Source: Sphingomonadaceae bacterium 3R27C6 (lineage in GTDB: Bacteria; Pseudomonadota; Alphaproteobacteria; Sphingomonadales; Sphingomonadaceae). From it: a DNA stretch of 64,000 nt. Every line of letters begins with the position of its first letter. Positions within the stretch are counted from its first letter, which is position 1. The position numbers and the translations under genes are program-made. This document shows, one piece after another, positions 1-64,000 of the stretch. Location of the stretch: positions 217,001-281,000 of the forward strand of contig SCNS01000003.1 of the NCBI GenBank assembly GCA_005503215.1, given 5' to 3'. The notes under the pieces were generated by a model. That model was not told the origin of the DNA, searched no databases, and saw only the letters and a program-made list of their open reading frames with translations.

Positions 1-650
1 CAGGCGGACGCGGGAGTTTCAGTCTCGCCCTGTTCCGGTCGGATTATACGGATCTTCAGGAAACGTCGATCATCTTTACCGGAACGGGGGCGCAGCAGTC
101 GATCACCTCGGTGGTCACCAATGCCGCTGGCGCGCGTGTTCAGGGCGTCGAGTTCAGCGGTTCCGCCCGTCTTGCCGACTGGCTCCGGATCAACGCCGAT
201 ATCGGCTATCTCGACGCCGTCTACAGCAACTTTCCCAATGCATCCTGCACGGTTCTCGCGACGGCGGGCAACCCGCGCTGCGTGCAGGACATGTCGGGCA
301 AGAAGCGCGCCTATGCGCCGGACTGGACCGGAACGGTTGGGGCGAACATCACGGTGCCGCTGCGCGACGACATCTCGGTCCGCATCGATCCGTCGCTCTT
401 TTTCACCTCGAGCTACTTCACCTCGGCAACGGCGGACCCGCTTCTCCGGCAGGCCGGCTTTGCGAAGGTCGACCTTCGCGTCGGTTTGGGCCCGGACGAT
501 CGGCGCTGGGAAATCGCGCTCATCACGCGCAACCTGACCGACAAGGCGACTTCGAGTTTTATCGCGCCGCTCCCGACATCGAACGGCAGCACGATCGCCT
601 ATGCTGACCGGCCGCGATCAATCGCGCTTTCGGCTTCGGTCAAGTTCTGA
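1..650 (+). CDS. TonB-dependent receptor, C-terminal part of the beta-barrel (5' end outside window)
   Basis: The open frame is already running at base 3 and ends at a TGA at 648-650, so only about the last 215 residues of an outer-membrane receptor are present. The visible part has alternating aromatic/polar barrel strands and the late-barrel sequence RVQGVEFSG, typical of siderophore/substrate receptors of sphingomonads, and it closes with SVKF, a terminal Phe as required for BAM-assisted insertion. The plug domain and TonB box lie to the left of the window. An SMP-30-type lactonase begins 2 bases after its stop, so the two are probably co-transcribed and the receptor probably imports that enzyme's substrate or a precursor. 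The family is clear; the substrate cannot be read from this fragment. Confidence 0.9.
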   Translation, partial: GGRGSFSLALFRSDYTDLQETSIIFTGTGAQQSITSVVTNAAGARVQGVEFSGSARLADWLRINADIGYLDAVYSNFPNASCTVLATAGNPRCVQDMSGKKRAYAPDWTGTVGANITVPLRDDISVRIDPSLFFTSSYFTSATADPLLRQAGFAKVDLRVGLGPDDRRWEIALITRNLTDKATSSFIAPLPTSNGSTIAYADRPRSIALSASVKF

Positions 651-652
651 CG

Positions 653-1540
653 ATGACCTACGGGCTGGCCGCGGCCATCGCGCTCACCCTCGCCGCCGCA
701 CCACCTACCCCCGCTGCGGATCGCGCGGCCCCGCCGCCGGCATCGGACAGGTGGGAGGCGGTCGCCCGCTGCGGGGGCTTTCTGGAAGCGCCCACCCGGT
801 TGCGGTCGGGCGAGCTTTCGGTCAGCGACCCGGTGGGCGGACGCATCTTTCGTGTCGACGATCGGGGCGTCTGCCACGCGATTATCGAGGGCAAGGACCT
901 TCCCAACGGACAGGCGCTGGCCGCAGATGGCCGGCTCATTGTCGCGAACCGCGCGGGACTGATGATCGTCGATCCGGTCACCGGCAGCACCCGGCCGCTG
1001 GTCGAGCGCTTCGCCGGCGAGCCCCTCGCCATGGCCAATGATCTGTCGATCGACGGCTATGGCGGGATATATTTCACAGTGCCGGGGGGATCGTCGCTCC
1101 TGCGGCCCGATGGGAGGGTGTTCTATCTGCCTCCCGGCAGCCGCGAACCCGAGCTCGTGGCCGAGGGACTCGCCTTCCCGAACGGAATTGCCGTGGCACC
1201 CGATGGCAATGCGATCTTCGTGGCGGAATTCGCCGCCAAACGCATCCTCTTGATTCCGACCCGGCACTCACGTCGGCAGTTCAACGTCGCGCATGTCTTT
1301 GCCCATAGCCATGGCGGCGTCGGCCCGGATGGCCTCGCATTTGGAGACGATGGCACGCTCTATGCCGCGAATATCGAGGCGGGCACGATTTCTCGCTGGT
1401 CGCCGCAAGGGCAGGCCCTGCCCGACCTGCAGCTACCCGCGGAGGCCGGCCTGCTCGTCACGAACATATTGGTCGAGAAGCAGTGGCTCTATGCCACCGA
1501 GGCCTCGCAAGGTGTCCTTTGGCGAACCCGCATCCGCTAA
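653..1540 (+). CDS. SMP-30/gluconolactonase-family lactonase, probably exported
   Basis: 295 residues. The first 22 form a signal peptide (hydrophobic Ala/Leu stretch, then AAPPTPAADRA), so the enzyme is probably periplasmic. The rest is a six-bladed beta-propeller of the SMP-30/LRE family, with repeats such as GIAVAPDGNAIFVAEF and GPDGLAFGDDGTLYAANI carrying Asp and Asn metal-ligand positions. Members hydrolyse lactones with a divalent metal. The ATG starts 2 bases after the upstream receptor stop, which implies one transcript. It converges on the sulfatase gene, with only 7 bases between the two stops. Substrate not known; an aldonolactone or a lactone intermediate of the neighbouring catabolic route is an inference. 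Confidence 0.85.
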   Translation: MTYGLAAAIALTLAAAPPTPAADRAAPPPASDRWEAVARCGGFLEAPTRLRSGELSVSDPVGGRIFRVDDRGVCHAIIEGKDLPNGQALAADGRLIVANRAGLMIVDPVTGSTRPLVERFAGEPLAMANDLSIDGYGGIYFTVPGGSSLLRPDGRVFYLPPGSREPELVAEGLAFPNGIAVAPDGNAIFVAEFAAKRILLIPTRHSRRQFNVAHVFAHSHGGVGPDGLAFGDDGTLYAANIEAGTISRWSPQGQALPDLQLPAEAGLLVTNILVEKQWLYATEASQGVLWRTRIR

Positions 1541-1547
1541 GGGTCCG

Positions 1548-2936
1548 TCATTCGACACCGAACCGGTCGGCCATATTCTTTCCCGAAAAACCGTGACTGT
1601 AGCTCTTCTCGTCGAAAGGAAGCATCGTCTCGTTCCAATGCTCCCATCGGCGCTTCAAATCGTCGAACAGTCCAGGGTTTCGCGCCCTGAGATTGCCGCG
1701 CTCGAGCGGATCCTGCACGACGTCGAAGAGAAACTCGTTTCCGTTTATCTTGAGATATTTATGATCTCCGAGCCGGCAGGCGGCTTGGTCGAGATGACGA
1801 TAGCGCCAGAAAAGTGGGCGCTCCTTCAACGCGCCGCCAAGCAGCGCCGGCATGATGTCGACGCCGTCTGTCGGATACAGCGGCGAGGATGTCGTACCCG
1901 CAAGGCCGAGCACCGTCGGCAGGAAGTCCATCGACATCACCTGCTCGGCCGTTTCGGCGCCCGGCCGGATCCGGCCCGGCCAGCGAATGAGCAACGGAAC
2001 CCGGATACCGCCTTCCAATAGTTCCGTCTTGCGGCCGGAGAATGGCCAGGTGTCCGAGAAGCGCTCCCCGCCATTGTCGCTCGTGAAGATCACGATCGTG
2101 TCGTCGTCGAGGCGCAAGCGGCGGAGCGCCTTGAGGACGCGGCCGACCTGCTGATCGAGGCTTCGCATCATCGCGCCGTAAGTCGCAATCGTGCCGCCGT
2201 CATAATGAAAGATTGCGGCAGGATCGCCGCTTGCGGCAAGCCGGTCGGCCTCGGCTTCGTCGCCTGGCGCTTCCCACGGCCAGTGCGGCGCCGTGAAATG
2301 CAGGCTCATGAAGAAGGGCCGGCCCTCGCGGGCATTCTCCGAAAGCCTCTGGATGGCGCGGTCGGCCAGAATTTCCGTGAGATAGCCATGAGCTTCGACC
2401 TGCTCCCGACCGTCCCACAGATCCGGACCCTTCGCCGAGCGATGGGTGAAATAGTCGGCGCCGCCGCCTTCGACCCCGAAGAAATGGTCATAGCCGCTGA
2501 GCAGCGGCCCGAAGCGCGGCGAAGCGCCGAGGTGCCACTTCCCAACCAGCGAAGTCCCATAGCCGGCGCCGCGCAGCAGCGAGGGAAGCGTCGGATGATC
2601 CGGCGGAAGGCCGACGTCGCGGAACGCGAGCGGCTCCTCAAGCCCGACGGGCAGCCGATATTGATAGCGGCCCGTGATCAGCGCCGTGCGTGTCGCGGAG
2701 CAGACCGGACTGTTGGCATAGGCTGAGGTGAAGCGCATTCCGCCCGCTGCGAGACGGTCGAGTTCGGGCGTTTCATAGCCCCTCCGGCCATAGCAGGAGA
2801 GGTCCGCATAGCCGAGATCGTCCGCAAGGATGAAAAGGATATTGGGCTTCCGCACCGGCGCGCGCGCGAGCGCAGGTGCGGCCAGGACGGACGCCGCCGC
2901 GGCCAGCAGCGACCGGCGATCGAAATGATAGGGCAT
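1548..2936 (-). CDS. Type I sulfatase with signal peptide
   Basis: 462 residues from the ATG at 2936, chosen because GGAGG lies about 9 bases upstream and because MPYHFDRRSLLAAAASVLAAPALA is a good export signal (RR pair, possibly Tat). A longer upstream frame is only non-coding extension. NILFILADDLGYADLSCYG is the N-terminal metal-binding sulfatase motif. C79 lies in CSATR, the CxAxR variant of the formylglycine motif, followed by LITGRYQ, and later SDNGG supplies metal ligands. It hydrolyses a sulfate ester in the periplasm, provided an FGE or AtsB-type maturase exists elsewhere. It lies 118 bases downstream of the hydrolase-SDR-FAD operon on the same strand and may be its last gene. It suggests a sulfated natural compound as substrate (inference). 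Confidence 0.9.
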   Translation of the reverse strand: MPYHFDRRSLLAAAASVLAAPALARAPVRKPNILFILADDLGYADLSCYGRRGYETPELDRLAAGGMRFTSAYANSPVCSATRTALITGRYQYRLPVGLEEPLAFRDVGLPPDHPTLPSLLRGAGYGTSLVGKWHLGASPRFGPLLSGYDHFFGVEGGGADYFTHRSAKGPDLWDGREQVEAHGYLTEILADRAIQRLSENAREGRPFFMSLHFTAPHWPWEAPGDEAEADRLAASGDPAAIFHYDGGTIATYGAMMRSLDQQVGRVLKALRRLRLDDDTIVIFTSDNGGERFSDTWPFSGRKTELLEGGIRVPLLIRWPGRIRPGAETAEQVMSMDFLPTVLGLAGTTSSPLYPTDGVDIMPALLGGALKERPLFWRYRHLDQAACRLGDHKYLKINGNEFLFDVVQDPLERGNLRARNPGLFDDLKRRWEHWNETMLPFDEKSYSHGFSGKNMADRFGVE

Positions 2937-3054
2937 GGTAACGGGCCTCCGGTCGAGATTTCCGCTGCCGGCGCCGCGATGCCCGGTCCCTCGATCCGTG
3001 TAAACCGGGGCCCGGGCACCGCGCCCGCCGTCGCGTACGGCTATGAAGGCTACC

Positions 3055-3897
3055 TCAATTGTGCAGCACGAAGTCCGTGACAAGCCGGTTGAACTCGTCG
3101 GCATGCTCGATCATCGCCCAGTGGCCGCAGCGATTGAGCAGGACGAGCCGGGAGTTCGGCACGTAAGCGTTCAGAAGCATCGAGTTTTCCCAGTGGACGA
3201 CACGGTCGTCCCGGCCGTGGATGAGAAGCATCGGAATCTGCGATTTCCCGAGATCGTCCATCGCCGCCCAGCGGTTTACGGGCCCCCCCTTGCTCAACAT
3301 GTCGAGGAAATTGGCAAGATGCTCCGGGCCGGCCAGCGCCGCGTCCGAACGCGCCTTGCACAATTCGGGGGTCGCGAACGCCTTGTCATAGACCATGATG
3401 CTGACCAGCGCCTGCATCGCGTCGGGCGTCGGCGTGCGATACGCCTGCTGAAGCACTTTCAACCCCTCGGTGGGACCATCGCCCGGTCCGTACAGCTTGG
3501 GGCCGGGGTGAGCGCCCGGGCCCATGGTGATCACATGACTCACCCGATCCGGATGGTCGACACTTACCGCCAGCGCGATGATACCGCCCATCGAATTGCC
3601 GACGAGCGCCGCCTTTTCGAGACCGAGCGCGTCCATGAACTGCACGGTGGCGCCGACGTGATCGAGCGTCTCCTTGGTGCAGGGATCAGACTCGCCCCAG
3701 CCGGGCATGTCGAGCGCGAAGACGTGGAAATGGCGAGCCAGCGCCTCGATGTTGCGCGAGAAATTGCTCCATCCGGTCGCACCGGGACCGCTGCCGTGGA
3801 TCAGGATCACGGGATGCCCCTCACCCGCTTCATAATAGCGCAGCTTCCAGTCGCGCGTCTGGACGAAGCGGGCGGCTTCACTCTGGGTCAATGACAT
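3055..3897 (-). CDS. Meta-cleavage product (C-C bond) alpha/beta hydrolase, HsaD/BphD-like
   Basis: 280 residues from the ATG at 3897, which has an AGGAAGG ribosome site 8 bases upstream; a further in-frame TTG start overlaps the SDR gene and is unlikely. HGSGPGATGWSNF (34-46) is the oxyanion-hole segment typical of BphD/HsaD/MhpC. The triad is S102 in GNSMGG, D231 in HGRDDRVV and H259 in RCGHW. Such enzymes split the vinylogous 1,5-diketone made by extradiol ring cleavage into a 2-hydroxydienoate and an acid. The matching extradiol dioxygenase and 2-hydroxydienoate hydratase are 9-16 kb away on the other strand, so the pathway is spread over two operons. Follows the SDR gene by 35 bases. Confidence 0.85.
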   Translation of the reverse strand: MSLTQSEAARFVQTRDWKLRYYEAGEGHPVILIHGSGPGATGWSNFSRNIEALARHFHVFALDMPGWGESDPCTKETLDHVGATVQFMDALGLEKAALVGNSMGGIIALAVSVDHPDRVSHVITMGPGAHPGPKLYGPGDGPTEGLKVLQQAYRTPTPDAMQALVSIMVYDKAFATPELCKARSDAALAGPEHLANFLDMLSKGGPVNRWAAMDDLGKSQIPMLLIHGRDDRVVHWENSMLLNAYVPNSRLVLLNRCGHWAMIEHADEFNRLVTDFVLHN

Positions 3898-3932
3898 GAG
3901 AAATTCCTTCCTTGGTTTAGCGGCGGCTCCGC

Positions 3933-4685
3933 TCAATCCATCCAGAGTCCGCCATTGACGTCGATGATTTCACCGGTCACGAATGCCGCCTCACGCGTAC
4001 ACAGCCACGCGACCGCGCTCGCGACCTCGTCCGGTTGTCCCAGCCGTCCCACCGGAATCTGGCGGACGAGCGCTTCCGGAAAATCGCTGGTCATCGGACT
4101 GGCGATCGGACCCGGAGCGACGACATTGACCGTAATACCGTCGCCCGCCAGCTCCTTGGCGAGGTATAGCGACATGGCATGGACCCCGGCCTTCGCCGCA
4201 CCATAGGCTGCATTCCCCGCGCGGGCCTGTTCGCCGGCGTCGATCCACGGGCGGGGATTGCCGCCATTTTTCGCGAGCACCGACCCTATGGTGACGATGC
4301 GGCCGAACCCTTGCTCGCGCATGGGCGAAATCACGGACCGATTGGCGAGAAACACGCCGCGCAGATTGACGGCATGCACGCGGTCCCACTCGTCGGCAGA
4401 CATGCTCTCGAACGACCCCGTCGACGTCACGCCAGCGGCATGAATCAGGCAATCGATGCGGCCGAAGTCCGCCAGCACCTGCCCAATGAGGCTCATGATG
4501 TCCGCTTCGTCGGCGAGGTCGGCCGCATAGGTTCGACTGTTCGGCCCTACGGGAGCCGGCCTGTGTCGATCGGCCAATGCCAACCGGGCCCCTCCGTCCG
4601 CAAGCCGGCGCGCGACGGCTTGCCCGATCATTCCGCCGCCGCCGGTCACCAGCGCGACCAAACCGTCGAGCGCGAAACGCGTCAC
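3933..4685 (-). CDS. Short-chain dehydrogenase/reductase (SDR)
   Basis: 250 residues starting at a GTG (4683-4685) that overlaps the TGA of the upstream FAD gene (ATGTGA arrangement), so it is translationally coupled; a longer reading frame upstream is a shadow of that FAD gene. Classical SDR layout: cofactor loop TGGGGMIG (14-21), HAAG in place of the usual NAAG (82-85), the catalytic set N108, S135, Y161, K165, and the C-terminal GEIIDVNGG. D39 after the second beta strand favours NAD(H). It would oxidise or reduce a hydroxyl/keto group of a pathway intermediate in the cytoplasm. The substrate cannot be told from sequence. Confidence 0.9.
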   Translation of the reverse strand: MTRFALDGLVALVTGGGGMIGQAVARRLADGGARLALADRHRPAPVGPNSRTYAADLADEADIMSLIGQVLADFGRIDCLIHAAGVTSTGSFESMSADEWDRVHAVNLRGVFLANRSVISPMREQGFGRIVTIGSVLAKNGGNPRPWIDAGEQARAGNAAYGAAKAGVHAMSLYLAKELAGDGITVNVVAPGPIASPMTSDFPEALVRQIPVGRLGQPDEVASAVAWLCTREAAFVTGEIIDVNGGLWMD

Positions 4686-6100
4686 ATCGCACCGCCGCAG
4701 GCATGGATTGCGGCTTGTCGTCCGAACACCGCACCGCGCAGCACTGAGGTCGACCCGGTATAGGTGCGATAATAGATTCCCATGGTCTCGCCGGCGGCAT
4801 AGAGACCGGGAATGTCTCGTCCATCCTGATCGATGACCCGCGCGTGTCGATCGACCTTGAGACCGCCAAAAGTGAACACGTTCGCCGATATCACCGGCCA
4901 GGCGAGAAACGGGGCGCGGTCGACCGGGCGAGCCCAGTTGGATTTGGGCGGATTGAGGCCGCGCGTGGACAGGCCGTCCTTCTTCAGCGGATCGAATTCG
5001 CCCTCGCGGCACGCTCCATTATAGGCGCGAACCGTCGCAGCCAGCGCGTCTGCGGAGATATCCAGTTCCGCCGCGAGCGCCTCGATCGTCTCGGCCCGGA
5101 CCGGCGGCTGGTCGGTGCGACTGCCCTTTTGCCAATTGGGGACATCGTCAAGCCGCGCGTCGACGATCAACCAGGCGATGCCCCCGCGCTGTTCGTAGAT
5201 CCGCCGCGTCACATTTTCATAATGCGCGTCGACCGTGCCCGGCGCCTCGTCGGCGAAGCGCTGACCGTCCTTGTTGACGAGGATGCCGTAGGGAAAGGTG
5301 AAGATTGCCGGTTCCGCCATGCCCGAGCGCGGGTCGATCGGCTCGGCATGATAGGATCCAAAATCGCCATTGGGTGCCGCGCCGATTTCGAGCGCCATGC
5401 GGATTCCCTCGCCCTTGTTATAATGTCCGCCCCGGGCGACCGGTCGCAGATTGACGGCCGATGGCCCGAGATAGCGCGCGAGCATTTCGGGATTGCCCTC
5501 GAATCCGCCGCACGCGAGGATGACGGCATCCGCCTCTAGGGGTCCGGCACTCGTGCGGAGCCCCTGCACGCGCCTCTCGTCATGCAGCAGCGAGCGCGCG
5601 CTGGTCTCGAAGCGGAAATTGACGCCGCTGTCCTTGCACGCCCGGGTGAGCGTCTCCACCATCGTGAGCCCCCCGCCCACGGGCAGCAATCGGGTGGTCG
5701 TCGTCGTGATGAAGGCAGTCGGAAGAAAATCGAACCGGAGGCCGGCGGATTCGAGCCACCGCAGCGTCGGGCCGGCTTGCGTGGCAAAAGCGCTCAGCAG
5801 TTCGGGGTCGACGCTCGACTGGCTCTTTGCAAGGGCCGACCAATCTTCATAGTCGCGAACCATTTCCTGCTCGATGGAGGGGTCGGTATACCCGCCCGCA
5901 TTTGCCATGAAATGATCGATGAAGTCGTCGGCGACCTCGTCCATCGACTTCATGCGGAGATACGCCTCGGTGTAGCGCGTGTTGCCGCCATGCTCGCCTT
6001 CGGCCGCGCGCTCGACAACCGTAACCTGCGCGCCGAGCTGGGCAGCACTGAGAGCAGCGCTTAGCCCGGCAATACCGCTACCGACGACGACCACGTGCAT
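4682..6100 (-). CDS. FAD-dependent dehydrogenase of the FAD_binding_2 / TcuA-KstD family
   Basis: 472 residues from the ATG at 6100 with AAGGGGGAA upstream; longer frames upstream are non-coding. The N-terminal Rossmann motif VVVGSGIAGLSAALSAA and ERA for FAD ribose binding are followed by GGNTRYTEAYLRM, the segment where tricarballylate dehydrogenase (TcuA)-type and fumarate-reductase-type flavoproteins place their substrate loop. The C-terminal FAD motif GLYAAGE is present. PPKSNWARP near residue 400 is shared with the flavoprotein at 10074-11525, so the two are paralogues. The family introduces or reduces C=C bonds next to carbonyl or carboxyl groups. It starts 4 bases after the PEP-mutase-like gene and runs into the SDR by overlap. 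Exact substrate unknown. Confidence 0.85.
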   Translation of the reverse strand: MHVVVVGSGIAGLSAALSAAQLGAQVTVVERAAEGEHGGNTRYTEAYLRMKSMDEVADDFIDHFMANAGGYTDPSIEQEMVRDYEDWSALAKSQSSVDPELLSAFATQAGPTLRWLESAGLRFDFLPTAFITTTTTRLLPVGGGLTMVETLTRACKDSGVNFRFETSARSLLHDERRVQGLRTSAGPLEADAVILACGGFEGNPEMLARYLGPSAVNLRPVARGGHYNKGEGIRMALEIGAAPNGDFGSYHAEPIDPRSGMAEPAIFTFPYGILVNKDGQRFADEAPGTVDAHYENVTRRIYEQRGGIAWLIVDARLDDVPNWQKGSRTDQPPVRAETIEALAAELDISADALAATVRAYNGACREGEFDPLKKDGLSTRGLNPPKSNWARPVDRAPFLAWPVISANVFTFGGLKVDRHARVIDQDGRDIPGLYAAGETMGIYYRTYTGSTSVLRGAVFGRQAAIHACGGAM

Positions 6101-6104
6101 GTTG

Positions 6105-6953
6105 CTATTCCCCCTTGAAGCGCTGCTCGAGCGCGTCCCAACGTGGTTTGGCGACCGATCGCTGGCGCTCCTCGAACGATGCGAGCCGATCGTGGACGGC
6201 GTCGAGCGATCCGGTATCGCGGAGAGAAGCCAGTACGTCTGCGGACGCCCGCACGGCTGCCTGGAGCGCGGCATTGGCGTACAGAACGATGCCGAACCCC
6301 ATGTCCGCCAGCTCGGCCTGGGGCAGCGGCGGGGTTTTGCCGCCATGGACGATGTTGGCGACCTGCGGCACGCCGAGCGCTCCGATCCGGCGCATCTGCG
6401 CGGCGTCGCGCGGCGCCTCGACGAAGGTCATGTCGGTACCGGCTTCGATGAACGCCTCGGCGCGCTCGATCGCGGCGTCGATGCCGTCAACCGCCAGCGC
6501 ATCGGTTCGAGCAATGATCAGCGTATCGCGCGTTCGCGCATCGGCCGCGGCTCGAATCTTGGGCAGCATCTCCTGGAGCGCGATCACGCCCTTGCCGCTG
6601 AAATGGCCGCAGCGCTTGGGAAACGCCTGGTCCTCCAGCTGGATCGCGGCCGCGCCCGATCGTTCGAGCACCTTCATCGTGCGCCACGTATTGACGGCGT
6701 TGCCGAAGCCCGTGTCGGCGTCGACGATCAACGGCAGTGCCACGGCATCGGCGATGCGCGATACGGTTTGAGCGACGTCATCGAGCGACGTGAGACCGAT
6801 ATCTGGCGCGCCGAGCGCCATATTCGCGATGCCCGCACCGGTCACATAGACGCATTCGAACGCCAGATCCTCGATAATCCGTGCGAACAGGGCATTCGCC
6901 GCGCCGGGGGCCAGAACCGCTTCCCTGCGCGAAATGATTTCCCGAAGCGACAT
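6105..6953 (-). CDS. Isocitrate lyase/PEP mutase superfamily lyase
   Basis: 282 residues. The TIM-barrel metal motif DADTGFGN (78-85) and the lyase signature KRCGH (113-117) with the active-site Cys are intact, which favours a C-C lyase (2-methylisocitrate-lyase or dimethylmalate-lyase type) rather than a PEP mutase. It would split a 2-hydroxy dicarboxylate or tricarboxylate into pyruvate or glyoxylate plus an acid. It sits between the isochorismatase-like gene (4-base gap) and the FAD dehydrogenase (4-base gap), so it belongs to the same minus-strand operon. Together with the TcuA-type dehydrogenase it hints at a tricarballylate- or methylcitrate-like intermediate, which is an inference. Confidence 0.85.
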   Translation of the reverse strand: MSLREIISRREAVLAPGAANALFARIIEDLAFECVYVTGAGIANMALGAPDIGLTSLDDVAQTVSRIADAVALPLIVDADTGFGNAVNTWRTMKVLERSGAAAIQLEDQAFPKRCGHFSGKGVIALQEMLPKIRAAADARTRDTLIIARTDALAVDGIDAAIERAEAFIEAGTDMTFVEAPRDAAQMRRIGALGVPQVANIVHGGKTPPLPQAELADMGFGIVLYANAALQAAVRASADVLASLRDTGSLDAVHDRLASFEERQRSVAKPRWDALEQRFKGE

Positions 6954-6957
6954 GAAG

Positions 6958-7551
6958 TCAGCCCTCGGCCGCCGCGGCGACGAAGCCTTCGGTGTCGCCG
7001 ACGGTACCGATCGCAGGCGCGATCATCGTGATGAAATGGTCGTGCAGCGCGGGGTTCGGCGCCGCACAGACGTCCTCGATGACGACGGGCGCGAAGCCCG
7101 CGTCATCGGCGAAGCGCGCAGTGCTTTCAACGACCAGATGCGTAGCGACCCCGCCGAGATAGAGGCGCTTGATCCCGTTCTGCATGAGCCAGGTCATCAG
7201 CCCCGTGTTGAAGAACGGATTGACGCACTGCTTGGTGATCACGAGCTCGTCCGCGAGCGGTGCAACGTCGGGGTGAAACTCGGTTCCGAACTCGCCCACG
7301 ATCGCCGCGCGATTGGACTTCAGTCCGCCGATCCGCGCAGCGACGCTGAGGCAATCGGCATAGTCGGGGCGGAACCCGAGGCGGACGTGGACCACGGCCA
7401 TGCCCGCCGAGCGCGCAGCTTCGAGGCAGCGCCGGGCGTTCTTCAGAACGCCGCGATCCTCGACGATCTTCGCAAGCCCGTGCGCACCGACCTTTCCATT
7501 CGGATCGACCATTTCATTCTGGAGATCGAGCAACAGCAACGCGGATTTCAT
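6958..7551 (-). CDS. Isochorismatase-family hydrolase lacking the nucleophilic cysteine
   Basis: 197 residues from the ATG at 7551; a long upstream extension overlaps the TonB receptor and is a shadow. The cysteine-hydrolase fold is clear: LLLLDLQNEM with D9, K107 in VITKQCV, and the GVATHLVVESTAR segment with the cis-peptide region. The position that normally holds the catalytic Cys (G-V-x-T-x-x-C-V) is V140, so an amidase mechanism through a thioester is not possible. Isochorismatase proper also lacks this Cys and hydrolyses a vinyl ether, so ether or enol hydrolysis is conceivable. Second gene of the operon after the TonB receptor, 79 bases downstream of it. Confidence 0.8.
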   Translation of the reverse strand: MKSALLLLDLQNEMVDPNGKVGAHGLAKIVEDRGVLKNARRCLEAARSAGMAVVHVRLGFRPDYADCLSVAARIGGLKSNRAAIVGEFGTEFHPDVAPLADELVITKQCVNPFFNTGLMTWLMQNGIKRLYLGGVATHLVVESTARFADDAGFAPVVIEDVCAAPNPALHDHFITMIAPAIGTVGDTEGFVAAAAEG

Positions 7552-7630
7552 TCTGACAACTCCGATATTGATGGAAGATGGAACCGCCCGCTTGTGCCGG
7601 GCGGCGATAAGGTGCCGACGCTCCGGTAGG

Positions 7631-9937
7631 TCAGTAACGGAAGGCGAAAGTGGCACCATATGTCGCGGGCATGCCGGCGAACCGGGCAGACACGTCGGCA
7701 ATCTTGTAGGCGTTGGTCCAGTAATATTTGTCGGTGACGTTTCGGCCCCAGACACTGACCTTCCAACGATCGTCGGCCGAGCCGAATCCGGCGCGCAGAT
7801 CGAGCAATGTATAGCCGTCGATGCGCAGGATCGCGTTTTCTCCGAGCGCCGCATTTGCGGCGCTGCGCCCGTTGAGGTTCGCGCCGAAAAACGCCTTCGC
7901 GCTGCCGGAGACCGGAACCTCATAGTCCGCTGCCACCGACCATTGCCATTTGGGCGTGTTCGGGAAGGCCTCGCCCTTGAAGTTGCGGACCGTCCCATAG
8001 GGATCGAAATTGGTGAAATCCCCGATCTCGCTGTCGACATAGGTGACGCCGCCATTGAGGGTAAATCCGTCGGCGGGACGCACGACGGCCTGCAGCTCGA
8101 AGCCCGTAACCTTCGACTTCGGAATATTGACGAGAAGATTGAGCGGGCCGAAAATATCCGGGGTGAGGATAACGCTGCCCAGCGTCTGCTTGTCGCGGTA
8201 ATCATAGTGGAAGGCGGCGCCGTTCAGCTGGACCTTGCGATCGGCGAGCGACCATTTGAACCCTGCCTCGAAAGCCGTCAGGCTTTCCTGCTTCACCGGT
8301 GTATATTGGGTGACCGAACTGGCGGGGATCAGGGGGAAAGCGCCTATCTTGTATCCGCGGCTGATGTTGCCGTAGATCAGCACATCCCGGTTCGGCTTGA
8401 AGTCGGCGCCGACACGCCACGAGATATTATTCTCCGACAGTTTCGTCCGCGTGGCTGTGGGCTGCAGATTGAGGTCGAGCTGCGTGCACTGGGGGTCGGG
8501 ACCAAGGGCATTCGGATTGCCCTGCGTGAGGATGCCGAGTCCGATTGCGAGGCTGCCGTTGGCCGAATTACCGGTGCATCCGGTATAATTGTCGGTCGTA
8601 TCGGTGTAGCGAAGCCCGCCGTGCAGCGTAATCCTGTCGCCGAGCGCGAGATCCAGATTCGCGAATGCCGAGTAATTCTTGAATTTCTGGTCGGACGTCA
8701 GGTCGATGTCGTCGGGGACCGGCAGGCCGAAAAAGATGGCGAAAGGCGCAAAGCCCGAGGCCTCGGTGCTGCGGAGCGTCTGGACCTCGCGCACCTTGTT
8801 GTTCTCGTAGTTCGCCCCGACGATCCAGCGACTACCGCTGCCGAACTCGCCGGAGAGCCGCACTTCCTGAAAGAATGCCTTGATCTTGCCTACGTCGACC
8901 GTGTCGGCGATGACCAGCGCGGTCCCGTCGGGATCGACGACGTCGCGCTGACGATAATCCGAATAGGACGTCAGCGTCGTCAGGCTGATCGCATCGGTCA
9001 GTTCATAATCGATGCGCCCGGTCATCTGCCATTGCCGGTCGTCGCGCTTCGGGTTGGTACCGGCCGTCCAGTCGCCGACCCGCGCATCCTTCGCGACGAT
9101 CGGCTGCGCGGTCAGCAGCGGATTGACGAACGGCGGAATCAGCGGGTTGATCTGGATCAGTTGCGCCGCCTGGACGTCGGACTTGTCCCAGAAGGCGTTG
9201 AATCCGAGCTTTACGGTGAGCCGCTCGCCGCCCGTGACGTCGACCAGGCCGCGCAGCTGCGTGAAATCACGCTTGCCGTTGCGGTCGTTCGGGCGCGTCG
9301 CGCTGCGCTGCCACTCGCCCGACCCTTCATGTCGCGCCGCGACGCGTACGCCGACATTGTCGCCAAGCGGTCCGGACACGAAGCCGCCCAGTTCCCATGC
9401 GTCGAACCGACCATAGCCGGCATCGAAGCCCGCCGCAAAATCGCGAGTCGGACGCGCGGCGATATAGTTTACCGCGCCGCCGGTGGAATTTGATCCGAAC
9501 AACAGTCCCTGCGGCCCCTTGAGGACTTCAACCCGCTCAAGGGCGAAGGCCGCGCTCCGGGTCATCGACGAGAAGGGAAGCGGAGCCTCGTCCTGATAGA
9601 CCGTTACGGTCGGGGTCGAGGCAATATCGTAATTGTAGAAGCCAACGCCGCGAAGCGAGTAGACGGGGGTGCTGTACGCCGACCGCGTGAAGGTGAACCC
9701 CGGCACGATCTTGCCAAGATCGTCGGCGCTCCGGATGCCCGCAGCGGCGAGGTCGTCGCCCGACGCCGCGCTGATCGACATCGGGACGTCGTTGATCGAC
9801 TCTGCCCTCTTGGTGGCCGTGACGACGATATCGCTATCGTCCGAACTGCCGGCTTCCTGCGCCGACGCGTTGGCGGAAACCAAGAACAGGCTGACCGCAA
9901 GCGTGGACACGGCGGCTGCATTCCGAGCGAACGTCAT
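7631..9937 (-). CDS. TonB-dependent outer-membrane receptor
   Basis: 768 residues, complete. Signal peptide of about 26 residues ending ANASAQ; TonB box DIVVTATKR; plug domain with the markers RVEVLKGPQGLLFGSN and GGAVNYI; 22-stranded barrel region ending ATFAFRY with an aromatic last residue. GGGAGAGAGGGA-like purine sequence sits just before the ATG. It takes up a large or poorly soluble substrate with energy from TonB/ExbBD. First gene of the minus-strand catabolic operon that continues with the isochorismatase-like, lyase, FAD, SDR and hydrolase genes, and divergent from the TcuA-like gene at 10074, with a 136-base shared control region. The ligand is presumably the pathway's growth substrate. 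Confidence 0.95.
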   Translation of the reverse strand: MTFARNAAAVSTLAVSLFLVSANASAQEAGSSDDSDIVVTATKRAESINDVPMSISAASGDDLAAAGIRSADDLGKIVPGFTFTRSAYSTPVYSLRGVGFYNYDIASTPTVTVYQDEAPLPFSSMTRSAAFALERVEVLKGPQGLLFGSNSTGGAVNYIAARPTRDFAAGFDAGYGRFDAWELGGFVSGPLGDNVGVRVAARHEGSGEWQRSATRPNDRNGKRDFTQLRGLVDVTGGERLTVKLGFNAFWDKSDVQAAQLIQINPLIPPFVNPLLTAQPIVAKDARVGDWTAGTNPKRDDRQWQMTGRIDYELTDAISLTTLTSYSDYRQRDVVDPDGTALVIADTVDVGKIKAFFQEVRLSGEFGSGSRWIVGANYENNKVREVQTLRSTEASGFAPFAIFFGLPVPDDIDLTSDQKFKNYSAFANLDLALGDRITLHGGLRYTDTTDNYTGCTGNSANGSLAIGLGILTQGNPNALGPDPQCTQLDLNLQPTATRTKLSENNISWRVGADFKPNRDVLIYGNISRGYKIGAFPLIPASSVTQYTPVKQESLTAFEAGFKWSLADRKVQLNGAAFHYDYRDKQTLGSVILTPDIFGPLNLLVNIPKSKVTGFELQAVVRPADGFTLNGGVTYVDSEIGDFTNFDPYGTVRNFKGEAFPNTPKWQWSVAADYEVPVSGSAKAFFGANLNGRSAANAALGENAILRIDGYTLLDLRAGFGSADDRWKVSVWGRNVTDKYYWTNAYKIADVSARFAGMPATYGATFAFRY

Positions 9938-10011
9938 TCCCTCTCTCCCGAAAGCGGCGTCCGTTTCAGCGGCGCCGAATTTGTTGTTGACGACGGCAAT
10001 AAGTCGCCTCC

Positions 10012-10061
10012 ATCATCAATGTTAGTGATAAGTTTCGATAGTCACTATTGCCATTGATGAT
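10012..10061. promoter_or_regulatory. Inverted repeat in the divergent control region before the TcuA-like gene
   Basis: Perfect 10-base arms, ATCATCAATG at 10012-10021 and CATTGATGAT at 10052-10061, enclose 30 bases. Inside lie TAGTGA (10023-10028) and the palindrome ATAGTCACTAT (10038-10048). The right arm ends one base before the AAGGA ribosome site of the gene at 10074. The inner half-site GATAGTCACTAT (10037-10048) resembles GATAGTGAGTAT before the LysR gene, so this is probably the LysR operator. As RNA the outer arms could also fold next to the ribosome site. Confidence 0.6.
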
Positions 10062-10073
10062 AAGGAAAATGTC

Positions 10074-11525
10074 ATGCGAAACATTCTGGTAGCGGGTGCA
10101 GGCAATGCGGCGTTGTGCGCGGCGATCGCCGCAGCGGAGGCCGGTGCGCATGTTACGATGCTCGAGCGCGCGCCGCGCGAGGCGCGCGGAGGCAATTCCG
10201 CATTCACCGGCGGCTGTTTCCGGACGGTGTATGACGGCGTCGACGATATCGCGCGTCTCGTTCCCGACCTGACCGAAGACGAACGTCGATCGAGCGACTT
10301 CGGACGCTACGACGCCGAGACATATTTCCTCGACCTGTGCGAGCTCAGCGGCTTCCGGGCCGATCCGGCGCTGCTCGAAATTCTCGTCGACCAGAGTCTG
10401 CCGACCCTGATGTGGATGCAAGGTCATGGCGTCCGGTTCCTGCCGGCCTTTGGCCGCCAGTCGTTCAAGGTGGACGGTCGGAACATATTCTGGGGCGGCC
10501 TGACGATCGAAACCGCCGGCGGCGGGGTCGGCCTGGTCGACGCCCTCTTCCGGCGCGCGGAAGCGCTCGGCGTCGAGATTATCTACGACAGCAAGGTCGA
10601 AAGCCTGCTCGGGGATCGCCGACGGGTGGAGGGCGTCGTTGTCAATGGCGGCGAGCGGACCGCCGATGCCGTGATTCTCGCGGCTGGTGGATTCCATGCC
10701 AGCACCGAATGCCGGGTGCGCTATCTCGGACAAGGATGGGATTTGGCGAAGGTGCGAGGCTCGCGCTACAACACCGGGAATGTGATCCGCGCCGCGCTCG
10801 ATCTCGGCGCCCGATCGCACGGCAACTGGTCGGGCTGTCACAGCGTGTTCTTCGACGCCGGAGCTGATGATTTCGGCAACATCGCGATCCTGAACCAGCA
10901 GAAAAATTACTTTACGCTGGGTATCGTCGTGAATCGCGACGGCAGGCGCTTTTTCGACGAGGGATCGGACTTTCGCAATTACACCTATTCGAAAATGGGC
11001 GCGGCGATCCTGCGGCAACCCGGCGGCACGGGCTGGCAGATTTTCGACGCACAAGCGGCCACGCTGTTGCCGGACGAGTATCGCACACCCCGCGCCGCGC
11101 GAGTGGAAGCGGACACGCTCGAGGGACTGGCGGCAAAGCTGGAAGGCATCGATATGCCGTCATTCCTCGAAACGGTCGCCACGTTCAACGCCGCCGTCGA
11201 TGAAGCGGTGCCGTTCAATCCCGCCGTCAAGGACGGCCGTGCGACGAAGCAGCTGGACATTCCCAAAAGCAATTGGGCTCGCGCGATCACCCAGCCGCCC
11301 TTTGTGGCCTATCAGGTGACCTGCGGTATCACCCTCACCTATGGCGGGCTCGCCATCGACACCGACGCCCGGGTGCAGAATGAAGAAGGCGAAGCGATCG
11401 CCGGGCTGTTCGCGGCCGGCGAACTCGTCGGCGGACTATATTATGACCGCTATCCCGGCGGGGCCGGACTGACGAGCGGATCGGTGTTCGGCCGGATCGC
11501 CGGCGCGAACGCGGCCGCGGGCTAG
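10074..11525 (+). CDS. FAD-dependent dehydrogenase, tricarballylate dehydrogenase (TcuA)-like
   Basis: 483 residues; ribosome site AAGGA about 8 bases upstream of the ATG. N-terminus MRNILVAGAGNAALCAAIAA plus ERAPREARGGNS is the hallmark of the TcuA group (GNAALCAA; APREWRGGNS in tricarballylate dehydrogenase). C-terminal motifs IPKSNWARAI, GITLTYGGL and GLFAAGE complete the FAD_binding_2 fold. TcuA oxidises tricarballylate to cis-aconitate with a membrane electron carrier; no TcuB-like partner is visible here, so the electron acceptor is open. Transcribed divergently from the TonB receptor and convergent with the LysR gene, with which it shares the stop bases CTAG. Paralogous to the flavoprotein at 4682-6100. 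Confidence 0.85.
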   Translation: MRNILVAGAGNAALCAAIAAAEAGAHVTMLERAPREARGGNSAFTGGCFRTVYDGVDDIARLVPDLTEDERRSSDFGRYDAETYFLDLCELSGFRADPALLEILVDQSLPTLMWMQGHGVRFLPAFGRQSFKVDGRNIFWGGLTIETAGGGVGLVDALFRRAEALGVEIIYDSKVESLLGDRRRVEGVVVNGGERTADAVILAAGGFHASTECRVRYLGQGWDLAKVRGSRYNTGNVIRAALDLGARSHGNWSGCHSVFFDAGADDFGNIAILNQQKNYFTLGIVVNRDGRRFFDEGSDFRNYTYSKMGAAILRQPGGTGWQIFDAQAATLLPDEYRTPRAARVEADTLEGLAAKLEGIDMPSFLETVATFNAAVDEAVPFNPAVKDGRATKQLDIPKSNWARAITQPPFVAYQVTCGITLTYGGLAIDTDARVQNEEGEAIAGLFAAGELVGGLYYDRYPGGAGLTSGSVFGRIAGANAAAG

Positions 11526-12424
11526 CCGGCCGTGATGTCGATCAGCGTATCGCGCAGCCACGCCAAAGCGACGTCCTTCCCCTGGTCGGGACGCCACATG
11601 GCGCAGATTTCGATCGCCGGGGTCGGCAGCGGCGGCTCGATCCATTTCAGTTTCCACTCACCCGTCAGGGTCGTCGCAAGGCGCTTGGGGAGGATCGCCA
11701 CGGCATCGCTGGCCGCGACGATGCGCGCGAAGATGAGATAGTTGCCCATGGTGAGATGAAGATTGGTCGATTTGCCGAGATCGTCCCAAAGCATCATTTC
11801 ATGATTGAAGGCAACCCGGGGCATCGCCGAATAGCCGATGTGACGAAGCGCGAGAAAATCATCGGCCGACATGTCGGGATGCAGGGCCGCATTATCCTCG
11901 GCGCCGATGCACACATAGCTGTCTTCGTATAGCGGAACGCGCTCCATGCCGGTCGTCCGGAGCGCATTGGCGGGGAAGATGAACATGTCGATGTCGGGGC
12001 GCGTCGCGCGGTTGATGAACTGCGGGCGCATCTCGACGAAGTCGAACGAGAGCTGCGGAGCCTCTGCGGCCGCCCGGTTCAACAACGCCCCCCCAATGAG
12101 CGCGACGACATAGTCCGCGGTTGCCACTACCAGCCGCCGTTCGACGGTATCGACCTGGCCGCGCGATTTGGTGAGCACCGTCCGCACGCCGTTGAGGAGC
12201 TGCGTCACGTCGGGCATGATCTGCTCGACGAGCGGCGTCGGGACCATTTCGGTGCCCGACCAGGTGAACAGTTCGTCGTCAAGCGACTGCCGCAGCCGAT
12301 TGAGCGCGGCGCTGATCGTCGATTGCGCGAGATTGAGCGTCCGCGCGGCGTTCGACACGTTTCGCGTGGTCCACACCGCTTCCATCGTCACGAGCAGGTT
12401 CACGTCGAAATCGCGCAGCTGCAT
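11522..12424 (-). CDS. LysR-type transcriptional regulator
   Basis: 300 residues. N-terminal winged helix-turn-helix (about residues 5-65) with NVSNAARTLNLAQSTISAALNRLRQ, followed by the periplasmic-binding-protein-like effector domain (about 95-295). The sequence type (MQLRDFDVNLLVTMEAVW) is close to the NodD/PnbR branch. Its gene is divergent from the extradiol dioxygenase operon and convergent with the TcuA-like gene. Similar GATAGT-S-A-S-TAT sites lie before itself (12449-12460) and before the TcuA-like gene (10037-10048), consistent with autoregulation and inducer-dependent control of the flanking catabolic genes. The inducer is probably a pathway intermediate (inference). Confidence 0.9.
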   Translation of the reverse strand: MQLRDFDVNLLVTMEAVWTTRNVSNAARTLNLAQSTISAALNRLRQSLDDELFTWSGTEMVPTPLVEQIMPDVTQLLNGVRTVLTKSRGQVDTVERRLVVATADYVVALIGGALLNRAAAEAPQLSFDFVEMRPQFINRATRPDIDMFIFPANALRTTGMERVPLYEDSYVCIGAEDNAALHPDMSADDFLALRHIGYSAMPRVAFNHEMMLWDDLGKSTNLHLTMGNYLIFARIVAASDAVAILPKRLATTLTGEWKLKWIEPPLPTPAIEICAMWRPDQGKDVALAWLRDTLIDITAG

Positions 12425-12448
12425 ATTTTCCCCCTAATCACCAAAGAT

Positions 12449-12461
12449 GATAGTGAGTATC
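12449..12461. promoter_or_regulatory. Candidate LysR operator between lysR and the meta-cleavage operon
   Basis: GATAGTGAGTATC is an interrupted palindrome (GATA-N5-TATC) in the 122-base divergent region. It differs at only two positions over 12 bases from GATAGTCACTAT at 10037-10048. The surroundings are AT-rich (AAATATATCG) compared with the GC-rich genes on both sides, as expected for a promoter. Confidence 0.5.
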
Positions 12462-12546
12462 CAAATATATCGTTTTTTACAATATGAGACCAGCATTAAG
12501 CCATATCGACACGGAAGCGGATCAACCGCGCCGACGGGAGAGATCG

Positions 12547-13446
12547 ATGGCTGAGCTGCAAAACCTTGCCTATGTCGTGATTGGTGCCAGCGATCTGGCC
12601 GCGTGGCGGACCTTCGCGACCGATATCGTGGGAGCCGGAGTCTCCGACAGGAGCGGCGGCAGCCTCGGCATCCGGCTGGACGACCATCCTTGGCGCGTGC
12701 TGGTCGAGCAAGGTGCCGACGACGACCTCTCCCACGCCGGTTGGGATCTCGGCACCGAAGCATCGCTCGAAGACTATGTCGCCGCGCTGCGCAGCCGCGG
12801 TGCGGAGGTTCAGGAAGAAAGCGCCGAGCTGGCCGCTGCCCGGTCGGTCTCACGGCTCTTCAGCGTGGCCGATCCCCTGGGTTTCACCCACGAATTCTTC
12901 ATTGGCCGAACCGGCCAGATCCCCGACGGCGGCGGTCTTTCGCCGATCCTGCGCGGTCCGGGATTTCTGATCGACGATCTGGGTATCGGGCACATCCTGC
13001 CGGTCGCGAAAAATTATGACGAGAGCGTCAACTGGTACCGCGATGTATTGGGGCTGCGCTACAGCGACCGCATCCGGCAGGAAATGGCGCCAGGCGTCTA
13101 CGCCGACGCGACCTTCTTTCATACTGCGACGGGCCGGCATCATTCGCTCGCGACCGGCGCCTTTCCCTCGCCCAAGCGTCTCAATCACATCATGTTCGAA
13201 TATCGCGACATGAACGATGTCGGGCTCGCGTTCGAGCGCGCGAAGAAAGCCGGCATTCCGATCGTGCTCGAATTGGGCCACCACCCCAATGACCAGGCGT
13301 TCAGCTTCTACATGCGCACGCCTTCGGGCTTCGGACTCGAACTCGGCTTCGGATGCGTCGTGATCGACGAGGCGACTTGGGAACCGCAAATCTACGACGT
13401 GATGTCGGATTGGGGTCATGCGCGCAACATGCAGATGGTGGACTGA
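12547..13446 (+). CDS. Type I extradiol (catechol 2,3-) dioxygenase, HsaC/BphC-like
   Basis: 299 residues from the ATG at 12547 with GGGAGA 5 bases upstream; the in-frame extension to 12484 lacks a ribosome site. Two vicinal-oxygen-chelate modules: residues 1-140 (degenerate, no metal) and 145-295 (catalytic). Fe(II) ligands H149 (GIGHILPV), H214 (LNHIMFEY) and E265 (GLELGFG) are all present, as are the acid/base His at 198-199 and Y256. It opens a catechol next to the hydroxyls. First gene of the plus-strand operon; its product would feed the HsaD-like hydrolase at 3055-3897. The substrate is probably a substituted or bicyclic catechol, since it has the two-domain size of BphC/HsaC. Confidence 0.92.
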   Translation: MAELQNLAYVVIGASDLAAWRTFATDIVGAGVSDRSGGSLGIRLDDHPWRVLVEQGADDDLSHAGWDLGTEASLEDYVAALRSRGAEVQEESAELAAARSVSRLFSVADPLGFTHEFFIGRTGQIPDGGGLSPILRGPGFLIDDLGIGHILPVAKNYDESVNWYRDVLGLRYSDRIRQEMAPGVYADATFFHTATGRHHSLATGAFPSPKRLNHIMFEYRDMNDVGLAFERAKKAGIPIVLELGHHPNDQAFSFYMRTPSGFGLELGFGCVVIDEATWEPQIYDVMSDWGHARNMQMVD

Positions 13447-13449
13447 GTC

Positions 13450-14007
13450 ATGGCGACCGCGCCAGCGCTGCAGCCCGAACCGGCGCCTGCACGGTTGCCG
13501 ACAGTCGCCCAGGCGCCCGACCTGTTTCGTCAGGGAATGCGCCGGCTGGCCGGCGCGTGCACGATTATCACCTCGGTGGCACCGGGCCAGGGCCGCGAAG
13601 GCTGGACCGGCATGACGGCGACCGCTGTTGCCTCGGTGACGGCCGATCCCGCAAGGCTGCTCGTCTGCGTCAACCGGTCGACCTGGGCACACGGGATTAT
13701 TTCCCAGTCCCGCGTTCTGGGCGTCAATGTGCTGGGGTCCGACGCACTTCCGCTCGCGAAGCATTTTTCCGGCGGCGTGCCGCCCGAAGAGAAATTCGCG
13801 AGCGGGGTCTGGCTGACCGCGACTTCGGGAGCCCCGCTCCTCGCGAGCGCGCTGGTCAGCTTTGACTGCCTCGTCAGCGAGGTCGTCGAGGCGAGCACGC
13901 ACGACATCATCATCTGCGAAGTCCTCGGAGTGCTCCTCCGCGAGCCCGGCGGCGACCCGCTGATCTATTTCGACGGGGCCTTCCTCTGCGAACGCCCGGA
14001 CAATTGA
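13450..14007 (+). CDS. Flavin reductase, small component of a two-component monooxygenase (HsaB-like)
   Basis: 185 residues of the DIM6/NTAB flavin reductase family. FRQGMRRLAGACTIIT, GMTATAVASVTADPARLLVCVN and LPLAKHFSGG follow the family's flavin-binding core. It makes reduced FMN or FAD from NAD(P)H and hands it to an oxygenase partner, which is encoded immediately downstream (start at 14034). The gene starts 3 bases after the dioxygenase stop. A roughly 20-residue Pro/Ala-rich N-terminal extension precedes the domain. This fits the HsaAB and HpaBC-type systems that add an ortho hydroxyl to a phenol. Confidence 0.88.
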   Translation: MATAPALQPEPAPARLPTVAQAPDLFRQGMRRLAGACTIITSVAPGQGREGWTGMTATAVASVTADPARLLVCVNRSTWAHGIISQSRVLGVNVLGSDALPLAKHFSGGVPPEEKFASGVWLTATSGAPLLASALVSFDCLVSEVVEASTHDIIICEVLGVLLREPGGDPLIYFDGAFLCERPDN

Positions 14008-14033
14008 ACATAAACAGGAGAGGAAAATCGGCC

Positions 14034-15236
14034 ATGAGCATTGCCGTCCTTGAAGCGACAACGACTGAAATCCCCACCAGCGACGAACTGGTGGCCCGCG
14101 CCCGCGCGATGGTTCCCGCCCTTCGCGCCCGCGCCGACGAGATCGAAGCGGCGCGCAAGGTGCCCGACGACGTCGTCGACATGTTCCGCGAAGCCGGGTT
14201 CTTCCGCATCCTTCAGCCGAAGACGCACGGCGGATGGGAGATGAACCCGGTGGTGTTCATGCGCGTGCTTGGCGAACTGGGCCGCGGCTGCTGCGCGAGT
14301 GCGTGGAACATGATGATCCTCGGCGTCCACAACTGGGAGTTCGGGATCATGGACCCGCGCGCCGCCGAGGACGTCTGGGGCGATGACGATGAGACGATCA
14401 TCGCCTCCTCCTATGCCCCGACCGGCGAACTCACCAAAGTCGAGGGCGGCTGGCGCCTGCGCGGCAAATGGCCGACGTCGAGCGGCAGCGACCACGGCAA
14501 ATGGGCCTTCATCGGCGCGCTGGAGAAGAATGCGCATGGAATTCCCGTCGATCGCTATGCGCTTCTGGTGAAGCGCGAGGATTATGAGGTCATCGACGAC
14601 TGGTTCACCTTCGGTCTTGCCGGCACCGGGTCGAAGAGCGTGATCATCAAGGACGCCTTCATCCCCGAGCATCGCGCCCACTCGATGATCGATTACAAGG
14701 TCGATGAACGCGCATCGAACTATCTGTTTCCCTTCTCGATGATCTTCTATTCGTCGGTGTCCGCAGTGATCCTCGGCTTTGCTCAAGGCGCGATCGACGT
14801 CTTCATCGAACAGATGCAGGTCCGCACGGACAATGGCAGCGGCGCGGCCACCCGGCTCAGCCCCTATGTCAAGGATCGGCTCGCCAACGCCGTCGCCAAG
14901 GTTCGCTCCTCGCGCGCGCGCCTCGAGCACATGATGGCCGAATGCACCGCGATCGTCGAACGCCGCGAACTCGTCAGCACGGAAGACCGGATTCATTACA
15001 TGCTCGACATGGCCCGGATCGGCCGCGAATGCGAGGAAGCGGTGCTGACGCTCTACAAGTGCACCGGCGCGCGCGGCCTTTTCAAGTCTAACCCGATCCA
15101 GCGCTATCTGCGCGACACCCTCGCCGCCGCCAACCACATCACCCAGGATGCCGACAATAATGCGGGCGCACTTGGGGGATATCTGCTCAGCGGCGACCTC
15201 CCGCCCCTGATGTACGAAAAGCCGAAGCAGGGGTGA
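14034..15236 (+). CDS. Flavin-dependent phenol monooxygenase of the acyl-CoA dehydrogenase fold (HsaA-like)
   Basis: 400 residues from the ATG at 14034, which has AGGAGAGG upstream; an in-frame ATG 30 bases earlier overlaps the reductase. The fold is acyl-CoA dehydrogenase-like, with the N-terminal helical segment RKVPDDVVDMFREAGFFRIL, a middle beta domain with KWPTSSGSDHGKWAFIGA, and a C-terminal bundle ending near AANHITQDADNNAGALGG. This pattern is found in HsaA, HpaB-like class D monooxygenases and dibenzothiophene monooxygenases, not in true acyl-CoA dehydrogenases, because the ETF-linked catalytic Glu region is absent. With the reductase just upstream it would hydroxylate a phenol to the catechol used by the dioxygenase. 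Confidence 0.87.
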   Translation: MSIAVLEATTTEIPTSDELVARARAMVPALRARADEIEAARKVPDDVVDMFREAGFFRILQPKTHGGWEMNPVVFMRVLGELGRGCCASAWNMMILGVHNWEFGIMDPRAAEDVWGDDDETIIASSYAPTGELTKVEGGWRLRGKWPTSSGSDHGKWAFIGALEKNAHGIPVDRYALLVKREDYEVIDDWFTFGLAGTGSKSVIIKDAFIPEHRAHSMIDYKVDERASNYLFPFSMIFYSSVSAVILGFAQGAIDVFIEQMQVRTDNGSGAATRLSPYVKDRLANAVAKVRSSRARLEHMMAECTAIVERRELVSTEDRIHYMLDMARIGRECEEAVLTLYKCTGARGLFKSNPIQRYLRDTLAAANHITQDADNNAGALGGYLLSGDLPPLMYEKPKQG

Positions 15237-15239
15237 TCC

Positions 15240-16040
15240 GTGACCATCCGTATCTGGCATCAAAGCTTCACCGTCCTCAGCGATCTCGCTGCCTATGACG
15301 ACGCGCTGAAGGAGCATTTCCGCCGCGTGGCGAGACCCGACACGGTCATCGACATGCACGGGATGCGCGAGGGCACCTATCGCTCCAACTATCCGGGCGA
15401 CGATATCAAGCATGCAGGGTTTCAGTATCTTCACTCGATCCAGTTCATGCAGGGTGCGCTGCGAGCGGAACGCGAAGGCTATGACGCCTTCGCGCTCAGC
15501 ACCCTGCCCGAACCCGGACTCCACGAGATCCGCACGCTCGTGAACATTCCGGTGGTCGGCTACGGAGAATGCGCGGCGCGCGCGGCGGTCGATGACGGAC
15601 GCAAGTTCGGCGCGCTCGTATTCATTCCCGAGCTGGCCGAGCTCTACCGCTGCAATGTCCGGCGGCATGGATTGGGCTGCCGTCTGGTCGGCGCGCAGGA
15701 CGTCGGCTTCCGCTTCACGGACGTGCTGGCGGGCTTCGGGCAGCCGGAGCCGCTGATCGACCGCTTCCGCGAGGCGGCGCGCGGGTTGATCGCGCGCGGC
15801 GCCGAAGCGATCGTTCCGGGCGAGGCTCCGCTCAACGTGCTGCTGGCGATGAATGGCGTGCAGGACGTCGACGGCGTCCCCGTCATCGATTCGCTCGGCG
15901 CCTGGGTGCGCACGGCCGAAGCGGCAGTGCTCACCAGGCGGGCCGGACTGCCGGAAGATGCTGGCGGCTATTTCGGCGCCACCGTCGACCCGGCGCGTCG
16001 TGACGAAGTCCTCGAATTCTATGGACTGCGCCCGCAATGA
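15240..16040 (+). CDS. Asp/Glu/hydantoin racemase-family protein with one catalytic cysteine
   Basis: 266 residues from a GTG 3 bases after the monooxygenase stop. The fold is indicated by SIQFMQGALRAEREGYDAFALSTLPEPGLHEI, VPVVGYGEC-like first half and IVPGEAPLN second half. The first catalytic Cys is present (GYGECAARAA), but the position of the second Cys is occupied by the E/A of PGEAPL, so a two-base racemase mechanism is unlikely. One-Cys relatives act as decarboxylases or isomerases (arylmalonate decarboxylase, maleate isomerase). The stop overlaps the ATG of the FAD gene. It probably isomerises or decarboxylates a pathway intermediate (inference). Confidence 0.75.
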   Translation: MTIRIWHQSFTVLSDLAAYDDALKEHFRRVARPDTVIDMHGMREGTYRSNYPGDDIKHAGFQYLHSIQFMQGALRAEREGYDAFALSTLPEPGLHEIRTLVNIPVVGYGECAARAAVDDGRKFGALVFIPELAELYRCNVRRHGLGCRLVGAQDVGFRFTDVLAGFGQPEPLIDRFREAARGLIARGAEAIVPGEAPLNVLLAMNGVQDVDGVPVIDSLGAWVRTAEAAVLTRRAGLPEDAGGYFGATVDPARRDEVLEFYGLRPQ

Positions 16041-17386
16041 CCGACGTGATCGTGATCGGTGGCGGCGCCGCGGGCTGGTCCGCCGCCCTAGCCGCGACGC
16101 AGGCCGGCGCCAGCGTCAAGCTGTTCGAGAAGCTCCCCGATTCGGGCGGCTCGTCGGCGATGAGCGGCGGGTGTCTCGCCTTTGCGGGGACCGACCTGCA
16201 GCACACCCAAGGCGTGTCGGACAGCCCGGACCTGCTTTTTCGCGACCTCATGGACGTCGGTCAGGAGCAGAATGATCCGGCGCTCGTCCGCACCTATTGC
16301 GACGCGCAGCTGGCGACCTGCGACTGGCTGCGCGATATCGGCGTCCGCTTCAGCCCGGTGATCGAGACCGCATCGGGTCAGTCGGTCCCCCGCGTTCACA
16401 CGGTCGACCCGGCGGATGCCGTGCGCACGCTGAAGGCCGCGGCGGAACGAACCGAACGGTTGACCTATCAGGCAGATCGGCCGGTGGCGGCGCTCGAAAC
16501 CGACACCGCAGGCCGCGTCGCAGGGGTCAGGCTGGCCGACGGCAGCATCGAGCGAGCCGATCGTGGCGTCGTGCTGGCGAGCGGAGGCTTTGCGAAGAAC
16601 GCTGAACTTCTCGAGCGATATGCACCGCACTATGCCAAGGCTGTGTTCGTCGCAGGCGCGGGGTCGCAGGGCGACGGCTTGCAGATGGGATTGGAGCTGG
16701 GCGCCGACCTGCGCGACATGGACTATGTCAAGGGCACCTTCGGCAAGCATCCGACCGACGAAACCAACGATCACAGCCTCCAGGCGGTTTACAAGGGTGC
16801 GATTGCGGTCAACCAGGACGGCCGGCGCTTCGTGGACGAAAGCATTTCCTACAAGCTGCTCGGCGATGCGGTCATGGCGCAGCCCTGGCACACTGCCTAC
16901 CAGATCATGGATCAGGGCATCTTCGACACGGGCGATGACCGGGTGCGGATTCTGGACTTCGGGCGGAGGCTTGAGGAAGGCCTGTTCTATGTCGGCGCCA
17001 GCCTTCGCGAACTCGCGGCGCAGATCGAGATCGATCCCGACGACCTCGCGGCGACGGTCGAACGCTATAATGCCGCCGTGGACGCGGGGCATGATCCCGA
17101 CTTCGGGCGGACGCATCTGGTACACAAGCACGGGCGGCTGCGCCGGATCGAGACGGCGCCCTTCTATGCCTATCCGTCGACTGCGGTGGTGTTCGGCACC
17201 TATTGCGGACTGCGGATCGATCCGCAAGCTCGGGTTCTTCGGACCGACGGTGGACCGATCGCGGGGCTGTTCGCCGCCGGCGAAGTGACCGGCGGTTTCC
17301 ACGGTGCGGCCTATATGACGGGATCGGCGCTGGGCAAGGCGATCGTCTTCGGCCGCATCGCCGGGACGGAGGCGGGCCGGGCATGA
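16037..17386 (+). CDS. FAD-dependent dehydrogenase (FAD_binding_2; KstD/fumarate-reductase-like), ETF-linked
   Basis: 449 residues; ATGA overlap with the gene before and after. Motifs: DVIVIGGGAAGWSAALAAT for FAD, the SGGSSAMSGGCLAF loop characteristic of ketosteroid dehydrogenase and fumarate-reductase flavoproteins, the catalytic-domain segment GDGLQMGLELGADL, and GLFAAGEVTGGFHGAAYMTGSALGKAIVFGRIAG at the end in which the FAD pyrophosphate is bound. Such enzymes desaturate alpha,beta bonds of ketones. The two genes that follow encode both subunits of an electron transfer flavoprotein, so the electrons most likely leave through ETF, which is unusual for this family. It could aromatise a cyclohexenone-type ring to a phenol before hydroxylation (inference). 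Confidence 0.85.
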   Translation: MTDVIVIGGGAAGWSAALAATQAGASVKLFEKLPDSGGSSAMSGGCLAFAGTDLQHTQGVSDSPDLLFRDLMDVGQEQNDPALVRTYCDAQLATCDWLRDIGVRFSPVIETASGQSVPRVHTVDPADAVRTLKAAAERTERLTYQADRPVAALETDTAGRVAGVRLADGSIERADRGVVLASGGFAKNAELLERYAPHYAKAVFVAGAGSQGDGLQMGLELGADLRDMDYVKGTFGKHPTDETNDHSLQAVYKGAIAVNQDGRRFVDESISYKLLGDAVMAQPWHTAYQIMDQGIFDTGDDRVRILDFGRRLEEGLFYVGASLRELAAQIEIDPDDLAATVERYNAAVDAGHDPDFGRTHLVHKHGRLRRIETAPFYAYPSTAVVFGTYCGLRIDPQARVLRTDGGPIAGLFAAGEVTGGFHGAAYMTGSALGKAIVFGRIAGTEAGRA

Positions 17387-18132
17387 AGATCATCGTCTTC
17401 CTTGCGGGCGTCCTCGATCCGAAATGGCCGGTGACACCCGAGATTGCGACGGGCCATGGCAATTCGCCCGAGCATCGCATCATGAGCCCGTTCGACGAGG
17501 CCGCGCTGGAAATGGCGCTACGCGTCCGCGATGCGCGCCCCCAAGCCCATATCGCGGTCAGGATCGGCGGCGGCGCCGCCGGGACCAAGATCGCGCGAAC
17601 GGTCGCCGCCTTGAACATCGGCGATGTCGGCACCGTCGCGCTCGACCGTCCGTGGGATCAGGCCGCAATGGCGCGCGGGCTCGCCCCGATGGCGGAGGGC
17701 GCCGACCTGATATTGATGGGCCGCGAGTTCGGCGATTTCGACGACGGACTGCTTCCGGCCCTGCTCGCCGGCCTGCTCGAAGTGCCCTTTTTCGGTCGGG
17801 CACAAACGATCGAAGCCGCGGAGGCGGTCCTGGTGATGCGCGAAACCCGCATCTGCCGCGAAACACTTGTCCTTGACGGGACCGCGCTGGTCAGCGCGAC
17901 GAACGATCGTCGTACGCGCCTGCGCAAGCCCTTGATGAAGAATGTGATGCAGGCCCGCCAGGCGGCCATCGGCGAGACTGTCGCCGAGCCGTCGGCAACG
18001 GCCGCCCTTGTGTTCAAGAGTCTCCTTCCGCTCGGTTCGGGGCGCGCGAAGACCGATTGCGAGATGCTCCCCGGCTCGCCCGAAGCGCAGGCACGGGCGC
18101 TGGCGGTGCGCCTGTGGGAGGCCCGGGCATGA
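17383..18132 (+). CDS. Electron transfer flavoprotein, beta subunit (FixA/EtfB-like)
   Basis: 249 residues; ATG overlaps the TGA of the FAD dehydrogenase. A longer in-frame start at 17203 lies inside that gene and is rejected. Recognisable EtfB core: MSPFDEAALEMALRVRD (the nucleotide-binding loop where EtfB has NPFDEIALEEALRL), ADLILMGREFGDFDDGLLPALLAGLLEVPF, and the C-terminal helix with NDRRTRLRKPLMKNVMQAR. It shuttles single electrons from a flavin dehydrogenase to ETF-quinone oxidoreductase. Fully embedded in the catabolic operon, so it is probably dedicated to the FAD dehydrogenase just upstream rather than to fatty acid oxidation. Confidence 0.85.
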   Translation: MKIIVFLAGVLDPKWPVTPEIATGHGNSPEHRIMSPFDEAALEMALRVRDARPQAHIAVRIGGGAAGTKIARTVAALNIGDVGTVALDRPWDQAAMARGLAPMAEGADLILMGREFGDFDDGLLPALLAGLLEVPFFGRAQTIEAAEAVLVMRETRICRETLVLDGTALVSATNDRRTRLRKPLMKNVMQARQAAIGETVAEPSATAALVFKSLLPLGSGRAKTDCEMLPGSPEAQARALAVRLWEARA

Positions 18133-18875
18133 GCGAGTGGCGCATCATGTCGGTAACTTGCGGCGGTCCGCGACCGACCCCATTGGTCGAAGAAGCCCGA
18201 CCGTTGCTGTTGGTTTTTCCGGCCGACGAACCGGGCGAGGCGCTTGCCGGCGCGTTCGCGGCACACCATGGCGCAGCCGTGCTGGGACGGATTACGAACG
18301 TGCGGCGCGAAGGCGGAGAGCTGGTCGTCACCCGGAGCACCCATGGCGGACGCCTGACCTTGAGCCTGGCGGTGGCGCCGAGCCTCGCCGTGGCGACCGC
18401 GAACGATCTCGAAGGCCTGGACGGCACATTGTCGATCGGGCAGCCGGACGACGCGGCTGTCGAGCGAACGCCTCTCGCCGATCAAAGTGTCAATCTGGAG
18501 GGCGCACAAATCGTCATCGGCGGGGGCCGCGGTCTCGACGCCGAGGGCTTTGCGCAGCTCGGCCGGATAGCCAAGGCGCTGGGGGCAGCCGTGTCGGCCA
18601 GCCTGCCAGCCGTCGATCTGGGCCTGGCGCCGGTTTCGCAGCAGGTCGGACAATCGGGAAAATTCGTCAGCCCGGTCATCTATTTCGCCGCCGGCATGTC
18701 GGGCACGCCGCAGCATCTTGCAGGCGTGGGCGCCCGGGCGCGCATATTGGCGGTCAACTCCGACCTCGACGCGCCGATTTTCGGCTTCGCGGAAGCGGGA
18801 TCGACAACGGACGCGCGCAAGCTCCTGCCGCTCGTTGCCGAAGCGCTCGAGGAATTGAAGGCAGAGGACGCATGA
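18129..18875 (+). CDS. Electron transfer flavoprotein, alpha subunit (FixB/EtfA-like), short form
   Basis: 248 residues from the ATG at 18129, overlapping the etfB-like stop. The C-terminal FAD domain is intact: VIGGGRGLD, GQSGKFVSPVIYFAAGMSGTPQHLAGV (the GQTGKxVxPxLYIAxGISGAxQH motif) and ILAVNSDLDAPIFGFAEAG. Usual EtfA proteins have about 310 residues, so the N-terminal domain that pairs with EtfB is shortened by roughly 60 residues. With the EtfB-like partner it should form a dedicated ETF. A 98-base gap follows before the hydratase gene. Confidence 0.85.
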   Translation: MSEWRIMSVTCGGPRPTPLVEEARPLLLVFPADEPGEALAGAFAAHHGAAVLGRITNVRREGGELVVTRSTHGGRLTLSLAVAPSLAVATANDLEGLDGTLSIGQPDDAAVERTPLADQSVNLEGAQIVIGGGRGLDAEGFAQLGRIAKALGAAVSASLPAVDLGLAPVSQQVGQSGKFVSPVIYFAAGMSGTPQHLAGVGARARILAVNSDLDAPIFGFAEAGSTTDARKLLPLVAEALEELKAEDA

Positions 18876-18973
18876 ACCGGCGCATCGCTGGCAAGACCGC
18901 CTCTAGCATCGGCGCCAGCGCACAGCGGATGGAACAACGGGTATAATAATCGATCAAGGGATTTGAGAGACAG

Positions 18974-19762
18974 ATGACGCAAAGTTCGTATGACGAAGTC
19001 GCCCTGTTGCTGCGCGACGCCTATTCGGGCGGCGCCGTTGCACCCCTTCGCTCCTGGCTCGAGCCGACGGACGCGGACGGCGCCTATGCGGTGCAGACGA
19101 TCAACACGCGCTTCTGGGAGGCGGCTGGCCGCCGCATCGTCGGCCGCAAGGCCGGGCTGACGGCGAAGGCGGTGCAGGCGCAGCTTGGGGTCGACCAGCC
19201 CGATTTCGGTGTGCTCTTTGACGACATGCGTGTCGCGGACGGCGGACGGCTCGATCCGGCGCGAACGATCCAGCCAAAAGCGGAAGCCGAGATTGCGTTC
19301 ATTCTGGGTGCCGACTTACCCGACGCCAACACCAGCATGGAACAGGTCGCCGCAGCGGTTGCGAGCGTGCACACCGCGATCGAGATCGTCGATAGCCGCA
19401 TCGCCGACTGGAAGATCAGCTTTGCCGATACCGTTGCCGACAATGGCTCGTCGGCCTTTTTTGTGCTGGCGGACGCGGGCCTGCCGCTCGCGGGCCTCGA
19501 TCTGGAAGGCGCGGCGATGGAGATGGACGTTGGCGGCAAGACGGCCTCCACCGGCGTCGGCGCAGCGGCGCTCGGCAATCCGCTCAACGCCGCGGCCTGG
19601 CTCGCGCAGACGCTCGCCGCGCGCGGCGAGCCTCTGAAGGCCGGCGATATCCTGCTTGCGGGCGCGCTCGGACCGATGGTCGCGCTGACCCCAGGCGACC
19701 ATGTCGAAGCCCGCATCGCCGGCATCGGCACCTGCAGCTTCACCTATGGAGCCGTCGCATGA
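18974..19762 (+). CDS. 2-hydroxypenta-2,4-dienoate (2-keto-4-pentenoate) hydratase, HsaE/MhpD-like
   Basis: 262 residues. Family markers are [35 protein letters not shown] with the metal-binding Glu pair, AIEIVDSRI and [10 protein letters not shown]. It adds water to the 2-hydroxydienoate released by the C-C hydrolase, giving 4-hydroxy-2-oxo acids for the aldolase. The ATG is preceded by the purine stretch GAGAGACAG. The 98-base gap before it contains TATAAT at 18942-18947, so a weak internal promoter is possible, but no matching -35 is seen. The stop overlaps the next ATG. Confidence 0.92.
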
Positions 19763-20700
19763 GCAAGACCAAAGTAGCGATCATCGGGTCGGGCAACATC
19801 GGCACCGACCTGATGATCAAGATCATTCGGCTGTCGGAGGTGCTGGAGATGGGCGCGTTCGTCGGCATCGATCCCGAGAGCGACGGGCTGAAGCGCGCCG
19901 AGCGACTGGGCGTGCCGATCACCGCGGGCGGGCTCGACGGGCTCGTCGCATTGCCGGGCTTTGCCGACATCGCCATCGTCTTCGATGCGACCTCGGCGGG
20001 CGCGCACAAGCGGCATAGCGAGGTGCTGATCGGTCATGGCAAGCGCGTCGTCGACCTGACCCCGGCGGCGATCGGTCCCTACACGATCCCGCCGGTCAAC
20101 GGCGACGCCAACCTCGATGCCGCCAACGTCAATATGGTAACCTGCGGCGGGCAGGCGACGATCCCGATCGTTGCGGCGGTGAACCGCGTCGCCAAGGTCC
20201 ATTATGGCGAGATCGTCGCGTCGATCGCCTCGAAGAGCGCCGGGCCGGGCACGCGCGCCAACATCGACGAGTTTACAGAGACGACCAGCCAGGCGATCGT
20301 GGAGGTCGGCGGCGCCACCCGCGGCAAGGCGATCATCGTCCTCAACCCTGCGGAGCCGCCGCTGATCATGCGCGACACCGTCTACTGCCTCTGCGACGAC
20401 GGCGACCGCACAGCGATCGCGAAGAGCGTCGAGGACATGGTCGCCGAAGTGCAGACCTATGTCCCCGGCTATCGCCTCAAGCAGGCCGTGCAGTTCGAGA
20501 GCATCGGCGGCAACGCGCCGCTGCGCATCCCCGAAATGGGTGGCAGCTTCACCGGCCTCAAAGTGACGGTGTTCCTCGAGGTCGAGGGAGCGGCGCATTA
20601 TCTGCCGGCGTACGCGGGCAACCTCGACATCATGACCTCAGCGGCGCTGAAGACCGCCGAAAAGATCGCGCTGCGCATGAACCAGGAGATCGCGGCATGA
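19759..20700 (+). CDS. Acetaldehyde/acylating aldehyde dehydrogenase, HsaG/BphJ/DmpF-like
   Basis: 313 residues. Rossmann motif [20 protein letters not shown] site in the first 30 residues, catalytic C129 in [14 protein letters not shown], and the C-terminal dimer/aldolase-contact domain with [15 protein letters not shown]. It converts acetaldehyde or propanal plus CoA and NAD+ to acyl-CoA. In this family it forms a complex with the aldolase encoded immediately downstream (ATGA overlap) and the aldehyde is channelled between them. Length and motifs are complete. Confidence 0.95.
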
Positions 20701-21737
20701 CCTTCGACCCGACCACGACCAAGCTCTATATCCAGGACGTCACCCTCCGCGACGGGATGCACGCTGTCCGCCATCAATATGGCCTCGACCATGTGAAGGC
20801 GATCGCCAGGGCACTCGATGCCGCAAAGGTCGACGCGATCGAGGTCGCGCATGGCGACGGGCTGCAGGGATCGAGCTTCAACTACGGCTTCGGTGCCCAC
20901 ACCGACTGGGACTGGATCGGCGCGGTCGCCGAGGTGCTCGAGCATAGTGTGCTCACGACGCTGCTGCTCCCCGGCATCGGGACGATCCACGACCTCAAGC
21001 ACGCCTATGAGATGGGCGTGCGCTCGGTCCGCATCGCGACGCATTGCACCGAGGCCGATGTCGCGAAGCAGCATATCGAATATGCGCGCAGCATCGGCAT
21101 GGATGTCTCGGGGTTCCTGATGATGAGCCATATGTCGGAGCCCGACGCGCTCGCGCAGCAGGCGCTGCTCATGGAAAGCTATGGTGCGCACTGCGTCTAT
21201 GTCACCGACAGCGGCGGCGCGATGACGATGGACCAATATGCCGCGCGGCTGCAGGCCTTTGACCGCGTCCTCAAGCCCGAGACCGAGCGCGGGGTCCACG
21301 CGCACCACAACCTCAGCCTCGGCGTCGCGAACAGCATCGTCGCAGTGCAGAATGGCGCGGTGCGCATCGACGCCAGTCTTGCGGGGATGGGCGCCGGGGC
21401 GGGAAACGCCCCGCTCGAAGTCTTCATTGCCGCCGCCGATGTGCATGGCTGGAACCATGGCTGCGAACTGTACGCATTGATGGACGCCGCGGAAGAACTG
21501 GTGCGCCCGCTGCAGGACCGTCCCGTTCGCGTCGACCGCGAGACATTAACGCTCGGCTATGCGGGCGTCTACTCCAGCTTTCTCCGCCACGCCGAGAAAG
21601 CCGCGGCCGATCATGGGCTCGACACGCGCGCGATCCTCGTCGAACTGGGGCGGCGCAAGATGGTTGGCGGACAGGAAGACATGATCGTCGATGTCGCTCT
21701 CGACATGATCAAGTCTGGCGCCAAGGTCGGCAAATGA
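20697..21737 (+). CDS. 4-hydroxy-2-oxovalerate aldolase, HsaF/BphI/DmpG-like
   Basis: 346 residues. [17 protein letters not shown] (11-27) carries the substrate Arg and the catalytic His; [11 protein letters not shown] supplies the two metal His ligands, and [18 protein letters not shown] is the loop that follows in the DRE-TIM family. The C-terminal DmpG communication domain is present (to [25 protein letters not shown]). It splits 4-hydroxy-2-oxo acids to pyruvate and an aldehyde, which passes to the dehydrogenase encoded before it. Last clear enzyme of the operon. Confidence 0.95.
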
Positions 21738-21958
21738 TGGAGGGGTCCGGCGAAACCTCCCGCAATCCTTGCACCCCGTTCCCGACCGCAGGTGAAGGCA
21801 CGCGAACTGTCGAGCCTGCGGGCCTCCGCGCGGGATCGAGTTGCGCTGGCGGACCCATCTATCCGCTATGTCTCGGCGCCGACGGGAAGCCGATTGACTT
21901 TGCCGAGGCGTTTCCGCTGGCGCCCGAGTGGCTCAAACGCCTTGCCCGCCGATCATAG
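21734..21958 (+). CDS. Small unrecognised reading frame overlapping the aldolase stop
   Basis: 74 codons beginning ATGATG across the aldolase TGA. The first 30 residues are Gly/Pro/Thr-rich and look non-coding. The last 34 ([20 protein letters not shown] then [14 protein letters not shown]) read like a genuine protein end, so this may be the tail of a broken gene rather than an operon member. I do not recognise a family. Confidence 0.25.
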
Positions 21959-22417
21959 CAGCAGACTTCGGTCCGGCATTCTCTCCATCTGACTTCCTTC
22001 ACGGCCGCAGGCTGCGGGAGGATCAGAACCATGACCGCACCTTGCGTAGCATGCAAATCAGCAGATTCCAGCATTTGTGCGACGCAGGGGAACTGCGATT
22101 CATTGAGTGTGGACAGTGCGGGTATTAGACGAAGCCGGTGATGAATGGGGCGATGAAATGCGCTCCGATTATGAGAATGGCAGCGAAATCGAATATAGAG
22201 CACTCAAGGGACAATTGGCCATTTGTGGCCGGTAACGGACCGTCTGCTTGCGAATTCGAAAGTGGCTTTGCCGACGTTCGAACTCGCAGCTTACGGCCCT
22301 CATGCAAGCTACCTACGGAGCTCTCCGGCAACGGCGCGTGGCGATCCTGAGCGTCGGGCTACCGGTCGCCGAATCCACTGCTCCGGGGATTCATTGCTGC
22401 CAGCGTTCATTGATCAG
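21959..22417. other. Gene-free stretch between the two catabolic modules
   Basis: 459 bases between the end of the meta-cleavage operon and the end of the class II aldolase gene. Short frames on both strands have no protein-like composition, and the base composition is less GC-rich than the neighbours. I see no strong hairpin followed by a T-run, so no clear terminator for either convergent unit. It looks like eroded sequence at a junction between two acquired blocks. Confidence 0.5.
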
Positions 22418-23044
22418 CTAGTTACACCGAAGCGCTTCAGTTTCTTCGCAATTCAACAATTGCGCTCCGCGATGCCCGACGAGCAAATAGAGTTTTGCCG
22501 TCTGCTCAAGCTCTTCGATCGCCGCCGCTGCCTCGGCCAGCGAGAGGCCCGAGACAACAGGCCCATGGTTCGCCAAAAGAATCGAAGAATACGCCCCCTG
22601 CAGTTCGTCGATCGCCTCGGCCACGAGGGGATCGCCCGGTCGAAAATAGGGGAGCAATGCAGTCCGCCCGACCTTCATCAGATAATAAGCCGTCAGCGGC
22701 GGAAATACGTCAGTCGGATCGAGGCCGGGCAGCATCGAGGCAGCAACCGAATGGGTTGAATGCAGGTGCACGATAGCGCGCGCTGCACCGCGCGAACGAT
22801 ACATCGCGCCGTGCAGTGGCAGTTCCTTTGTCGGCGCCAGGCCCTCCAAGATCCGCCCAGCGGGATCGAGAAGAGTGAGCGCAGCCGGATCCAGACCGCC
22901 AAGGGAGGAGTTCGTCGGCGTAACGAGCATCCGACCATCGTCGAGAAGGACGCTGATGTTGCCCGAGGTTCCGTGCGTATATCCCCGATCGAAAAGCGAG
23001 CGGCCAAGATGGCAGATTTCCTCGCGGGCGCGCGCCAGGCTCAC
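22418..23044 (-). CDS. Class II aldolase/adducin-family lyase, OtnC-like (3-oxo-tetronate 4-phosphate decarboxylase)
   Basis: 208 residues. GTSGNISVLLDDGRMLVTPT is the N-terminal substrate loop of the class II aldolase fold; HLHSTHS provides two Zn His ligands and LLANHGPVVSG a third. The kinase gene directly upstream on the same strand overlaps by 4 bases (start 23044, kinase stop 23041), which is the OtnK-OtnC pairing used for four-carbon acid sugars: the kinase phosphorylates a 3-oxo-tetronate and this enzyme decarboxylates it to dihydroxyacetone phosphate. Last gene of a five-gene minus-strand operon. The usual partner dehydrogenase is not seen here. Confidence 0.85.
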   Translation of the reverse strand: MSLARAREEICHLGRSLFDRGYTHGTSGNISVLLDDGRMLVTPTNSSLGGLDPAALTLLDPAGRILEGLAPTKELPLHGAMYRSRGAARAIVHLHSTHSVAASMLPGLDPTDVFPPLTAYYLMKVGRTALLPYFRPGDPLVAEAIDELQGAYSSILLANHGPVVSGLSLAEAAAAIEELEQTAKLYLLVGHRGAQLLNCEETEALRCN

Positions 23045-24279
23045 GCATTTTCCTCCATCATCCTCAACGCCTTCTCGAAAAAGTCCTCGTCACCGAAATT
23101 GCCCGACTTCAAGGCAAAGCCGACGCCGCCGGCCGACAGCAGCGGAACGCCCGGAGCCACATCGGGGCCGACGGCCATCGCCCCGAGACTTAACGCCTCG
23201 ACAACCGCGCCGGACGTTTCGCCGCCCGCGACTACCAGTCGGGTTACGCCCCGTTCCCTCGCGCGCAGCGCAAGCCCGGCCATCAGCTCCTCGATCGCTG
23301 CCGAAGCGGCCCCGAAGTCCGCTTGGGCGCGACTGTTTGCCACGGCATTGGGGGTGATGGTCGAATAGATCAAGGGGGCTTTCTCCTGATATTCGCGCGC
23401 GAAGGCATCAGCATATTCGAGAACGGGATAGCCCGCCAGCAGGGCGGCGCCGTCGATCGCAAAGGCGGGGCTGGCCTGTCTGTATCGCGCCACCTGCGCA
23501 TTTGTCGCGGCCGAACAGCTTCCGGCCAGGACCAGCGCCGGCCCGGGCCGGGCTTCGAAAGCCGTTTTTCCGTCCGCTATCCGCCCGGTCGCCCGAAAAT
23601 TTTCGGGCAGTCCGATCGCAAGCGCCGACCCCCCCGTGATCAACGCCATATTCTTGGCCGCATGACCGATCGCGCGAAGATCGTCATCTGCAACCGCATC
23701 ACAAACGATGAGCCCGTCGGGCGCGGCGGCGAGCGCCTGCGCGATGGGGTCGACCCCCTGCGTCACGATTCGGTGGGGAATATGGGAAACCGCGCCTCTG
23801 GATTGATGGCCAAGCCAACGGCGGATGTCGCTATCGGTCATCGGCGTGATCGGATGGTTGCGCATGCTCGATTCGTGCAGAAGCGTATCGCCGACGAAGA
23901 GATGCCCCTGATACACCGTCCGGCCGTTTGCGGGAAAGGCCGGGCAAACGATAGCTTTCGTGGCGCCGATCTCGCGAAGCAGCGCTTCCGCAACTGGACC
24001 GATGTTGCCCTCTTCGGTCGAGTCGAAGGTCGAGCAATATTTGAAGTAGAACTGCTCGCATCCCGCGGCGCGCAGCGCGCGCAGCGCCGCGATCGATTGC
24101 TGCACCGCGTCGGCGGGCGCGATCGACCGGGTTTTGAGTGCAACGACACCCGCATCGCCCCGCGCGCTTTCGATATCGGCGACCGACGTCAGCAGGCTCG
24201 TGCGCATCCCCTGACCCGTCAGGATGCTTGCCAGGTCGCCCGCTCCTGTGAAATCATCGGCAATGCACCCCAGAATCAT
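23041..24279 (-). CDS. Four-carbon acid sugar kinase family protein (OtnK/DUF1537-like)
   Basis: 412 residues from the ATG at 24279, which overlaps the upstream hydrolase stop (ATGA). N-terminal domain: GCIADDFTGAGDLASIL, YFKYCSTFDST and CPAFPANGRTVYQGHLFV. C-terminal nucleotide-binding domain: LVLAGSCSAATNAQVA, LVVAGGETSGAVVEAL and PGVPLLSAGGVGFALKSGNFG. The pattern is full length for OtnK-type 3-oxo-tetronate kinases. It phosphorylates a C4 acid-sugar derivative with ATP to feed the aldolase-like decarboxylase. Regulated, by inference, through the LacI site at 26934 in front of this operon. Confidence 0.88.
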   Translation of the reverse strand: MILGCIADDFTGAGDLASILTGQGMRTSLLTSVADIESARGDAGVVALKTRSIAPADAVQQSIAALRALRAAGCEQFYFKYCSTFDSTEEGNIGPVAEALLREIGATKAIVCPAFPANGRTVYQGHLFVGDTLLHESSMRNHPITPMTDSDIRRWLGHQSRGAVSHIPHRIVTQGVDPIAQALAAAPDGLIVCDAVADDDLRAIGHAAKNMALITGGSALAIGLPENFRATGRIADGKTAFEARPGPALVLAGSCSAATNAQVARYRQASPAFAIDGAALLAGYPVLEYADAFAREYQEKAPLIYSTITPNAVANSRAQADFGAASAAIEELMAGLALRARERGVTRLVVAGGETSGAVVEALSLGAMAVGPDVAPGVPLLSAGGVGFALKSGNFGDEDFFEKALRMMEENA

Positions 24280-24980
24280 AGATCGTGCTCTTTCAGAAAA
24301 GTCTCGATCGCGTCCGCACAAGCCGTGGGCGCTTCCAGCGGAAGAAAATGCCCGGCGTCCGCGATCATCCTAAGCGTGGCGTTCGAGGCATGCTGCAGAT
24401 CGAGATAGCGTTCGCGCGGGCAGACATGATCATCCATCCCGGCAAGTGCGAGGAGCGGTCGGCCGGATGCGTTGACCACGCCGCGCAAATCGGGGCGATG
24501 GATGTTCATCTCCGCCTGCCGGCCATGCACGTCGTGCCCCGCCGCTTCGGCCATGTCGGCGATAAGGTTCACAAGATCATCCGGCGCCGGACAGGAGGAA
24601 GACACAAGAGCTGCCCTGCGACCCTTCATCCAGACGCGCAGGCCCTCAGCGCGACCGGCTGCAACCTCGGCCCGGCGAACATCGGCATTGGCCTGGTCGT
24701 CGGGGAAGGCGTTGCCAGAGAGAAGGATCACGCCGGCCACCCGGTCGGGCGCCGTGCGAAGCGCATCAAGCGCCACGAACCCGCCAAGCGAGAAACCGAG
24801 CACGACAAATTCGTCGGGCGCCGCTTGTAACAAGGCAGTCGCCGCGGCCGCCACGCGATCATGATCGTTGTGCGACCAGAAGATGGCCGGGCGGTCCAGG
24901 CCAGCCAGAAGCGGCGCAAAGACCCGCGCATCGCACAGCGTCCCGCCCAAACATAGCAGCGGGCGCGCGGTTCCGCTCAT
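24276..24980 (-). CDS. Alpha/beta hydrolase
   Basis: 234 residues from the ATG at 24980, overlapping the upstream aldolase stop; the longer frame upstream is a shadow. LLCLGGTLCDARVFAPLL gives the oxyanion-hole strand, GFSLGGFVALD the nucleophile elbow (Ser), and AGMDDHVCP and DAGHFLPLEAP carry the Asp and His of the triad. An esterase, lactonase or enol-lactonase step in the operon is likely: enol-lactonase-like proteins have this size and the L-G-G-T-L-C-D start. Reaction not assignable from sequence alone. Confidence 0.8.
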   Translation of the reverse strand: MSGTARPLLCLGGTLCDARVFAPLLAGLDRPAIFWSHNDHDRVAAAATALLQAAPDEFVVLGFSLGGFVALDALRTAPDRVAGVILLSGNAFPDDQANADVRRAEVAAGRAEGLRVWMKGRRAALVSSSCPAPDDLVNLIADMAEAAGHDVHGRQAEMNIHRPDLRGVVNASGRPLLALAGMDDHVCPRERYLDLQHASNATLRMIADAGHFLPLEAPTACADAIETFLKEHDL

Positions 24981-25735
24981 GCCCGGCTGGCATTGACGGC
25001 ATCGCGCATGGCCGCGCGCAGCATCGCGGCGTCGTTGCCCGGCGTGACCAGATCGAAACCCTGCGCGACGCGCATTGCGGCCGCCGTACCGTTGGAGCAG
25101 AAAATCCCTGCGATCTTGCCTGTTTCGACCGTGCGGCGGCGCACCAGTTCGATCGCATCGGCAACCTCGGGAACGCTGCTTTCGTTTTCCGGGCGATGGC
25201 CGAGCGCCAGCGACAGATCGTTCGGTCCGACGTAAATTCCGTCGAGGCCCGGAACCGCGAGAATTTCCTCGAGATTTTCGAGCCCCTCGCGCGTCTCGAT
25301 CATCCCCAGCACCAGCAGTTCGCGATTGGCGCCGTCGAGGTAATCGGCCCCGCCGTACAACAGACCGCGCGCGGGACCGAAGGACCGGGATCCTACCGGG
25401 GGATAACGGCAGGCCGCAACGAGCTGGGCCGCGTCGTCCGCGGTCGAGATCATAGGGCATATCACGCCATAGGCACCCGCATCGAGGAACCGCATGATTT
25501 CCGACGGCACGAGCGCTGAAGGACGGACCAGCGGTATCGCATCGGTGGTGGAAATCGCCTGAAGCATAGCGATCGCGGTTTCGAATCCGATCATGCCGTG
25601 CTGGCAATCGACCGTTGCCGCATCGAACCCCTGATGCGCGATCGATTCCGCCGCATAGGCCGACCCGATCGAAAGCCAGGCATTGACGATCGGACGTCCT
25701 TCGACCTTGAGCTGGCGCAATCTGTTCGCACGCAT
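24977..25735 (-). CDS. HpcH/HpaI-family class II pyruvate aldolase
   Basis: 252 residues from the ATG at 25735. Motifs: NAWLSIGSAYAAESIAHQGFD, DCQHGMIGFE with the catalytic His/metal region, VRPSALVPSEIMRFLDAGAYG, and GMIETREGLENLEEILAVPGLDGIYVGPNDLSLALG with the metal Glu and Asp. These enzymes cleave 2-keto-4-hydroxy acids to pyruvate plus an aldehyde. It starts 4 bases after the bicupin gene stop and overlaps the hydrolase gene. Confidence 0.9.
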   Translation of the reverse strand: MRANRLRQLKVEGRPIVNAWLSIGSAYAAESIAHQGFDAATVDCQHGMIGFETAIAMLQAISTTDAIPLVRPSALVPSEIMRFLDAGAYGVICPMISTADDAAQLVAACRYPPVGSRSFGPARGLLYGGADYLDGANRELLVLGMIETREGLENLEEILAVPGLDGIYVGPNDLSLALGHRPENESSVPEVADAIELVRRRTVETGKIAGIFCSNGTAAAMRVAQGFDLVTPGNDAAMLRAAMRDAVNASRA

Positions 25736-25739
25736 TGCC

Positions 25740-26870
25740 CTAATTCTCCGGCAGCAAGGAGGCAGGCGCAAGATATCCGTTCGGATCGCGCCCGAGGTTG
25801 GCCGCGAGAGCCTGCTCGACCAGATCGGCATCCCACTCGATGATCGCACGCGCGTCACCGGCGGTCGTCACGCTCATCAGGACCGGCACGTCGCCGACCG
25901 ATCGATACGTCCGCCAGGCATCTGTCGGCACCGAATATGTCGACCAGGGCTCGGCCCTTGCGCAGTTTTCGCTTCCCTCCGGCCCAAGAACGACTTCGAG
26001 AGAGCCTTCGCGCACGATGAGCACCTGTTTCGGAGCGACCCGGAAGGGGCCGACCTGCTGACCGGGCTTGATACGCATATATTCCAGGCTGAACCCATGC
26101 GAGTTGCGGATTTTGGCGTCCGCGTCGCGGTCTTCGGACATCCCCGGACCAATCACCGGCGCGATTTCGCATCCATGGCCGGGCACGACATGGTCGAGGG
26201 TGGCGGCGCCAGACCAGACGAGCTCGTCGATCGCGACCATTCGCGCACGCATCTGTTCGGGGGTATAGGACCGCATCGCCGCGATATCGGCTTCGCTCAG
26301 AGGAACGATCAGGTCTTCATCCGCAGGCTTGGGCGCACCGGCCGCGGTATCCACCATCATATTGTCGCGCGTGAGATAAAGCCCGTGCTCCGCCGCATTG
26401 TCCAATATGCTCGGATGCCAGACGACGCCGCCCGACTCATCCTGCCCCAGCAAGGTGAAGATCCAGCTGTCGTCGGGCCCGGTATTGGTGAAGCCGCGAA
26501 AGATCCAGGTGGGGATCGAAAGCGTATCGCCGGCCCGGCCGACGATTTCGCCGTCCATGCCGTCGGGCCCCCAACGGAACGTCCACTCCCCGCGATAGAT
26601 CATAAAGACCTCCGCGGTGTAGTGCATGTGGAGATTGTTCGTAACGCCGTGCGGCATCGCCGCGACGCCCAGAGCGAAGCCATGCGGCTCGGCGAGGTTG
26701 ACGACCTGCTCAGCCGACTGGGTGACGCCCGGTCCGATGATCGAATAGTTGAGCTTGCGGTCCGATCCGGGCAGTTTGCAGTCGATGAAAGCGAGCTGGC
26801 ACGGCACCAGATCCTCGTACCGGATCAGTCGGCTTTCTGCGCTGACACCATCACTGCTCTTCGCATTCAT
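25740..26870 (-). CDS. Two-domain cupin protein
   Basis: 376 residues. N-terminal cupin: NNLHMHYTAEVFMIYRGEWTFRWG followed by AGDTLSIPTWIFRGFTN, i.e. HxH, Glu and the second motif with no final His but Arg/Phe. C-terminal cupin: SLEYMRIKPGQQVGPFRVAPKQVLIVREGSLEVVLG, where the HxH metal pair is missing. The first domain alone keeps probable metal ligands. Bicupins of this size include homogentisate/gentisate-type dioxygenases and isomerases, but I see no specific match. First gene of the LacI-controlled minus operon, followed by the HpaI-like aldolase. Confidence 0.7.
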   Translation of the reverse strand: MNAKSSDGVSAESRLIRYEDLVPCQLAFIDCKLPGSDRKLNYSIIGPGVTQSAEQVVNLAEPHGFALGVAAMPHGVTNNLHMHYTAEVFMIYRGEWTFRWGPDGMDGEIVGRAGDTLSIPTWIFRGFTNTGPDDSWIFTLLGQDESGGVVWHPSILDNAAEHGLYLTRDNMMVDTAAGAPKPADEDLIVPLSEADIAAMRSYTPEQMRARMVAIDELVWSGAATLDHVVPGHGCEIAPVIGPGMSEDRDADAKIRNSHGFSLEYMRIKPGQQVGPFRVAPKQVLIVREGSLEVVLGPEGSENCARAEPWSTYSVPTDAWRTYRSVGDVPVLMSVTTAGDARAIIEWDADLVEQALAANLGRDPNGYLAPASLLPEN

Positions 26871-26933
26871 GATTAAACCTCATCCCCGCTGCTGACCACC
26901 GCGCTGATCGCGGTTACAGTTTCGTATTAGCAC

Positions 26934-26947
26934 TGCATTCGAATGCA
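26934..26947. promoter_or_regulatory. LacI-type operator, site 1 (between cupin operon and lacI gene)
   Basis: TGCATTCGAATGCA, a perfect 14-base palindrome with the central CG typical of LacI-family operators. It lies 64 bases before the cupin start on one side and 107 before the regulator ATG on the other, so it can control both. Confidence 0.8.
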
Positions 26948-27053
26948 CACAATAGCGGCTTCGTGGCAATTGATGTTTTGCTTCGCAGTGAGAGGAAGAT
27001 AAGAAGCGGGCGCCGGCTTTGCCGGACGGCAACAGAATGGCGGACACCCGATT

Positions 27054-28094
27054 ATGGCGCGAAGATCGACACAGGCGGCGAGCGAAGGAACGGACAAGGC
27101 GAAGCCCGTCACATCTTACGATGTTGCACGGGAAGCCGGCGTCTCGCAGTCGGCGGTGTCGCGATACTTCACGCCGGGAGCCAGTGTTTCGGCGCGGACC
27201 CGCGCCAAGATACTGAAGGCGGTCAACAAGCTCGGCTACCAGCCCAATGCCATCGCCCGGAGCCTGATCACGCGCCGGTCGAGTCTCGTCGCAGTGGTCG
27301 TCGCGAACCTTGGTTTCAATCCGGAATTCACGTCGATTCTGGGGCAGTCGCTCAGCGCCCGCGGACTCAACACCCTGCTCTTCACACTCGATCACGAAAG
27401 CGACGCAGATCATGTAATCGACCAGCTGTGGCAGTATCGCGTCGCCGGCGTCGTCGCGGCTGTCACGCTGCCTCCGCGGCACGTCGACATGCTGTCGCAG
27501 CGCGAAATTCCCCTGGTTTTCGTCAATCGCGCCTATGAGGAGGTGCCGGTAAACAGTGTTTCCTGCGACCAGTCCGAAGGGGAGCGCTGGCTGGTCGACG
27601 AGCTTTGCGCCGCGGGGCATCGCCGGATCGCCATCGTATCCGGTCCGGAGGATTCGCCGGTCAGTCGGCAGCGGGTGTCGAGCGCCGCGGAGCGGCTGGC
27701 AAACGCCGGCGTCAAACCCGTCGAAATCGTCGTTGCCGACTTCACCTATCAGGGCGGCCGCGAGGCGATGCGCAAACTCGCGGCGGGCCCGGCGCGGCCC
27801 GATGCCATTATCTGCGCCAACGACATGCTCGCGATCGGCTGCATGGACGAGGCCCGTCATGCGTTGGGCCTGCGGATACCCGAAGACATTTCGATTGTGG
27901 GCTTCGACGGCTCGGCGCCCGGACAATGGGCAAGCTATGATCTCGTCACGATTCGCCAGCCTACAAATCTGATGGTCGACGCGGCGATCGATATGCTGAT
28001 GGCGCGCATCGACGACCCCCAGCTGATCACCGAGAAACGAGTCTTTTCCGGCGAACTGGTCCGCGGCGCCTCCGCAAGGCTCGCCGACACTTGA
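27054..28094 (+). CDS. LacI-family transcriptional regulator
   Basis: 346 residues. N-terminal LacI headpiece at about residues 18-70: VTSYDVAREAGVSQSAVSRYFTPGASVSARTRAKI and the hinge helix LGYQPNAIARSLITRRS. The sugar-binding-protein-like core follows (VAVVVANLGF to the end) with IVSGPEDSPVSRQRVSS and DAIICANDMLAIGCMDEARHALGLRIPEDISIVGFD. Four copies or near-copies of a CG-centred palindrome flank the transcription units around it, so it is probably the local repressor of this block. It is divergent from the cupin operon and lies 51 bases before the SnoaL-type gene. Confidence 0.93.
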   Translation: MARRSTQAASEGTDKAKPVTSYDVAREAGVSQSAVSRYFTPGASVSARTRAKILKAVNKLGYQPNAIARSLITRRSSLVAVVVANLGFNPEFTSILGQSLSARGLNTLLFTLDHESDADHVIDQLWQYRVAGVVAAVTLPPRHVDMLSQREIPLVFVNRAYEEVPVNSVSCDQSEGERWLVDELCAAGHRRIAIVSGPEDSPVSRQRVSSAAERLANAGVKPVEIVVADFTYQGGREAMRKLAAGPARPDAIICANDMLAIGCMDEARHALGLRIPEDISIVGFDGSAPGQWASYDLVTIRQPTNLMVDAAIDMLMARIDDPQLITEKRVFSGELVRGASARLADT

Positions 28095-28114
28095 ATTGCA
28101 GCGGGAAGAAGTTT

Positions 28115-28128
28115 AGCATTCGAATGCA
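28115..28128. promoter_or_regulatory. LacI-type operator, site 2 (before the SnoaL-like gene)
   Basis: AGCATTCGAATGCA, one mismatch from site 1, with the 12-base core GCATTCGAATGC intact. It sits only 15 bases before the start codon of the gene at 28143, overlapping the expected promoter/leader. Confidence 0.78.
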
Positions 28129-28142
28129 ACAATTGAGGATGC

Positions 28143-29192
28143 ATGATGCCAGACTTTGATCCCCTCGCCGACCTGAAGCAGGCTGCCTACGCGCCGTTTC
28201 GCGACCCCCGCGACTATATCCTGTCTTGGACCGATCAAATCTGGATCGACAAGGGACTCGGCCGCCTCGGCGAACATTATGCCGACGATATCAAGGTCCA
28301 TACCGCTTATGGCGAGACCTATGACTTCGAGCATGTGATCCTGAATAGCGTCCAGAAGATGAGCGCCTTTCCGAACGGCGGCGGCGGATCAGGAGAAGAC
28401 GTCGTATGGGAACAGCGCGGACCGATGGGCTTTATCAGTTCGCATCGTGTCCTCAAGACCGGGACCAATCTCGGATATTGGACCTACGGCCCGCCAACCG
28501 GGAAAAACTGGGTGTCGCGCACGATCGCGCATTGCCTGGTTCAGGACGGCAAGGTGGTCGAGGAATGGTTGGTGCGCGATGAATATGCGGTACTGCAATC
28601 GCTCGGCATCGATCCGGAAGCCGTCGCCGCCGACCTTGCGAAGGCCTCTCCGGTAACGGGCGAGATCGTGGCGATCGCAGACGACGCCGGCCCGTTTGCA
28701 GGGGCCTACCCCAATCCCGCGCGCGAGGGCGTGTCGGGGGTTCGGCCCCAGCGCTTCGACGCCGAATGCCAGACGATCCTCGACATGTACGAGACGGTGT
28801 GGAATCGGCGCCGGTTCGACCGCGTCGTCGATTATTGCGATCCGAAGGTCGTTTGCCACACAGTGCGCCTGCATCGCGCGCAGGCGATCGACCCCTATCA
28901 GCAACAGATCATCGACCTCCTCGCCGTCTTTCCCGACGGAAAGATCGAGGTGCGCGACCTCGTTGTCTGCCAGTCAAGCGAACTCGGCCAGCGCATCGCC
29001 GCGATCTGGGTACTTCATGGCACTTATTCGGGCGTACCGCTCTATGGACCGCCGACGCGCAGTCCGGTCAAGATTCTCGGCGCAACGCACTTCGAAATGA
29101 GGGACGGCAAGATTTTGCGCGAATGGCGATTGTTCGACGAGATTGCCGTGCTTGCGCAGATCATCGGCGCCCGCACCAATGCCGCGAAGTAG
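28143..29192 (+). CDS. Tandem SnoaL/NTF2-like domain protein
   Basis: 349 residues. Two related alpha+beta cone domains, about residues 20-150 and 200-340; each ends with the same pattern, DGKVVEEWLVRDEYAVLQSLG and DGKILREWRLFDEIAVLAQII. This is typical of SnoaL-like cyclases, hydratases and isomerases of the NTF2 superfamily. Either ATG of ATGATG may be used; the GAGGA ribosome site fits the second (28146) slightly better. A LacI-type operator lies just before it. Function unknown; it is paired with the cupin, aldolase and kinase genes by shared regulation. Confidence 0.75.
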   Translation: MMPDFDPLADLKQAAYAPFRDPRDYILSWTDQIWIDKGLGRLGEHYADDIKVHTAYGETYDFEHVILNSVQKMSAFPNGGGGSGEDVVWEQRGPMGFISSHRVLKTGTNLGYWTYGPPTGKNWVSRTIAHCLVQDGKVVEEWLVRDEYAVLQSLGIDPEAVAADLAKASPVTGEIVAIADDAGPFAGAYPNPAREGVSGVRPQRFDAECQTILDMYETVWNRRRFDRVVDYCDPKVVCHTVRLHRAQAIDPYQQQIIDLLAVFPDGKIEVRDLVVCQSSELGQRIAAIWVLHGTYSGVPLYGPPTRSPVKILGATHFEMRDGKILREWRLFDEIAVLAQIIGARTNAAK

Positions 29193-29220
29193 GCGGCAAC
29201 TGACTGACAAAAAGCTGCGC

Positions 29221-29286
29221 GGGGGCTTCGGCCCCCACCGCCATTTCCCGGACAAAAAAGGGGGGCGAAAGCCCCCCTTTCCTTTT
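29221..29286. terminator. Two hairpins forming a bidirectional terminator
   Basis: GGGGGC-TTCG-GCCCCC at 29221-29236, then AAAAAA, then GGGGGGC-GAAA-GCCCCCC (29260-29277) and a T-rich tail. The A-run on the left and T-run on the right make the second hairpin usable by both the SnoaL-like gene (+) and the TonB receptor gene (-), whose stops converge here. Confidence 0.85.
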
Positions 29287-29303
29287 GAGTCCTTCCGCCC
29301 AGC

Positions 29304-31751
29304 CTAGAAGCGGATCTTCACGCGCGCGCCGTAGTTGCGCGGCAAGCCCCAGTTCGCCTGCTGCAGCCCGTCGCCGCCGGTCTGCGTCCGCTGATTGAGC
29401 ATCTCGTTCTCGAGATTTTCGCCATAGATTTCGAGCGTCCACCGTTCGTCGGCCGACTGGAACGAAAGCCTGACGTCGGTCTGCGTGAAGCTCGGCTGAA
29501 AGCCCGACCGATCGTAGGGCAGGCCGCCGTGCGCGAAATAGGAGTCGCTATAGCGGAACTGCACTTGCGGTGTCAGCGTGCCGACCCCGATGTCGAAATC
29601 ATATCCCGTGGCGATCGAGAAGGTGAATTCGGGCGTATAGGGCGGGCGCTGGCCTCGCAGTTCGATGAAGCGGCTGGCCGGAACCGCACCGTTGATGACC
29701 TGGAAGCCGCCGGGCAGATTGATCCCGAAGCGCCCGTATTTTGCATCGAGATAGGAAGCGCCGATCGAAATCTTCCAGGAGTCCACCGGCAGCAACGCCA
29801 GCGAGACCTCCGCCCCGCGCGCCTTCAATACGCCGCCGTTCGAGGACAGCGTGATGAACGAGCCCGCATTGGCCGGATTGGGAATCTGGAACGTCGTAGC
29901 CAGTTCCGAATAACGCACGTCATAGAGCGAGACGTTGAGTTCGGCCCTGCGATCCCAGAAACGCGATTTCAGGCCAAACTCGTATGAGCGCGACTTTTGC
30001 GGCTGGGTCACGGTGCCGTTCTGGTTCATCACCCCCGACAGGAAGCCGGTCGAGGCAGTGCCATAGAGCATGACGTCAGGATTGATGTCGAACTCCGCAC
30101 CGGCACGCCAGGTGACGTTTTCGAAGGTCGCCGTGACATCGCTCTTCGCCGTCGCCGTCGCCGGGTTATAGGGAAAGATGACCCGCGGATCCGTGGGCGC
30201 GACGCTCGGCGTGAGGCTACCGAAATAGGCGGCGTTGCCATTGATCGCATGCTTGCGCTCATTGTTGTAGCGAATGCCGCCGATAACCCGCAGCGCGTCG
30301 GTGATCGAGAATTTCGCTTCGCCGAAGATGCCGAGGTAGCGGCTGTTGATGAACTGGGTGTTGTTCGATGCCGAATTGATCGAATTGGCCAACGACACGA
30401 TCGGCGTTCCGGTGAGCACCGGCAGAACCACACCATTGGTCGATGTCGCTGTCGGACGCGCAGCGAGATTGTCGACCGTGTGGCGCAGCGACGAGTAAGA
30501 AAACAGCAGCTTGTCGTAAGACGCATAGCCGCCTGCAGTAAGCTCGAGCGGGCCGTCCCACTGCGAAATCAGCTGGATTTCCTGCGTGTAGGATTTGTTG
30601 TTTTCTTCCACCCATTCGCGCCCGTGCGCGTTCGAGCTGTAGTCGGAATCGTTGCCGAGCAGCGACTTGTAGTCCGTGAAGGCGCTTATCGACTTCAGAG
30701 CGACGGCGCCGAAATCGAAATTGCTTTCCAGCGTGACGTTCGCTTCGCGCAGACGATCGTCGTGGACATAGTCGCGAATGACGGTCCGCTTGTCCTTGTT
30801 CGAAAGGCCCGGCCGGCCGTCGATCATATCGAATGCAGGCGTTCCGCCCGAACCGCGACGCGGGTTCTGGCAATCAAAGACCGGTCCGAACGGATCGGTG
30901 AGCCCGTTGGTCGCAACCGTGCGGCAGGCACCGTTGATGGCGAACATGCCCGCCGGATTGCCATCTTCGGCGATGCGGGTGAAGCGAAGCGTGAAGTCGA
31001 CATTGTCGCTCGCCTTCCAGAGCGCCGAGGCGCGGAAGGAGAAGGTGTCCGCGACACCGAGGTTCGGCCCGATCAAATTTTTGACCCAGCCATCGCTGTT
31101 GTCGGTCAGCAGTGCGAAGCGAGCAGCGAAATTGTCGCTGATGCCCGCGTTGACCACCAACTCGTTACGCAGATCATTGAAGCGGCTGTAGCGCGTGTCG
31201 ATGCTGCCGCTAAGGCCGGGCTCGGAGGTGTCGGGCGCGTTCGTGTAGATATTGATCGCGCCGCCGAGCGTGTTGCGGCCATAGAGCGTGCCCTGCGGTC
31301 CGCGCAGGACTTCAAGGCGCTGCACGTCGAAGAAGGCGCGCGATTGCTGAGACGAACGCGGCTTGAAGACGCCGTCGACGAAGAAGCCGACAATCGAGGT
31401 GTTGTCCGCGAACGTGCTGTTCGAGTTCGCGCCGCGAAGCGCGATCTTCGAATCATTGCCGCCCTTCGCGAAAACCATGCCTGGCGAAAGCTGCTCGAGG
31501 CGGGAGACGTCGTTGATGCCGTTCTTGGCAAGATCATCGCCGGAAAGGGCCTGAACCGTTGCACTGACGTCTTGCAGGTTCTGCGAACGCTTCTGTGCAG
31601 TGACGACGATTTCACTCAGGCCACCCTCTTCTGCGGTATCCGCGGCGGGTGAGGGTGCGGCCTCCTGCGCGGCAGCGGGCGCTGCCGAGAGCAGGGCCGC
31701 GATGGTGAGGCTTCCGGCAGTCCAGAAACGCATCCGATTTGTGCAGTGCAT
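29304..31751 (-). CDS. TonB-dependent outer-membrane receptor
   Basis: 815 residues, complete. Signal peptide through AAPAAAQ, TonB box SEIVVTAQKRSQ, plug motifs VQRLEVLRGPQGTLYGRNTLGGAINI, and a barrel ending GARVKIRF. Receptor of the type abundant in sphingomonad catabolic islands. Its promoter region holds a degenerate copy of the LacI palindrome (31801-31814). It is divergent from the MFS transporter, so outer- and inner-membrane uptake of the same compound is probably induced together. Confidence 0.95.
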   Translation of the reverse strand: MHCTNRMRFWTAGSLTIAALLSAAPAAAQEAAPSPAADTAEEGGLSEIVVTAQKRSQNLQDVSATVQALSGDDLAKNGINDVSRLEQLSPGMVFAKGGNDSKIALRGANSNSTFADNTSIVGFFVDGVFKPRSSQQSRAFFDVQRLEVLRGPQGTLYGRNTLGGAINIYTNAPDTSEPGLSGSIDTRYSRFNDLRNELVVNAGISDNFAARFALLTDNSDGWVKNLIGPNLGVADTFSFRASALWKASDNVDFTLRFTRIAEDGNPAGMFAINGACRTVATNGLTDPFGPVFDCQNPRRGSGGTPAFDMIDGRPGLSNKDKRTVIRDYVHDDRLREANVTLESNFDFGAVALKSISAFTDYKSLLGNDSDYSSNAHGREWVEENNKSYTQEIQLISQWDGPLELTAGGYASYDKLLFSYSSLRHTVDNLAARPTATSTNGVVLPVLTGTPIVSLANSINSASNNTQFINSRYLGIFGEAKFSITDALRVIGGIRYNNERKHAINGNAAYFGSLTPSVAPTDPRVIFPYNPATATAKSDVTATFENVTWRAGAEFDINPDVMLYGTASTGFLSGVMNQNGTVTQPQKSRSYEFGLKSRFWDRRAELNVSLYDVRYSELATTFQIPNPANAGSFITLSSNGGVLKARGAEVSLALLPVDSWKISIGASYLDAKYGRFGINLPGGFQVINGAVPASRFIELRGQRPPYTPEFTFSIATGYDFDIGVGTLTPQVQFRYSDSYFAHGGLPYDRSGFQPSFTQTDVRLSFQSADERWTLEIYGENLENEMLNQRTQTGGDGLQQANWGLPRNYGARVKIRF

Positions 31752-31800
31752 GATTCCCCCTAGGTCTCAAAGGGACTCGAAGCGGCCCCGGTGTTGATTT

Positions 31801-31814
31801 GTACTTCGAATGCA
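31801..31814. promoter_or_regulatory. LacI-type operator, site 3 (TonB receptor side)
   Basis: GTACTTCGAATGCA: the right half TTCGAATGCA matches site 1 exactly, the left end is degenerate. It is 50 bases upstream of the receptor ATG, in an AT-rich stretch. Confidence 0.55.
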
Positions 31815-31931
31815 AAAATCAAACAAGATGTTTTCGACGTAGACACCGATAGCGTATCAATCTTACCTATATCCCTCCAATTTCCGTTGATTTATTGCGA
31901 CATATTCGCAATATCTCTGTCACAAACCAAT

Positions 31932-31945
31932 TGCATTCGAACGCA
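31932..31945. promoter_or_regulatory. LacI-type operator, site 4 (MFS transporter side)
   Basis: TGCATTCGAACGCA differs from site 1 by one base. It lies 30 bases before the MFS start codon and 118 bases from site 3, a spacing that would allow looping between the two divergent promoters. Confidence 0.75.
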
Positions 31946-31975
31946 AATGATCGCAAAGTCTCCGACGGGAGGAAG

Positions 31976-33250
31976 ATGATGACAGAAACCAACAACAGGC
32001 CCTTTCCGCGCGCCGAAGACATGTCGCTGACGCGCCGGCTCATCGCCCTCGGCTTTCTCGCCGTCGCTTATATTTTCTATGCCTGGGCATGGAATACGGT
32101 CGATGTCCTTCGCCCCTATATTGCGAACGACCTGAAACTCAGCCTGACCGAGGCCGGATCGCTCTACAGCGTACAGGCGCTTGGAGCGTTGGTCGGCGCG
32201 GTGATCAACGGGCAGCTCGCCGACCGCTTTGGCCGTCGTAACGCGCTGATGGTGGTCATGGTCGGCTATGGCACGGTCCTCGCGCTTGGAACCATTGTCA
32301 CCAGCTATCCGCAGATTCTGACCCAGCGCTTCGTGCTCGGCTATTTTACTGGATCAATGTATCCGATTACTGTCGGAATCTATGCCGGGCTTTTCAGTTC
32401 CGAAGTTCGCGGCCGCGTCGCCTCGGTCATCATGGGCTCCTCCTATCTGGCTGTCTCACTTCTGGGCGCGGCCTCAACCTTCATATTCGAGCGTTCGCTC
32501 GACTGGCACCTGCTGCTATGGGCTGGCGCAGTTCCCGTCGCGCTGGCATTTCTGGCTCCCCTCGCCGTTCCGAACGATCGAAGGATGATCCCGTTCGGCG
32601 GTGCCGTCACCAGCGCGACCGCGAAAGGCAAGCTGCCGATCAGCGAGCTCTTCTCGCCGCAGTTCCGTCGCCAGACGATCATGCTGACCATGGTCTCGGG
32701 CTTCAATTTCTTCGCTTATCAGGCCTTCAGTGGCTGGGCGACAACCTATCTCAAGACCGTCCGCATGTTCAGCGACGCTGCGATCGGCGTATCGGTCAGC
32801 TGGATGTTCGCAGGCAGCGTCATCGGCGGATTCTTCTGGGGCTGGGTCGGCGACCGGTTCGGGCGCCGCGCCGCCGCGGTTGGCTTCTTCCTCGCGGCAG
32901 CGCTCATCCTCGTCTATCTCTACGCGCCGATCAGTCCCGACGTCCTCAATATCGTCGCCTTCGGTTATGGCGCGTGCCTCGCTTGCAGCGTCGTATGGGG
33001 ACCCTGGCTCTCCGAACTCTATCCCCCTCACCTGAAATCGACCGCCGCATCGATCTTTAACTGGGGACGCATTTTCAGCTTCTTCGCACCGCTTCTGACC
33101 GGTCAGATCGCGGAGCATTTCGGGCTCGCGGCCACGATGACCATCGCCAGCTTGGTCTTCTCGATCGCAGCGATCATCTGGCTCAGCCTCCCCGAAACCC
33201 TGAAGCGGAAGACAGAACCGGTCCCGGTCGCTCCCGTTCCGGCTGCCTGA
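31976..33250 (+). CDS. MFS transporter, aromatic acid/sugar acid:H+ symporter type
   Basis: 424 residues from ATGATG at 31976/31979 with GGGAGGA upstream. Twelve hydrophobic segments. The loop 2-3 signature GQLADRFGRRNALMVVM and the matching half GDRFGRRAAAVGF in loop 8-9 are both intact. A conserved Asp appears in TM1 (NTVDVLRPYI), as in AaeH/PcaK-type acid symporters. It imports an organic anion across the inner membrane. A near-perfect LacI-type operator is in its promoter region, so it belongs to the cupin/kinase regulon. The asparaginase gene follows 5 bases later. Confidence 0.9.
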   Translation: MMTETNNRPFPRAEDMSLTRRLIALGFLAVAYIFYAWAWNTVDVLRPYIANDLKLSLTEAGSLYSVQALGALVGAVINGQLADRFGRRNALMVVMVGYGTVLALGTIVTSYPQILTQRFVLGYFTGSMYPITVGIYAGLFSSEVRGRVASVIMGSSYLAVSLLGAASTFIFERSLDWHLLLWAGAVPVALAFLAPLAVPNDRRMIPFGGAVTSATAKGKLPISELFSPQFRRQTIMLTMVSGFNFFAYQAFSGWATTYLKTVRMFSDAAIGVSVSWMFAGSVIGGFFWGWVGDRFGRRAAAVGFFLAAALILVYLYAPISPDVLNIVAFGYGACLACSVVWGPWLSELYPPHLKSTAASIFNWGRIFSFFAPLLTGQIAEHFGLAATMTIASLVFSIAAIIWLSLPETLKRKTEPVPVAPVPAA

Positions 33251-33255
33251 GCATC

Positions 33256-34248
33256 ATGGGCGATGTCGCCAGCATGACGCGAACGGTCGGCATATTCTCC
33301 ACGGGCGGGACCATTGCGATGACCGCGCAGCCAGGCGAACAGGGCGTCGCACCGGAAGCGGGTTTCGATCTGTTATCGCCTATGCGTGCGGCGCACCCCG
33401 ATCTGGGGCTGGAGCATATAGAGCTCTTCGCCAAGCCGAGCGCGAGCGTCTCGCTAGCCGATGTCCAGCAGATTGCCGACCAGATAGAGGCGGGGCTGCA
33501 GGCGGGCTTTTGCGGCGCGGTGGTGACGCACGGAACCGATACGCTGGAAGAAACGGCTTTCGCGCTATCGCTGCTGATGCCCACATCAAAACCCGTCGTC
33601 GTGACGGGGGCGATGCGAAGTCCGGAAGCGGCCGGTGCCGATGGCCCCGCAAACCTCGCGTCGGCGATTTTCGTCGCCGCAAACCGCGAAGCGGAAGGCC
33701 TTGGTCCCGCCGTGATGTTCGGCGACGAAATTCACGCGCCACACCTGGTGAGAAAGATCCATAGCAGCCGACCCCATGCCTTTACGTCGGACCCGTTCGG
33801 CCCGATGGGCCACATCGTCGAAGGGCGGCTCGACCTGCAGATGCGCCCGACACTCGTCCGCAAGCCGTTGCGCGTTGGCGGGCCAGTCCCGCCAGTTCCG
33901 ATCATCCAGGCCGGTCTGGATCTTGAACCCGAGACGGTCGCAGCCTTCTTTGGCGCCGAAATCGGCGCACTCGTCATCGCGGGGGTCGGCGGCGGCCACG
34001 TCTCGTCGCGGGCCGTCGACGCGATTTCGGACCTCGCGCAGGCAATTCCGGTGATCATCACCAGCCGCGTCGGAATGGGGCATACCCTGTCGCGCAGCTA
34101 CGCCTATGGCGGAAGCGAAATCGATCTGGCGCGGCGCGGCGTGATCAACGGGGGCCGCTGGCGGCCGGCGCAAGCGCGCATCATCGTCCAGCTTCTGTTG
34201 TCGGCCGGCAAATCGCGGCAGGACATCGCAGACTGGCTATCGCACTAG
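33256..34248 (+). CDS. L-asparaginase family amidohydrolase
   Basis: 330 residues. Both catalytic Thr motifs are present: STGGTIAM (Thr at 16) and VVTHGTDTLEETA with the Thr-Asp pair; VTGAMRSP and GVGGGHV follow as in type I/II asparaginases. An alternative ATG 18 bases downstream (MTRTVGIFSTGG) would match the usual N-terminus better. No signal peptide, so cytoplasmic. It follows the transporter by 5 bases and is probably in the same transcript; whether it acts on asparagine or on an amide of the imported compound is open. Confidence 0.88.
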   Translation: MGDVASMTRTVGIFSTGGTIAMTAQPGEQGVAPEAGFDLLSPMRAAHPDLGLEHIELFAKPSASVSLADVQQIADQIEAGLQAGFCGAVVTHGTDTLEETAFALSLLMPTSKPVVVTGAMRSPEAAGADGPANLASAIFVAANREAEGLGPAVMFGDEIHAPHLVRKIHSSRPHAFTSDPFGPMGHIVEGRLDLQMRPTLVRKPLRVGGPVPPVPIIQAGLDLEPETVAAFFGAEIGALVIAGVGGGHVSSRAVDAISDLAQAIPVIITSRVGMGHTLSRSYAYGGSEIDLARRGVINGGRWRPAQARIIVQLLLSAGKSRQDIADWLSH

Positions 34249-34260
34249 GCGCGCACTCTT

Positions 34261-35142
34261 TCAGCCCGCGCGGAGCTCTGCGCCCCGCCGCCCCAGCGCC
34301 GCCTGAAAGGTATTGAGCAGCAGGCACGCGATCGTCATCGGTCCGACGCCGCCCGGCACCGGCGTGATCGCTCCGGCAACCACCGCGGCTTCTTCGAACG
34401 CCACGTCACCGACGAGGCGCTTTTCGCCGTCGCTTGTTACGATGCGGTTGATCCCGACATCGATGACGATCGCGCCGGGCTTGATCCATTCTGCGCGGAC
34501 AAGCCGCGGCTTACCCACCGCTACCACGACGATGTCGGCGCGCTTGCAGATTGCGGGCAGCCCGACCGTCTTGATATGGGCGACCGTCACCGTGCAGCCC
34601 GCCGAAAGCAGAAGGTCAGCCATGGGCTTGCCGACGATGTTCGACATGCCGATGACCACGGCATCGAGCCCTTCAATGTTTGAACGGACCGTTTCGATCA
34701 GAAACATCGCGCCCATCGGGGTACAGGGGATAATCCCGCCGGCGCCCGTTACGCGTTCGCCGACGTTGGTCGGATGAAAGCCGTCCACGTCCTTGGCAGG
34801 GTGCACGGCCCTCAGCACTTTGGTAACGTCGATCTGCCTAGGCAGCGGCAGCTGGATCAGGATACCGTCAGTATCGGGATCATGGTTCAGCTGGTCGACC
34901 AGCGCCAGAAGTTCGGCTTCACTAATGCTCGAGTCGAGTCGATGTTCGACGGAATCGATGCCGACCGATCGGGCCGCCCGGCTCTTGCTGCGGACATAGG
35001 TGTGGCTGGCCGGGTCGTCTCCGACCAGGATCACGCCAAGGCGCGGCACCACCCCGGAAACGGCAAGCGCCTCGACCTTGACCTTGAGTTCGTCGTTCAG
35101 GCGCCGCGCGAGCGCGGCGCCGTCGATCAGCGCGGCCGCCAT
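34261..35142 (-). CDS. folD: Bifunctional methylene-THF dehydrogenase/methenyl-THF cyclohydrolase
   Basis: 293 residues from the ATG at 35142; longer frames overlap purU. FolD signatures: ASHTYVRSKSRAARSVGI with the Tyr/Lys pair, DGILIQLPLPRQID, PCTPMGAM, VIGMSNIVGKPMADLL and the C-terminal PVPGGVGPMTIACLL. It oxidises 5,10-methylene-THF, the one-carbon product of sarcosine oxidase, to 10-formyl-THF. Last gene of the sox operon, 1 base after purU, so it is a pathway-specific copy. Confidence 0.95.
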   Translation of the reverse strand: MAAALIDGAALARRLNDELKVKVEALAVSGVVPRLGVILVGDDPASHTYVRSKSRAARSVGIDSVEHRLDSSISEAELLALVDQLNHDPDTDGILIQLPLPRQIDVTKVLRAVHPAKDVDGFHPTNVGERVTGAGGIIPCTPMGAMFLIETVRSNIEGLDAVVIGMSNIVGKPMADLLLSAGCTVTVAHIKTVGLPAICKRADIVVVAVGKPRLVRAEWIKPGAIVIDVGINRIVTSDGEKRLVGDVAFEEAAVVAGAITPVPGGVGPMTIACLLLNTFQAALGRRGAELRAG

Positions 35143-35143
35143 A

Positions 35144-35998
35144 TCAGTCCCTGAACACCACGGTAGTCGATCCGTTGAGCAATGCGCGGCCCTCAAGGTG
35201 GAACGACAGCGCACGCGCGAGCACGCGGCGCTCGATATCGCGCCCCTTGCGCACCAGATCGTCGGGACTGTCGGAATGGCTGACGCGTTCGACGTCCTGC
35301 TCGACGATCGGCCCTTCATCGAGGTCGGCGGTGACATAATGGGCGGTCGCACCGATCAGCTTCACGCCGCGACTGTGCGCCTGATGATAGGGCTTGGCCC
35401 CCTTGAAACCCGGCAGAAAACTGTGGTGGATGTTGATGCAACGCCCGGATAGATAGGCCGCCATCTCGTCGGACAGAATCTGCATGTAACGCGCGAGTAC
35501 GACCAGATCGACCTGCTCCGCCTCCACGAGTTCGCGGATCTGACGTTCCTGATCGGCCTTCGTCTCCTTGGTGACCGGCAAATAGTGAAAGGGGATCGAT
35601 CCGAAATCCGCCGGACCGAATACCTCACGCGGATGGTTCGACACAATTCCGGCAATATCCATCTTTAACTCGCCGATGCGCCAGCGGTACAGGAGATCGA
35701 CGAGGCAATGATCGAACTTCGACACCAGCAACAGGACCCGCTGACGGACGCTGTCGCGGCGAAGATCCCATTGCATGCCAAGGTCATTCGCCAGCTTGCC
35801 GAGATCCGATTGCAGCGCCGCTTCGCTAGCGGGTGCGAGGTCGAATACGACCCGCATGAAAAAGCTGGCCGTTGTCGTGTCATCATACTGATCGGCTTCG
35901 AGAATGTCGCCGTTCGCCCGGAAAATTGCGGTCGAAATCTTGGACACGATCCCGCGCTGATTGGGACACGACATGGTGAGGATGAATTTCTCGGTCAT
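35144..35998 (-). CDS. purU: Formyltetrahydrofolate deformylase
   Basis: 284 residues. N-terminal ACT domain ([22 protein letters not shown]) and C-terminal formyltransferase-like domain with [19 protein letters not shown] (Asn and His of the active site), [20 protein letters not shown] (catalytic Asp). It frees formate and THF from 10-formyl-THF, so the methyl carbon of sarcosine leaves as formate. Between soxG and folD on the same strand, in the order found in many sarcosine oxidase operons. Confidence 0.95.
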
Positions 35999-36031
35999 GA
36001 TACCTTCGTTTCAAACCATGGATAAATGGCG

Positions 36032-36562
36032 TTAGCGCCCGACCGCGATGCCCTCCGCTGCAGCCGCGGCACTGAACCAGTGCCAGAAGCTGCCCGCAAA
36101 ACTTCGCGGGACGGCGACGCCCAGTGTGCCCGAAGAGGCCCGCCAGGCGATCAAATTGATATGGGCGATGACGCTGCAGACGCAGTCTCCGTCAGACGCG
36201 AGGGCGGTTTCCAGATCGACAAAGATGCCTTTCTGCAAGACGCGCATCGCCGCAGGACCGTGCAGTTTGAGCAAGGCGTAGCCGTCGCCCTGATCAAAGG
36301 TCGCGGCCGCATTGTCCAGGCCTGGATGCGACCCTTCGCACAGCGTCAGCCATGTTCCGGGACCGGTTTTCAATACCGTTGCTCCGGGCGCCCCGCGCGC
36401 GAAAGCCGCAAGCGCCGCGCCCGTGTCGTCTTCGGCGCCGCGATATGCCATCGTCGCTACGGTCTGGTGGACATGCAAGGCCTCGACCCGCAGCCCGAAC
36501 GGATGTGCAGTCGGCAGGTCGGCGAGAATGGTATCGAAAGCGGAAAGCTGATGGTCAGGCAC
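36032..36562 (-). CDS. soxG: Sarcosine oxidase, gamma subunit
   Basis: 176 residues from a GTG (36560-36562) that overlaps the last codons of soxA; a longer frame through soxA is spurious. SoxG features: LRVEALHVHQTVATMAYRG, KTGPGTWLTLCEG, LLKLHGPAAMRVLQKGIFVDL, and the end NLIAWRASSGTLGVAVPRSFAGSFWHWF. It is the small scaffold subunit of the heterotetrameric enzyme. The non-ATG start and overlap suggest translational coupling to soxA. Confidence 0.9.
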   Translation of the reverse strand: MPDHQLSAFDTILADLPTAHPFGLRVEALHVHQTVATMAYRGAEDDTGAALAAFARGAPGATVLKTGPGTWLTLCEGSHPGLDNAAATFDQGDGYALLKLHGPAAMRVLQKGIFVDLETALASDGDCVCSVIAHINLIAWRASSGTLGVAVPRSFAGSFWHWFSAAAAAEGIAVGR

Positions 36563-39470
36563 GAAGGCGTTCCCCCGCTGCGTCGAAAAAGACCGGGCTA
36601 CACACTTCGACCTCGATGCAGGTTCCCCGCACCGGCGATGCGGCGGCGATGGTTTCGCCGATACGCTCAGGTCCATGCTCCAACAGGCCGAGAGCAATCC
36701 AATGATCGAACACGCCCGAGTAGGCCACGGAGGTGATATGCCCCTGGCTTTCGCTCGCCACCTGCGCCGCTCCTTTCCGGAATAGATGCGATCCGGCGCT
36801 AAACCGCTGCGCGGGATCGACCGGCTTCAAACCGACGAGCATCTGCCGGCCCGGATCGACGAGCGCGGGCCTTTCGGCCATCGCCCGGCCGATGAAATCC
36901 TTTTTCTTCGAGAGCATGCGCCCGAGCCCGAGATCGTGTGCAGTCACTTGCCCGTTGAGGTCGCCGCCCGCCACATGCCCCTTTTCGATGCGCAGAATAC
37001 CAAGCGCCTCAAGCCCATAGGGGGTGCAGCCATAGGCCCGGCCCAGCAACGCTAGTGCGCGAACAAGCGCATCGCCATGGTTGGTCGGTACTGCGATTTC
37101 ATAGGCGAGTTCGCCCGAAAAGCTGAGGCGGAAGAGCCGCATCGGAATGCCGTTCCATTCCCCGGCGAGCGCCGCCATGAACGGAAAGGCTTCGTTCGAC
37201 AGGTCAATGGCGGGCAGCAGATCCTGAAGTAATGCGCGCGACAGCGGACCGGCGACCGCAATCTGCGCCCAGCCTTCGGTAATCGAACAGGCATGGGCTT
37301 TGAGGCCCGGCCAGATCACCTGCAGCGCGAAATCGATGTGCCGCATCACGGCGACGGCGTTCACTGTCGTGGTAGTAATGACGAACCGATTGTCGTCGAG
37401 GCGCGCGACCGTACCGTCGTCGAACACGAAGCCATCCTCGCGCAGCATCACGCCATAGCGGCATTTGCCGACGGGCAGCGTCGACATCATATTGCCATAG
37501 AGCCGGTCGAGCAGCATCGCGGCGTCGGGACCCACAATCTCGATCTTGCCGAGCGTCGACACGTCGCAGATGCCGACCGTCGATCGCACCGCCTTCGCTT
37601 CGCGAACCGCACTCGCCAACCAATCCTTGTCGCCCGGCCGGGTGAACCATTGGGCCCTTTTCCACAGTCCCGCATTGACGAAGCTCGCGCCGTTTTCCGC
37701 CGCCCAGCGATGCGTCGGCGTCAGCCGTGTGGGCTTGAGATGCTCGCCGCGGTGCACACCCGCAAGCGCGCCGATAGCCACGGGCGTATGCGGCGGGCGC
37801 GCTGCGATCGTACCGATCGCAGCCATCCCCGCATCGCGATGCTGCGCGAGAACGGCATGGCCGAGGACCTGTCCCGCCTTGCCCTGGTCGGTCGCCATGC
37901 CCAGCGTCGTATAACGCTTGAGATGTTCGACCGAACGATAGCCTTCGCGGTCGGCGAGCAGGACGTCGTCGACCGTCACATCATGCTGAAAGTCGACAAA
38001 GGATTTCTGACCGCTGTCGCTGACGACATGGGGCGATGCTTGCGCCGAGACCACCATCGGCTGCGCGGCCGCCGCCGCATCGCAGATCCGACGCGCCGCA
38101 GCTTCGCCGCTCGCCATTGCGTCGGCGAGCGACAAGGCACCGTCGGCCGCGCCTGCAAACATCATCCCGCCCGGAAGCGTACCCTGCCGGAACGCCTGGA
38201 GCGTATCGCACCAGTCGGGCCGCTTGCCCAGATGGCTCGCAAAACCGACATTCGGGTTCCAGCCGCCCGCCATGCCCAGAAGGTCGACGGCCATGCGCTC
38301 CATGCCACCGTCGAAACGGCGCACCTCGATCGCCTTCAGGCTCCTGCCAAAGGTGCGCACCACCTCGCCCGCAATGACGGGGGCAAACGCCACGTCCCTG
38401 GTCGGCTGGCCGCGCGCATCGATGATCGCGGCGATCTCGACACCCGCGGCGGCGAGGTCCGCCGCCACGTCATATCCCGTGTCGCAGACAGTAAAGATCG
38501 CTACGCGCTTGCCCGGCGCGACCGCATAGCGATTGACATAGGTCTGGATCGCCGATGCCATCATCACGCCCGGACGGTCGTTGCCGCCAAAGGCGATCGG
38601 CCGCTCGGTCGCGCCCGTCGCAAAAATCGCCTGCGCCGCGACGATCTTCCAGTAACGCTGACGCGGCTGCCCGTCGGCTGTGATCGGCAAATGGTCGGAC
38701 ACGCGCTCGACCGCACCGAAGCTGTTGCCATCATAGGCGCCGAACAGGCTTGTCCGCGTCAGGATCGTCACCCGGTCGTTCGCGGCCAGCTCGCGCAGCG
38801 CCGCAGCAGCCCACGCCGTCCCCGATTGTCCGCCGACCTCGTGGCGTTCCGAAAGCAATCGACCGCCCACCCGGCTGTCATTTTCGACCAGCAGGACGCG
38901 AAGGCCGCTCCGCGCCGCCGACAACGCAGCCGACAGACCGGCCGGCCCCGAGCCGACGACCAGCAGGTCCGCAAAGGCGTGGCTGCGATCATAGCTGTCG
39001 GGATCGGCTTGGCCGCTCAGGCGCCCGAGTCCCGCCGCGCGGCGGATCAGCGGCTCATAAAGACGCTCCCACAGGGCCGCAGGCCACATGAAGGTCTTGT
39101 AATAGAAGCCGGCGACAAAGATCTTCGAGAACAGCCCGTTTACCGCCATCAGATCGAAACTCGGGCTGGGCCAGCAATTCTGGCTTTGCGCCTCCAGGCC
39201 ATCGAACAGCTCGACCGACGGCGCGCGGCAATTGGGCTCGGCGCGCGCACCGCCACGCAGCGTCACCAGCGCGTTGGGCTCGTCGATCCCATCGGTCAGG
39301 ATGCCGCGCGCGCGGTGATATTTGAACGACCGGCCGACGATCCGGACACCATTCGCTAGAAGCGCCGACGCCAGCGTATCGCCTGCGAAGCCAGTCAGCG
39401 CCCGGCCGTCGAAGCGAAAGTCGACCGCCTTGGTGCGATCGATCAGGCCGCCCGCCTGAAGGCGCGTCAT
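36555..39470 (-). CDS. soxA: Sarcosine oxidase, alpha subunit
   Basis: 971 residues, normal for the heterotetrameric enzyme. Ferredoxin-like N-terminal region (AVDFRFDGRALTGFAGDTLASALLANGV), the NAD-binding Rossmann motif LLVVGSGPAGLSAALSAARSGLRVLLVE, a second pyridine-nucleotide domain, then the C-terminal aminomethyltransferase (GCV_T) domain from about residue 590 that binds THF. Together with SoxB it oxidises sarcosine to glycine and passes the C1 unit to THF as 5,10-methylene-THF. Its start overlaps the soxD stop by 4 bases. Confidence 0.95.
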   Translation of the reverse strand: MTRLQAGGLIDRTKAVDFRFDGRALTGFAGDTLASALLANGVRIVGRSFKYHRARGILTDGIDEPNALVTLRGGARAEPNCRAPSVELFDGLEAQSQNCWPSPSFDLMAVNGLFSKIFVAGFYYKTFMWPAALWERLYEPLIRRAAGLGRLSGQADPDSYDRSHAFADLLVVGSGPAGLSAALSAARSGLRVLLVENDSRVGGRLLSERHEVGGQSGTAWAAAALRELAANDRVTILTRTSLFGAYDGNSFGAVERVSDHLPITADGQPRQRYWKIVAAQAIFATGATERPIAFGGNDRPGVMMASAIQTYVNRYAVAPGKRVAIFTVCDTGYDVAADLAAAGVEIAAIIDARGQPTRDVAFAPVIAGEVVRTFGRSLKAIEVRRFDGGMERMAVDLLGMAGGWNPNVGFASHLGKRPDWCDTLQAFRQGTLPGGMMFAGAADGALSLADAMASGEAAARRICDAAAAAQPMVVSAQASPHVVSDSGQKSFVDFQHDVTVDDVLLADREGYRSVEHLKRYTTLGMATDQGKAGQVLGHAVLAQHRDAGMAAIGTIAARPPHTPVAIGALAGVHRGEHLKPTRLTPTHRWAAENGASFVNAGLWKRAQWFTRPGDKDWLASAVREAKAVRSTVGICDVSTLGKIEIVGPDAAMLLDRLYGNMMSTLPVGKCRYGVMLREDGFVFDDGTVARLDDNRFVITTTTVNAVAVMRHIDFALQVIWPGLKAHACSITEGWAQIAVAGPLSRALLQDLLPAIDLSNEAFPFMAALAGEWNGIPMRLFRLSFSGELAYEIAVPTNHGDALVRALALLGRAYGCTPYGLEALGILRIEKGHVAGGDLNGQVTAHDLGLGRMLSKKKDFIGRAMAERPALVDPGRQMLVGLKPVDPAQRFSAGSHLFRKGAAQVASESQGHITSVAYSGVFDHWIALGLLEHGPERIGETIAAASPVRGTCIEVEVCSPVFFDAAGERLRA

Positions 39471-39727
39471 CGCCCCTGCTCCGATGCCAGCGTCACCGAC
39501 AGAAAATCATGCGTTCGCGTGTCGCGTTCAACGAGCAGCCAGCTTCGGCAACCTGCGGCATGATACCAATGCTCTTTCTGCGGCCCGGCGGGATTGATGC
39601 GCCCATAGACATGGTCGGCGAACGCGACGTTTCCCTCTTCATAGTCGGGACGAGGCGTCGGCGCCTCGCCACGGAAATAGAATTCGCTGCTGTCGCGTAG
39701 CCCGCAATGCGGGCAGGAGATGATCAT
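39467..39727 (-). CDS. soxD: Sarcosine oxidase, delta subunit (zinc-binding)
   Basis: 86 residues from the ATG at 39727 (MIISCPHCGLRD). CPHC at residues 5-8 and the later HAAGC provide a Cys3His zinc site as in known SoxD. DHVYGRINPAGPQKEHWYHAAGCRSWL is the family core. It bridges the subunits of the complex. 10 bases after soxB, overlapping soxA. Confidence 0.93.
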   Translation of the reverse strand: MIISCPHCGLRDSSEFYFRGEAPTPRPDYEEGNVAFADHVYGRINPAGPQKEHWYHAAGCRSWLLVERDTRTHDFLSVTLASEQGR

Positions 39728-39737
39728 CGCGACGCCC

Positions 39738-41000
39738 TCACTGCAGATTGGCCTGGGCGCCCGCGCCCTTTTCATCGATCAGTTGCCCGCTCGCGAAGCG
39801 ATCGAGCCGATAGCTGGCAGCGACCGGATGCGGCTCGTCGCGGGCCAGCAGATGTGCAAAGCACCAGCCCGACGCCGGCGTCGCCTTGAAGCCGCCGTAG
39901 CACCAGCCACCGTTGAGATAGAGGCCCGGCACCGGCGTCCGGTCGATGATCGGCGACCCGTCGAGCGTCATGTCCATGATGCCGCCCCACGAGCGTAACA
40001 CCCGGGCGCGGCCGACCATCGGCATGATGGCCATCGCCTCCTCGCAGACATCCTCGACGATCGAAAGGTTTCCGCGCTGCGCGTAGCTGTTGTACCCGTC
40101 GAGGTCGCCACCGAACACCAGCCCGCCCTTGTCGGACTGGCTGATGTAGAAATGCCCGGCGCCGAACGTGATCACACCGGGGATGACAGGCTTCAGCCCC
40201 TCGCTCACGAACGCCTGAAGCACATGACTCTCGATCGGCAGGCGCAGATCCGCGAATGACGCCACCCGCGACGTATTGCCCGCAACCGCCATCCCGACCT
40301 TGCCCGTGAGTATTTTGCCGCGGCTCGTTTCGACGCCGGTCACCCGGCCGCCGGCATCGCGAACGAAGCCGGTGACTTCGCAATTCTGGATGATGTCGAC
40401 GCCGCGATCCGACGCGCCGCGTGCAAAGCCCCAGACGACGCCGTCATGCCGCGCGGTACCCGCCCGCTTTTGCAACAGCCCCCCGAAAATGGGAAAACGC
40501 GCATTGTCGAAGTCAAGGAACGGCGCCATGCGGCGCACCTCGGCCGGGTCCAGCAAGTCCGCATCGACGCCTTGAAGACGCATCGCGTTGCCGCGCCGTT
40601 CGAAAGCGTCGCGCTGCTCGTCCGAGTGGCAGAGGTTCAGGATACCGCGCTGGCTGACCATCGCATTATAGTTGAGGTCCTGCTCCAGGCCTTCCCACAA
40701 CTTCAGCGAATGCTCGTAAAAGGGAATATTGCCCGGCAGCAGATAGTTGGAACGGACGATCGTGGTGTTACGCCCGGCGTTGCCGCCGCCGATCCAGCCC
40801 TTTTCGATAACGGCCACATTGGTGATGCCGAAATTCCTGGCGAGATAGTAGGCCGTGGCAAGGCCGTGGCCGCCACCGCCGATGACGATGACGTCATAGC
40901 GCTCCTTCGGCGCCGCATCGCGCCACGCGGGCTTCCAGCCGCGGTGCCCCGTGAGCGCGTGACGCGCGAGCGTGAACAGGGAGTAGCGTTGCCGTTCCAT
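39738..41000 (-). CDS. soxB: Sarcosine oxidase, beta subunit
   Basis: 420 residues. The DAO-type FAD domain has DVIVIGGGGHGLATAYYLARNFG and EKGWIGGGNAGRNTTIVRSNYL. RAGTARHDGVVWGFARGA includes the His to which FMN is covalently attached in the family. C-terminal GLYLNGGWCYGGFKATPASGW completes the active site. This subunit carries the oxidation of sarcosine. First gene of soxBDAG-purU-folD. Confidence 0.95.
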   Translation of the reverse strand: MERQRYSLFTLARHALTGHRGWKPAWRDAAPKERYDVIVIGGGGHGLATAYYLARNFGITNVAVIEKGWIGGGNAGRNTTIVRSNYLLPGNIPFYEHSLKLWEGLEQDLNYNAMVSQRGILNLCHSDEQRDAFERRGNAMRLQGVDADLLDPAEVRRMAPFLDFDNARFPIFGGLLQKRAGTARHDGVVWGFARGASDRGVDIIQNCEVTGFVRDAGGRVTGVETSRGKILTGKVGMAVAGNTSRVASFADLRLPIESHVLQAFVSEGLKPVIPGVITFGAGHFYISQSDKGGLVFGGDLDGYNSYAQRGNLSIVEDVCEEAMAIMPMVGRARVLRSWGGIMDMTLDGSPIIDRTPVPGLYLNGGWCYGGFKATPASGWCFAHLLARDEPHPVAASYRLDRFASGQLIDEKGAGAQANLQ

Positions 41001-41043
41001 CAGAAGGAATTTACGCTTTGCTGCCCGGCGCCGCTTGTCTTAT

Positions 41044-41072
41044 AGCGACATGATATTGCCTAACAGCGACAT
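41044..41072. promoter_or_regulatory. Pair of direct repeats between soxB and its regulator
   Basis: AGCGACAT occurs at 41044-41051 and again at 41065-41072, exactly 21 bases (two helical turns) apart, in the 83-base divergent region. Direct repeats at this spacing are the usual binding pattern of AraC-family dimers such as the regulator encoded next to it. Confidence 0.6.
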
Positions 41073-41083
41073 TGGAGAGATAT

Positions 41084-42055
41084 TTGCCTACCCGGCTCGG
41101 CTATCTGCTCATCGACGGCTTTGCTCTCATGTCTTACGCGCCGGTCATCGAGCCCTTTCGCGCCGCTAACCGCCTGTCGGGCGAGGACCATTACATCTGG
41201 CGTCACTATTCCGTCGACGGAAGACCGGCGCTGGCCTCGAACGGCGTAACCCTGGCAGTCGACGGTTCGGTTGAATCGATGGGCGACATCGACATGCTGT
41301 TCGTCTGTGCAGGCGGCAACCCCGCATTGTTCCGGGACAAAGGCACATTTGCCCAACTCCGGCGTGCCGCACGCTTCGGGGTGCGGCTGGTGGGCGTATC
41401 GGGAGGTCCCTTCATACTCGCAAGGGCAGGATTACTCGACGGCTATCGCTGCACCATTCACTGGGAGCACGAGGCCGCCTTCCTTGAAACCTTTGCCGCG
41501 CCACGGCTTGAACGCGGCCTGTTCGTTCTCGACCGCGATCGCACAACCTGCGCTGGCGGCCTGGCAGGGCTTGATCTGGCGGTCACGCTGATCTCCCGGG
41601 ATTTCGGCCCAAGGCTGGCACGCCGGGTAAGCGACTGGTATATTCAAGCCGAGCAGCGCCAAGGAGGCGGCGCGCAACGGCCCGATCCCGGACAGCGATA
41701 CCGGATATCCAGCGAAGGCTTGGGCCGCGCACTGTCGGCGATGGAAGAGAATCTCGGCGAGCCACTTGATCGGTCTTCACTCGCTTCGGTCGCGAAAATG
41801 TCGGTCCGGCAATTGGAACGCCTGTTTGCCGCCCAACTGGGAACGACGATCGCGGTTCATTATCGAGCTTTGAGACTGGAGAGAGCCCGTCGCCTGTTGG
41901 CCGAAACCGGCATGACGGTTGCCGAGGTGGCTACGGCATCAGGATTCGCAAACGGGAGCCACTTCTCGCGGGAATATAGGCGGCACTTTTCCATGCCGCC
42001 ATCGGCATCGCGCAGTGGATCCATTGCAGGGCAAATGCACCCGTTGGCGATATAA
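41084..42055 (+). CDS. GlxA-family AraC-type regulator, SouR/GbdR-like
   Basis: 323 residues from a TTG at 41084 (PTRLGYLLIDGFALMSYAP), chosen for GGAGAG 5-6 bases upstream and for the match to GlxA N-termini; a TTG 12 bases earlier is the alternative. N-terminal DJ-1/PfpI-like domain (FVCAGGNPALF, GVSGGPFILARAGLLDG, RTTCAGGLAGLDLAV), C-terminal double HTH (VAKMSVRQLERLFAAQLG and VAEVATASGFANGSHFSREYRRHF). Regulators of this type sense sarcosine or glycine betaine in pseudomonads. Divergent from soxB, it is the likely activator of the sox operon. Confidence 0.88.
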   Translation: MPTRLGYLLIDGFALMSYAPVIEPFRAANRLSGEDHYIWRHYSVDGRPALASNGVTLAVDGSVESMGDIDMLFVCAGGNPALFRDKGTFAQLRRAARFGVRLVGVSGGPFILARAGLLDGYRCTIHWEHEAAFLETFAAPRLERGLFVLDRDRTTCAGGLAGLDLAVTLISRDFGPRLARRVSDWYIQAEQRQGGGAQRPDPGQRYRISSEGLGRALSAMEENLGEPLDRSSLASVAKMSVRQLERLFAAQLGTTIAVHYRALRLERARRLLAETGMTVAEVATASGFANGSHFSREYRRHFSMPPSASRSGSIAGQMHPLAI

Positions 42056-42290
42056 TGTCCTCGCTCGTTCTCGCTCACGCGAGCCAGCGAGACACATGCT
42101 TCCGACGAGGCTTGCGCATTAGCAGCCGAAGCATTCGAGCCGAACGACCTTGTGAACCTGACGATCGCGATTGCGGCGATGAGCGCCTTCAACAGGCTGA
42201 GCGTACCATTCCGTCTTCCGGTTGTGGCCGTTTCCAGACTGTCCGCTTCCGGACTAAGAATGAAAGAAGCAGATATTGAGATCCGCTAAG
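42056..42290 (+). pseudogene. Remnant of an AhpD/carboxymuconolactone-decarboxylase-family gene, C-terminal end only
   Basis: Reading on in the regulator's frame directly after its stop gives about 78 codons to a TAA at 42288-42290. The stretch LTRASETHASDEACALAAEA then FEPNDLVNLTIAIAAMSAFN and RLSVPFR matches the C-terminal part of AhpD-type proteins (usual pattern: L-T-x-A-I-A-A-x-N-A-x-N-R-L). The N-terminal half with the CxxC active site is missing and no start codon or ribosome site is present. It marks a deletion junction between the regulator and the mer block. Confidence 0.65.
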
Positions 42291-42376
42291 GCGCCGTTCT
42301 TGCAAAAACCGACATGGGTCGGCGCTGCCTGACGTCGGCTAGCCGTCGGGAGACCGGCAACTACCTTGCACAGCGC

Positions 42377-42823
42377 TCATCCGCTCGCAGACGGATCGAT
42401 CGAGCCGAATAGTGTCTCCAGCAGGGGGCATTCCGGGGTCTTGCCATCCGCGCATCGCACGACGGTGTCGGCAAGCACCGACTCCATGGCCTGAAGATCC
42501 GCGATCTTGGTACGAATGTCGGTCAAATGGGCCGCGGCGACTTCGCGCGCTTCGGCGCACGGGCGATCGCGGTCCTCGGCCAACCGCAGCAGCGCGCGGA
42601 TCTCGTCCAGCGTGAAGCCCAGTTCCCGCGCGCGCCGCACAAAGCCGAGGCGCATGAGATGACCATGGCCATAGAGCCGGTGACCGCCGTCGCTGCGTGC
42701 AGGCGCGGGTAGCAGGCCTATTTTCTCATAGTAGCGGATGGTCTCGATGTTACACCCGGTGCGCCGCGACAGCATCCCGATTGGAAGCCGGGGCGCTGTG
42801 TCCTGCAGATTTTTCCGATCCAT
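42377..42823 (-). CDS. merR: Mercury-responsive MerR regulator
   Basis: 148 residues. Winged HTH with IGMLSRRTGCNIETIRYYEKIGLLPAPARSDGGHRLY and a long dimerisation helix. The three mercury-binding cysteines have the proteobacterial MerR pattern: RPCAEAREVA (Cys of the coiled coil), then VVRCADGKTPECPLL (two Cys nine apart). It represses merTPA without Hg(II) and activates by untwisting the 19-base spacer promoter found in the adjacent intergenic region. Divergent from merT. Confidence 0.92.
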   Translation of the reverse strand: MDRKNLQDTAPRLPIGMLSRRTGCNIETIRYYEKIGLLPAPARSDGGHRLYGHGHLMRLGFVRRARELGFTLDEIRALLRLAEDRDRPCAEAREVAAAHLTDIRTKIADLQAMESVLADTVVRCADGKTPECPLLETLFGSIDPSASG

Positions 42824-42836
42824 GATGAATTACCTC

Positions 42837-42867
42837 TTGAACCTGTAGCCACTACAGATCCTATCTA
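42837..42867 (+). promoter_or_regulatory. mer operator-promoter with 19-base spacer
   Basis: -35 TTGAAC at 42837-42842 and -10-like TATCTA at 42862-42867 are 19 bases apart. The spacer holds the perfect dyad CTGTAG-CCA-CTACAG (42843-42857), placed next to the -35 as in MerR-controlled promoters. Drives merTPA. Confidence 0.9.
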
Positions 42868-42897
42868 GGGTCAACAACGTGATTCGGAGAACAGAAA

Positions 42898-43269
42898 ATG
42901 ACTCAACCTGAAACGGCTTCCAAACGAGGTACGTGGGTTGCGATTGCCGCAGGAAGTCTCGGCGCGATTGGCGCAGCCTCGTGTTGCATCGTCCCGCTGG
43001 TGCTCTTCACTCTGGGCGTCAGTGGCGCATGGATCGGCAACCTGACCGCGCTCGCCCCCTATCAGCCCATCTTCCTGGCGGTGGCCATCGCCTTTCTGGC
43101 GGCCGGGTTCTGGCGGATCTACCGTCGACCACAGGCGGTATGCGCCGAGGGCGAATGCGGCACGCCTTCCTCCAACCGCCTGGCAAAGACGGCCTTGTGG
43201 CTTGCAACGGCGCTGATCGGACTCGCCGTCCTCTTCCCCTATCTCGCCCCCCTATTCCTCGAAGTTTGA
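42898..43269 (+). CDS. merT: Mercuric ion transporter MerT
   Basis: 123 residues with three hydrophobic helices. Vicinal C29-C30 lie in the first helix (GAASCCIVPLVLFTLGVSGAWIGNL), and the cytoplasmic pair C82/C87 (CAEGEC) follows helix 2. It takes Hg(II) from MerP and passes it to MerA. Starts 74 bases after the merR start on the other strand; 11 bases before merP. Confidence 0.92.
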   Translation: MTQPETASKRGTWVAIAAGSLGAIGAASCCIVPLVLFTLGVSGAWIGNLTALAPYQPIFLAVAIAFLAAGFWRIYRRPQAVCAEGECGTPSSNRLAKTALWLATALIGLAVLFPYLAPLFLEV

Positions 43270-43280
43270 ACAAGGAGACC

Positions 43281-43565
43281 ATGATGAAGAAGCTTACCCT
43301 GCTCGCGGCCGCGGCTGTGCTGTTCGCATCCGGCCCGGCCTTTGCCGCAATCCGGACCGTGACCCTGGCCGTCGAGAACATGACTTGCGCGACCTGCGGC
43401 CCCGTAGTCAAAAAGAGCCTGTCGCGCGTACCCGGCGTGACCGCCGTCGAAGTGTCAGCCGAAGCGCATACCGCGACCGTCACCTATGACGACGCCAAGG
43501 CCAGCACCAAGGCGTTGATCGCGGCGACCACCAACGCCGGCTACCCTTCGCAAGTCCGCAAGTGA
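43281..43565 (+). CDS. merP: Periplasmic mercury-binding protein MerP
   Basis: 94-95 residues (ATGATG; AAGGAGA upstream). Signal peptide ending ASGPAFA, then one HMA domain with the Hg-binding MTCATC (C36, C39) and the conserved GVTAVEVSAEAHTATVTYDD. It scavenges Hg(II) in the periplasm for MerT. Confidence 0.93.
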   Translation: MMKKLTLLAAAAVLFASGPAFAAIRTVTLAVENMTCATCGPVVKKSLSRVPGVTAVEVSAEAHTATVTYDDAKASTKALIAATTNAGYPSQVRK

Positions 43566-43575
43566 AAGCCGGATC

Positions 43576-45015
43576 ATGAGTGATTGCTGCAATCCGGTCG
43601 ATCGCCCTCAGGGCAAGACGTACGATCTTATCGTCGTGGGCGGCGGATCGGCTGGTTTCTCGGCCGCGATCACCGCGGCGGAGCAAGGGGCTCAGGTCGC
43701 CGTTATCGGTGCGGGCACCATCGGAGGAACCTGCGTCAATGTCGGCTGCGTTCCTTCCAAGGCGCTGATCCGCGCGGTCGAGAGCATCCACCACGCCAAT
43801 GCCGCGCCGATGCGGTTCAAGGGTGTCGAGGCCCAGGCACGAACGGCCGATTGGGGCCAGATGATCGCAGAAAAGGACGCACTCGTCTCGAGCCTTCGCC
43901 AGGCGAAATATGCGGACCTCCTGCCTCTCTACAATAATGTCGCCTACCATGAAGGCACGGCGCGGCTCGTCGGTAATGGCGTCGAGACCGGTGGAAGGCG
44001 GTTCATCGCCGACCGGGTCGTGATTGCGACAGGTACTCGTCCGGCTGCACCGGCTATCCCGGGCCTTCCGGATGTCGATACGCTCGACAGCACGACCGCG
44101 CTCGACCTGACCGAATTGCCGAAATCGATGATCGTCCTCGGAGGCGGCTATATCGGTGTGGAACTCGCTCAGATGTTCTCGCGCGCCGGTGTCGACGTGA
44201 CGCTCGTTTGCCGTAGCCGCCTTCTCCCTGAGATGGAGCCGGAGATCGGCGCCGCGCTGACCGACTATCTTTCGAGCGAAGGCATCACCGTCTTTGGCAA
44301 CCTCGCCTATCAGTCGGTCCACAAGACGGCGGAAGGGGGCTCTGCGCTCACCGTCCTGCGCGACGGGGTCGCCGAAACCATCGTCGCGGAGCGCCTTCTC
44401 GTGGCGACCGGGCGCGCCCCGAATGTGGAGGACCTCGGTCTCATCGAGGCGGGGGTGAAGCAGACGCTCAGCGGTGCCATCCTTGTCGATGACCATATGC
44501 GAACCTCTGTGCGCGGCGTCTATGCCGCCGGGGACGTGACCGGCCGAGACCAGTTCGTCTACATGGCGGCCTATGGTGCAAAGATCGCCGCCAAGAACGC
44601 CTTGAACGGCGACAGTCTGAGGTACGACAATTCGGCCATGCCGGCCGTCGTATTCAGCGATCCGCAGGTAGCCAGCGTCGGCTTCACCGAAGCGCAGGCT
44701 ATCGCGGCAGGATATGCCACTCGAACGTCGACCCTCCCGCTCGAAAATGTCCCGCGCGCATTGGCGGCCCGCGACACGCGCGGTCTGATCAAACTGGTGG
44801 CGGATGGCCGGACCCGCAAGCTGCTGGGCGCACACATCCTGGCGCCGGAAGGTGCGGACAGTATCCAGACCGCCGCCATGGCGATCCGCTGCGGTCTCAC
44901 GATCGACGATCTGGCAGAGACGATTTTCCCCTATCTGACCACGGTCGAAGGCCTGAAGCTGGCGGCGCAGACATTCGACCGGGATGTGAAAAGGCTGTCC
45001 TGCTGTGCAGGCTAG
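43576..45015 (+). CDS. merA: Mercuric reductase
   Basis: 479 residues, the short form without an N-terminal HMA (NmerA) domain, though the start MSDCC keeps a Cys pair. Redox-active GGTCVNVGCVPSK (C53, C58), NAD(P)H domain VLGGGYIGVELAQMF, and the C-terminal vicinal Cys pair LSCCAG (C476-C477) that receives Hg(II) from the partner subunit. It reduces Hg(II) to Hg(0) with NADPH. 10 bases after merP. Confidence 0.95.
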   Translation: MSDCCNPVDRPQGKTYDLIVVGGGSAGFSAAITAAEQGAQVAVIGAGTIGGTCVNVGCVPSKALIRAVESIHHANAAPMRFKGVEAQARTADWGQMIAEKDALVSSLRQAKYADLLPLYNNVAYHEGTARLVGNGVETGGRRFIADRVVIATGTRPAAPAIPGLPDVDTLDSTTALDLTELPKSMIVLGGGYIGVELAQMFSRAGVDVTLVCRSRLLPEMEPEIGAALTDYLSSEGITVFGNLAYQSVHKTAEGGSALTVLRDGVAETIVAERLLVATGRAPNVEDLGLIEAGVKQTLSGAILVDDHMRTSVRGVYAAGDVTGRDQFVYMAAYGAKIAAKNALNGDSLRYDNSAMPAVVFSDPQVASVGFTEAQAIAAGYATRTSTLPLENVPRALAARDTRGLIKLVADGRTRKLLGAHILAPEGADSIQTAAMAIRCGLTIDDLAETIFPYLTTVEGLKLAAQTFDRDVKRLSCCAG

Positions 45016-45048
45016 GATTGCCCAGTCCTGTCGCTGCGGTGAGATGAC

Positions 45049-45465
45049 ATGAGTAGCCCGCGCGGTTCCGATCCCGGCAGCGGCGCTACGGATTGGTCGG
45101 GTAGCTGGCGCACGCTTGTCGGGCTCTGGGGCATTCCGGGCGTGGCCATGCTGGCCGCCATGTGGCTGGGACCCACGCCCCGCGCGGTCATCTGGACCGT
45201 CATGCTCGTCGGCATGGGCACGGCTTGCATCATGAACGCCCGACGATGCGGACGGACTCATTGCCGTTTCACGGGACCGTTCCTGATTGCGATGGCGACA
45301 CTCGTCGTTGGCTACGCAATCGGGATGCTGCCGCTGGGACCACATGGCTGGCGCATTCTGGGCGGAGTCACGCTTGGCGGTTTTGCTGCTCTGTGGTGGG
45401 GCAGCGAACGGGCTTGGGGGATGTTCTCGCGTTCCAGGGATGTTAGTGCTTCTCGCAACTGCTAG
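45049..45465 (+). CDS. Small membrane protein with a cysteine cluster, downstream of merA
   Basis: 138 residues with about four predicted membrane helices. A loop between helices 2 and 3 has four Cys/His-type ligands in GTACIMNARRCGRTHCRFTGP (C, C, H, C within 20 residues). It begins 33 bases after merA on the same strand, so it is probably part of the mer transcript. It is not MerT, MerC, MerF or MerE by sequence pattern. I do not recognise a named family; metal binding or transport is an inference from context and the clustered thiols. Confidence 0.65.
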   Translation: MSSPRGSDPGSGATDWSGSWRTLVGLWGIPGVAMLAAMWLGPTPRAVIWTVMLVGMGTACIMNARRCGRTHCRFTGPFLIAMATLVVGYAIGMLPLGPHGWRILGGVTLGGFAALWWGSERAWGMFSRSRDVSASRNC

Positions 45466-45597
45466 GTTTCGCGCGAAATCGGACGCCCGTGCACTGCCAT
45501 TGGGGCCTATTTTCAAACGACCGGTTTGGGCCACGCATCGCTGGCTAAGAATGGCCGGGATCAGGCGCAAAGCGGCTGCACCGCGTTGCGTCCGAGG

Positions 45598-46059
45598 CTA
45601 GGCCCAGATGGCTACGCCGACCAGCGTCAAGAACATTCCGCACAGCACCCCGCCCGTGCCTGCCCAAGTGACCCACCAGTCCTGCTCGTCATTCGAGCGC
45701 TTCTGCTTGATCATGCCCTCGACCCGGCCAAGCGACCGCGCGAGCGCGTCGCTTGCCTCGCCGAGGATCTTGCGGTCATCAGCCCGGTAGGTCATCAATC
45801 CTTCGTGCATTTCCGTAGCAACCGTCAGCGGCGTGAGCTGCATCGCCGGGCGCTTGTTGATACTTTCCATTTGGTTTTCGAGCTGGCCGAGCCGCGACGC
45901 GATGTCTCGCAAGGTGAGCGAATAATCGGGCAGCTCGTCCTTGGCCGAGGTCAGGCCTTGGATCGCGGTTCGTTGCAGCGAGATTTCCTGGCGCAGCTGT
46001 TCGAAGGCGGTGGCGGCATCGGCGGGCTGCCGGAGAGTGCGGGCTGGTTTCTGGGTCAT
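45598..46059 (-). CDS. DUF6118-like protein, apparently truncated at its C-terminus
   Basis: 153 residues: an N-terminal soluble part (ATAFEQLRQEISLQRTAIQGLTSAKDELPDYSLTL), coiled-coil middle, and one membrane segment (WAGTGGVLCGMFLTLVGVAIWA) at the very end. Related proteins encoded beside Ti-type traA genes continue after the membrane segment for several tens of residues, as I recall the family; here a stop follows immediately, at the edge of the mer block. It starts 9 bases downstream of traA and is likely co-transcribed. Role in transfer unknown. Confidence 0.65.
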   Translation of the reverse strand: MTQKPARTLRQPADAATAFEQLRQEISLQRTAIQGLTSAKDELPDYSLTLRDIASRLGQLENQMESINKRPAMQLTPLTVATEMHEGLMTYRADDRKILGEASDALARSLGRVEGMIKQKRSNDEQDWWVTWAGTGGVLCGMFLTLVGVAIWA

Positions 46060-46068
46060 GGCAGCAGC

Positions 46069-49020
46069 TTACATCGAGATACCCATGCCGCGTCCACGCC
46101 CGAGATATTGCTGGAGATCATGAGACAGCGTTTTCCCTCTCACAGCGTCTAAACCCAGCTGAGCGCGGCGATTCTGCAGCAGCGACTCGAGCTGCGGGTC
46201 GCGGTGCAGGCTCTTCACCATGTCGTTGAGGTTGGCGCGCGCCTCGTCGCGCGCGGCATAGGTTGGCGCCTTGCGCGCCTGCGCGCTTTCCTTCTTCCAC
46301 GCGGCGACGAACAGCTCGGCGCGCTTCTCGGTCTCGGCGGCGAGCCGGACGCGATCGCGTGCCGCGCGTTCGGCTGCTGCTCTTTCTGCAACACGGGCCG
46401 CGTCTCGGCGGCCCATCGCCGCCATCGCGCCCGCGGTCCGCCCCTCCGCCGCGTCGTTCGTAAGCTCATAGCTCTTCCCGAACGCTTCGCGCAGATCATT
46501 CGCGCCCCCGGGGCGGAGCGCATCGAGTTCCGCCCGGGCCTTGCGATAGGCGTCGATCTCGTGCGGCAACTCCTTGCCGCCGGCGCGCCGGATATCGACG
46601 ATCTGCTTCGTGATGCCCGCGAAGCGCTCGACCGCCTTGTCGAGCGGGGAGCGCGACAAGTTGGCATCGATCGACCGGGCGCTGATGCGGACCTCGGCAA
46701 ACTTGACCGGGCGCGTCCGTTCGGGCGTCGCGGGATCCGGCAGCTCGCGCGAGACACCCAGGTTCAGTCCGTCGAAGATGCCCCGCTTGGGCTCGGTAGA
46801 CTTCGCGGGTGCCGGAACCCGATAGTCGCTTGCCATGTCTTTGCCGCGCTCGCGCGAGGCGGCGCGCACGAGCTTGTTCTGGGTCGCAAAATCGTCGCGG
46901 CCATAATATAAATCCACCTGCTCGCGATGCCTGGACAGCGCGACGTAAGTCGAGTGGCTGTCTACCCCCGGCGTCGCGAGCACCTGAACCCGATCGACGG
47001 TCATGCCCTGCGCCTTGTGGATCGTCGCGGCATAGCCGTGCTCGACATGGGCGTAATCTTTAAGGTCGAACGTCACACTGCGCCCGTCGTCGAGCATCAC
47101 CGCCATGCGCATGCGGTCGACATTCTGGACGGTCCCGAGCGACCCGTTCTTCACGCCCATACCGCGCTCATTCTGCAGGAACATGACGCGATCCCCCTCA
47201 GCGAACCCGCGCTCGCCGCGCTCGACGGTAAGAGTGATTTCATTGCCGAGCGCACCGCTCGCCTTCAGGCAATCGCGAACTTCTTCGTTGAGAGCGCGCA
47301 CCTCGTCATTGGTGTGGGTCAGGATGATTCGGCTGGCGTCCGGATGATGCTGGCGATCACGATCCCAGGCATCCACCAGCTCGACACGCGCGGCCTCGCG
47401 GGTATCGGAGGCGTGGACAAATCCCGCGTCGGCATAGCGACCGATTGCATCACCGGTCCGGCCCGTTGCGAGTTCGCGCGTCGCCTCGCGCTGCCAGTCC
47501 TCCTGCTGCCGCCGGATATCCACAATCTCGACGGCGCCGTGGCGTTCGGCGACAGACCGGAACGCTGCTCCGGCCTCGATCGCCTGGAGCTGCTGCGGAT
47601 CACCGACCAGCACGGCCTTGGCGCCCTGCCGCTCGGCTTCGGACACAACGCGCTCGAGCTGGCGCGTACCAACCATGCCTGCCTCGTCGATCACGAGGAT
47701 ATGCTTGTCGGTCAGCCGATCACGATCCTGACCCCAAGCATGTTCGAGACTGGCGAGCGTCCGCGAGCCGATGCCCGAGCCATGTTCAAGCCCCTCGGCG
47801 GCAATGCCCGAGAGCGCTGCGCCCTGCACATGATAGCCCGCGGCCTCCCAAGCTTCGCGCGCGACACCCAGGATCGCGCTCTTCCCCGTCCCGGCATAAC
47901 CAATGACGTTACTGACACCGCGTGCGGATGTGACGTGCTCGACCGCGGCGCGCTGTTCGGCGGAGAGATCGAGACCGCGCTCCCATGCACGCGACAAGGC
48001 AAGTTCGCGATGACGATCGGCAACGCCGTGATGACGCCGCGCATCAAGCGTCGCGGTCGCGCGTTCGAGCCGCTGCTCGGTCTCGATCATTGATCGCGAA
48101 GTGAACCGATCCTCCCTGCGCCCGTCTTGGCCGAGCGCGACGAGGTCGGGCGAGGATTTGATTGCCGCCATCGCAGCATCGAACTGCACCTTTCCGTCGC
48201 TGTGTCGGTGCACGAACATCGCAAGATCACGGGTTGTGAAAGTCGCCTGCCGGCGCGTGATCGCGTCGAGCGCGATCTCGGGATGGGCGAGGATCTTGTC
48301 GCCGTTCGACCGCGCGATCTCAAGATGCTCGGCGAGCCGATCGGCTTCGAGCCCCTGCCCCGCCATGCGCGATGCGGCAGGACCGATTTTATGCTGCGGT
48401 TCGAGGTCGATGCCCTGCACTTCCAGGGTCCGATGATCGACGCGCGCGTCGATATCGAGCTCGGCCAAGCGGGCGTTCACATGATCTGCCCAGGCTTCGC
48501 GCCAATGAGTCAAAAGCTCGGTGCGGTTCCAGTCGCGAACCTTGGCGCCGAACTCGGCGCTGCCCTCCTCACCAATGCGGATCTCGCGCATCGTCAACAT
48601 GACATGCGCGTGCGGCCGCGCCAGCCCATCGGCGCCGATATCCCAATGGATATTGAGGTCGGCGATCATGCCGCGATCGACGAACACGGCTTGCACAAAA
48701 TCACGAGCCAGCGCGATGCCCTCTGCCTCGGTCATCTCGCGCGGGATCGCGAACTCGATCTCGCGCGCGAGCTGCGCGTCCTTGCGAAGCTCGGCCGCCT
48801 CGACATCGTTCCAGAGTTGCTCGCGATCCGTCCAGCGTTCGTCGGCACCGTCGGGCAGCAGCACCTCGCTGTGCACCACGCCCGCCTTGTTCGAGAAATC
48901 ATGGCTGCGACCAAGCCGCTCGTCGTGGAGGCGGTCGGCCGAACGATAGGCCGCGGCGGCGACGGCGCTGCTGCCAGCGGCGCGGGAAATGACTTTTGCC
49001 GAGAAATGATAGATCGCCAT
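46069..49020 (-). CDS. traA: Ti-type conjugative relaxase/helicase TraA
   Basis: 983 residues from the ATG at 49020 (MAIYHFSAKVISRAAGSSAV), the standard MobA/MobL start. MOBQ relaxase domain: Tyr in AAAAYRSADRL and the metal-binding HAH in ARPHAHVMLTMREI. A RecD/TraI-like helicase follows: Walker A GYAGTGKSAIL, Walker B ILVIDEAGMVG, VLVGDPQQLQAIEAG, and HKAQGMTVDRV with ALSRHREQV. It nicks oriT, which lies just before its own start, and unwinds the transferred strand. The C-terminal 250 residues are variable. Intact. Confidence 0.93.
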   Translation of the reverse strand: MAIYHFSAKVISRAAGSSAVAAAAYRSADRLHDERLGRSHDFSNKAGVVHSEVLLPDGADERWTDREQLWNDVEAAELRKDAQLAREIEFAIPREMTEAEGIALARDFVQAVFVDRGMIADLNIHWDIGADGLARPHAHVMLTMREIRIGEEGSAEFGAKVRDWNRTELLTHWREAWADHVNARLAELDIDARVDHRTLEVQGIDLEPQHKIGPAASRMAGQGLEADRLAEHLEIARSNGDKILAHPEIALDAITRRQATFTTRDLAMFVHRHSDGKVQFDAAMAAIKSSPDLVALGQDGRREDRFTSRSMIETEQRLERATATLDARRHHGVADRHRELALSRAWERGLDLSAEQRAAVEHVTSARGVSNVIGYAGTGKSAILGVAREAWEAAGYHVQGAALSGIAAEGLEHGSGIGSRTLASLEHAWGQDRDRLTDKHILVIDEAGMVGTRQLERVVSEAERQGAKAVLVGDPQQLQAIEAGAAFRSVAERHGAVEIVDIRRQQEDWQREATRELATGRTGDAIGRYADAGFVHASDTREAARVELVDAWDRDRQHHPDASRIILTHTNDEVRALNEEVRDCLKASGALGNEITLTVERGERGFAEGDRVMFLQNERGMGVKNGSLGTVQNVDRMRMAVMLDDGRSVTFDLKDYAHVEHGYAATIHKAQGMTVDRVQVLATPGVDSHSTYVALSRHREQVDLYYGRDDFATQNKLVRAASRERGKDMASDYRVPAPAKSTEPKRGIFDGLNLGVSRELPDPATPERTRPVKFAEVRISARSIDANLSRSPLDKAVERFAGITKQIVDIRRAGGKELPHEIDAYRKARAELDALRPGGANDLREAFGKSYELTNDAAEGRTAGAMAAMGRRDAARVAERAAAERAARDRVRLAAETEKRAELFVAAWKKESAQARKAPTYAARDEARANLNDMVKSLHRDPQLESLLQNRRAQLGLDAVRGKTLSHDLQQYLGRGRGMGISM

Positions 49021-49049
49021 GGCGGCCATCCATTTACAGCAAAACGAGC

Positions 49050-49077
49050 ACGTCGGCACGACGTATAAGCGCGCCCT
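49050..49077. other. Origin of transfer (oriT) with hairpin and nic region
   Basis: Between divergent traA and traC. A perfect inverted repeat ACGTCG-GCA-CGACGT (49050-49064) is followed by ATAAGCGCGCCCT (49065-49077). The Ti-plasmid and RSF1010 nic regions as I remember them read CGACGTATAA-NN-GCGCCCT and TAAGTGCGCCCT; the same words with the same spacing occur here. Location and neighbours are as in Ti-type transfer regions. Confidence 0.75.
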
Positions 49078-49192
49078 CACACGATTTCATCGCGCTCGGG
49101 ATCACAGCTTCTCACAAGATTTCAGCTACTTGAATGACGTTGAGACACGGCATAGCTGGTTCGTCCGCCCCACTTGAACGGAAGGACAGACG

Positions 49193-49516
49193 ATGCGTAA
49201 ACCGCGTGATTATGACGCCGAACTCCAGGCGCTCACCGACAAAGCGAAAGCCCTCAAGACGAAGAAGCAAGGGCAGCTCGGCGAGCTGGTGTTGGCAACC
49301 GGCGCCGACGCGCTGTCAATCGAGCAGCTCGCCGGCGCGCTTCTCGATGCGGTCGGCGCCGAGGCGGCGCGGAAGGAGGCGTGGCGCAAGAGCGGCGCGA
49401 GCTTCTTTCGCGGAGACGGCGCCCGTACTCGCAAAGGCGCTGGCCGGAACGCAGGCGGCGGCGCGCCGAGCGGTGCAAGCACGGAACCGCCTTCAGGCGA
49501 AGCGGGCGCGTCATGA
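49193..49516 (+). CDS. traC: Conjugal transfer protein TraC
   Basis: 107 residues. MRKPRDYDAELQALTDKAKA and QLGELVLATGADALSIEQLA are the helical core of sphingomonad TraC; the Gly/Ser-rich C-terminus is disordered. GGAAGGAC precedes the ATG. It is an accessory protein of the Ti-type relaxosome. Divergent from traA with oriT between, followed by traD. Confidence 0.8.
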   Translation: MRKPRDYDAELQALTDKAKALKTKKQGQLGELVLATGADALSIEQLAGALLDAVGAEAARKEAWRKSGASFFRGDGARTRKGAGRNAGGGAPSGASTEPPSGEAGAS

Positions 49517-49532
49517 CACGCGGGAATGGCAG

Positions 49533-49748
49533 GTGAAGCGCCGCGAGCGAACGCGCCAGCTGATCGAGCTTGGCGGCCTCGTCACCAAGGCTGATCTCGT
49601 CGAGCTGACCGATGACGATCGCGCGGTCCTGCTCGGCCTGCTCGTCGAGGCGGCGGCAACGCTACGCAGCGAAGCTCGCGAGCAGCAATTGTTGCTCTGG
49701 CGACGGCGCGGGCAACGCGCGTTCGATGCAGCAGCGACCGACCTGTAA
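49533..49748 (+). CDS. traD: Conjugal transfer protein TraD (small, Ti-type)
   Basis: 71 residues from a GTG at 49533 (KRRERTRQLIELGGLVTKAD), 16 bases after the traC stop; the frame is open further upstream but reads through traC in another frame. RTRQLIELGGLV and DDDRAVLLGLLVEAAATL are typical. Small accessory protein of the relaxosome, not the large coupling ATPase. TraG, which normally follows, is not present. Confidence 0.75.
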   Translation: MKRRERTRQLIELGGLVTKADLVELTDDDRAVLLGLLVEAAATLRSEAREQQLLLWRRRGQRAFDAAATDL

Positions 49749-49792
49749 GTCTCCCTTACTGGAGATTTACCTTCGGCTGTCATGATCCGGGC

Positions 49793-50131
49793 ATGGCACG
49801 GCAATCGCAGCAGCATAATCGGAGACGCCGGCCGAAGAATTCGGCCGTCAATTTTCTCGTCGGCGCAGGGGTGGTCGGCGCGGTCGTCGGCCTAGGCTCC
49901 GCCGCGACCACGCCCGAAGGACGCGCGCAATTAATGTCGTCGGCGAGGGACGCGGCGGTAGCGACCGGGATGGCTCGTGCGCGTGTACCACAAGAGGGCG
50001 ACTATTGGCGACGCTGCGACGACGCGCGCGGAGCTGGCTCGGCACCGATTTATCGGAGCGAGCCGGGCTATCGCGATGGCCTCGATGCAGACAATGACGG
50101 GATCGCGTGCGAGCCCTATCGCGGGCAGTAG
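49793..50131 (+). CDS. Excalibur calcium-binding domain protein with N-terminal membrane segment
   Basis: 112 residues. Basic start (QHNRRRRPKNS), one membrane helix (FLVGAGVVGAVVGLGSAA) and a C-terminal excalibur motif: RRCDDARGAGSAPIYRSEPG then DGLDADNDGIACEP with the DxDxDG calcium loop. Such domains are often attached to surface nucleases; here there is no nuclease domain. Found next to traCD in related elements; role unknown. Confidence 0.8.
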   Translation: MARQSQQHNRRRRPKNSAVNFLVGAGVVGAVVGLGSAATTPEGRAQLMSSARDAAVATGMARARVPQEGDYWRRCDDARGAGSAPIYRSEPGYRDGLDADNDGIACEPYRGQ

Positions 50132-50137
50132 CGAGCG

Positions 50138-50578
50138 CTATTTCGCTTTGGCGCGGCCGCGCGTTGTGGGCTTACGGCCACCGCCGCGCCCCTTGGTGCC
50201 GAGACCAATCTGCTTCGCAAGTACACGGCGCGTTTCGGCATAGTTGGGCGCGACCATCGGATAATCCTTCGGCAGGTTCCATTTGGCGCGGTAATCTTCG
50301 GGCGTCATGCCATAATGCGTCATCAAATGGCGGCGCATCATCTTGAGCTTTTTGCCGTCTTCGAGACAGACAATATAATCGGGTTTGATCGACGCGCGGA
50401 CCGACACGGCAGGCTGCTGCGGCTCGGGTTCGGGCTCAGCCTTGGAAGACAGACCGGACAGCGCTTCATGCACTGACCGGATGACAAGCGGGATGTCCGA
50501 AATCGCGACGCTGTTGTTGCTGACGTGGGCGGCGACAATATCGGCAGTCAGCGTGACCAGCGTTTCGGCATCTTCCAT
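50138..50578 (-). CDS. MucR/Ros-family transcriptional regulator
   Basis: 146 residues from the ATG at 50578, with AAGGAAAA upstream. The zinc-finger region IVCLEDGKKLKMMRRHLMTHYG followed by MTPEDYRAKWNLPKDYPMVAPNYAETR is diagnostic; the basic Gly/Arg/Lys tail binds DNA non-specifically. MucR proteins are H-NS-like repressors of AT-rich and transfer genes in alphaproteobacteria, so it may silence this element. Confidence 0.92.
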   Translation of the reverse strand: MEDAETLVTLTADIVAAHVSNNSVAISDIPLVIRSVHEALSGLSSKAEPEPEPQQPAVSVRASIKPDYIVCLEDGKKLKMMRRHLMTHYGMTPEDYRAKWNLPKDYPMVAPNYAETRRVLAKQIGLGTKGRGGGRKPTTRGRAKAK

Positions 50579-50681
50579 TTGCGTTTTCCTTCGAGGTCTA
50601 ACCACTTCGGTTATCCTTTAGCGCCACATTCCCTTTCGGACAAATGACGTAGTTCTCGCAAATGGAATAAATCATGCCGCG

Positions 50682-51617
50682 CTATTCTGGCGGCAGTCGC
50701 CCAGCCGTGCGGCGAAGCTGTTCGAGCCGCTCCGAACAAATGGCATGCACGACCCGCCCGAGTTCTTCGACGCGCGCCCCAAGCCAGCGCAATTCCTCTT
50801 CGGTGATGCGGTAGTGCTTCGAGTAGCGCGCCTTCACATAGGCTTCCTTGAGCTTCTCGAAGTGCCTGCGATCCGATTTCAGTTCGCGCGGCCAAACATC
50901 GACGAGCCGCATATCAAGGCGTTCTGCCTGGGTACGCAGAAAGCCCAGATTGTGGACATGCGGCGTGTAGAAGGTGCAGACCAGAAGAACGCCGTGATAG
51001 AGGCTCTCCGTGCCCTGATGTAGAAGAAACGCCGCTTTCTTCCAGTCTCGTTCTTCCAAATAGAAGCGGTATCCTTTTAGGAAACTCGCTGCGCCGGGTA
51101 TCCACTCATCAAAATACTCCTGCGCCATGTCGAGCGCCTCATCGGGCGTCTTTGGCTTGGGCTTGTGCAATTCCTTGTCATCGAATTCGTAGAGCGCGAC
51201 ACCGTCCCTCGCGATGTCCATGAAGAAATAGCGGCCATGCGCGAGCCCGTCGTTCACTTCCTGCATGGTGTGGATAATGAGGTTGACGGGCGTGTGGAGC
51301 GTCTTGTCGATCGCCAGCTCGCGGTCCAAACGATCCTCGATCTTGGGCCAAAACTCGACCTTGTCAGTGAGGCGCTTGTCGCTCACAATAATGAGCAGAT
51401 CGAAGTCGGAACGATAGCCCTTGGCGGTGTGCGGCTCGTCGACCCAGCCGCCGCGCGCATAGCTACCGTACAGGATGATCTTGTCGATCCGGCCCTTCTT
51501 CTTCCAACTCATCGTCGCGAGCGCGATGTTGTCGGCAAATTCCTCGAAGATGATCTGCTTCACCCGCTCGAGTTCGCGCTGCTTGTTCGCCGGAAGGTGA
51601 TCGAGGTCGGTACGCAT
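50682..51617 (-). CDS. Nucleotidyltransferase (MNT)-HEPN fusion protein
   Basis: 311 residues. N-terminal MNT domain (about 1-135): KIILYGSYARGGW is the GSxxxG motif and SDFDLLIIV the acidic DxD motif. C-terminal HEPN domain (about 160-300): AFLLHQGTESLYHGVLLVCTFYTPHVHNLGFLR and KARYSKHYRI with Arg and His in the RNase position. HEPN-MNT pairs are usually two-gene toxin-antitoxin systems in which MNT AMPylates the HEPN RNase; here both are in one chain. It follows a 17-base-pair hairpin after the sigma-like gene. Defence or element maintenance is likely (inference). Confidence 0.75.
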   Translation of the reverse strand: MRTDLDHLPANKQRELERVKQIIFEEFADNIALATMSWKKKGRIDKIILYGSYARGGWVDEPHTAKGYRSDFDLLIIVSDKRLTDKVEFWPKIEDRLDRELAIDKTLHTPVNLIIHTMQEVNDGLAHGRYFFMDIARDGVALYEFDDKELHKPKPKTPDEALDMAQEYFDEWIPGAASFLKGYRFYLEERDWKKAAFLLHQGTESLYHGVLLVCTFYTPHVHNLGFLRTQAERLDMRLVDVWPRELKSDRRHFEKLKEAYVKARYSKHYRITEEELRWLGARVEELGRVVHAICSERLEQLRRTAGRLPPE

Positions 51618-51634
51618 TCATTTCACCCTGTGAT

Positions 51635-51672
51635 CGCGCGGGCCGGATGGCAAGCGCCATCCGGCCCGCGCG
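51635..51672. terminator. Strong intergenic hairpin
   Basis: Perfect 17-base arms (51635-51651 and 51656-51672) with a 4-base loop AAGC, wholly between the MNT-HEPN start and the sigma-like stop. No T-run follows on either strand, so it may be an attenuator or RNA-processing site rather than a classical terminator. Confidence 0.6.
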
Positions 51673-51677
51673 GCTTC

Positions 51678-51926
51678 CTAAAGCCGGAATCGCCACCACC
51701 ATGGATCCTTTTCGTCCATGGCGGTCATGAGGACGCGAAGCGCGCCCGCAAAATGCCATTCGACGTCGGTAACCGTGATGCCGAACCGCTTCGCGATTTC
51801 GGAATAGCTCATTTCCTCGACGCGGATGGCGAGGAAGACCTTGCGGTCCATCTCCTCCATCCGGTCAACGGCGCGCTCGGCGCGCCAGAGTTGCAGCCGT
51901 TCCTCGCGGGACATGCGCGCGCTCAT
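51678..51926 (-). CDS. Small sigma-70 region 4-like DNA-binding protein
   Basis: 82 residues from the ATG at 51926, overlapping the ardC stop. After a helical segment, DRKVFLAIRVEEMSYSEIAKRFGITVTDVEWHFAGALRVL is a region-4/LuxR-type HTH (sense helix, turn G-I, recognition helix). No region 2, so it is not a full sigma factor. Probably a regulator or accessory protein of the ardC operon. Confidence 0.75.
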   Translation of the reverse strand: MSARMSREERLQLWRAERAVDRMEEMDRKVFLAIRVEEMSYSEIAKRFGITVTDVEWHFAGALRVLMTAMDEKDPWWWRFRL

Positions 51927-52816
51927 TTCTGCGATCCCGCGAAGGTGAGCAGATAATCGCTCGCCTTGCTCGCCGCACTCGCGGCACGGAAGATCGCCTT
52001 TTCGTCGTCCCGGAGCACCGACAGCCAAGAACCGATATAGTCCGCATGCCGGACGGTCGGCGCAATGCCGAGCGAGGCGCAGGTGAAAGCCGCCGCCATC
52101 TCGGCGACAAGCTCTTCCTTGGCGTAGGCCTCCGACCCGAACCCGCCTTTCTGGTCGCGATCCAAACGGCTGCCATGGCCCGTCCAGTGACCAAGCTCAT
52201 GAAGCGCGGTGCGGTACCAGTTCACCGGTTCGTGGAACGCGGCCTGCGGCGGCACCTGCACAAAGTCGTGGCTCGGGCTGTAAAAAGCCTCGCCGCCGCC
52301 GATCTGGAAGCGCGCCCCGCTTGCGGCGATCAGCCCATCGGCCTCGACAATCGCCAGCACCAAATCGGGGCTGACCAAGGGGGCGATGAAATCGTCGGGC
52401 AGTCCCTCGCACTGGTCGACATTGAACATGACAAAGCGCTTGAGGAACGCGACCTGCCGCGCCTCGCGATCCTCGCCGCGCGCGGCCTCGGCTTCGGCCT
52501 TGGGCGTGAACCGGTCGGCGTAGCAAATGACCGTGCCCTTCTCGCCGCGCCGGACATTGCCGCCCGCCGCGTCGGTCTGCCGGTACGTGAGCCAGCGCTG
52601 CGAGGCATAGCCTCTCGCAATACCTTCGGCCCACAGAATCAAAATATTGATGCCGGAATAGCGCCGAGCAGTTCCCGCGTTCTGGGGCATCGTGCATCCG
52701 CACGCCGCGCTGTCCCACGGCTGCACCCAAGGCAGCCGTCCTTCCTCCAGCTCGGCGATGATCCGGTTGGTGACCTCCGAATAGAGGCTCGCCCTCTCGA
52801 TTCGTTCTTTGCGCAT
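51923..52816 (-). CDS. ArdC-like antirestriction protein with zincin metallopeptidase domain
   Basis: 297 residues from the ATG at 52816 with AGGAGAAAGGAT upstream. N-terminal ssDNA-binding domain (ELEEGRLPWVQPWDS, RRYSGINILILW, GNVRRGEKGTVICYADRF) and a C-terminal zincin with HELGHWTGHGSRLDR (HExxH) and the third ligand Glu in KEELVAEMAAAF. ArdC proteins protect incoming plasmid DNA from restriction. The 5' leader contains the structured repeat described at 52920. Confidence 0.9.
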   Translation of the reverse strand: MRKERIERASLYSEVTNRIIAELEEGRLPWVQPWDSAACGCTMPQNAGTARRYSGINILILWAEGIARGYASQRWLTYRQTDAAGGNVRRGEKGTVICYADRFTPKAEAEAARGEDREARQVAFLKRFVMFNVDQCEGLPDDFIAPLVSPDLVLAIVEADGLIAASGARFQIGGGEAFYSPSHDFVQVPPQAAFHEPVNWYRTALHELGHWTGHGSRLDRDQKGGFGSEAYAKEELVAEMAAAFTCASLGIAPTVRHADYIGSWLSVLRDDEKAIFRAASAASKASDYLLTFAGSQK

Positions 52817-52919
52817 ATCCTTTCTCCTTCCAGCCACCGCACCCCGGCCCGGAAGGGGGCGGAGAAGGGCGGCAGGAGGGAGCCGGCAGACCCGCATCAT
52901 CGGCCGGGCTGCATCCGGA

Positions 52920-52955
52920 GGACCGGAACGAAGTGGCGGACCCGCGGAACGCGGG
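52920..52955 (-). repeat. Structured leader element, copy A (upstream of ardC)
   Basis: Core GGACCGGAACGAAGTGGCGG plus A (52920-52940) is followed by the perfect hairpin CCCGCG-GAA-CGCGGG (52941-52955) and TTGCGGCC. The core starts 104 bases from the ardC ATG. The surrounding bases 52817-53290 are GC-rich, have no credible gene, and contain more hairpins, e.g. GGCCGTC-GCG-GACGGCC at 53124-53140. Matching copies precede DUF736 and parB. Confidence 0.6.
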
Positions 52956-53326
52956 TTGCGGCCCGGCCGGGCGGGGCTAAGGCGAGTGACGCCCGCCTCC
53001 GCCCCCGCAGCGCCGGGGATATCTCACGCCGCCGCGACGCGGCGACCGCATGCCCGCCAGCGGCGCCTTCCCAATGCGACTCGGGTAACGCCGCGCCGTG
53101 ATCGGCGCGTCATTTCAGGACGCGGCCGTCGCGGACGGCCTCATTCTCCGAGTTCGACACGCAGGGCGAGACGCAGTGAGAAAAATATCTGCGCTTACGC
53201 CATCAGCCGCCACAGACACCCAGGGACGCCGGCGGATGCCGGCGACCCTACGCCAGCGTGCGACACGATAAATGTCGCTTTTCTGCGGTGTTGACTTAGG
53301 GCGCGACGTTCCCCTTCTATCATCTC

Positions 53327-53336
53327 ACGTCGACGT
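53327..53336. promoter_or_regulatory. Palindrome in the alpA promoter region
   Basis: ACGTCGACGT, a perfect 10-base palindrome 31 bases before the alpA-like ATG, in the only less GC-rich part of this gap (TTGACT at 53291 and TATCAT at 53318 are -35/-10-like but 21 apart, which is too far for a standard promoter). Confidence 0.35.
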
Positions 53337-53366
53337 ATGATCCCCCAACATATGGAGTAACAGAGC

Positions 53367-53600
53367 ATGGCATATCAGTCTCCCTTACGCATGATGCGCC
53401 TTGATGAAGTCCTGGCCCTCACCGGTCTCAGCCGCGCGACCCTCTACCGCAAGATCGCGTCCGGTACCTTTCCGACGCAGCACAAGCTCGCGGAGCGGTG
53501 CTGCGGCTGGCGCGCCGGCGACGTCGACATCTGGCTCCGCAATCCGGTCACCTTCACCCTCGCCGACCTCAAGCGCGACGAAGATCGCGACGCCGCCTGA
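53367..53600 (+). CDS. AlpA-family helix-turn-helix regulator/excisionase
   Basis: 77 residues. RLDEVLALTGLSRATLYRKIASGTFPTQHKL is the AlpA/HTH_17 motif, and WRAGDVDIWLRNP the second helix that packs on it. AlpA proteins activate P4-type integrase/excision genes or act as recombination directionality factors. It is the only plus-strand gene in this part, converging on DUF736 with a strong hairpin between. Confidence 0.85.
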   Translation: MAYQSPLRMMRLDEVLALTGLSRATLYRKIASGTFPTQHKLAERCCGWRAGDVDIWLRNPVTFTLADLKRDEDRDAA

Positions 53601-53614
53601 AACGCACGGCAAAG

Positions 53615-53640
53615 CCCCGCGCCGCATCTGCGGCGCGGGG
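53615..53640. terminator. Hairpin between alpA and DUF736 genes
   Basis: Perfect 11-base arms CCCCGCGCCGC/GCGGCGCGGGG with loop ATCT. On the minus strand it is followed by CTTTGCC, a weak T-run; on the plus strand by none. Likely terminates the convergent transcripts. Confidence 0.7.
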
Positions 53641-53652
53641 TGGAAGCCCGCC

Positions 53653-53976
53653 TCAGTCGGCGGGGTTCCAGATGAGGGCGTAGCCGTCCTCGCCATCCTG
53701 CCCGGCAGCGCGGCCCAGGTTGGCGTAGAGTCGGCGCGGTCCGAACTCGGGAGCGGCGAGGCTCAGCGACACATAAGGTTCGCCCGACACCTGTCCGACG
53801 CGGATCCAGCCGGCACCGATCTCGACGCCTTCGGAATAAACCCGGTAGTCGGGCTGGACGTCGCCGCTCTTCGAGCGGTTGGTCCGGATTTCGATCGCCG
53901 CGCGGATCGAGAGGGTTTTCAGTTGGCCCACGAAGCCCTGTTCGATGGTGCCGTTCACAAAGCCGATTGCTGCCAT
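53653..53976 (-). CDS. DUF736-family protein
   Basis: 107 residues from the ATG at 53976 with AAGGAG upstream. IGFVNGTIEQGFVGQLKTLSI, YRVYSEGVEIGAGWIRVG and YVSLSLAAPEFGPRRLYANLG are the family motifs. DUF736 genes sit with ardC and parB in many alphaproteobacterial plasmids and ICEs; the function is not established. Copy B of the structured leader element lies upstream. Confidence 0.9.
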   Translation of the reverse strand: MAAIGFVNGTIEQGFVGQLKTLSIRAAIEIRTNRSKSGDVQPDYRVYSEGVEIGAGWIRVGQVSGEPYVSLSLAAPEFGPRRLYANLGRAAGQDGEDGYALIWNPAD

Positions 53977-54063
53977 TGGTCGTCTCCTTAGATTACCGCG
54001 GGACCATCCCTGCGGCATGGGCGGACCAAGGACCGGCGCATGAGGTGACCCGCGAACCTGCAA

Positions 54064-54164
54064 GGGCCGCAGCGAAGCGGAGGAGTGCGGCGGCGCAATT
54101 ATTTGAAGCGAAGCGGCCGCGAGGAGACTGCGCAGCAGTCGGGGAAATAATCGCGCCGCCGCAC
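54064..54164 (-). repeat. Structured leader element, copy B (upstream of DUF736), with nested hairpins
   Basis: Core GGGCCGCAGCGAAGCGGAGG plus A (54064-54084), then 20-base arms at 54085-54104 and 54145-54164 (one G-T type mismatch) that include GTGCGGCGGCGC and GCGCCGCCGCAC. Inside the loop a second AGCGAAGCGG...AGGA is followed by GACTGC-GCA-GCAGTC (54126-54140). The core starts 88 bases from the DUF736 ATG. Confidence 0.6.
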
Positions 54165-54533
54165 TTTTGCGGGGCGCCGCGCCGGTCCAGGTCAAATCGC
54201 CCGTCGCCGGGGATGGTTCTGCAGGTCTTGTGGAGCGAGCCAGTGCTATCGACCGGAACGATCAAACCTTGCAATCAGAGTGGGAAAAGCGATTTTATGG
54301 CGCTTTCGCTCGCGGTCGTAATGGCGAAGGAAATAATGCACCGGCGGTTCACGGGGCCCATCCTCCGCTTCCGCAGGCAAGAAAATCATGCTGGAGGCAT
54401 ACGATTTGGCGTTTTCGTACAATTCAGGCGCTATTACCGAAATTATCGGGCTCGCCAACTTCCGTCCGGGCTTGACGACTAGCGACCCCGGCAAGTCAGG
54501 ATGGTGGGGCGAAGGATGCAGCATCCTCGTATG

Positions 54534-54571
54534 GGCGGCGCGAAGGCAACTTCGCGTCGCCTCTTTCTTTT
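54534..54571 (+). terminator. Rho-independent terminator on the plus strand
   Basis: 12-base-pair stem GGCGGCGCGAAG (54534-54545) / CTTCGCGTCGCC (54550-54561) with loop GCAA, one G-U pair, followed by TCTTTCTTTT. It implies a plus-strand transcript upstream, although no plus-strand gene is recognised between 54165 and 54530. Confidence 0.65.
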
Positions 54572-54625
54572 GGCCGAGCCGCGCGTCGGCGCCGCTTGCG
54601 GCGGCGGCGCGCTCAAAGCATGAAC

Positions 54626-54700
54626 GCCGCGCCGGCCAACCAGGCCGGCGCGTCAATTTGCGCCCGCAGAAAATGTGGCGGGCGACCGAAGCCGCCCGCC
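54626..54700. terminator. Two hairpins after parB
   Basis: CGCGCCGGCC-AACCA-GGCCGGCGCG (54626-54650) and GGCGGGC...GCCCGCC (54677-54700). Read on the minus strand, the second lies just after the parB stop and is followed by ACATTTTC, so it is a plausible terminator for parB. Confidence 0.55.
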
Positions 54701-54706
54701 GTCATT

Positions 54707-56482
54707 TCATGCTGCCAACGGCTGTGCGTCTTCCGCATCGGGTTCGGGCGCTGCCGGAGCCGCAAGCTCGTGCGCGACCCGCCGCGCCGATTTGACGCTG
54801 CCAACCCCGCCCCGCGTCGTGTAGGCCGAAGGCGGGAATGCCATCCACTGCGGCACCCACGGCTCGGCCTTGGCCCGACCGTTGGCCCCTTCAAGGCAAT
54901 CGGCGACAATGGCCTTCAGCGCCTTCCCCTTTTCTCCGGCGTTCGCTGCGGCAACCTCCGGTCCCGCCACCTCGCCGACGATGGCGAGCAACACTTCGCG
55001 GTCGCGAAGCTGGTCGAAGAAGGCCGCATCCGCCGACCAGTGCTGACGCATGTCGGTGCCGAGATGGAGCCCGATCACCTCGACGGCCTCGCTTCCCGCC
55101 TGCAACGTCTCGCCCATGACGATCGCCACGATCTCCAGCACCACCGGATCGGGGAGTTCGAGCAGCCGCGCGAACAACGGGGCAAAAGGGGGACGGTTCA
55201 GCGGCCTTCCCGTGACGGTCGGCGCTTCCTCGTCGAAGCCGAGTACGCCAAGCACCGCGCGGCGCCTGAGATCGAATGCCGTCTCGGCGGAACAGGTTTC
55301 GACGCTCTCGGCAATATCCTCTTTCGGCGCGCGCTGGCTCTCGACATCGACGCGCCACAAGTCCGCACCCGCGACCACATGCGCGAGCATCGCCCGCAGC
55401 GCGACGCCGCCATGCCCTGCAAGATCGGCGCGCACCGCCGCATGGCGATGAAGGTCGATATAGGCATTGAGCGGACCCGACACTTCTGGACGAACAGGCT
55501 TGGCCATGACGGCATCGCCGTCCTCGCTCCCGCTGCCGCCGGAAAGCCGTTTCGCTTCCTTGGTGGTGACGAAGCCTTCGTGGAAGCTCACCTCGCCGCT
55601 CTCGCGAACCTCGACATAGATGCGGCCGCCCTTGCGCTTGCCCGCATGGGCATAATCCCACGACCGGAACCAGTCGCCGCGCGCCATGATGACGACATCG
55701 GACCATCCCGCTGCGAGATAGTCCGCCTTGCGCGCCTCGATGGCCGCCATCTGCGCCGACCAGAAAGCATCGGCGTCGGCAAAGAAGCTGTCTTCGCCAA
55801 ACAGGTCGGACACGACAGCGAGCTTCGCATTTTCGGCATCGAACAGGGCATGCTTGACCGCGATAGCCGTACCGCCGAACAGCCACGCCTTGAGCTGATG
55901 GCCGGTCGGGCAATAAGCCCCTTCATCATCGAACAGCGCCAGCCATGCCTTCTGCTGGCTTTTCGATGCGAGGGTCAGGTGACGCACCGTGCCCGCATCG
56001 ATCTCGCCACCGCGATAGAGGGTGCGGATGCGGGGGAGCAGATTGCCGAGCGCGAGAATGCGCCTCACCGCGCGCGGCTCGAACCCGAAGCTGTCGGCGA
56101 CATCCTCGACGCTGCGCCCAGCCTTCACGAGCGCGACGAACGCTTCCCACTGGCTGACTTCGTCGGGTTGCACCCGCGCGAGATTTTCGAGCATCGACGC
56201 TTCGAGCGCATCGGCATCATCGCCCTCGTTGAGAATGGCGCAGGGAATGGGCCGTACCGCCCCGCCCTCGCGCGCCACGGCGCCCACGGCGGTAAAACGC
56301 CGACGTCCCGCGACGATCTCGTAATGGCCCTCCGAGCAGTTCGGGCGAACGAGCAGCGGAACCAGCACCCCGCGCGCGCGGATGCTCGGCATAAGGTCTG
56401 CAACATCGGGGTCTTTCCCCTTCCCGCGCATATTGGCGGCTGCGATGGACAGGTTGCCCAGTTCAATGAAATCCAACTTCAT
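54707..56482 (-). CDS. ParB/RepB-family partition-like protein, large plasmid/ICE type
   Basis: 591 residues from the ATG at 56482. N-terminal ParB/Srx nuclease-like fold: IRARGVLVPLLVRPN, YEIVAGRRRFTAVGAV and SMLENLARVQPDEVSQWEAF; then an HTH (SVEDVADSFGFEPRAVRRILALGNL). The long C-terminal part (about residues 200-590) is typical of the large ParB-like proteins encoded beside ardC and DUF736. No parA partner is adjacent, so chromosome/plasmid partition is uncertain; DNA binding is secure. Confidence 0.85.
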   Translation of the reverse strand: MKLDFIELGNLSIAAANMRGKGKDPDVADLMPSIRARGVLVPLLVRPNCSEGHYEIVAGRRRFTAVGAVAREGGAVRPIPCAILNEGDDADALEASMLENLARVQPDEVSQWEAFVALVKAGRSVEDVADSFGFEPRAVRRILALGNLLPRIRTLYRGGEIDAGTVRHLTLASKSQQKAWLALFDDEGAYCPTGHQLKAWLFGGTAIAVKHALFDAENAKLAVVSDLFGEDSFFADADAFWSAQMAAIEARKADYLAAGWSDVVIMARGDWFRSWDYAHAGKRKGGRIYVEVRESGEVSFHEGFVTTKEAKRLSGGSGSEDGDAVMAKPVRPEVSGPLNAYIDLHRHAAVRADLAGHGGVALRAMLAHVVAGADLWRVDVESQRAPKEDIAESVETCSAETAFDLRRRAVLGVLGFDEEAPTVTGRPLNRPPFAPLFARLLELPDPVVLEIVAIVMGETLQAGSEAVEVIGLHLGTDMRQHWSADAAFFDQLRDREVLLAIVGEVAGPEVAAANAGEKGKALKAIVADCLEGANGRAKAEPWVPQWMAFPPSAYTTRGGVGSVKSARRVAHELAAPAAPEPDAEDAQPLAA

Positions 56483-56583
56483 GACGTTCTTCCTTCTCTC
56501 TTCAACCACACCCGGCCCCGGACGGCGGGGCGGGCGGCGAGAAAAGGCGACGGGACCGCGCCAAAGGACGGCGCGCACCCGCA

Positions 56584-56621
56584 GGGCCGCAACAAGGTGG
56601 AGGAGCCGGGCAACGCCCGGC
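56584..56621 (-). repeat. Structured leader element, copy C (upstream of parB)
   Basis: Core GGGCCGCAACAAGGTGGAGG plus A (56584-56604), then the perfect hairpin GCCGGGC-AAC-GCCCGGC (56605-56621) and TTGCGCACC. The core starts 102 bases from the parB ATG. Copies A and C also share CACCC, CGGCCC and GAGAA segments between core and start codon. Confidence 0.6.
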
Positions 56622-56756
56622 TTGCGCACCGGCCGAGCGGTCCCATAGCCTTGCGCCGACTGCCACGCTGTCCAAGGCCGGCAAACTCGGCAACGCCGCC
56701 GTGCGGACAGCGCGGAGTCACCATCGGACAACAGACGCGCCCTTGGCGAAGCCGCA

Positions 56757-56878
56757 GGCGGGGCGGCGTGCGTGCGCAGATGTGCTTAGCCGCCGCCCCG
56801 CCAAGATCAGCGAGCCAAGAGCGCAGCGCGGCGACCCAAGCAAACGCGCGACCTCTGGCGGCAGCCTGCCGCCGCCAG
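56757..56878. repeat. Further inverted repeats in the gene-free region before parB
   Basis: Perfect 12-base arms GGCGGGGCGGCG (56757-56768) and CGCCGCCCCGCC (56791-56802), then CTGGCGGC (56855-56862) and GCCGCCAG (56871-56878). The roughly 490 bases between the parB start and the small HTH gene contain no other feature that I can support. Confidence 0.5.
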
Positions 56879-56974
56879 TGTGCGCTCAATAGAGGCCGCG
56901 CTCAATTTAAGCTCGGCTTCAAAGTTCCTATTGCAATGTTGCGAAGAAAATCGGCGTGGGCGCTGCCGGTTACA

Positions 56975-57142
56975 TCATCGGTCGGATTGAGCCAGGCGGC
57001 GGATCGATTCTGTCGTCAGCAATGTTCGCGTGCCAATCTTGATCGAATCGAGCGATCCCGATTTGATGAGGGCGTACACAGACGACCGGCCAATGCCGAG
57101 CGCCTTGGCGGTTTCGTTGATCGAAAGGACGAGAGGTTCCAT
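56975..57142 (-). CDS. Tiny helix-turn-helix protein, excisionase/AlpA type
   Basis: 55 residues, below usual gene-finder limits. LSINETAKALGIGRSSVYAL then IKSGSLDSIKIGTRTLLTTE is a complete HTH_17 (MerR-like) domain as in plasmid and phage excisionases. ATG at 57140-57142 with GAGACCCTC-like upstream sequence; stop at 56975-56977. It lies between parB and the membrane protein, close to the integrase, so it is a candidate directionality factor. Confidence 0.8.
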   Translation of the reverse strand: MEPLVLSINETAKALGIGRSSVYALIKSGSLDSIKIGTRTLLTTESIRRLAQSDR

Positions 57143-57321
57143 GAGGGTCTCCGTGTGCGACGATTGTTGGCGGGAGACAGCTCAGGTTGCACATGATTGC
57201 GCATGCGTCGTCCGGTAACCCGAACCCGCGCAAATCTGCGAGCGGTTGGAAATTTCGGTAACTGCGCGCTAAAGATTTTGGCGCTTTTCGGCGAGTTTTC
57301 GGTATCTCCGGAAGCTCCCGC

Positions 57322-58233
57322 CTAGCGGGCGCCCCGATTTATCTTTACTGCCGCGATGATGTCCTTCGCAAATTGCCGCAGTCGCGTGTTCTCCGGAACG
57401 GGGATATCGTTACCGTGCTCGTCGCTCGGCTCGCAGCGATCTCTGATGAGGTCCATGACCTTGGTTTCGGCGCGATATTCGTCCGGATCGATCGCACGGA
57501 GAGCAGGGTGCTCGATCACGGCCAGCAGCATTGCCTCATAATCATATTCCTTCGGACGCCCTCCGCTGCTGGGCCGCACTTTGAGCGCGCGGATGATGTC
57601 TTCCGGTTCGGCATCAACATAGATCTGAGCGCTGAACCAGAAGCCATGCGGTGGGAGCACAATCGCTCGGTCGCTGGCGACTTCGGATAACAGCAAGCCG
57701 CGCAGCCGTCCGTAAAAGTGGCGGCGATGGACCGCGCGCCTCCTGCCCCTCCGGTCGTAATAATAGGCTGCAGGCGCGGTGCGGCGACCGAGATAGTCGA
57801 AGAGCTTCTCGAGCGTTTCGACGGTTGAGCGGCGGCTATTACCGTAGATGGGCGTTCGCTTTTTCTCGGCGATCCCCAATCCGTATTGGAAATGCCGCCA
57901 GTACCCCGCGACGCAGGCCGCGATCGCGAGCAGGGAGATCGCCGCAATAGAAGCGGCCTGACCGGTGTCATCTCCATTCAATGCCGCGGCGCCCCAAACG
58001 ACCAGAACGAGCAACAAAAGCAGAATGCAGAGCAGGAATGATGTCGCCAGGACCAAGAAACGGCGCCTGATCGCGCGCTCGGTGGCGACCGCGACGCGGT
58101 CGAGCTCTTTTAACCCCAGCTCCTCCTTGTCCTTGGCATATAAGAGACGGGCGGCAATCCGCGCGAGGCTCCGATGTGCATCGGCCGACCGATGCCAAAT
58201 GCCGGGCGGGGCTGAGGTCTCGGCGACGGGCAT
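57322..58233 (-). CDS. Unrecognised membrane protein next to the integrase
   Basis: 303 residues. A cytoplasmic helix (LARIAARLLYAKDKEELGLKE), two adjacent membrane helices (FLVLATSFLLCILLLLLVLV and AASIAAISLLAIAACVAGYW), then a soluble domain with AAYYYDRRGRRRAVHRRHFYG and SEVASDRAIVLPPHGFWF. AAGGAGG lies 6 bases before the ATG, an excellent ribosome site, although the first 124 bases overlap the end of the integrase gene in another frame. No family recognised; association with an integrase suggests defence cargo (inference). Confidence 0.7.
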   Translation of the reverse strand: MPVAETSAPPGIWHRSADAHRSLARIAARLLYAKDKEELGLKELDRVAVATERAIRRRFLVLATSFLLCILLLLLVLVVWGAAALNGDDTGQAASIAAISLLAIAACVAGYWRHFQYGLGIAEKKRTPIYGNSRRSTVETLEKLFDYLGRRTAPAAYYYDRRGRRRAVHRRHFYGRLRGLLLSEVASDRAIVLPPHGFWFSAQIYVDAEPEDIIRALKVRPSSGGRPKEYDYEAMLLAVIEHPALRAIDPDEYRAETKVMDLIRDRCEPSDEHGNDIPVPENTRLRQFAKDIIAAVKINRGAR

Positions 58234-59426
58234 CGATTTCCTCCTTCACGCAGATCGTCGAGATAATCGCTCCACCATTGGGCCATTTCGACGCGTTCGG
58301 CCCAATAGGCTGACTGATTGTAAATACGACGTATTGTGCCGCCGACCGCGTGCGCAAGTGCCCGTTCGATTGCGTCGGGATTCCAGTAGCCCGATTCGTT
58401 GAGAAGCGATGATGCCGAGGTCCGAAAACCGTGCGCCGTCATCTGGTCCTTGGGTATCCCCATTCGCCGCAGCGAAGCGTTCAGCGTGTTGTCGCTGATG
58501 GGCCGCGACCGCGTGCGAACCGACGGGAATACATATTGGCCGGAGCCCGACAGAACCCGCATGTCGGCAAGGATCGCCAGAGCCTGCCGCGAAAGAGGCA
58601 CGGCATGGGGCTGGCGCATCTTCATCTTGGCTTCCGGGATGGTCCACACCGCCTTGTCGAAATCGATTTCGCGCCATTCCATCTGGCGCATCTCGCCGGG
58701 GCGCTGGAAAAGATGGGGGATGAGCCTCAAAGCCGTCATAACGGCTGGGTCGCCTTGATAATCGTCGATTGCACGCAGCAACCCGCCAAATGCCACCGGA
58801 TCGGTGATCGCGGCAAAATGCTTTACCTTTGGGATCGTCAGCGCACCGATCAACAAGTGCGCAGGGTCGCGGTCAGCGCGCGCGGTTGCCACGGCGTAAC
58901 GGAAAACACGACTGACGAACGACCGCAGCAGATTTGCTGTTTCCAGCCGACCCCGGCGCTCATGCTTGCGCAGTTCATGCAAAATCTCATGTGGCGTGAT
59001 GTCGGCGATGGGACGCCTACCGAATTCAGGACCGAGCAGCTTTACGAACCAACGCATCTTTTTAAGCGTTGGCGCGGCCAAACCTTCGCGGGTTTTCTTC
59101 TGGATCAGATCGTCGGCCACATGCGCGAAACTGTTGCGAGCGCGCACGGCCGCTTCAATTCTCGCCTCCCGCTTGGTGAAGTTTGGATCGATCGAATGCG
59201 CGACCTGCTTGCGGGCGGCGTCACGTGCCTCCCGCGCCTCGGCCAAACTGATCTCGGGATAAGAGCCGAGTGCCAACTTCCGCTCGACCCCATTGATGCG
59301 ATATTTCACCCGCCACAGCTTACTGCCGCTCGGGTTGACCTGAAGGTACAGACCTTTCGCATCCGCTACCTTGTAGGGCTTTTCTCTTGGCTTGGCGTGT
59401 CGGATCGACGCATCGGTCAGAGCCAT
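58110..59426 (-). CDS. P4-type tyrosine integrase
   Basis: 438 residues from the ATG at 59426. N-terminal DUF4102 arm-binding domain (LTDASIRHAKPREKPYKVADAKGLYLQV, RKLALGSYPEISLAEAREAR) and a C-terminal recombinase domain with the catalytic R (RPGEMRQMEW), HxxR (TAHGFRTSAS), late His (LAHAVGG) and Tyr (RRIYNQ). The last about 40 residues are Arg/Pro-rich extension overlapping the next gene. It faces a tRNA-Cys gene 165 bases away, the usual target of this group. Confidence 0.93.
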   Translation of the reverse strand: MALTDASIRHAKPREKPYKVADAKGLYLQVNPSGSKLWRVKYRINGVERKLALGSYPEISLAEAREARDAARKQVAHSIDPNFTKREARIEAAVRARNSFAHVADDLIQKKTREGLAAPTLKKMRWFVKLLGPEFGRRPIADITPHEILHELRKHERRGRLETANLLRSFVSRVFRYAVATARADRDPAHLLIGALTIPKVKHFAAITDPVAFGGLLRAIDDYQGDPAVMTALRLIPHLFQRPGEMRQMEWREIDFDKAVWTIPEAKMKMRQPHAVPLSRQALAILADMRVLSGSGQYVFPSVRTRSRPISDNTLNASLRRMGIPKDQMTAHGFRTSASSLLNESGYWNPDAIERALAHAVGGTIRRIYNQSAYWAERVEMAQWWSDYLDDLREGGNRCPSPRPQPRPAFGIGRPMHIGASRGLPPVSYMPRTRRSWG

Positions 59427-59492
59427 TTGGGGGCCTCGCAAATTTGGGGGCCTCGGCTGCCCCAAAAAAAGCCCCCAACAGCCATAATTACG

Positions 59493-59524
59493 GGCAATCA
59501 GAGACCATCACCGGCAATCAGTGA
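59493..59524. repeat. Direct repeats between integrase and tRNA (candidate arm sites)
   Basis: GGCAATCAGAGA (59493-59504) and GGCAATCAGTGA (59513-59524) are 20 bases apart, start to start. A second pair, TTTGGGGGCCTCG, occurs twice in 59426-59460 around the integrase start. Such short repeats beside the attachment site are typical of integrase or excisionase arm binding. Confidence 0.5.
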
Positions 59525-59590
59525 ATGTCCCATAACTAGCAGAAAACCGGGGGTTTTTCAACCATCAGCAACCGTCTGCTGACAGGGTAT

Positions 59591-59664
59591 TGGAGGCCCG
59601 AGCCGGAATCGAACCGGCGTGCACGGATTTGCAATCCGCTGCGTCACCACTCCGCCATCGGGCC
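59591..59664 (-). tRNA. tRNA-Cys(GCA), CCA encoded
   Basis: Acceptor arms GGCCCGA and TCGGGCC pair fully; anticodon stem-loop CGGATTGCAAATCCG gives anticodon GCA; T-arm GCCGGTTCGATTCCGGC; discriminator U73 followed by CCA, as expected for tRNA-Cys. Its 3' end points to the integrase, so this is the attachment site of the element to the left. No second copy of the 3' end is visible in the window. Confidence 0.95.
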
Positions 59665-59849
59665 TCATGCCAAATTACCGCATCCTGAGTGGGACGGGCC
59701 GGGTGTTGGACGGCGCCGCTAGTGAGGGGCTTTGGCTGCCTTGTCAAGGATTCGCCGGACCGGCACCGCTCGGGCCGCGGTACAGCGCGCGATGAGGGTT
59801 GGCGGCACCCCCATTGGCAGCTAATGCGACACGCGATGCGGCTGCGGGG

Positions 59850-59871
59850 CTGTATTACTATTGCAATACAG
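59850..59871. promoter_or_regulatory. Inverted repeat upstream of the PCMT-family gene
   Basis: CTGTATT (59850-59856) and AATACAG (59865-59871) are perfect arms around ACTATTGC, 61 bases before the ATG at 59932. The interrupted palindrome TGTATT-N8-AATACA looks like a repressor operator. The remaining 59665-59930 bases hold nothing else that I can support. Confidence 0.4.
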
Positions 59872-59931
59872 CATTGCTTCGGCTAAAGCTGCCCCGCAAA
59901 GGTTCAAGTTCCAGGGAATTGGAAAAGGCTG

Positions 59932-60594
59932 ATGGCGACGAAGTTTAGCGAAATCACTGCGGCAGAAATGCGCGCTGCCATGATCGACAGCCAGCTGAGG
60001 ACCAACGATGTCATCGACCCCGCGGTGATCGGCGCAATGGCCGCGGCACCGCGCGAGGCGCATGTGCCCGCCGCGCTCGCCGGCGTCGCCTATATGGACC
60101 GTCCGATCGCGCTGGGCCACGGCCGCGCATTGAACGCGCCGCTGGTCACTGGCCGGATGCTGGTCGCGGCGGCGATCCGCCCCGGTCAGCGCGTGCTGCT
60201 GGTCGGCAGCGCGACGGGCTATACCGCCGGACTGCTCGCGCTGCTCGGCGCCGAGGTCCATGCGGTCGAGGAACAGGGTGAATTGATGGCGGTGGCAGAG
60301 GGCGCGGTCGCCAACGCCAATATCCACTGGACCCAGGGACCGCTGGCCGCCGGTGCGCCCGATGCGGCGCCGTTCGACCGCATCATCATCGAGGGCGCGA
60401 TCGAAACGCTGCCCGACGCGCTTGCCCAGCAGCTCGCCGACGGCGGCCGGCTGATCGCGGCGCGGCGCGAAGGTGCGGTGACGCGGCTGGTCGAGGGCGT
60501 GAAGGCCGGCGGCGCGATCGCGCTGCGCAGCTTCGCCGACATGGACGTCGCGCCGCTGCCGGGCTTTGCGGCACCGGTCGCTTTTCAGTTTTAA
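59932..60594 (+). CDS. Protein-L-isoaspartate O-methyltransferase family protein
   Basis: 220 residues. MIDSQLRTNDVIDPAVIGAMAAAPREAHVPAAL is the family N-terminus; the SAM motif I is VLLVGSATGYTAGLLALLGAEVHAVE, slightly altered from the usual EIGTGSGY. ALGHGRALNAPLVTGRML corresponds to the substrate loop (GHGQTISQP) but lacks its Thr-Ile-Ser, so activity on isoaspartate is not assured. It is 36 bases before the TolC-family gene and probably co-transcribed; this pairing is common in sphingomonads. Confidence 0.8.
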   Translation: MATKFSEITAAEMRAAMIDSQLRTNDVIDPAVIGAMAAAPREAHVPAALAGVAYMDRPIALGHGRALNAPLVTGRMLVAAAIRPGQRVLLVGSATGYTAGLLALLGAEVHAVEEQGELMAVAEGAVANANIHWTQGPLAAGAPDAAPFDRIIIEGAIETLPDALAQQLADGGRLIAARREGAVTRLVEGVKAGGAIALRSFADMDVAPLPGFAAPVAFQF

Positions 60595-60630
60595 GGCCAC
60601 TTCCTTCCTTGTTGCGGGGCTGACATCTTT

Positions 60631-62124
60631 ATGAACGATAATAATAAGAAACAGCCCCTTCGCCGGTCCAGCTGGCTCACCGGCCTCGCGGTCGGCGCGC
60701 TGATGCTGCCCGCGGCGGCAGAGGCCGAAACATTGCAGGGTGCGCTGGCCAAGGCCTATGAAAACAATCCGACACTGACCGGCGCGCGCGCGGGACAGCG
60801 CGCGAACGACGAGAATGTGCCGATTCAGAAAAGCTTCGGCCTTCCCGAGGTCAACACCCGCGCCGATTATGAGGAAAATCTGATCATCCCCGGCAACAGC
60901 TTCAACGCGCCGACGCGATCGATTACCGCGAGCGGCCAGCTGTCGGTGCCGATTTATCAGGGAGGCGCCGTCCGCAACGCCGTGCGCGCCGCGAAATATC
61001 GCGTCGAGGCGGGACAAGCCGACCTGCGCGCAACCGAAGCAAGCGTATTTTCGCAGGTCGTCGGCGCCTATATGGACGTCATTCGCGACCAGGCGATCGT
61101 CCAGCTTAACCAAAAGAACGTCTCGGTCCTGCGGACCAACCTTCAGGCGACGAGCGATCGCTTCGAGATCGGCGACCTGACGCGCACCGACGTTGCCCAG
61201 TCGGAGGCGCGGCTCGCGCTCGCCGAGGGCGATTTGCGCAACGCCGAAGCCAATCTGATCGGCAGCCGCGAATCCTACATCCGGCTTGTCGGCGACGCAC
61301 CGACCGACCTGCAGGCACCACCGACGCTGCCGAACCTGCCCGCGAGCGCCGAAGAAGCGGTCGGAATCGCGCTCAACACCAATCCCGATATCGAGGCCGC
61401 GAATCAGCTGGTCAATGCGTCCAAGGCGGACATTGGTGCGGCAAAGGCGGCCCGCGCGCCGAAACTCTCGGCGACGGTCGGCGGCGGCTACAATAATTAC
61501 CTCGGCTCGCTGAACAGCGGCGTCACCGGCGTCGGCGTATTGCAGGAAACATCGAACGCGGCCGCCGGGGTTTCGGTAACGCTGCCGATCTTCACCGGCG
61601 GCCGCCGGTCGGCCCAGGTGCGGCAGGCGCAGTCGCGCGGCAGCCAGGCGATCGAACAATATGTCGAAACCGAACGCGGCGTGATCGCGCAGACGCGCGG
61701 CGCCTATGCCGCCTGGCAGGCGAACGAACGCATCATCACCGCGACGCAGCAGGCGGTCAGCGCGAACGCGCTCTCGCTCGAAGGCGTACGCGCCGAAAAC
61801 AGCGTCGGCACGCGCTCGATTCTCGACATTTTGAACGCCGAGCAGGAATATCTGAACACACAGGTCCAGCTCGTGTCGGCGCAGCGCAACTCGTACGTCG
61901 CCGCCTTCTCGGTCCTCGCCGCAATGGGCAAGGCCGAAGCGCGCGATCTCGGCATCGGCGGCGGCGCGCTCTACGATCCCGAAGTCAATTACAAGCGCGT
62001 GCGCGGCGAGATCTGGGATTGGGCCGACGATCCGGCGCCGCAGCAAGTCGCGACCGACACCCGCGCCGTTCCCGCTGCCACCGCCAGCGTTCCCGTCGGT
62101 CCGCCATCGCTCTCGCCACAATAA
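60631..62124 (+). CDS. TolC-family outer-membrane channel protein
   Basis: 497 residues. Signal peptide through MLPAAAEAETLQGA, then two internally repeated alpha-helical/beta halves: ALAKAYENNPTLTGARAGQR and EAVGIALNTNPDIEAANQLV. NVSVLRTNLQATSDRFEIGDLTRTDVAQSEARLA is the type I secretion outer-membrane protein signature. It forms the outer exit of a type I secretion or efflux system. C-terminal Pro/Ala tail is low complexity. Confidence 0.92.
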   Translation: MNDNNKKQPLRRSSWLTGLAVGALMLPAAAEAETLQGALAKAYENNPTLTGARAGQRANDENVPIQKSFGLPEVNTRADYEENLIIPGNSFNAPTRSITASGQLSVPIYQGGAVRNAVRAAKYRVEAGQADLRATEASVFSQVVGAYMDVIRDQAIVQLNQKNVSVLRTNLQATSDRFEIGDLTRTDVAQSEARLALAEGDLRNAEANLIGSRESYIRLVGDAPTDLQAPPTLPNLPASAEEAVGIALNTNPDIEAANQLVNASKADIGAAKAARAPKLSATVGGGYNNYLGSLNSGVTGVGVLQETSNAAAGVSVTLPIFTGGRRSAQVRQAQSRGSQAIEQYVETERGVIAQTRGAYAAWQANERIITATQQAVSANALSLEGVRAENSVGTRSILDILNAEQEYLNTQVQLVSAQRNSYVAAFSVLAAMGKAEARDLGIGGGALYDPEVNYKRVRGEIWDWADDPAPQQVATDTRAVPAATASVPVGPPSLSPQ

Positions 62125-62201
62125 GGCTTGGCAAAATCCGCCCCGAATCGGTAAGAGGATGGTTAACCATCCGGTAATCGCGATGGTTTAGGGGGTTGGT
62201 T

Positions 62202-62621
62202 ATGGGCGATATGTCGCGGGAACCATCGATGGAAGATATCTTGTCGTCGATTCGGCGCGTGATCGCTCGCGACGAGGCGCCGGGCTCGGCACGCGAGATC
62301 CGCGTCCCCGAAGCCGACGATATTCTCGACCTTCAGGATGAAGAAGACCGGGCCGATGCCGCCCCCGCGGCCGCGGAGCTCGTTTCCGAGGCGAGCGCCG
62401 ATGCCGCGCGCCAGTCGCTCGAAGCGCTGACCGCCGCGGTCGCGCCCGCGGTTGCCGCTGCAACCGTGGCCGCCCCGACCGTCGCCGGCCGCACGATGGA
62501 GGATGTCGTCCTCGACGCGCTGCGCCCGATGCTCAAGGACTGGCTCGACACCAACCTGCCCGCGCTGGTCGAGGCGATGGTCGCCAAGGAAATCAGCCGG
62601 ATTACCGGCAAGCGGCTCTAA
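62202..62621 (+). CDS. PopZ-like (DUF2497) polar organising protein
   Basis: 139 residues from the ATG at 62202 (a TTG 6 bases earlier is less likely). N-terminal helix MSREPSMEDILSSIRRVIAR and C-terminal VVLDALRPMLKDWLDTNLPALVEAMVAKEISRI are the two conserved ends of DUF2497/PopZ; the Ala/Asp/Glu-rich middle is disordered. PopZ scaffolds the cell pole and anchors ParB-parS. Convergent with nudC: stops overlap by 3 bases. Confidence 0.88.
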   Translation: MGDMSREPSMEDILSSIRRVIARDEAPGSAREIRVPEADDILDLQDEEDRADAAPAAAELVSEASADAARQSLEALTAAVAPAVAAATVAAPTVAGRTMEDVVLDALRPMLKDWLDTNLPALVEAMVAKEISRITGKRL

Positions 62622-63487
62622 CCAGCCCAATCTTCCAGCAAATATCGCGCGATCGCCAGCGGCGGCGGCGCCATGAACGGCGCGCCCATGTCGCCCGCGA
62701 GCGCGGCGCGCACCTCGGCCTTGTCGACCCACATCGCCGCCTCGATCTCGGTCGTGTCGAGCGTCAACGCCGGGTCCTTCGCGACCGCGCGGCACCCGAT
62801 CATCAATGACGAAGGGAACGGCCAGGGCTGGCTCGCGACATAGCTGACATCCGAGACGCGGATGCCCGCCTCCTCGAACAATTCGCGCGCGACCGCTTCC
62901 TCGAGCGATTCGCCGGGCTCGACGAACCCCGCGAGCGCCGAGAAGAATCCTGGCGGAAACCCGCTCTGCCGCCCGACGAGCACACGCCCCTCGCATTCGG
63001 CGAGCATGATCACCACCGGATCGACGCGCGGGAAATGCTCGGCGTTGCAGCTGCCGCAACGCCGTCCCCACCCGCCGCGAAACAGGTCGGTCGGCGATCC
63101 GCACACCGCGCAGAAACGATGCCGCGCGTGCCAGTCGACAAGGCTGCGCGCGCCGCCATACAGCGCCGCCTCTTCACCCGACAGCAACGGCAACAGCCGC
63201 ATCACCGTGCGCGACCGCGCATCGATGCGCGCACCGGCCGGAGCCTCGCGTACAAAATGCGGGATTCCCGCGTCGTCGATCCCGAGCAGCATCAGCGCAC
63301 GATCGTCGGCGGGGTCGAGCGTCTCCCACAAGAGACCGCCGCCCTCGCCCGGCACGAAATCTATGCCGTCGAGGACGAGGCAGCGCGCCCGCGGATCGGC
63401 TACCGCCTCGGCAAAAGCCTCTGCATTCGTCCGCAACTGATCGGCGCGGTCGAGCCACGCCCCGGTGAACCCGAGCGGCAAAGGCAT
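62618..63487 (-). CDS. nudC: NAD(+) diphosphatase (RNA deNADding) NudC
   Basis: 289 residues. Zinc ribbon CAVCG and CGSC (about 125-145), Nudix box GFVEPGESLEEAVARELFEEAG, and the NudC-specific SQPWPFPSSLMIGC after it. It hydrolyses NADH/NAD+ and removes NAD caps from RNA. ATG overlaps the stop of the upstream hydrolase (TGATG). Confidence 0.93.
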   Translation of the reverse strand: MPLPLGFTGAWLDRADQLRTNAEAFAEAVADPRARCLVLDGIDFVPGEGGGLLWETLDPADDRALMLLGIDDAGIPHFVREAPAGARIDARSRTVMRLLPLLSGEEAALYGGARSLVDWHARHRFCAVCGSPTDLFRGGWGRRCGSCNAEHFPRVDPVVIMLAECEGRVLVGRQSGFPPGFFSALAGFVEPGESLEEAVARELFEEAGIRVSDVSYVASQPWPFPSSLMIGCRAVAKDPALTLDTTEIEAAMWVDKAEVRAALAGDMGAPFMAPPPLAIARYLLEDWAG

Positions 63488-64000
63488 CAGCGCGTCACAT
63501 CCTTGAAGAAGGTTTCGCCGAACTTGCCCTGGAACGACACCGCATCGGGCGGCATGATCTGCGTATAGCCGCCGACGCGATAGCCGAGCCCCCGGTGGAC
63601 GAAGCCGATCGTCCCCGCGGCGCCCGCCCAGCCGAAAATCCCCTCGCCACCCGGCGAGGTCGGGAGCGACACGCGGCCGCCCGCACCAAAGCCCTGCCCG
63701 TCGATGAACGTCCCCTTGCGGTCGACGCTGTCGGCGATGAGGTTCGACATCGCGAGCCGCGCGGTCTCGCGCTTCATCACGCGTTTCCCGCCCGTTTCGC
63801 CTTCACCCAGCAGCATCGCGAGGAAGCGGTCGTAATCGCGCGCGCTCGACACGAGACCTCCGCCGCCGAACGGATAGGGGGGCGGGTCGAGATAGATCGA
63901 GCTCGTCGCGGGATCGAAGGGAATCAGCGCGCCGCCAAAGGGCGCATAATTGCTCGTGAAGCGCCCCACATCCTTCGCCGCCACCATGAAGCCGGTGCTC
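63487..64000 (-). CDS. Serine hydrolase of the beta-lactamase/CubicO family, C-terminal part
   Basis: The frame is open to the window edge, so only about the last 171 residues are here. PPPYPFGGGGLVSSARDYDRFLAMLLGEGETGGKRVM corresponds to the segment after the Tyr motif in class C-like esterases, and FGWAGAAGTIGFV is the HxG/W-G-G-like third motif. SxxK and YxN are outside the window. Likely exported esterase or peptidase; overlaps nudC. Confidence 0.8.
   Translation of the reverse strand, partial: STGFMVAAKDVGRFTSNYAPFGGALIPFDPATSSIYLDPPPYPFGGGGLVSSARDYDRFLAMLLGEGETGGKRVMKRETARLAMSNLIADSVDRKGTFIDGQGFGAGGRVSLPTSPGGEGIFGWAGAAGTIGFVHRGLGYRVGGYTQIMPPDAVSFQGKFGETFFKDVTR

Follow-up and report, generated by a model that had tools for sequence, protein, structure and literature searches.

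A putative single-strand control element before entry genes of alphaproteobacterial ICEs and conjugative plasmids

Folded single strands recognised by a polymerase or primase include the sso of rolling-circle plasmids and the ssi sites of IncQ plasmids. To our knowledge, these sites are not placed before genes, and their likeness to the element considered here is one of description only. Single-strand promoters, on the other hand, are established for the plasmids F and ColIb-P9 and have been proposed for other plasmids (parts of PMC9849209 and PMC11541004). Like the present element, the Frpo/ssi sites of F and ColIb-P9 are long imperfect hairpins ending at a leading-region gene, their genes face oriT with the transferred strand as template, and their gene content is similar (anti-defence, ParB family, SSB); in F, ssb and a ParB-family gene stand in the same layout. 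Whereas F Frpo is described as rebuilding canonical boxes in its stem (PMC9849209, in part), the element here is without visible -10/-35 boxes, and it further differs in its three-way junction, d(GNA) hairpins, conserved core of 20 nt, single copy for each gene and GC-rich alphaproteobacterial hosts. Comparison by folding showed that in F the region ahead of ssb, taken as Frpo2, and that ahead of the ORF at 64032, taken as Frpo1, differ little between strands and have no hairpin with a GNA triloop. Promoters of the N4 virion RNA polymerase are likewise template-strand DNA hairpins with a C-GNA-G triloop (according to part of PMC4496689); the N4 promoter is a single small hairpin read by a phage enzyme, whereas the fold here spans 200 nt, contains several hairpins of this kind and has no known cognate polymerase. 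Finally, d(GCGAAGC) is an extraordinarily stable DNA mini-hairpin (an excerpt of PMC10527192), and exactly this heptamer forms the mini-hairpin in the core of the element's G/C variant; it is known for its physical behaviour and as a tool, whereas here it lies within a conserved genetic element.

Within the window (the whole stretch of 64,000 nt that was analysed), three copies of the element, A, B and C, precede ardC, DUF736 and parB. The initial annotation had described 21-base cores at 52920, 54064 and 56584, each followed at once by a hairpin of differing sequence, and all of these are present on the + strand. Copy A, at 52842..53018 of the + (putatively transferred) strand, is predicted to form a long imperfect hairpin ending ahead of the ardC start. 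Its core (52920..52940, by motif match and covariance model) carries the mini-hairpin A-C-GAA-G-T and is followed by the P2 hairpin CCCGCG-GAA-CGCGGG (52941..52955), which has a GNA triloop on the + strand; the covariance model matches 52903-52967 with 73.2 bits (E 6.3e-14), and the MFE is -70.5 on the + strand vs -62.2 on the gene strand. Copy B, also on the + strand (53995..54226; MFE -84.7 vs -76.6 on the gene strand), is a long imperfect hairpin, and an inverted repeat, whose inner stem of 20 bp has its arms at 54085-54104/54145-54164, directly after a core (54064..54084, motif match) that includes GCGAAGC; the covariance model matches it in part (54056-54100, E 0.0014). Copy C (56512..56681, + strand; MFE -64.3 vs -56.7) is again a long imperfect hairpin, with a core at 56584..56604 (motif match and covariance model) in which the mini-hairpin loop is AAG instead of GNA, and a P2 hairpin, GCCGGGC-AAC-GCCCGGC, at 56605..56621 with a non-GNA loop; the covariance model matches 56567-56633 with 69.3 bits (E 5e-13). 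Copies A and C share TTGCG after the hairpin, as had been noticed. The distance from core to start codon, previously given as 88-104 bases, measured 106, 87 and 101 bases for ardC, DUF736 and parB, and each of the hairpins originally described, while conserved in its pairing, is merely the tip of a single imperfect hairpin of 170-232 nt that stops ahead of its gene.

All three genes lie on the minus strand, opposite the elements, so the motif as first described is that of the strand antisense to them. They comprise ardC (51923..52813), which encodes an antirestriction ssDNA-binding protein with a zincin domain (Pfam ArdcN 9e-39, MPTase-PolyVal 1e-52), the DUF736 gene (53653..53976; PF05284, 1.3e-23) and a parB-like gene (54707..56482; ParB_N, 1.9e-11). 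Overlapping the ardC stop codon on the same strand is a gene for an 82-aa sigma-70 region-4 protein (51678..51926; PF08281, 39.5 bits). In the window, matches to the motif's first half by itself (5 vs 2.8 expected) do not exceed those in shuffles, and matches to its second half do (4 vs 0.93 expected; 0/100 shuffles). Across the window's genome, allowing up to 2 mismatches in the whole motif gives 17 matches, 6 of them exact, vs 5 for a reversed-pattern control, and there are three modules with three elements each, every element directly before the start codon of its own gene.

Beyond this genome, the exact 20-21 base gene-strand core was found in 6/99 genomes of the family and 4/289 of the class, the window's own genome included in each case, with no control matches in either set; since so few genomes carry it, the core is not a common genomic repeat, the outcome that would have undone the original claim. 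Two family matches from one genome (L020, L023) belong to REP-like repeats of the chromosome rather than to the element. The element is also present in further ICEs and plasmids of Alphaproteobacteria, among them pTiC58, which has two sites, at the DUF736 genes ATU_RS23545 and ATU_RS23580. A pattern scan yielded at least 117 loci, and among the matches listed 96/117 have the element 5' of a gene from four families at a narrow distance, ardC being the commonest downstream gene (65/117 of the matches listed). Thus, the suspected link to ardC, DUF736 and parB is borne out, with a gene set that is wider and also takes in DUF2493/YAcAr and sigma-70-region-4 genes; a primase gene adjoins three of the DUF2493 copies. 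The scan pattern fixed CGCAA, CTTCG and Y at position 13, and these positions are therefore not independent evidence. A covariance-model search offers a check free of that pattern, yet the model was trained on 24 scan loci, all outside the window, and at least one match (L197) shares its protein start with a scan locus (L052). Built from long-P2 types after removal of 11 short-P2 sequences of alignment A2, the model finds copies A and C in full and B partly, and 11/15 of its matches in other genomes have one of the four gene families next. Four chance-like scan loci (L034, L054, L082, L131) were excluded from the P1/P2 pair and triloop counts and kept in the neighbouring-gene count over the at least 117 loci.

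The claim that pairing is kept while the bases change holds strongly. In the inner structure, 92.3% of cells are paired (35-44% in slid structures) and 12/20 pairs change on both sides, giving 57 double-change cells vs 16.6 in shuffles, with 0/500 shuffles as high. Over 39 aligned copies, Watson-Crick cells likewise exceed shuffles in the outer stem (409 vs 364.8 +- 4.5), in P0 (233 vs 183.4) and in P1 (335 vs 278.2). The tip is predicted to be a three-way junction of P1, P2 and P3, in which the junction strand GGCCGNARCGAAGYGGAGGA, with its mini-hairpin, is highly conserved. A comparison of own with swapped arms was significant for ardC (z -6.1, n=55) and not for YAcAr (z -1.3, n=11), parB (+0.4, n=8) or DUF736 (-1.4, n=5); because it mixed relatedness with covariation and was significant for ardC only, it was replaced by the column tests. 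Two readings of conserved bases were dropped: pairing of CGCAA with the core UUGCG fails where core bases differ, and a leader peptide SS[AST]S[LF]R in one core frame was set aside on inspection because positions 7 and 13 never change independently of each other and the hairpins on either side vary freely in length.

As to which strand folds, G-T cells on the gene strand number 10 vs about 47 in shuffles of the 39 aligned copies, and A-C cells, which are G-T on the other strand, 46 vs about 68. The latter is 0.67 of the shuffled number and other mismatches behave similarly (131 vs about 223), so that A-C is tolerated rather than favoured. In P1 of the 78 loci with a recognisable right arm there are 51 A-C vs 19 G-T, 15 of the 51 being at a position where one side was set by the scan pattern; in P2, G-T makes up 2/433 pairs and A-C 11 cells, of which 7 come from two DUF736-type loci (L053, L126) without a true P2 there. 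By comparison, eight tRNAs of the same loci have 15 G-U and no A-C in 179 pairs. Because an RNAalifold structure is biased towards the strand for which it was computed, wobble pairs were not counted from such structures alone; counts were made by the pairs of one reference sequence and by shared pairs, and pairs predicted on both strands show a modest excess of A-C (35) over G-T (21). In a sample made of every second of 73 sequences, the MFE was lower on the antisense strand, beyond the shuffled difference, for 36/37 with DNA parameters and 29/37 with RNA parameters, and 15/19 covariance-model loci also fold better on that strand. RNAalifold preferred the antisense strand in 5/6 clusters; the exception is cluster 14 (Rhizobiales ardC; -37.6 on the gene strand vs -31.4), which has an alternative hairpin adjoining the ribosome site, while in cluster 13 the strands are nearly even, and both clusters are less clear on wobble pairs. 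The R/Y pair of the core is A-A on the antisense strand in 20/117 loci among the matches listed.

The triloops point the same way. Closed P2 triloops are GNA on the antisense strand in 41/62 cases and on the gene strand in none, and P3 triloops are GNA on the antisense strand in 40/50. When only distinct P2 hairpins are counted, 23/39 have GNA, 21 of the 23 being closed by C-G; flanking sequences have a weaker GNA excess on the same strand (89 to 45). In the covariance-model matches, the core triloop is GNA with a free middle base in 13 of the 15 that could be parsed, 4/19 loci not fitting the pattern. Hence the N4-like arrangement of a template-strand hairpin with a C-GNA-G triloop is found, though not in every copy, and the window's parB copy has a GNA loop in P3 only. 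Given the rarity of G-U, the antisense folding and the GNA triloops, the fold looks like transferred-strand DNA and not mRNA, with one cluster in disagreement; a structure of single strands is well supported by these sequence comparisons. Of the earlier proposal of a shared RNA or DNA element, the sharing and the tie to mobile-element genes stand, and the strand evidence favours transferred-strand DNA over an RNA leader.

The orientation of the elements relative to the transfer genes was also considered. A traA-type relaxase gene with MobA/MobL and helicase domains lies on the minus strand (46069..49080 for the ORF as called; MobA_MobL 9.7e-70), its true start being probably at about 49020. 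Just upstream of traA, on the + strand, is a nic-like site and putative oriT, TAAGCGCGCCCT (49066..49077), which has 1 mismatch and by itself is not above chance; 5 related loci have a site of the same kind ahead of traA or traC. Based on cleavage of RSF1010 at TAAGTGCG/CCCTCCC (PMC4814116, in part), the + strand would be the one transferred, passing through the three elements in the direction of rising coordinates. In 6/6 related modules and in pTiC58, the genes lie on the leading side of the nic-like site and face it. All 9 plasmid records whose MobA/MobL relaxase scores over the cut-off have this relaxase on the same strand as the element (taken in gene-strand sense), which alone is weak evidence because the modules are related; the element lies about 5-18 kb upstream of the relaxase in 8/9. 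In W18 the relaxase is upstream of one element. As for Frpo, the element has a leading-region location with its gene facing oriT, W18 excepted, and the transferred strand is predicted to fold, ahead of the gene, as a long stem-loop, cluster 14 being contrary.

On balance, it is somewhat probable that the element is a single-strand, Frpo-like control site for the entry genes of alphaproteobacterial ICEs and conjugative plasmids. The sequences establish the family, its fold and covariation, the antisense-strand preference and the orientation to oriT; from there, we infer promoter activity. The core-bearing strand would enter the recipient first and would fold, in vivo, into one long imperfect hairpin per gene, with short hairpins capped mostly by d(GNA) triloops and expected to resist SSB. 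The folded site would offer a double-helical landing place for RNA polymerase, perhaps with an element-encoded factor, and the entry gene (ardC, DUF736, parB, DUF2493/YAcAr or sigma-4) would be transcribed before the complementary strand exists; once the second strand was made, the hairpin would be lost and expression would drop. The ArdC of R388 is needed in the recipient and not in the donor (PMC7213743, in part). Alignments (93 loci kept, after removal of 6 without full flanks and 18 redundant) and folds were inspected by eye for a conserved -35/-10 pair in the stems; none was seen, and a canonical sigma-70 box pair there was rejected. It is conceivable, if rather unlikely, that recognition depends on the tertiary-like tip itself, with its three-way junction and mostly d(C-GNA-G) hairpins, which polymerase together with the element-encoded sigma-region-4 protein would read on the entering strand in a box-free entry-transcription system dedicated to alphaproteobacterial ICEs and Ti/symbiosis plasmids. 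No account of how leading genes are switched on at entry in these ICEs and plasmids was found in the literature searched. If the Frpo-like reading is true, d(GNA) triloops would have been under selection in a natural DNA structure, whose commonest client in the scan is ArdC. What results is a definable element with a covariance model and exact sites, two of them in pTiC58, and hence open to test; transcript-start tables exist for A. fabrum C58 (PMC10469942, File S1).

Other explanations deserve weighing against the same evidence. A structured 5' mRNA leader, i.e. a riboregulator or attenuator in which the folded gene-strand RNA controls translation or termination, would suit the position 5' of four gene families as well as the fold of cluster 14 and its alternative hairpin, and covariation fits any strand. 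Nevertheless, the wobble tolerance expected on the transcribed strand is not seen, G-U being depleted where tRNAs of the same loci use it, and folding and triloops favour the other strand. Furthermore, Rfam 15 (4227 models) at gathering scores finds one tRNA only in the window and no described RNA family; neither there nor in the literature searched was an element like this found, as the initial annotation had supposed. An mRNA leader is thus improbable. Somewhat less so, though still doubtful, is an ssi site at which primase or RNA polymerase primes the complementary strand and no gene is promoted. Folded single-strand sites of such size do serve priming, F Frpo has been credited with both promoter activity and priming (according to the title of Masai and Arai 1997, cited in part of PMC11541004), and a primase gene stands beside three DUF2493 copies; however, priming alone would not require an element directly ahead of the start codon of each gene, three times per module in three modules.

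The loop rule shared with N4 hairpins (C-G closing, G first, A last; PMC4496689, in part), and the fact that the strand concerned is the gene's template strand, would also suit a double-strand DNA site, whether a cruciform extruded by supercoiling, as at N4 early promoters, or an operator for an element-encoded regulator. This has little probability, as the strand preference spans the whole fold, beyond one small hairpin, and an N4-type polymerase is not among the 11 module proteins by Pfam scan. A dispersed palindromic repeat (REP/MITE-like) with no function for the gene, to which the chance core matches in REP-like repeats might lend some colour, is already contradicted by the few genomes with an exact core and by the gene families next to it in both the scan and the model matches; its probability is very small indeed. 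Among the plasmid records, W14 and W17 had their element located by BLAST alone and W03 by the covariance model alone, and in W14 a transposase takes the place of the gene behind the element.

The 21-base core lies on the plus strand at 52920 (copy A), 54064 (copy B) and 56584 (copy C), 106, 87 and 101 bases, respectively, from the ardC, DUF736 and parB start codons, all of which are on the minus strand, i.e. opposite to the cores. The hairpin that the initial annotation had placed beside each core is present in all three copies, as stem P2 of a larger fold predicted to span 52842-53018, 53995-54226 and 56512-56681. Within this fold, P2 sits in a three-way junction made with the core, stem P1 of 10 bp and the short hairpin P3. 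Beyond P1 come stem P0, an internal loop and an outer stem, the far arm of which stops shortly upstream of the ribosome site. The covariation claimed for the hairpins was borne out in 24 aligned copies, with 92.3% of cells paired, both-side changes in 12 of 20 pairs and 57 double-change cells vs 16.6 in shuffles; pairing falls to 35-44% when the partner is shifted by 1-3 columns. Across 89 loci, P2 occurs as 64 distinct sequences (408 Watson-Crick, 2 G-T, 11 A-C and 12 other pairs), while core positions 7 and 13 among 117 listed loci are A-T in 51, G-C in 46 and T-T in 20. DUF736-type elements (window 53995-54226; loci L125, L126, L133, L012 and L015) have a longer P2, its stem partly AT-rich, and a second inner hairpin, then a TCCTCGCG-like stretch that is a partial core repeat. 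Rhizobiales ardC elements (aligned clusters 13 and 14) carry a conserved hairpin, GGCCGCGATNGGCGCGGCC, just 5' of the ribosome site; it shares sequence with the outer stem's 3' arm, so that only one of the two could apparently form at a time.

The main result is that the fold favours the strand antisense to the genes. Of the shared RNA or DNA element first proposed, the DNA alternative is thus the favoured one, on the basis of G-U pairs, minimum free energies (MFE) and loops, and function as mRNA is disfavoured. Were the element to act in mRNA, gene-strand G-U pairs should be tolerated, and they are instead depleted: 39 copies have 10 in their outer stem, P0 and P1 together, vs about 47 when shuffled. 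A-C cells, equivalent to G-T on the opposite strand, number 46 (vs about 68) and other mismatches 131 (vs about 223). Eight tRNAs of the same loci, taken for comparison, have 179 pairs, 15 of them G-U and none A-C. Among 37 sequences (every second of 73), the antisense strand has the lower MFE in 36 with DNA parameters and in 29 with RNA parameters, and the strand difference exceeds that of shuffles under both (-5.6 vs -2.0 and -6.7 vs -1.1, respectively). RNAalifold favours the antisense strand in five of six clusters, 15 of 19 model-found loci agree, and each of the three copies in the window is more stable there by about 8 kcal/mol. However, in cluster 14 the gene strand gives the better fold, and the count restricted to pairs predicted on both strands gives only 35 A-C vs 21 G-T.

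The loops point the same way. On the antisense strand, 41 of 62 closed P2 loops and 40 of 50 P3 loops are GNA triloops, and no P2 has a GNA loop on the gene strand; for triloop hairpins with stems of at least 5, GNA occurs 34 times on the antisense strand vs once on the gene strand, the flanks giving 89 vs 45. RNA also has UNCG tetraloops, which on the gene strand read T-N-C-G, and such a loop could mimic the GNA signal for P3, but the arms of P2 are symmetric about three bases. Published work gives C(GNA)G as the loop rule of phage N4 promoter hairpins, to which the C(GNA)G loops of the element conform (PMC4496689), and terms GCGAAGC-type hairpins extraordinarily stable (PMC10527192). GNA is found in 23 of 39 distinct P2 hairpins, with C-G closure in 21 of those 23, and in 13 of 15 parsed model hits the core mini-hairpin keeps the G and A with a variable middle base. 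Against this, the window parB copy has a GNA loop solely in P3.

After cutting, RSF1010 MobA remains attached to the 5' end of CCCT. Its cleavage site is TAAGTGCG/CCCTCCC (PMC4814116). A nic-like site, TAAGCGCGCCCT, lies just upstream of traA at 49066-49077 on the plus strand; by count alone it is not above chance, and five related loci have a similar site at the corresponding position, while pTiC58 has TAATTGCGCCCT between traC and traA. Judging from the polarity of this site, the transferred strand would be the plus strand, running into the three elements; that strand carries them in the folded sense and serves as the template of their genes. Relaxase orientation was counted in 21 plasmid records, with MobA/MobL counted if over the cut-off. 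In all nine records over it, the element (gene-strand sense) and the MobA/MobL relaxase are on one strand, the element being about 5-18 kb upstream in eight and 67 kb in W12. Co-orientation also holds in all seven records having only the other relaxase family, with the element placed by core or BLAST, and in W03, with the element placed by model. The exception is W18, where the relaxase is on the other side of one element copy; four of the 21 records have no relaxase of either family. This layout matches that of the F plasmid.

According to published work, F leading-region genes are expressed from single-strand promoters that fold into stem-loops, Frpo1 and Frpo2 (PMC9849209), leading-region anti-defence genes are oriented to suit transcription off the entering strand (PMC11541004), and R388 depends on production of ArdC by the recipient (PMC7213743). 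The element would fold on the entering strand, each entry gene having its own copy a short way upstream of its ribosome site, and by this analogy it is best explained as an alphaproteobacterial counterpart of Frpo. It was not filed as Frpo: no conserved -35/-10 pair is seen by eye, and the likeness is one of fold, position and orientation. Whereas the single-strand structure is well supported, a promoter role is about evenly balanced. An 82-aa protein with sigma-70 region 4 only is encoded at 51678-51926 (minus strand), its start overlapping the ardC stop, and similar proteins lie directly behind the element in loci L014 and L076; that it aids polymerase is only a guess. In agreement with the initial annotation, which knew of no such element, none of the titles and abstracts listed from open full-text literature on Frpo and leading regions, DUF736, ArdC and DUF2493, Agrobacterium and rhizobia describes it.

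The window module encodes a MobA/MobL relaxase, ArdC, DUF736, ParB, a MucR-type regulator, an AlpA-type protein and a tRNA-adjacent integrase, and is therefore read as an integrated conjugative element, the integrase and tRNA gene (58110-59664) marking its probable attachment site. It also encodes a protein combining nucleotidyltransferase and HEPN domains (50682-51617, minus strand); the gene may serve in defence or as part of a toxin-antitoxin pair. Two other contigs of this genome (C16 and C31) carry the same set of three elements, and further single copies occur elsewhere. A pattern scan of genome contigs gave at least 117 loci; titles were listed for 80 of them, and by title all are Alphaproteobacteria except four from other groups (L034, L045, L082 and L094) and three given just as Proteobacteria or Pseudomonadota. 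Among the 117 listed loci, the element is followed on the expected strand by ardC in 65, DUF2493/YAcAr in 18, parB in eight and DUF736 in five; 16 have unclustered ORFs, some miscalled, and five have no called ORF. Three elements used as BLAST queries hit similar DNA in 106, 12 and 425 plasmid records, and 302 records of the largest set are conjugative by typing. A covariance-model search of the kind that had been suggested, with a model of 67 positions, matched 15 of 289 genomes of the class, this one counted; of 15 matches in the 14 others, 11 are followed at once, on the expected strand, by ardC, DUF736, parB or YAcAr, and four are not. In pTiC58, two exact cores each precede a DUF736 gene, and ardC is preceded by a model match (E 9.5e-7), the two DUF736 copies reaching only 0.024. 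L020 and L023, from one genome of the same family, are REP-like chromosomal palindromic repeats of CCTCCCC..GGGGAGG form that contain the core by chance.
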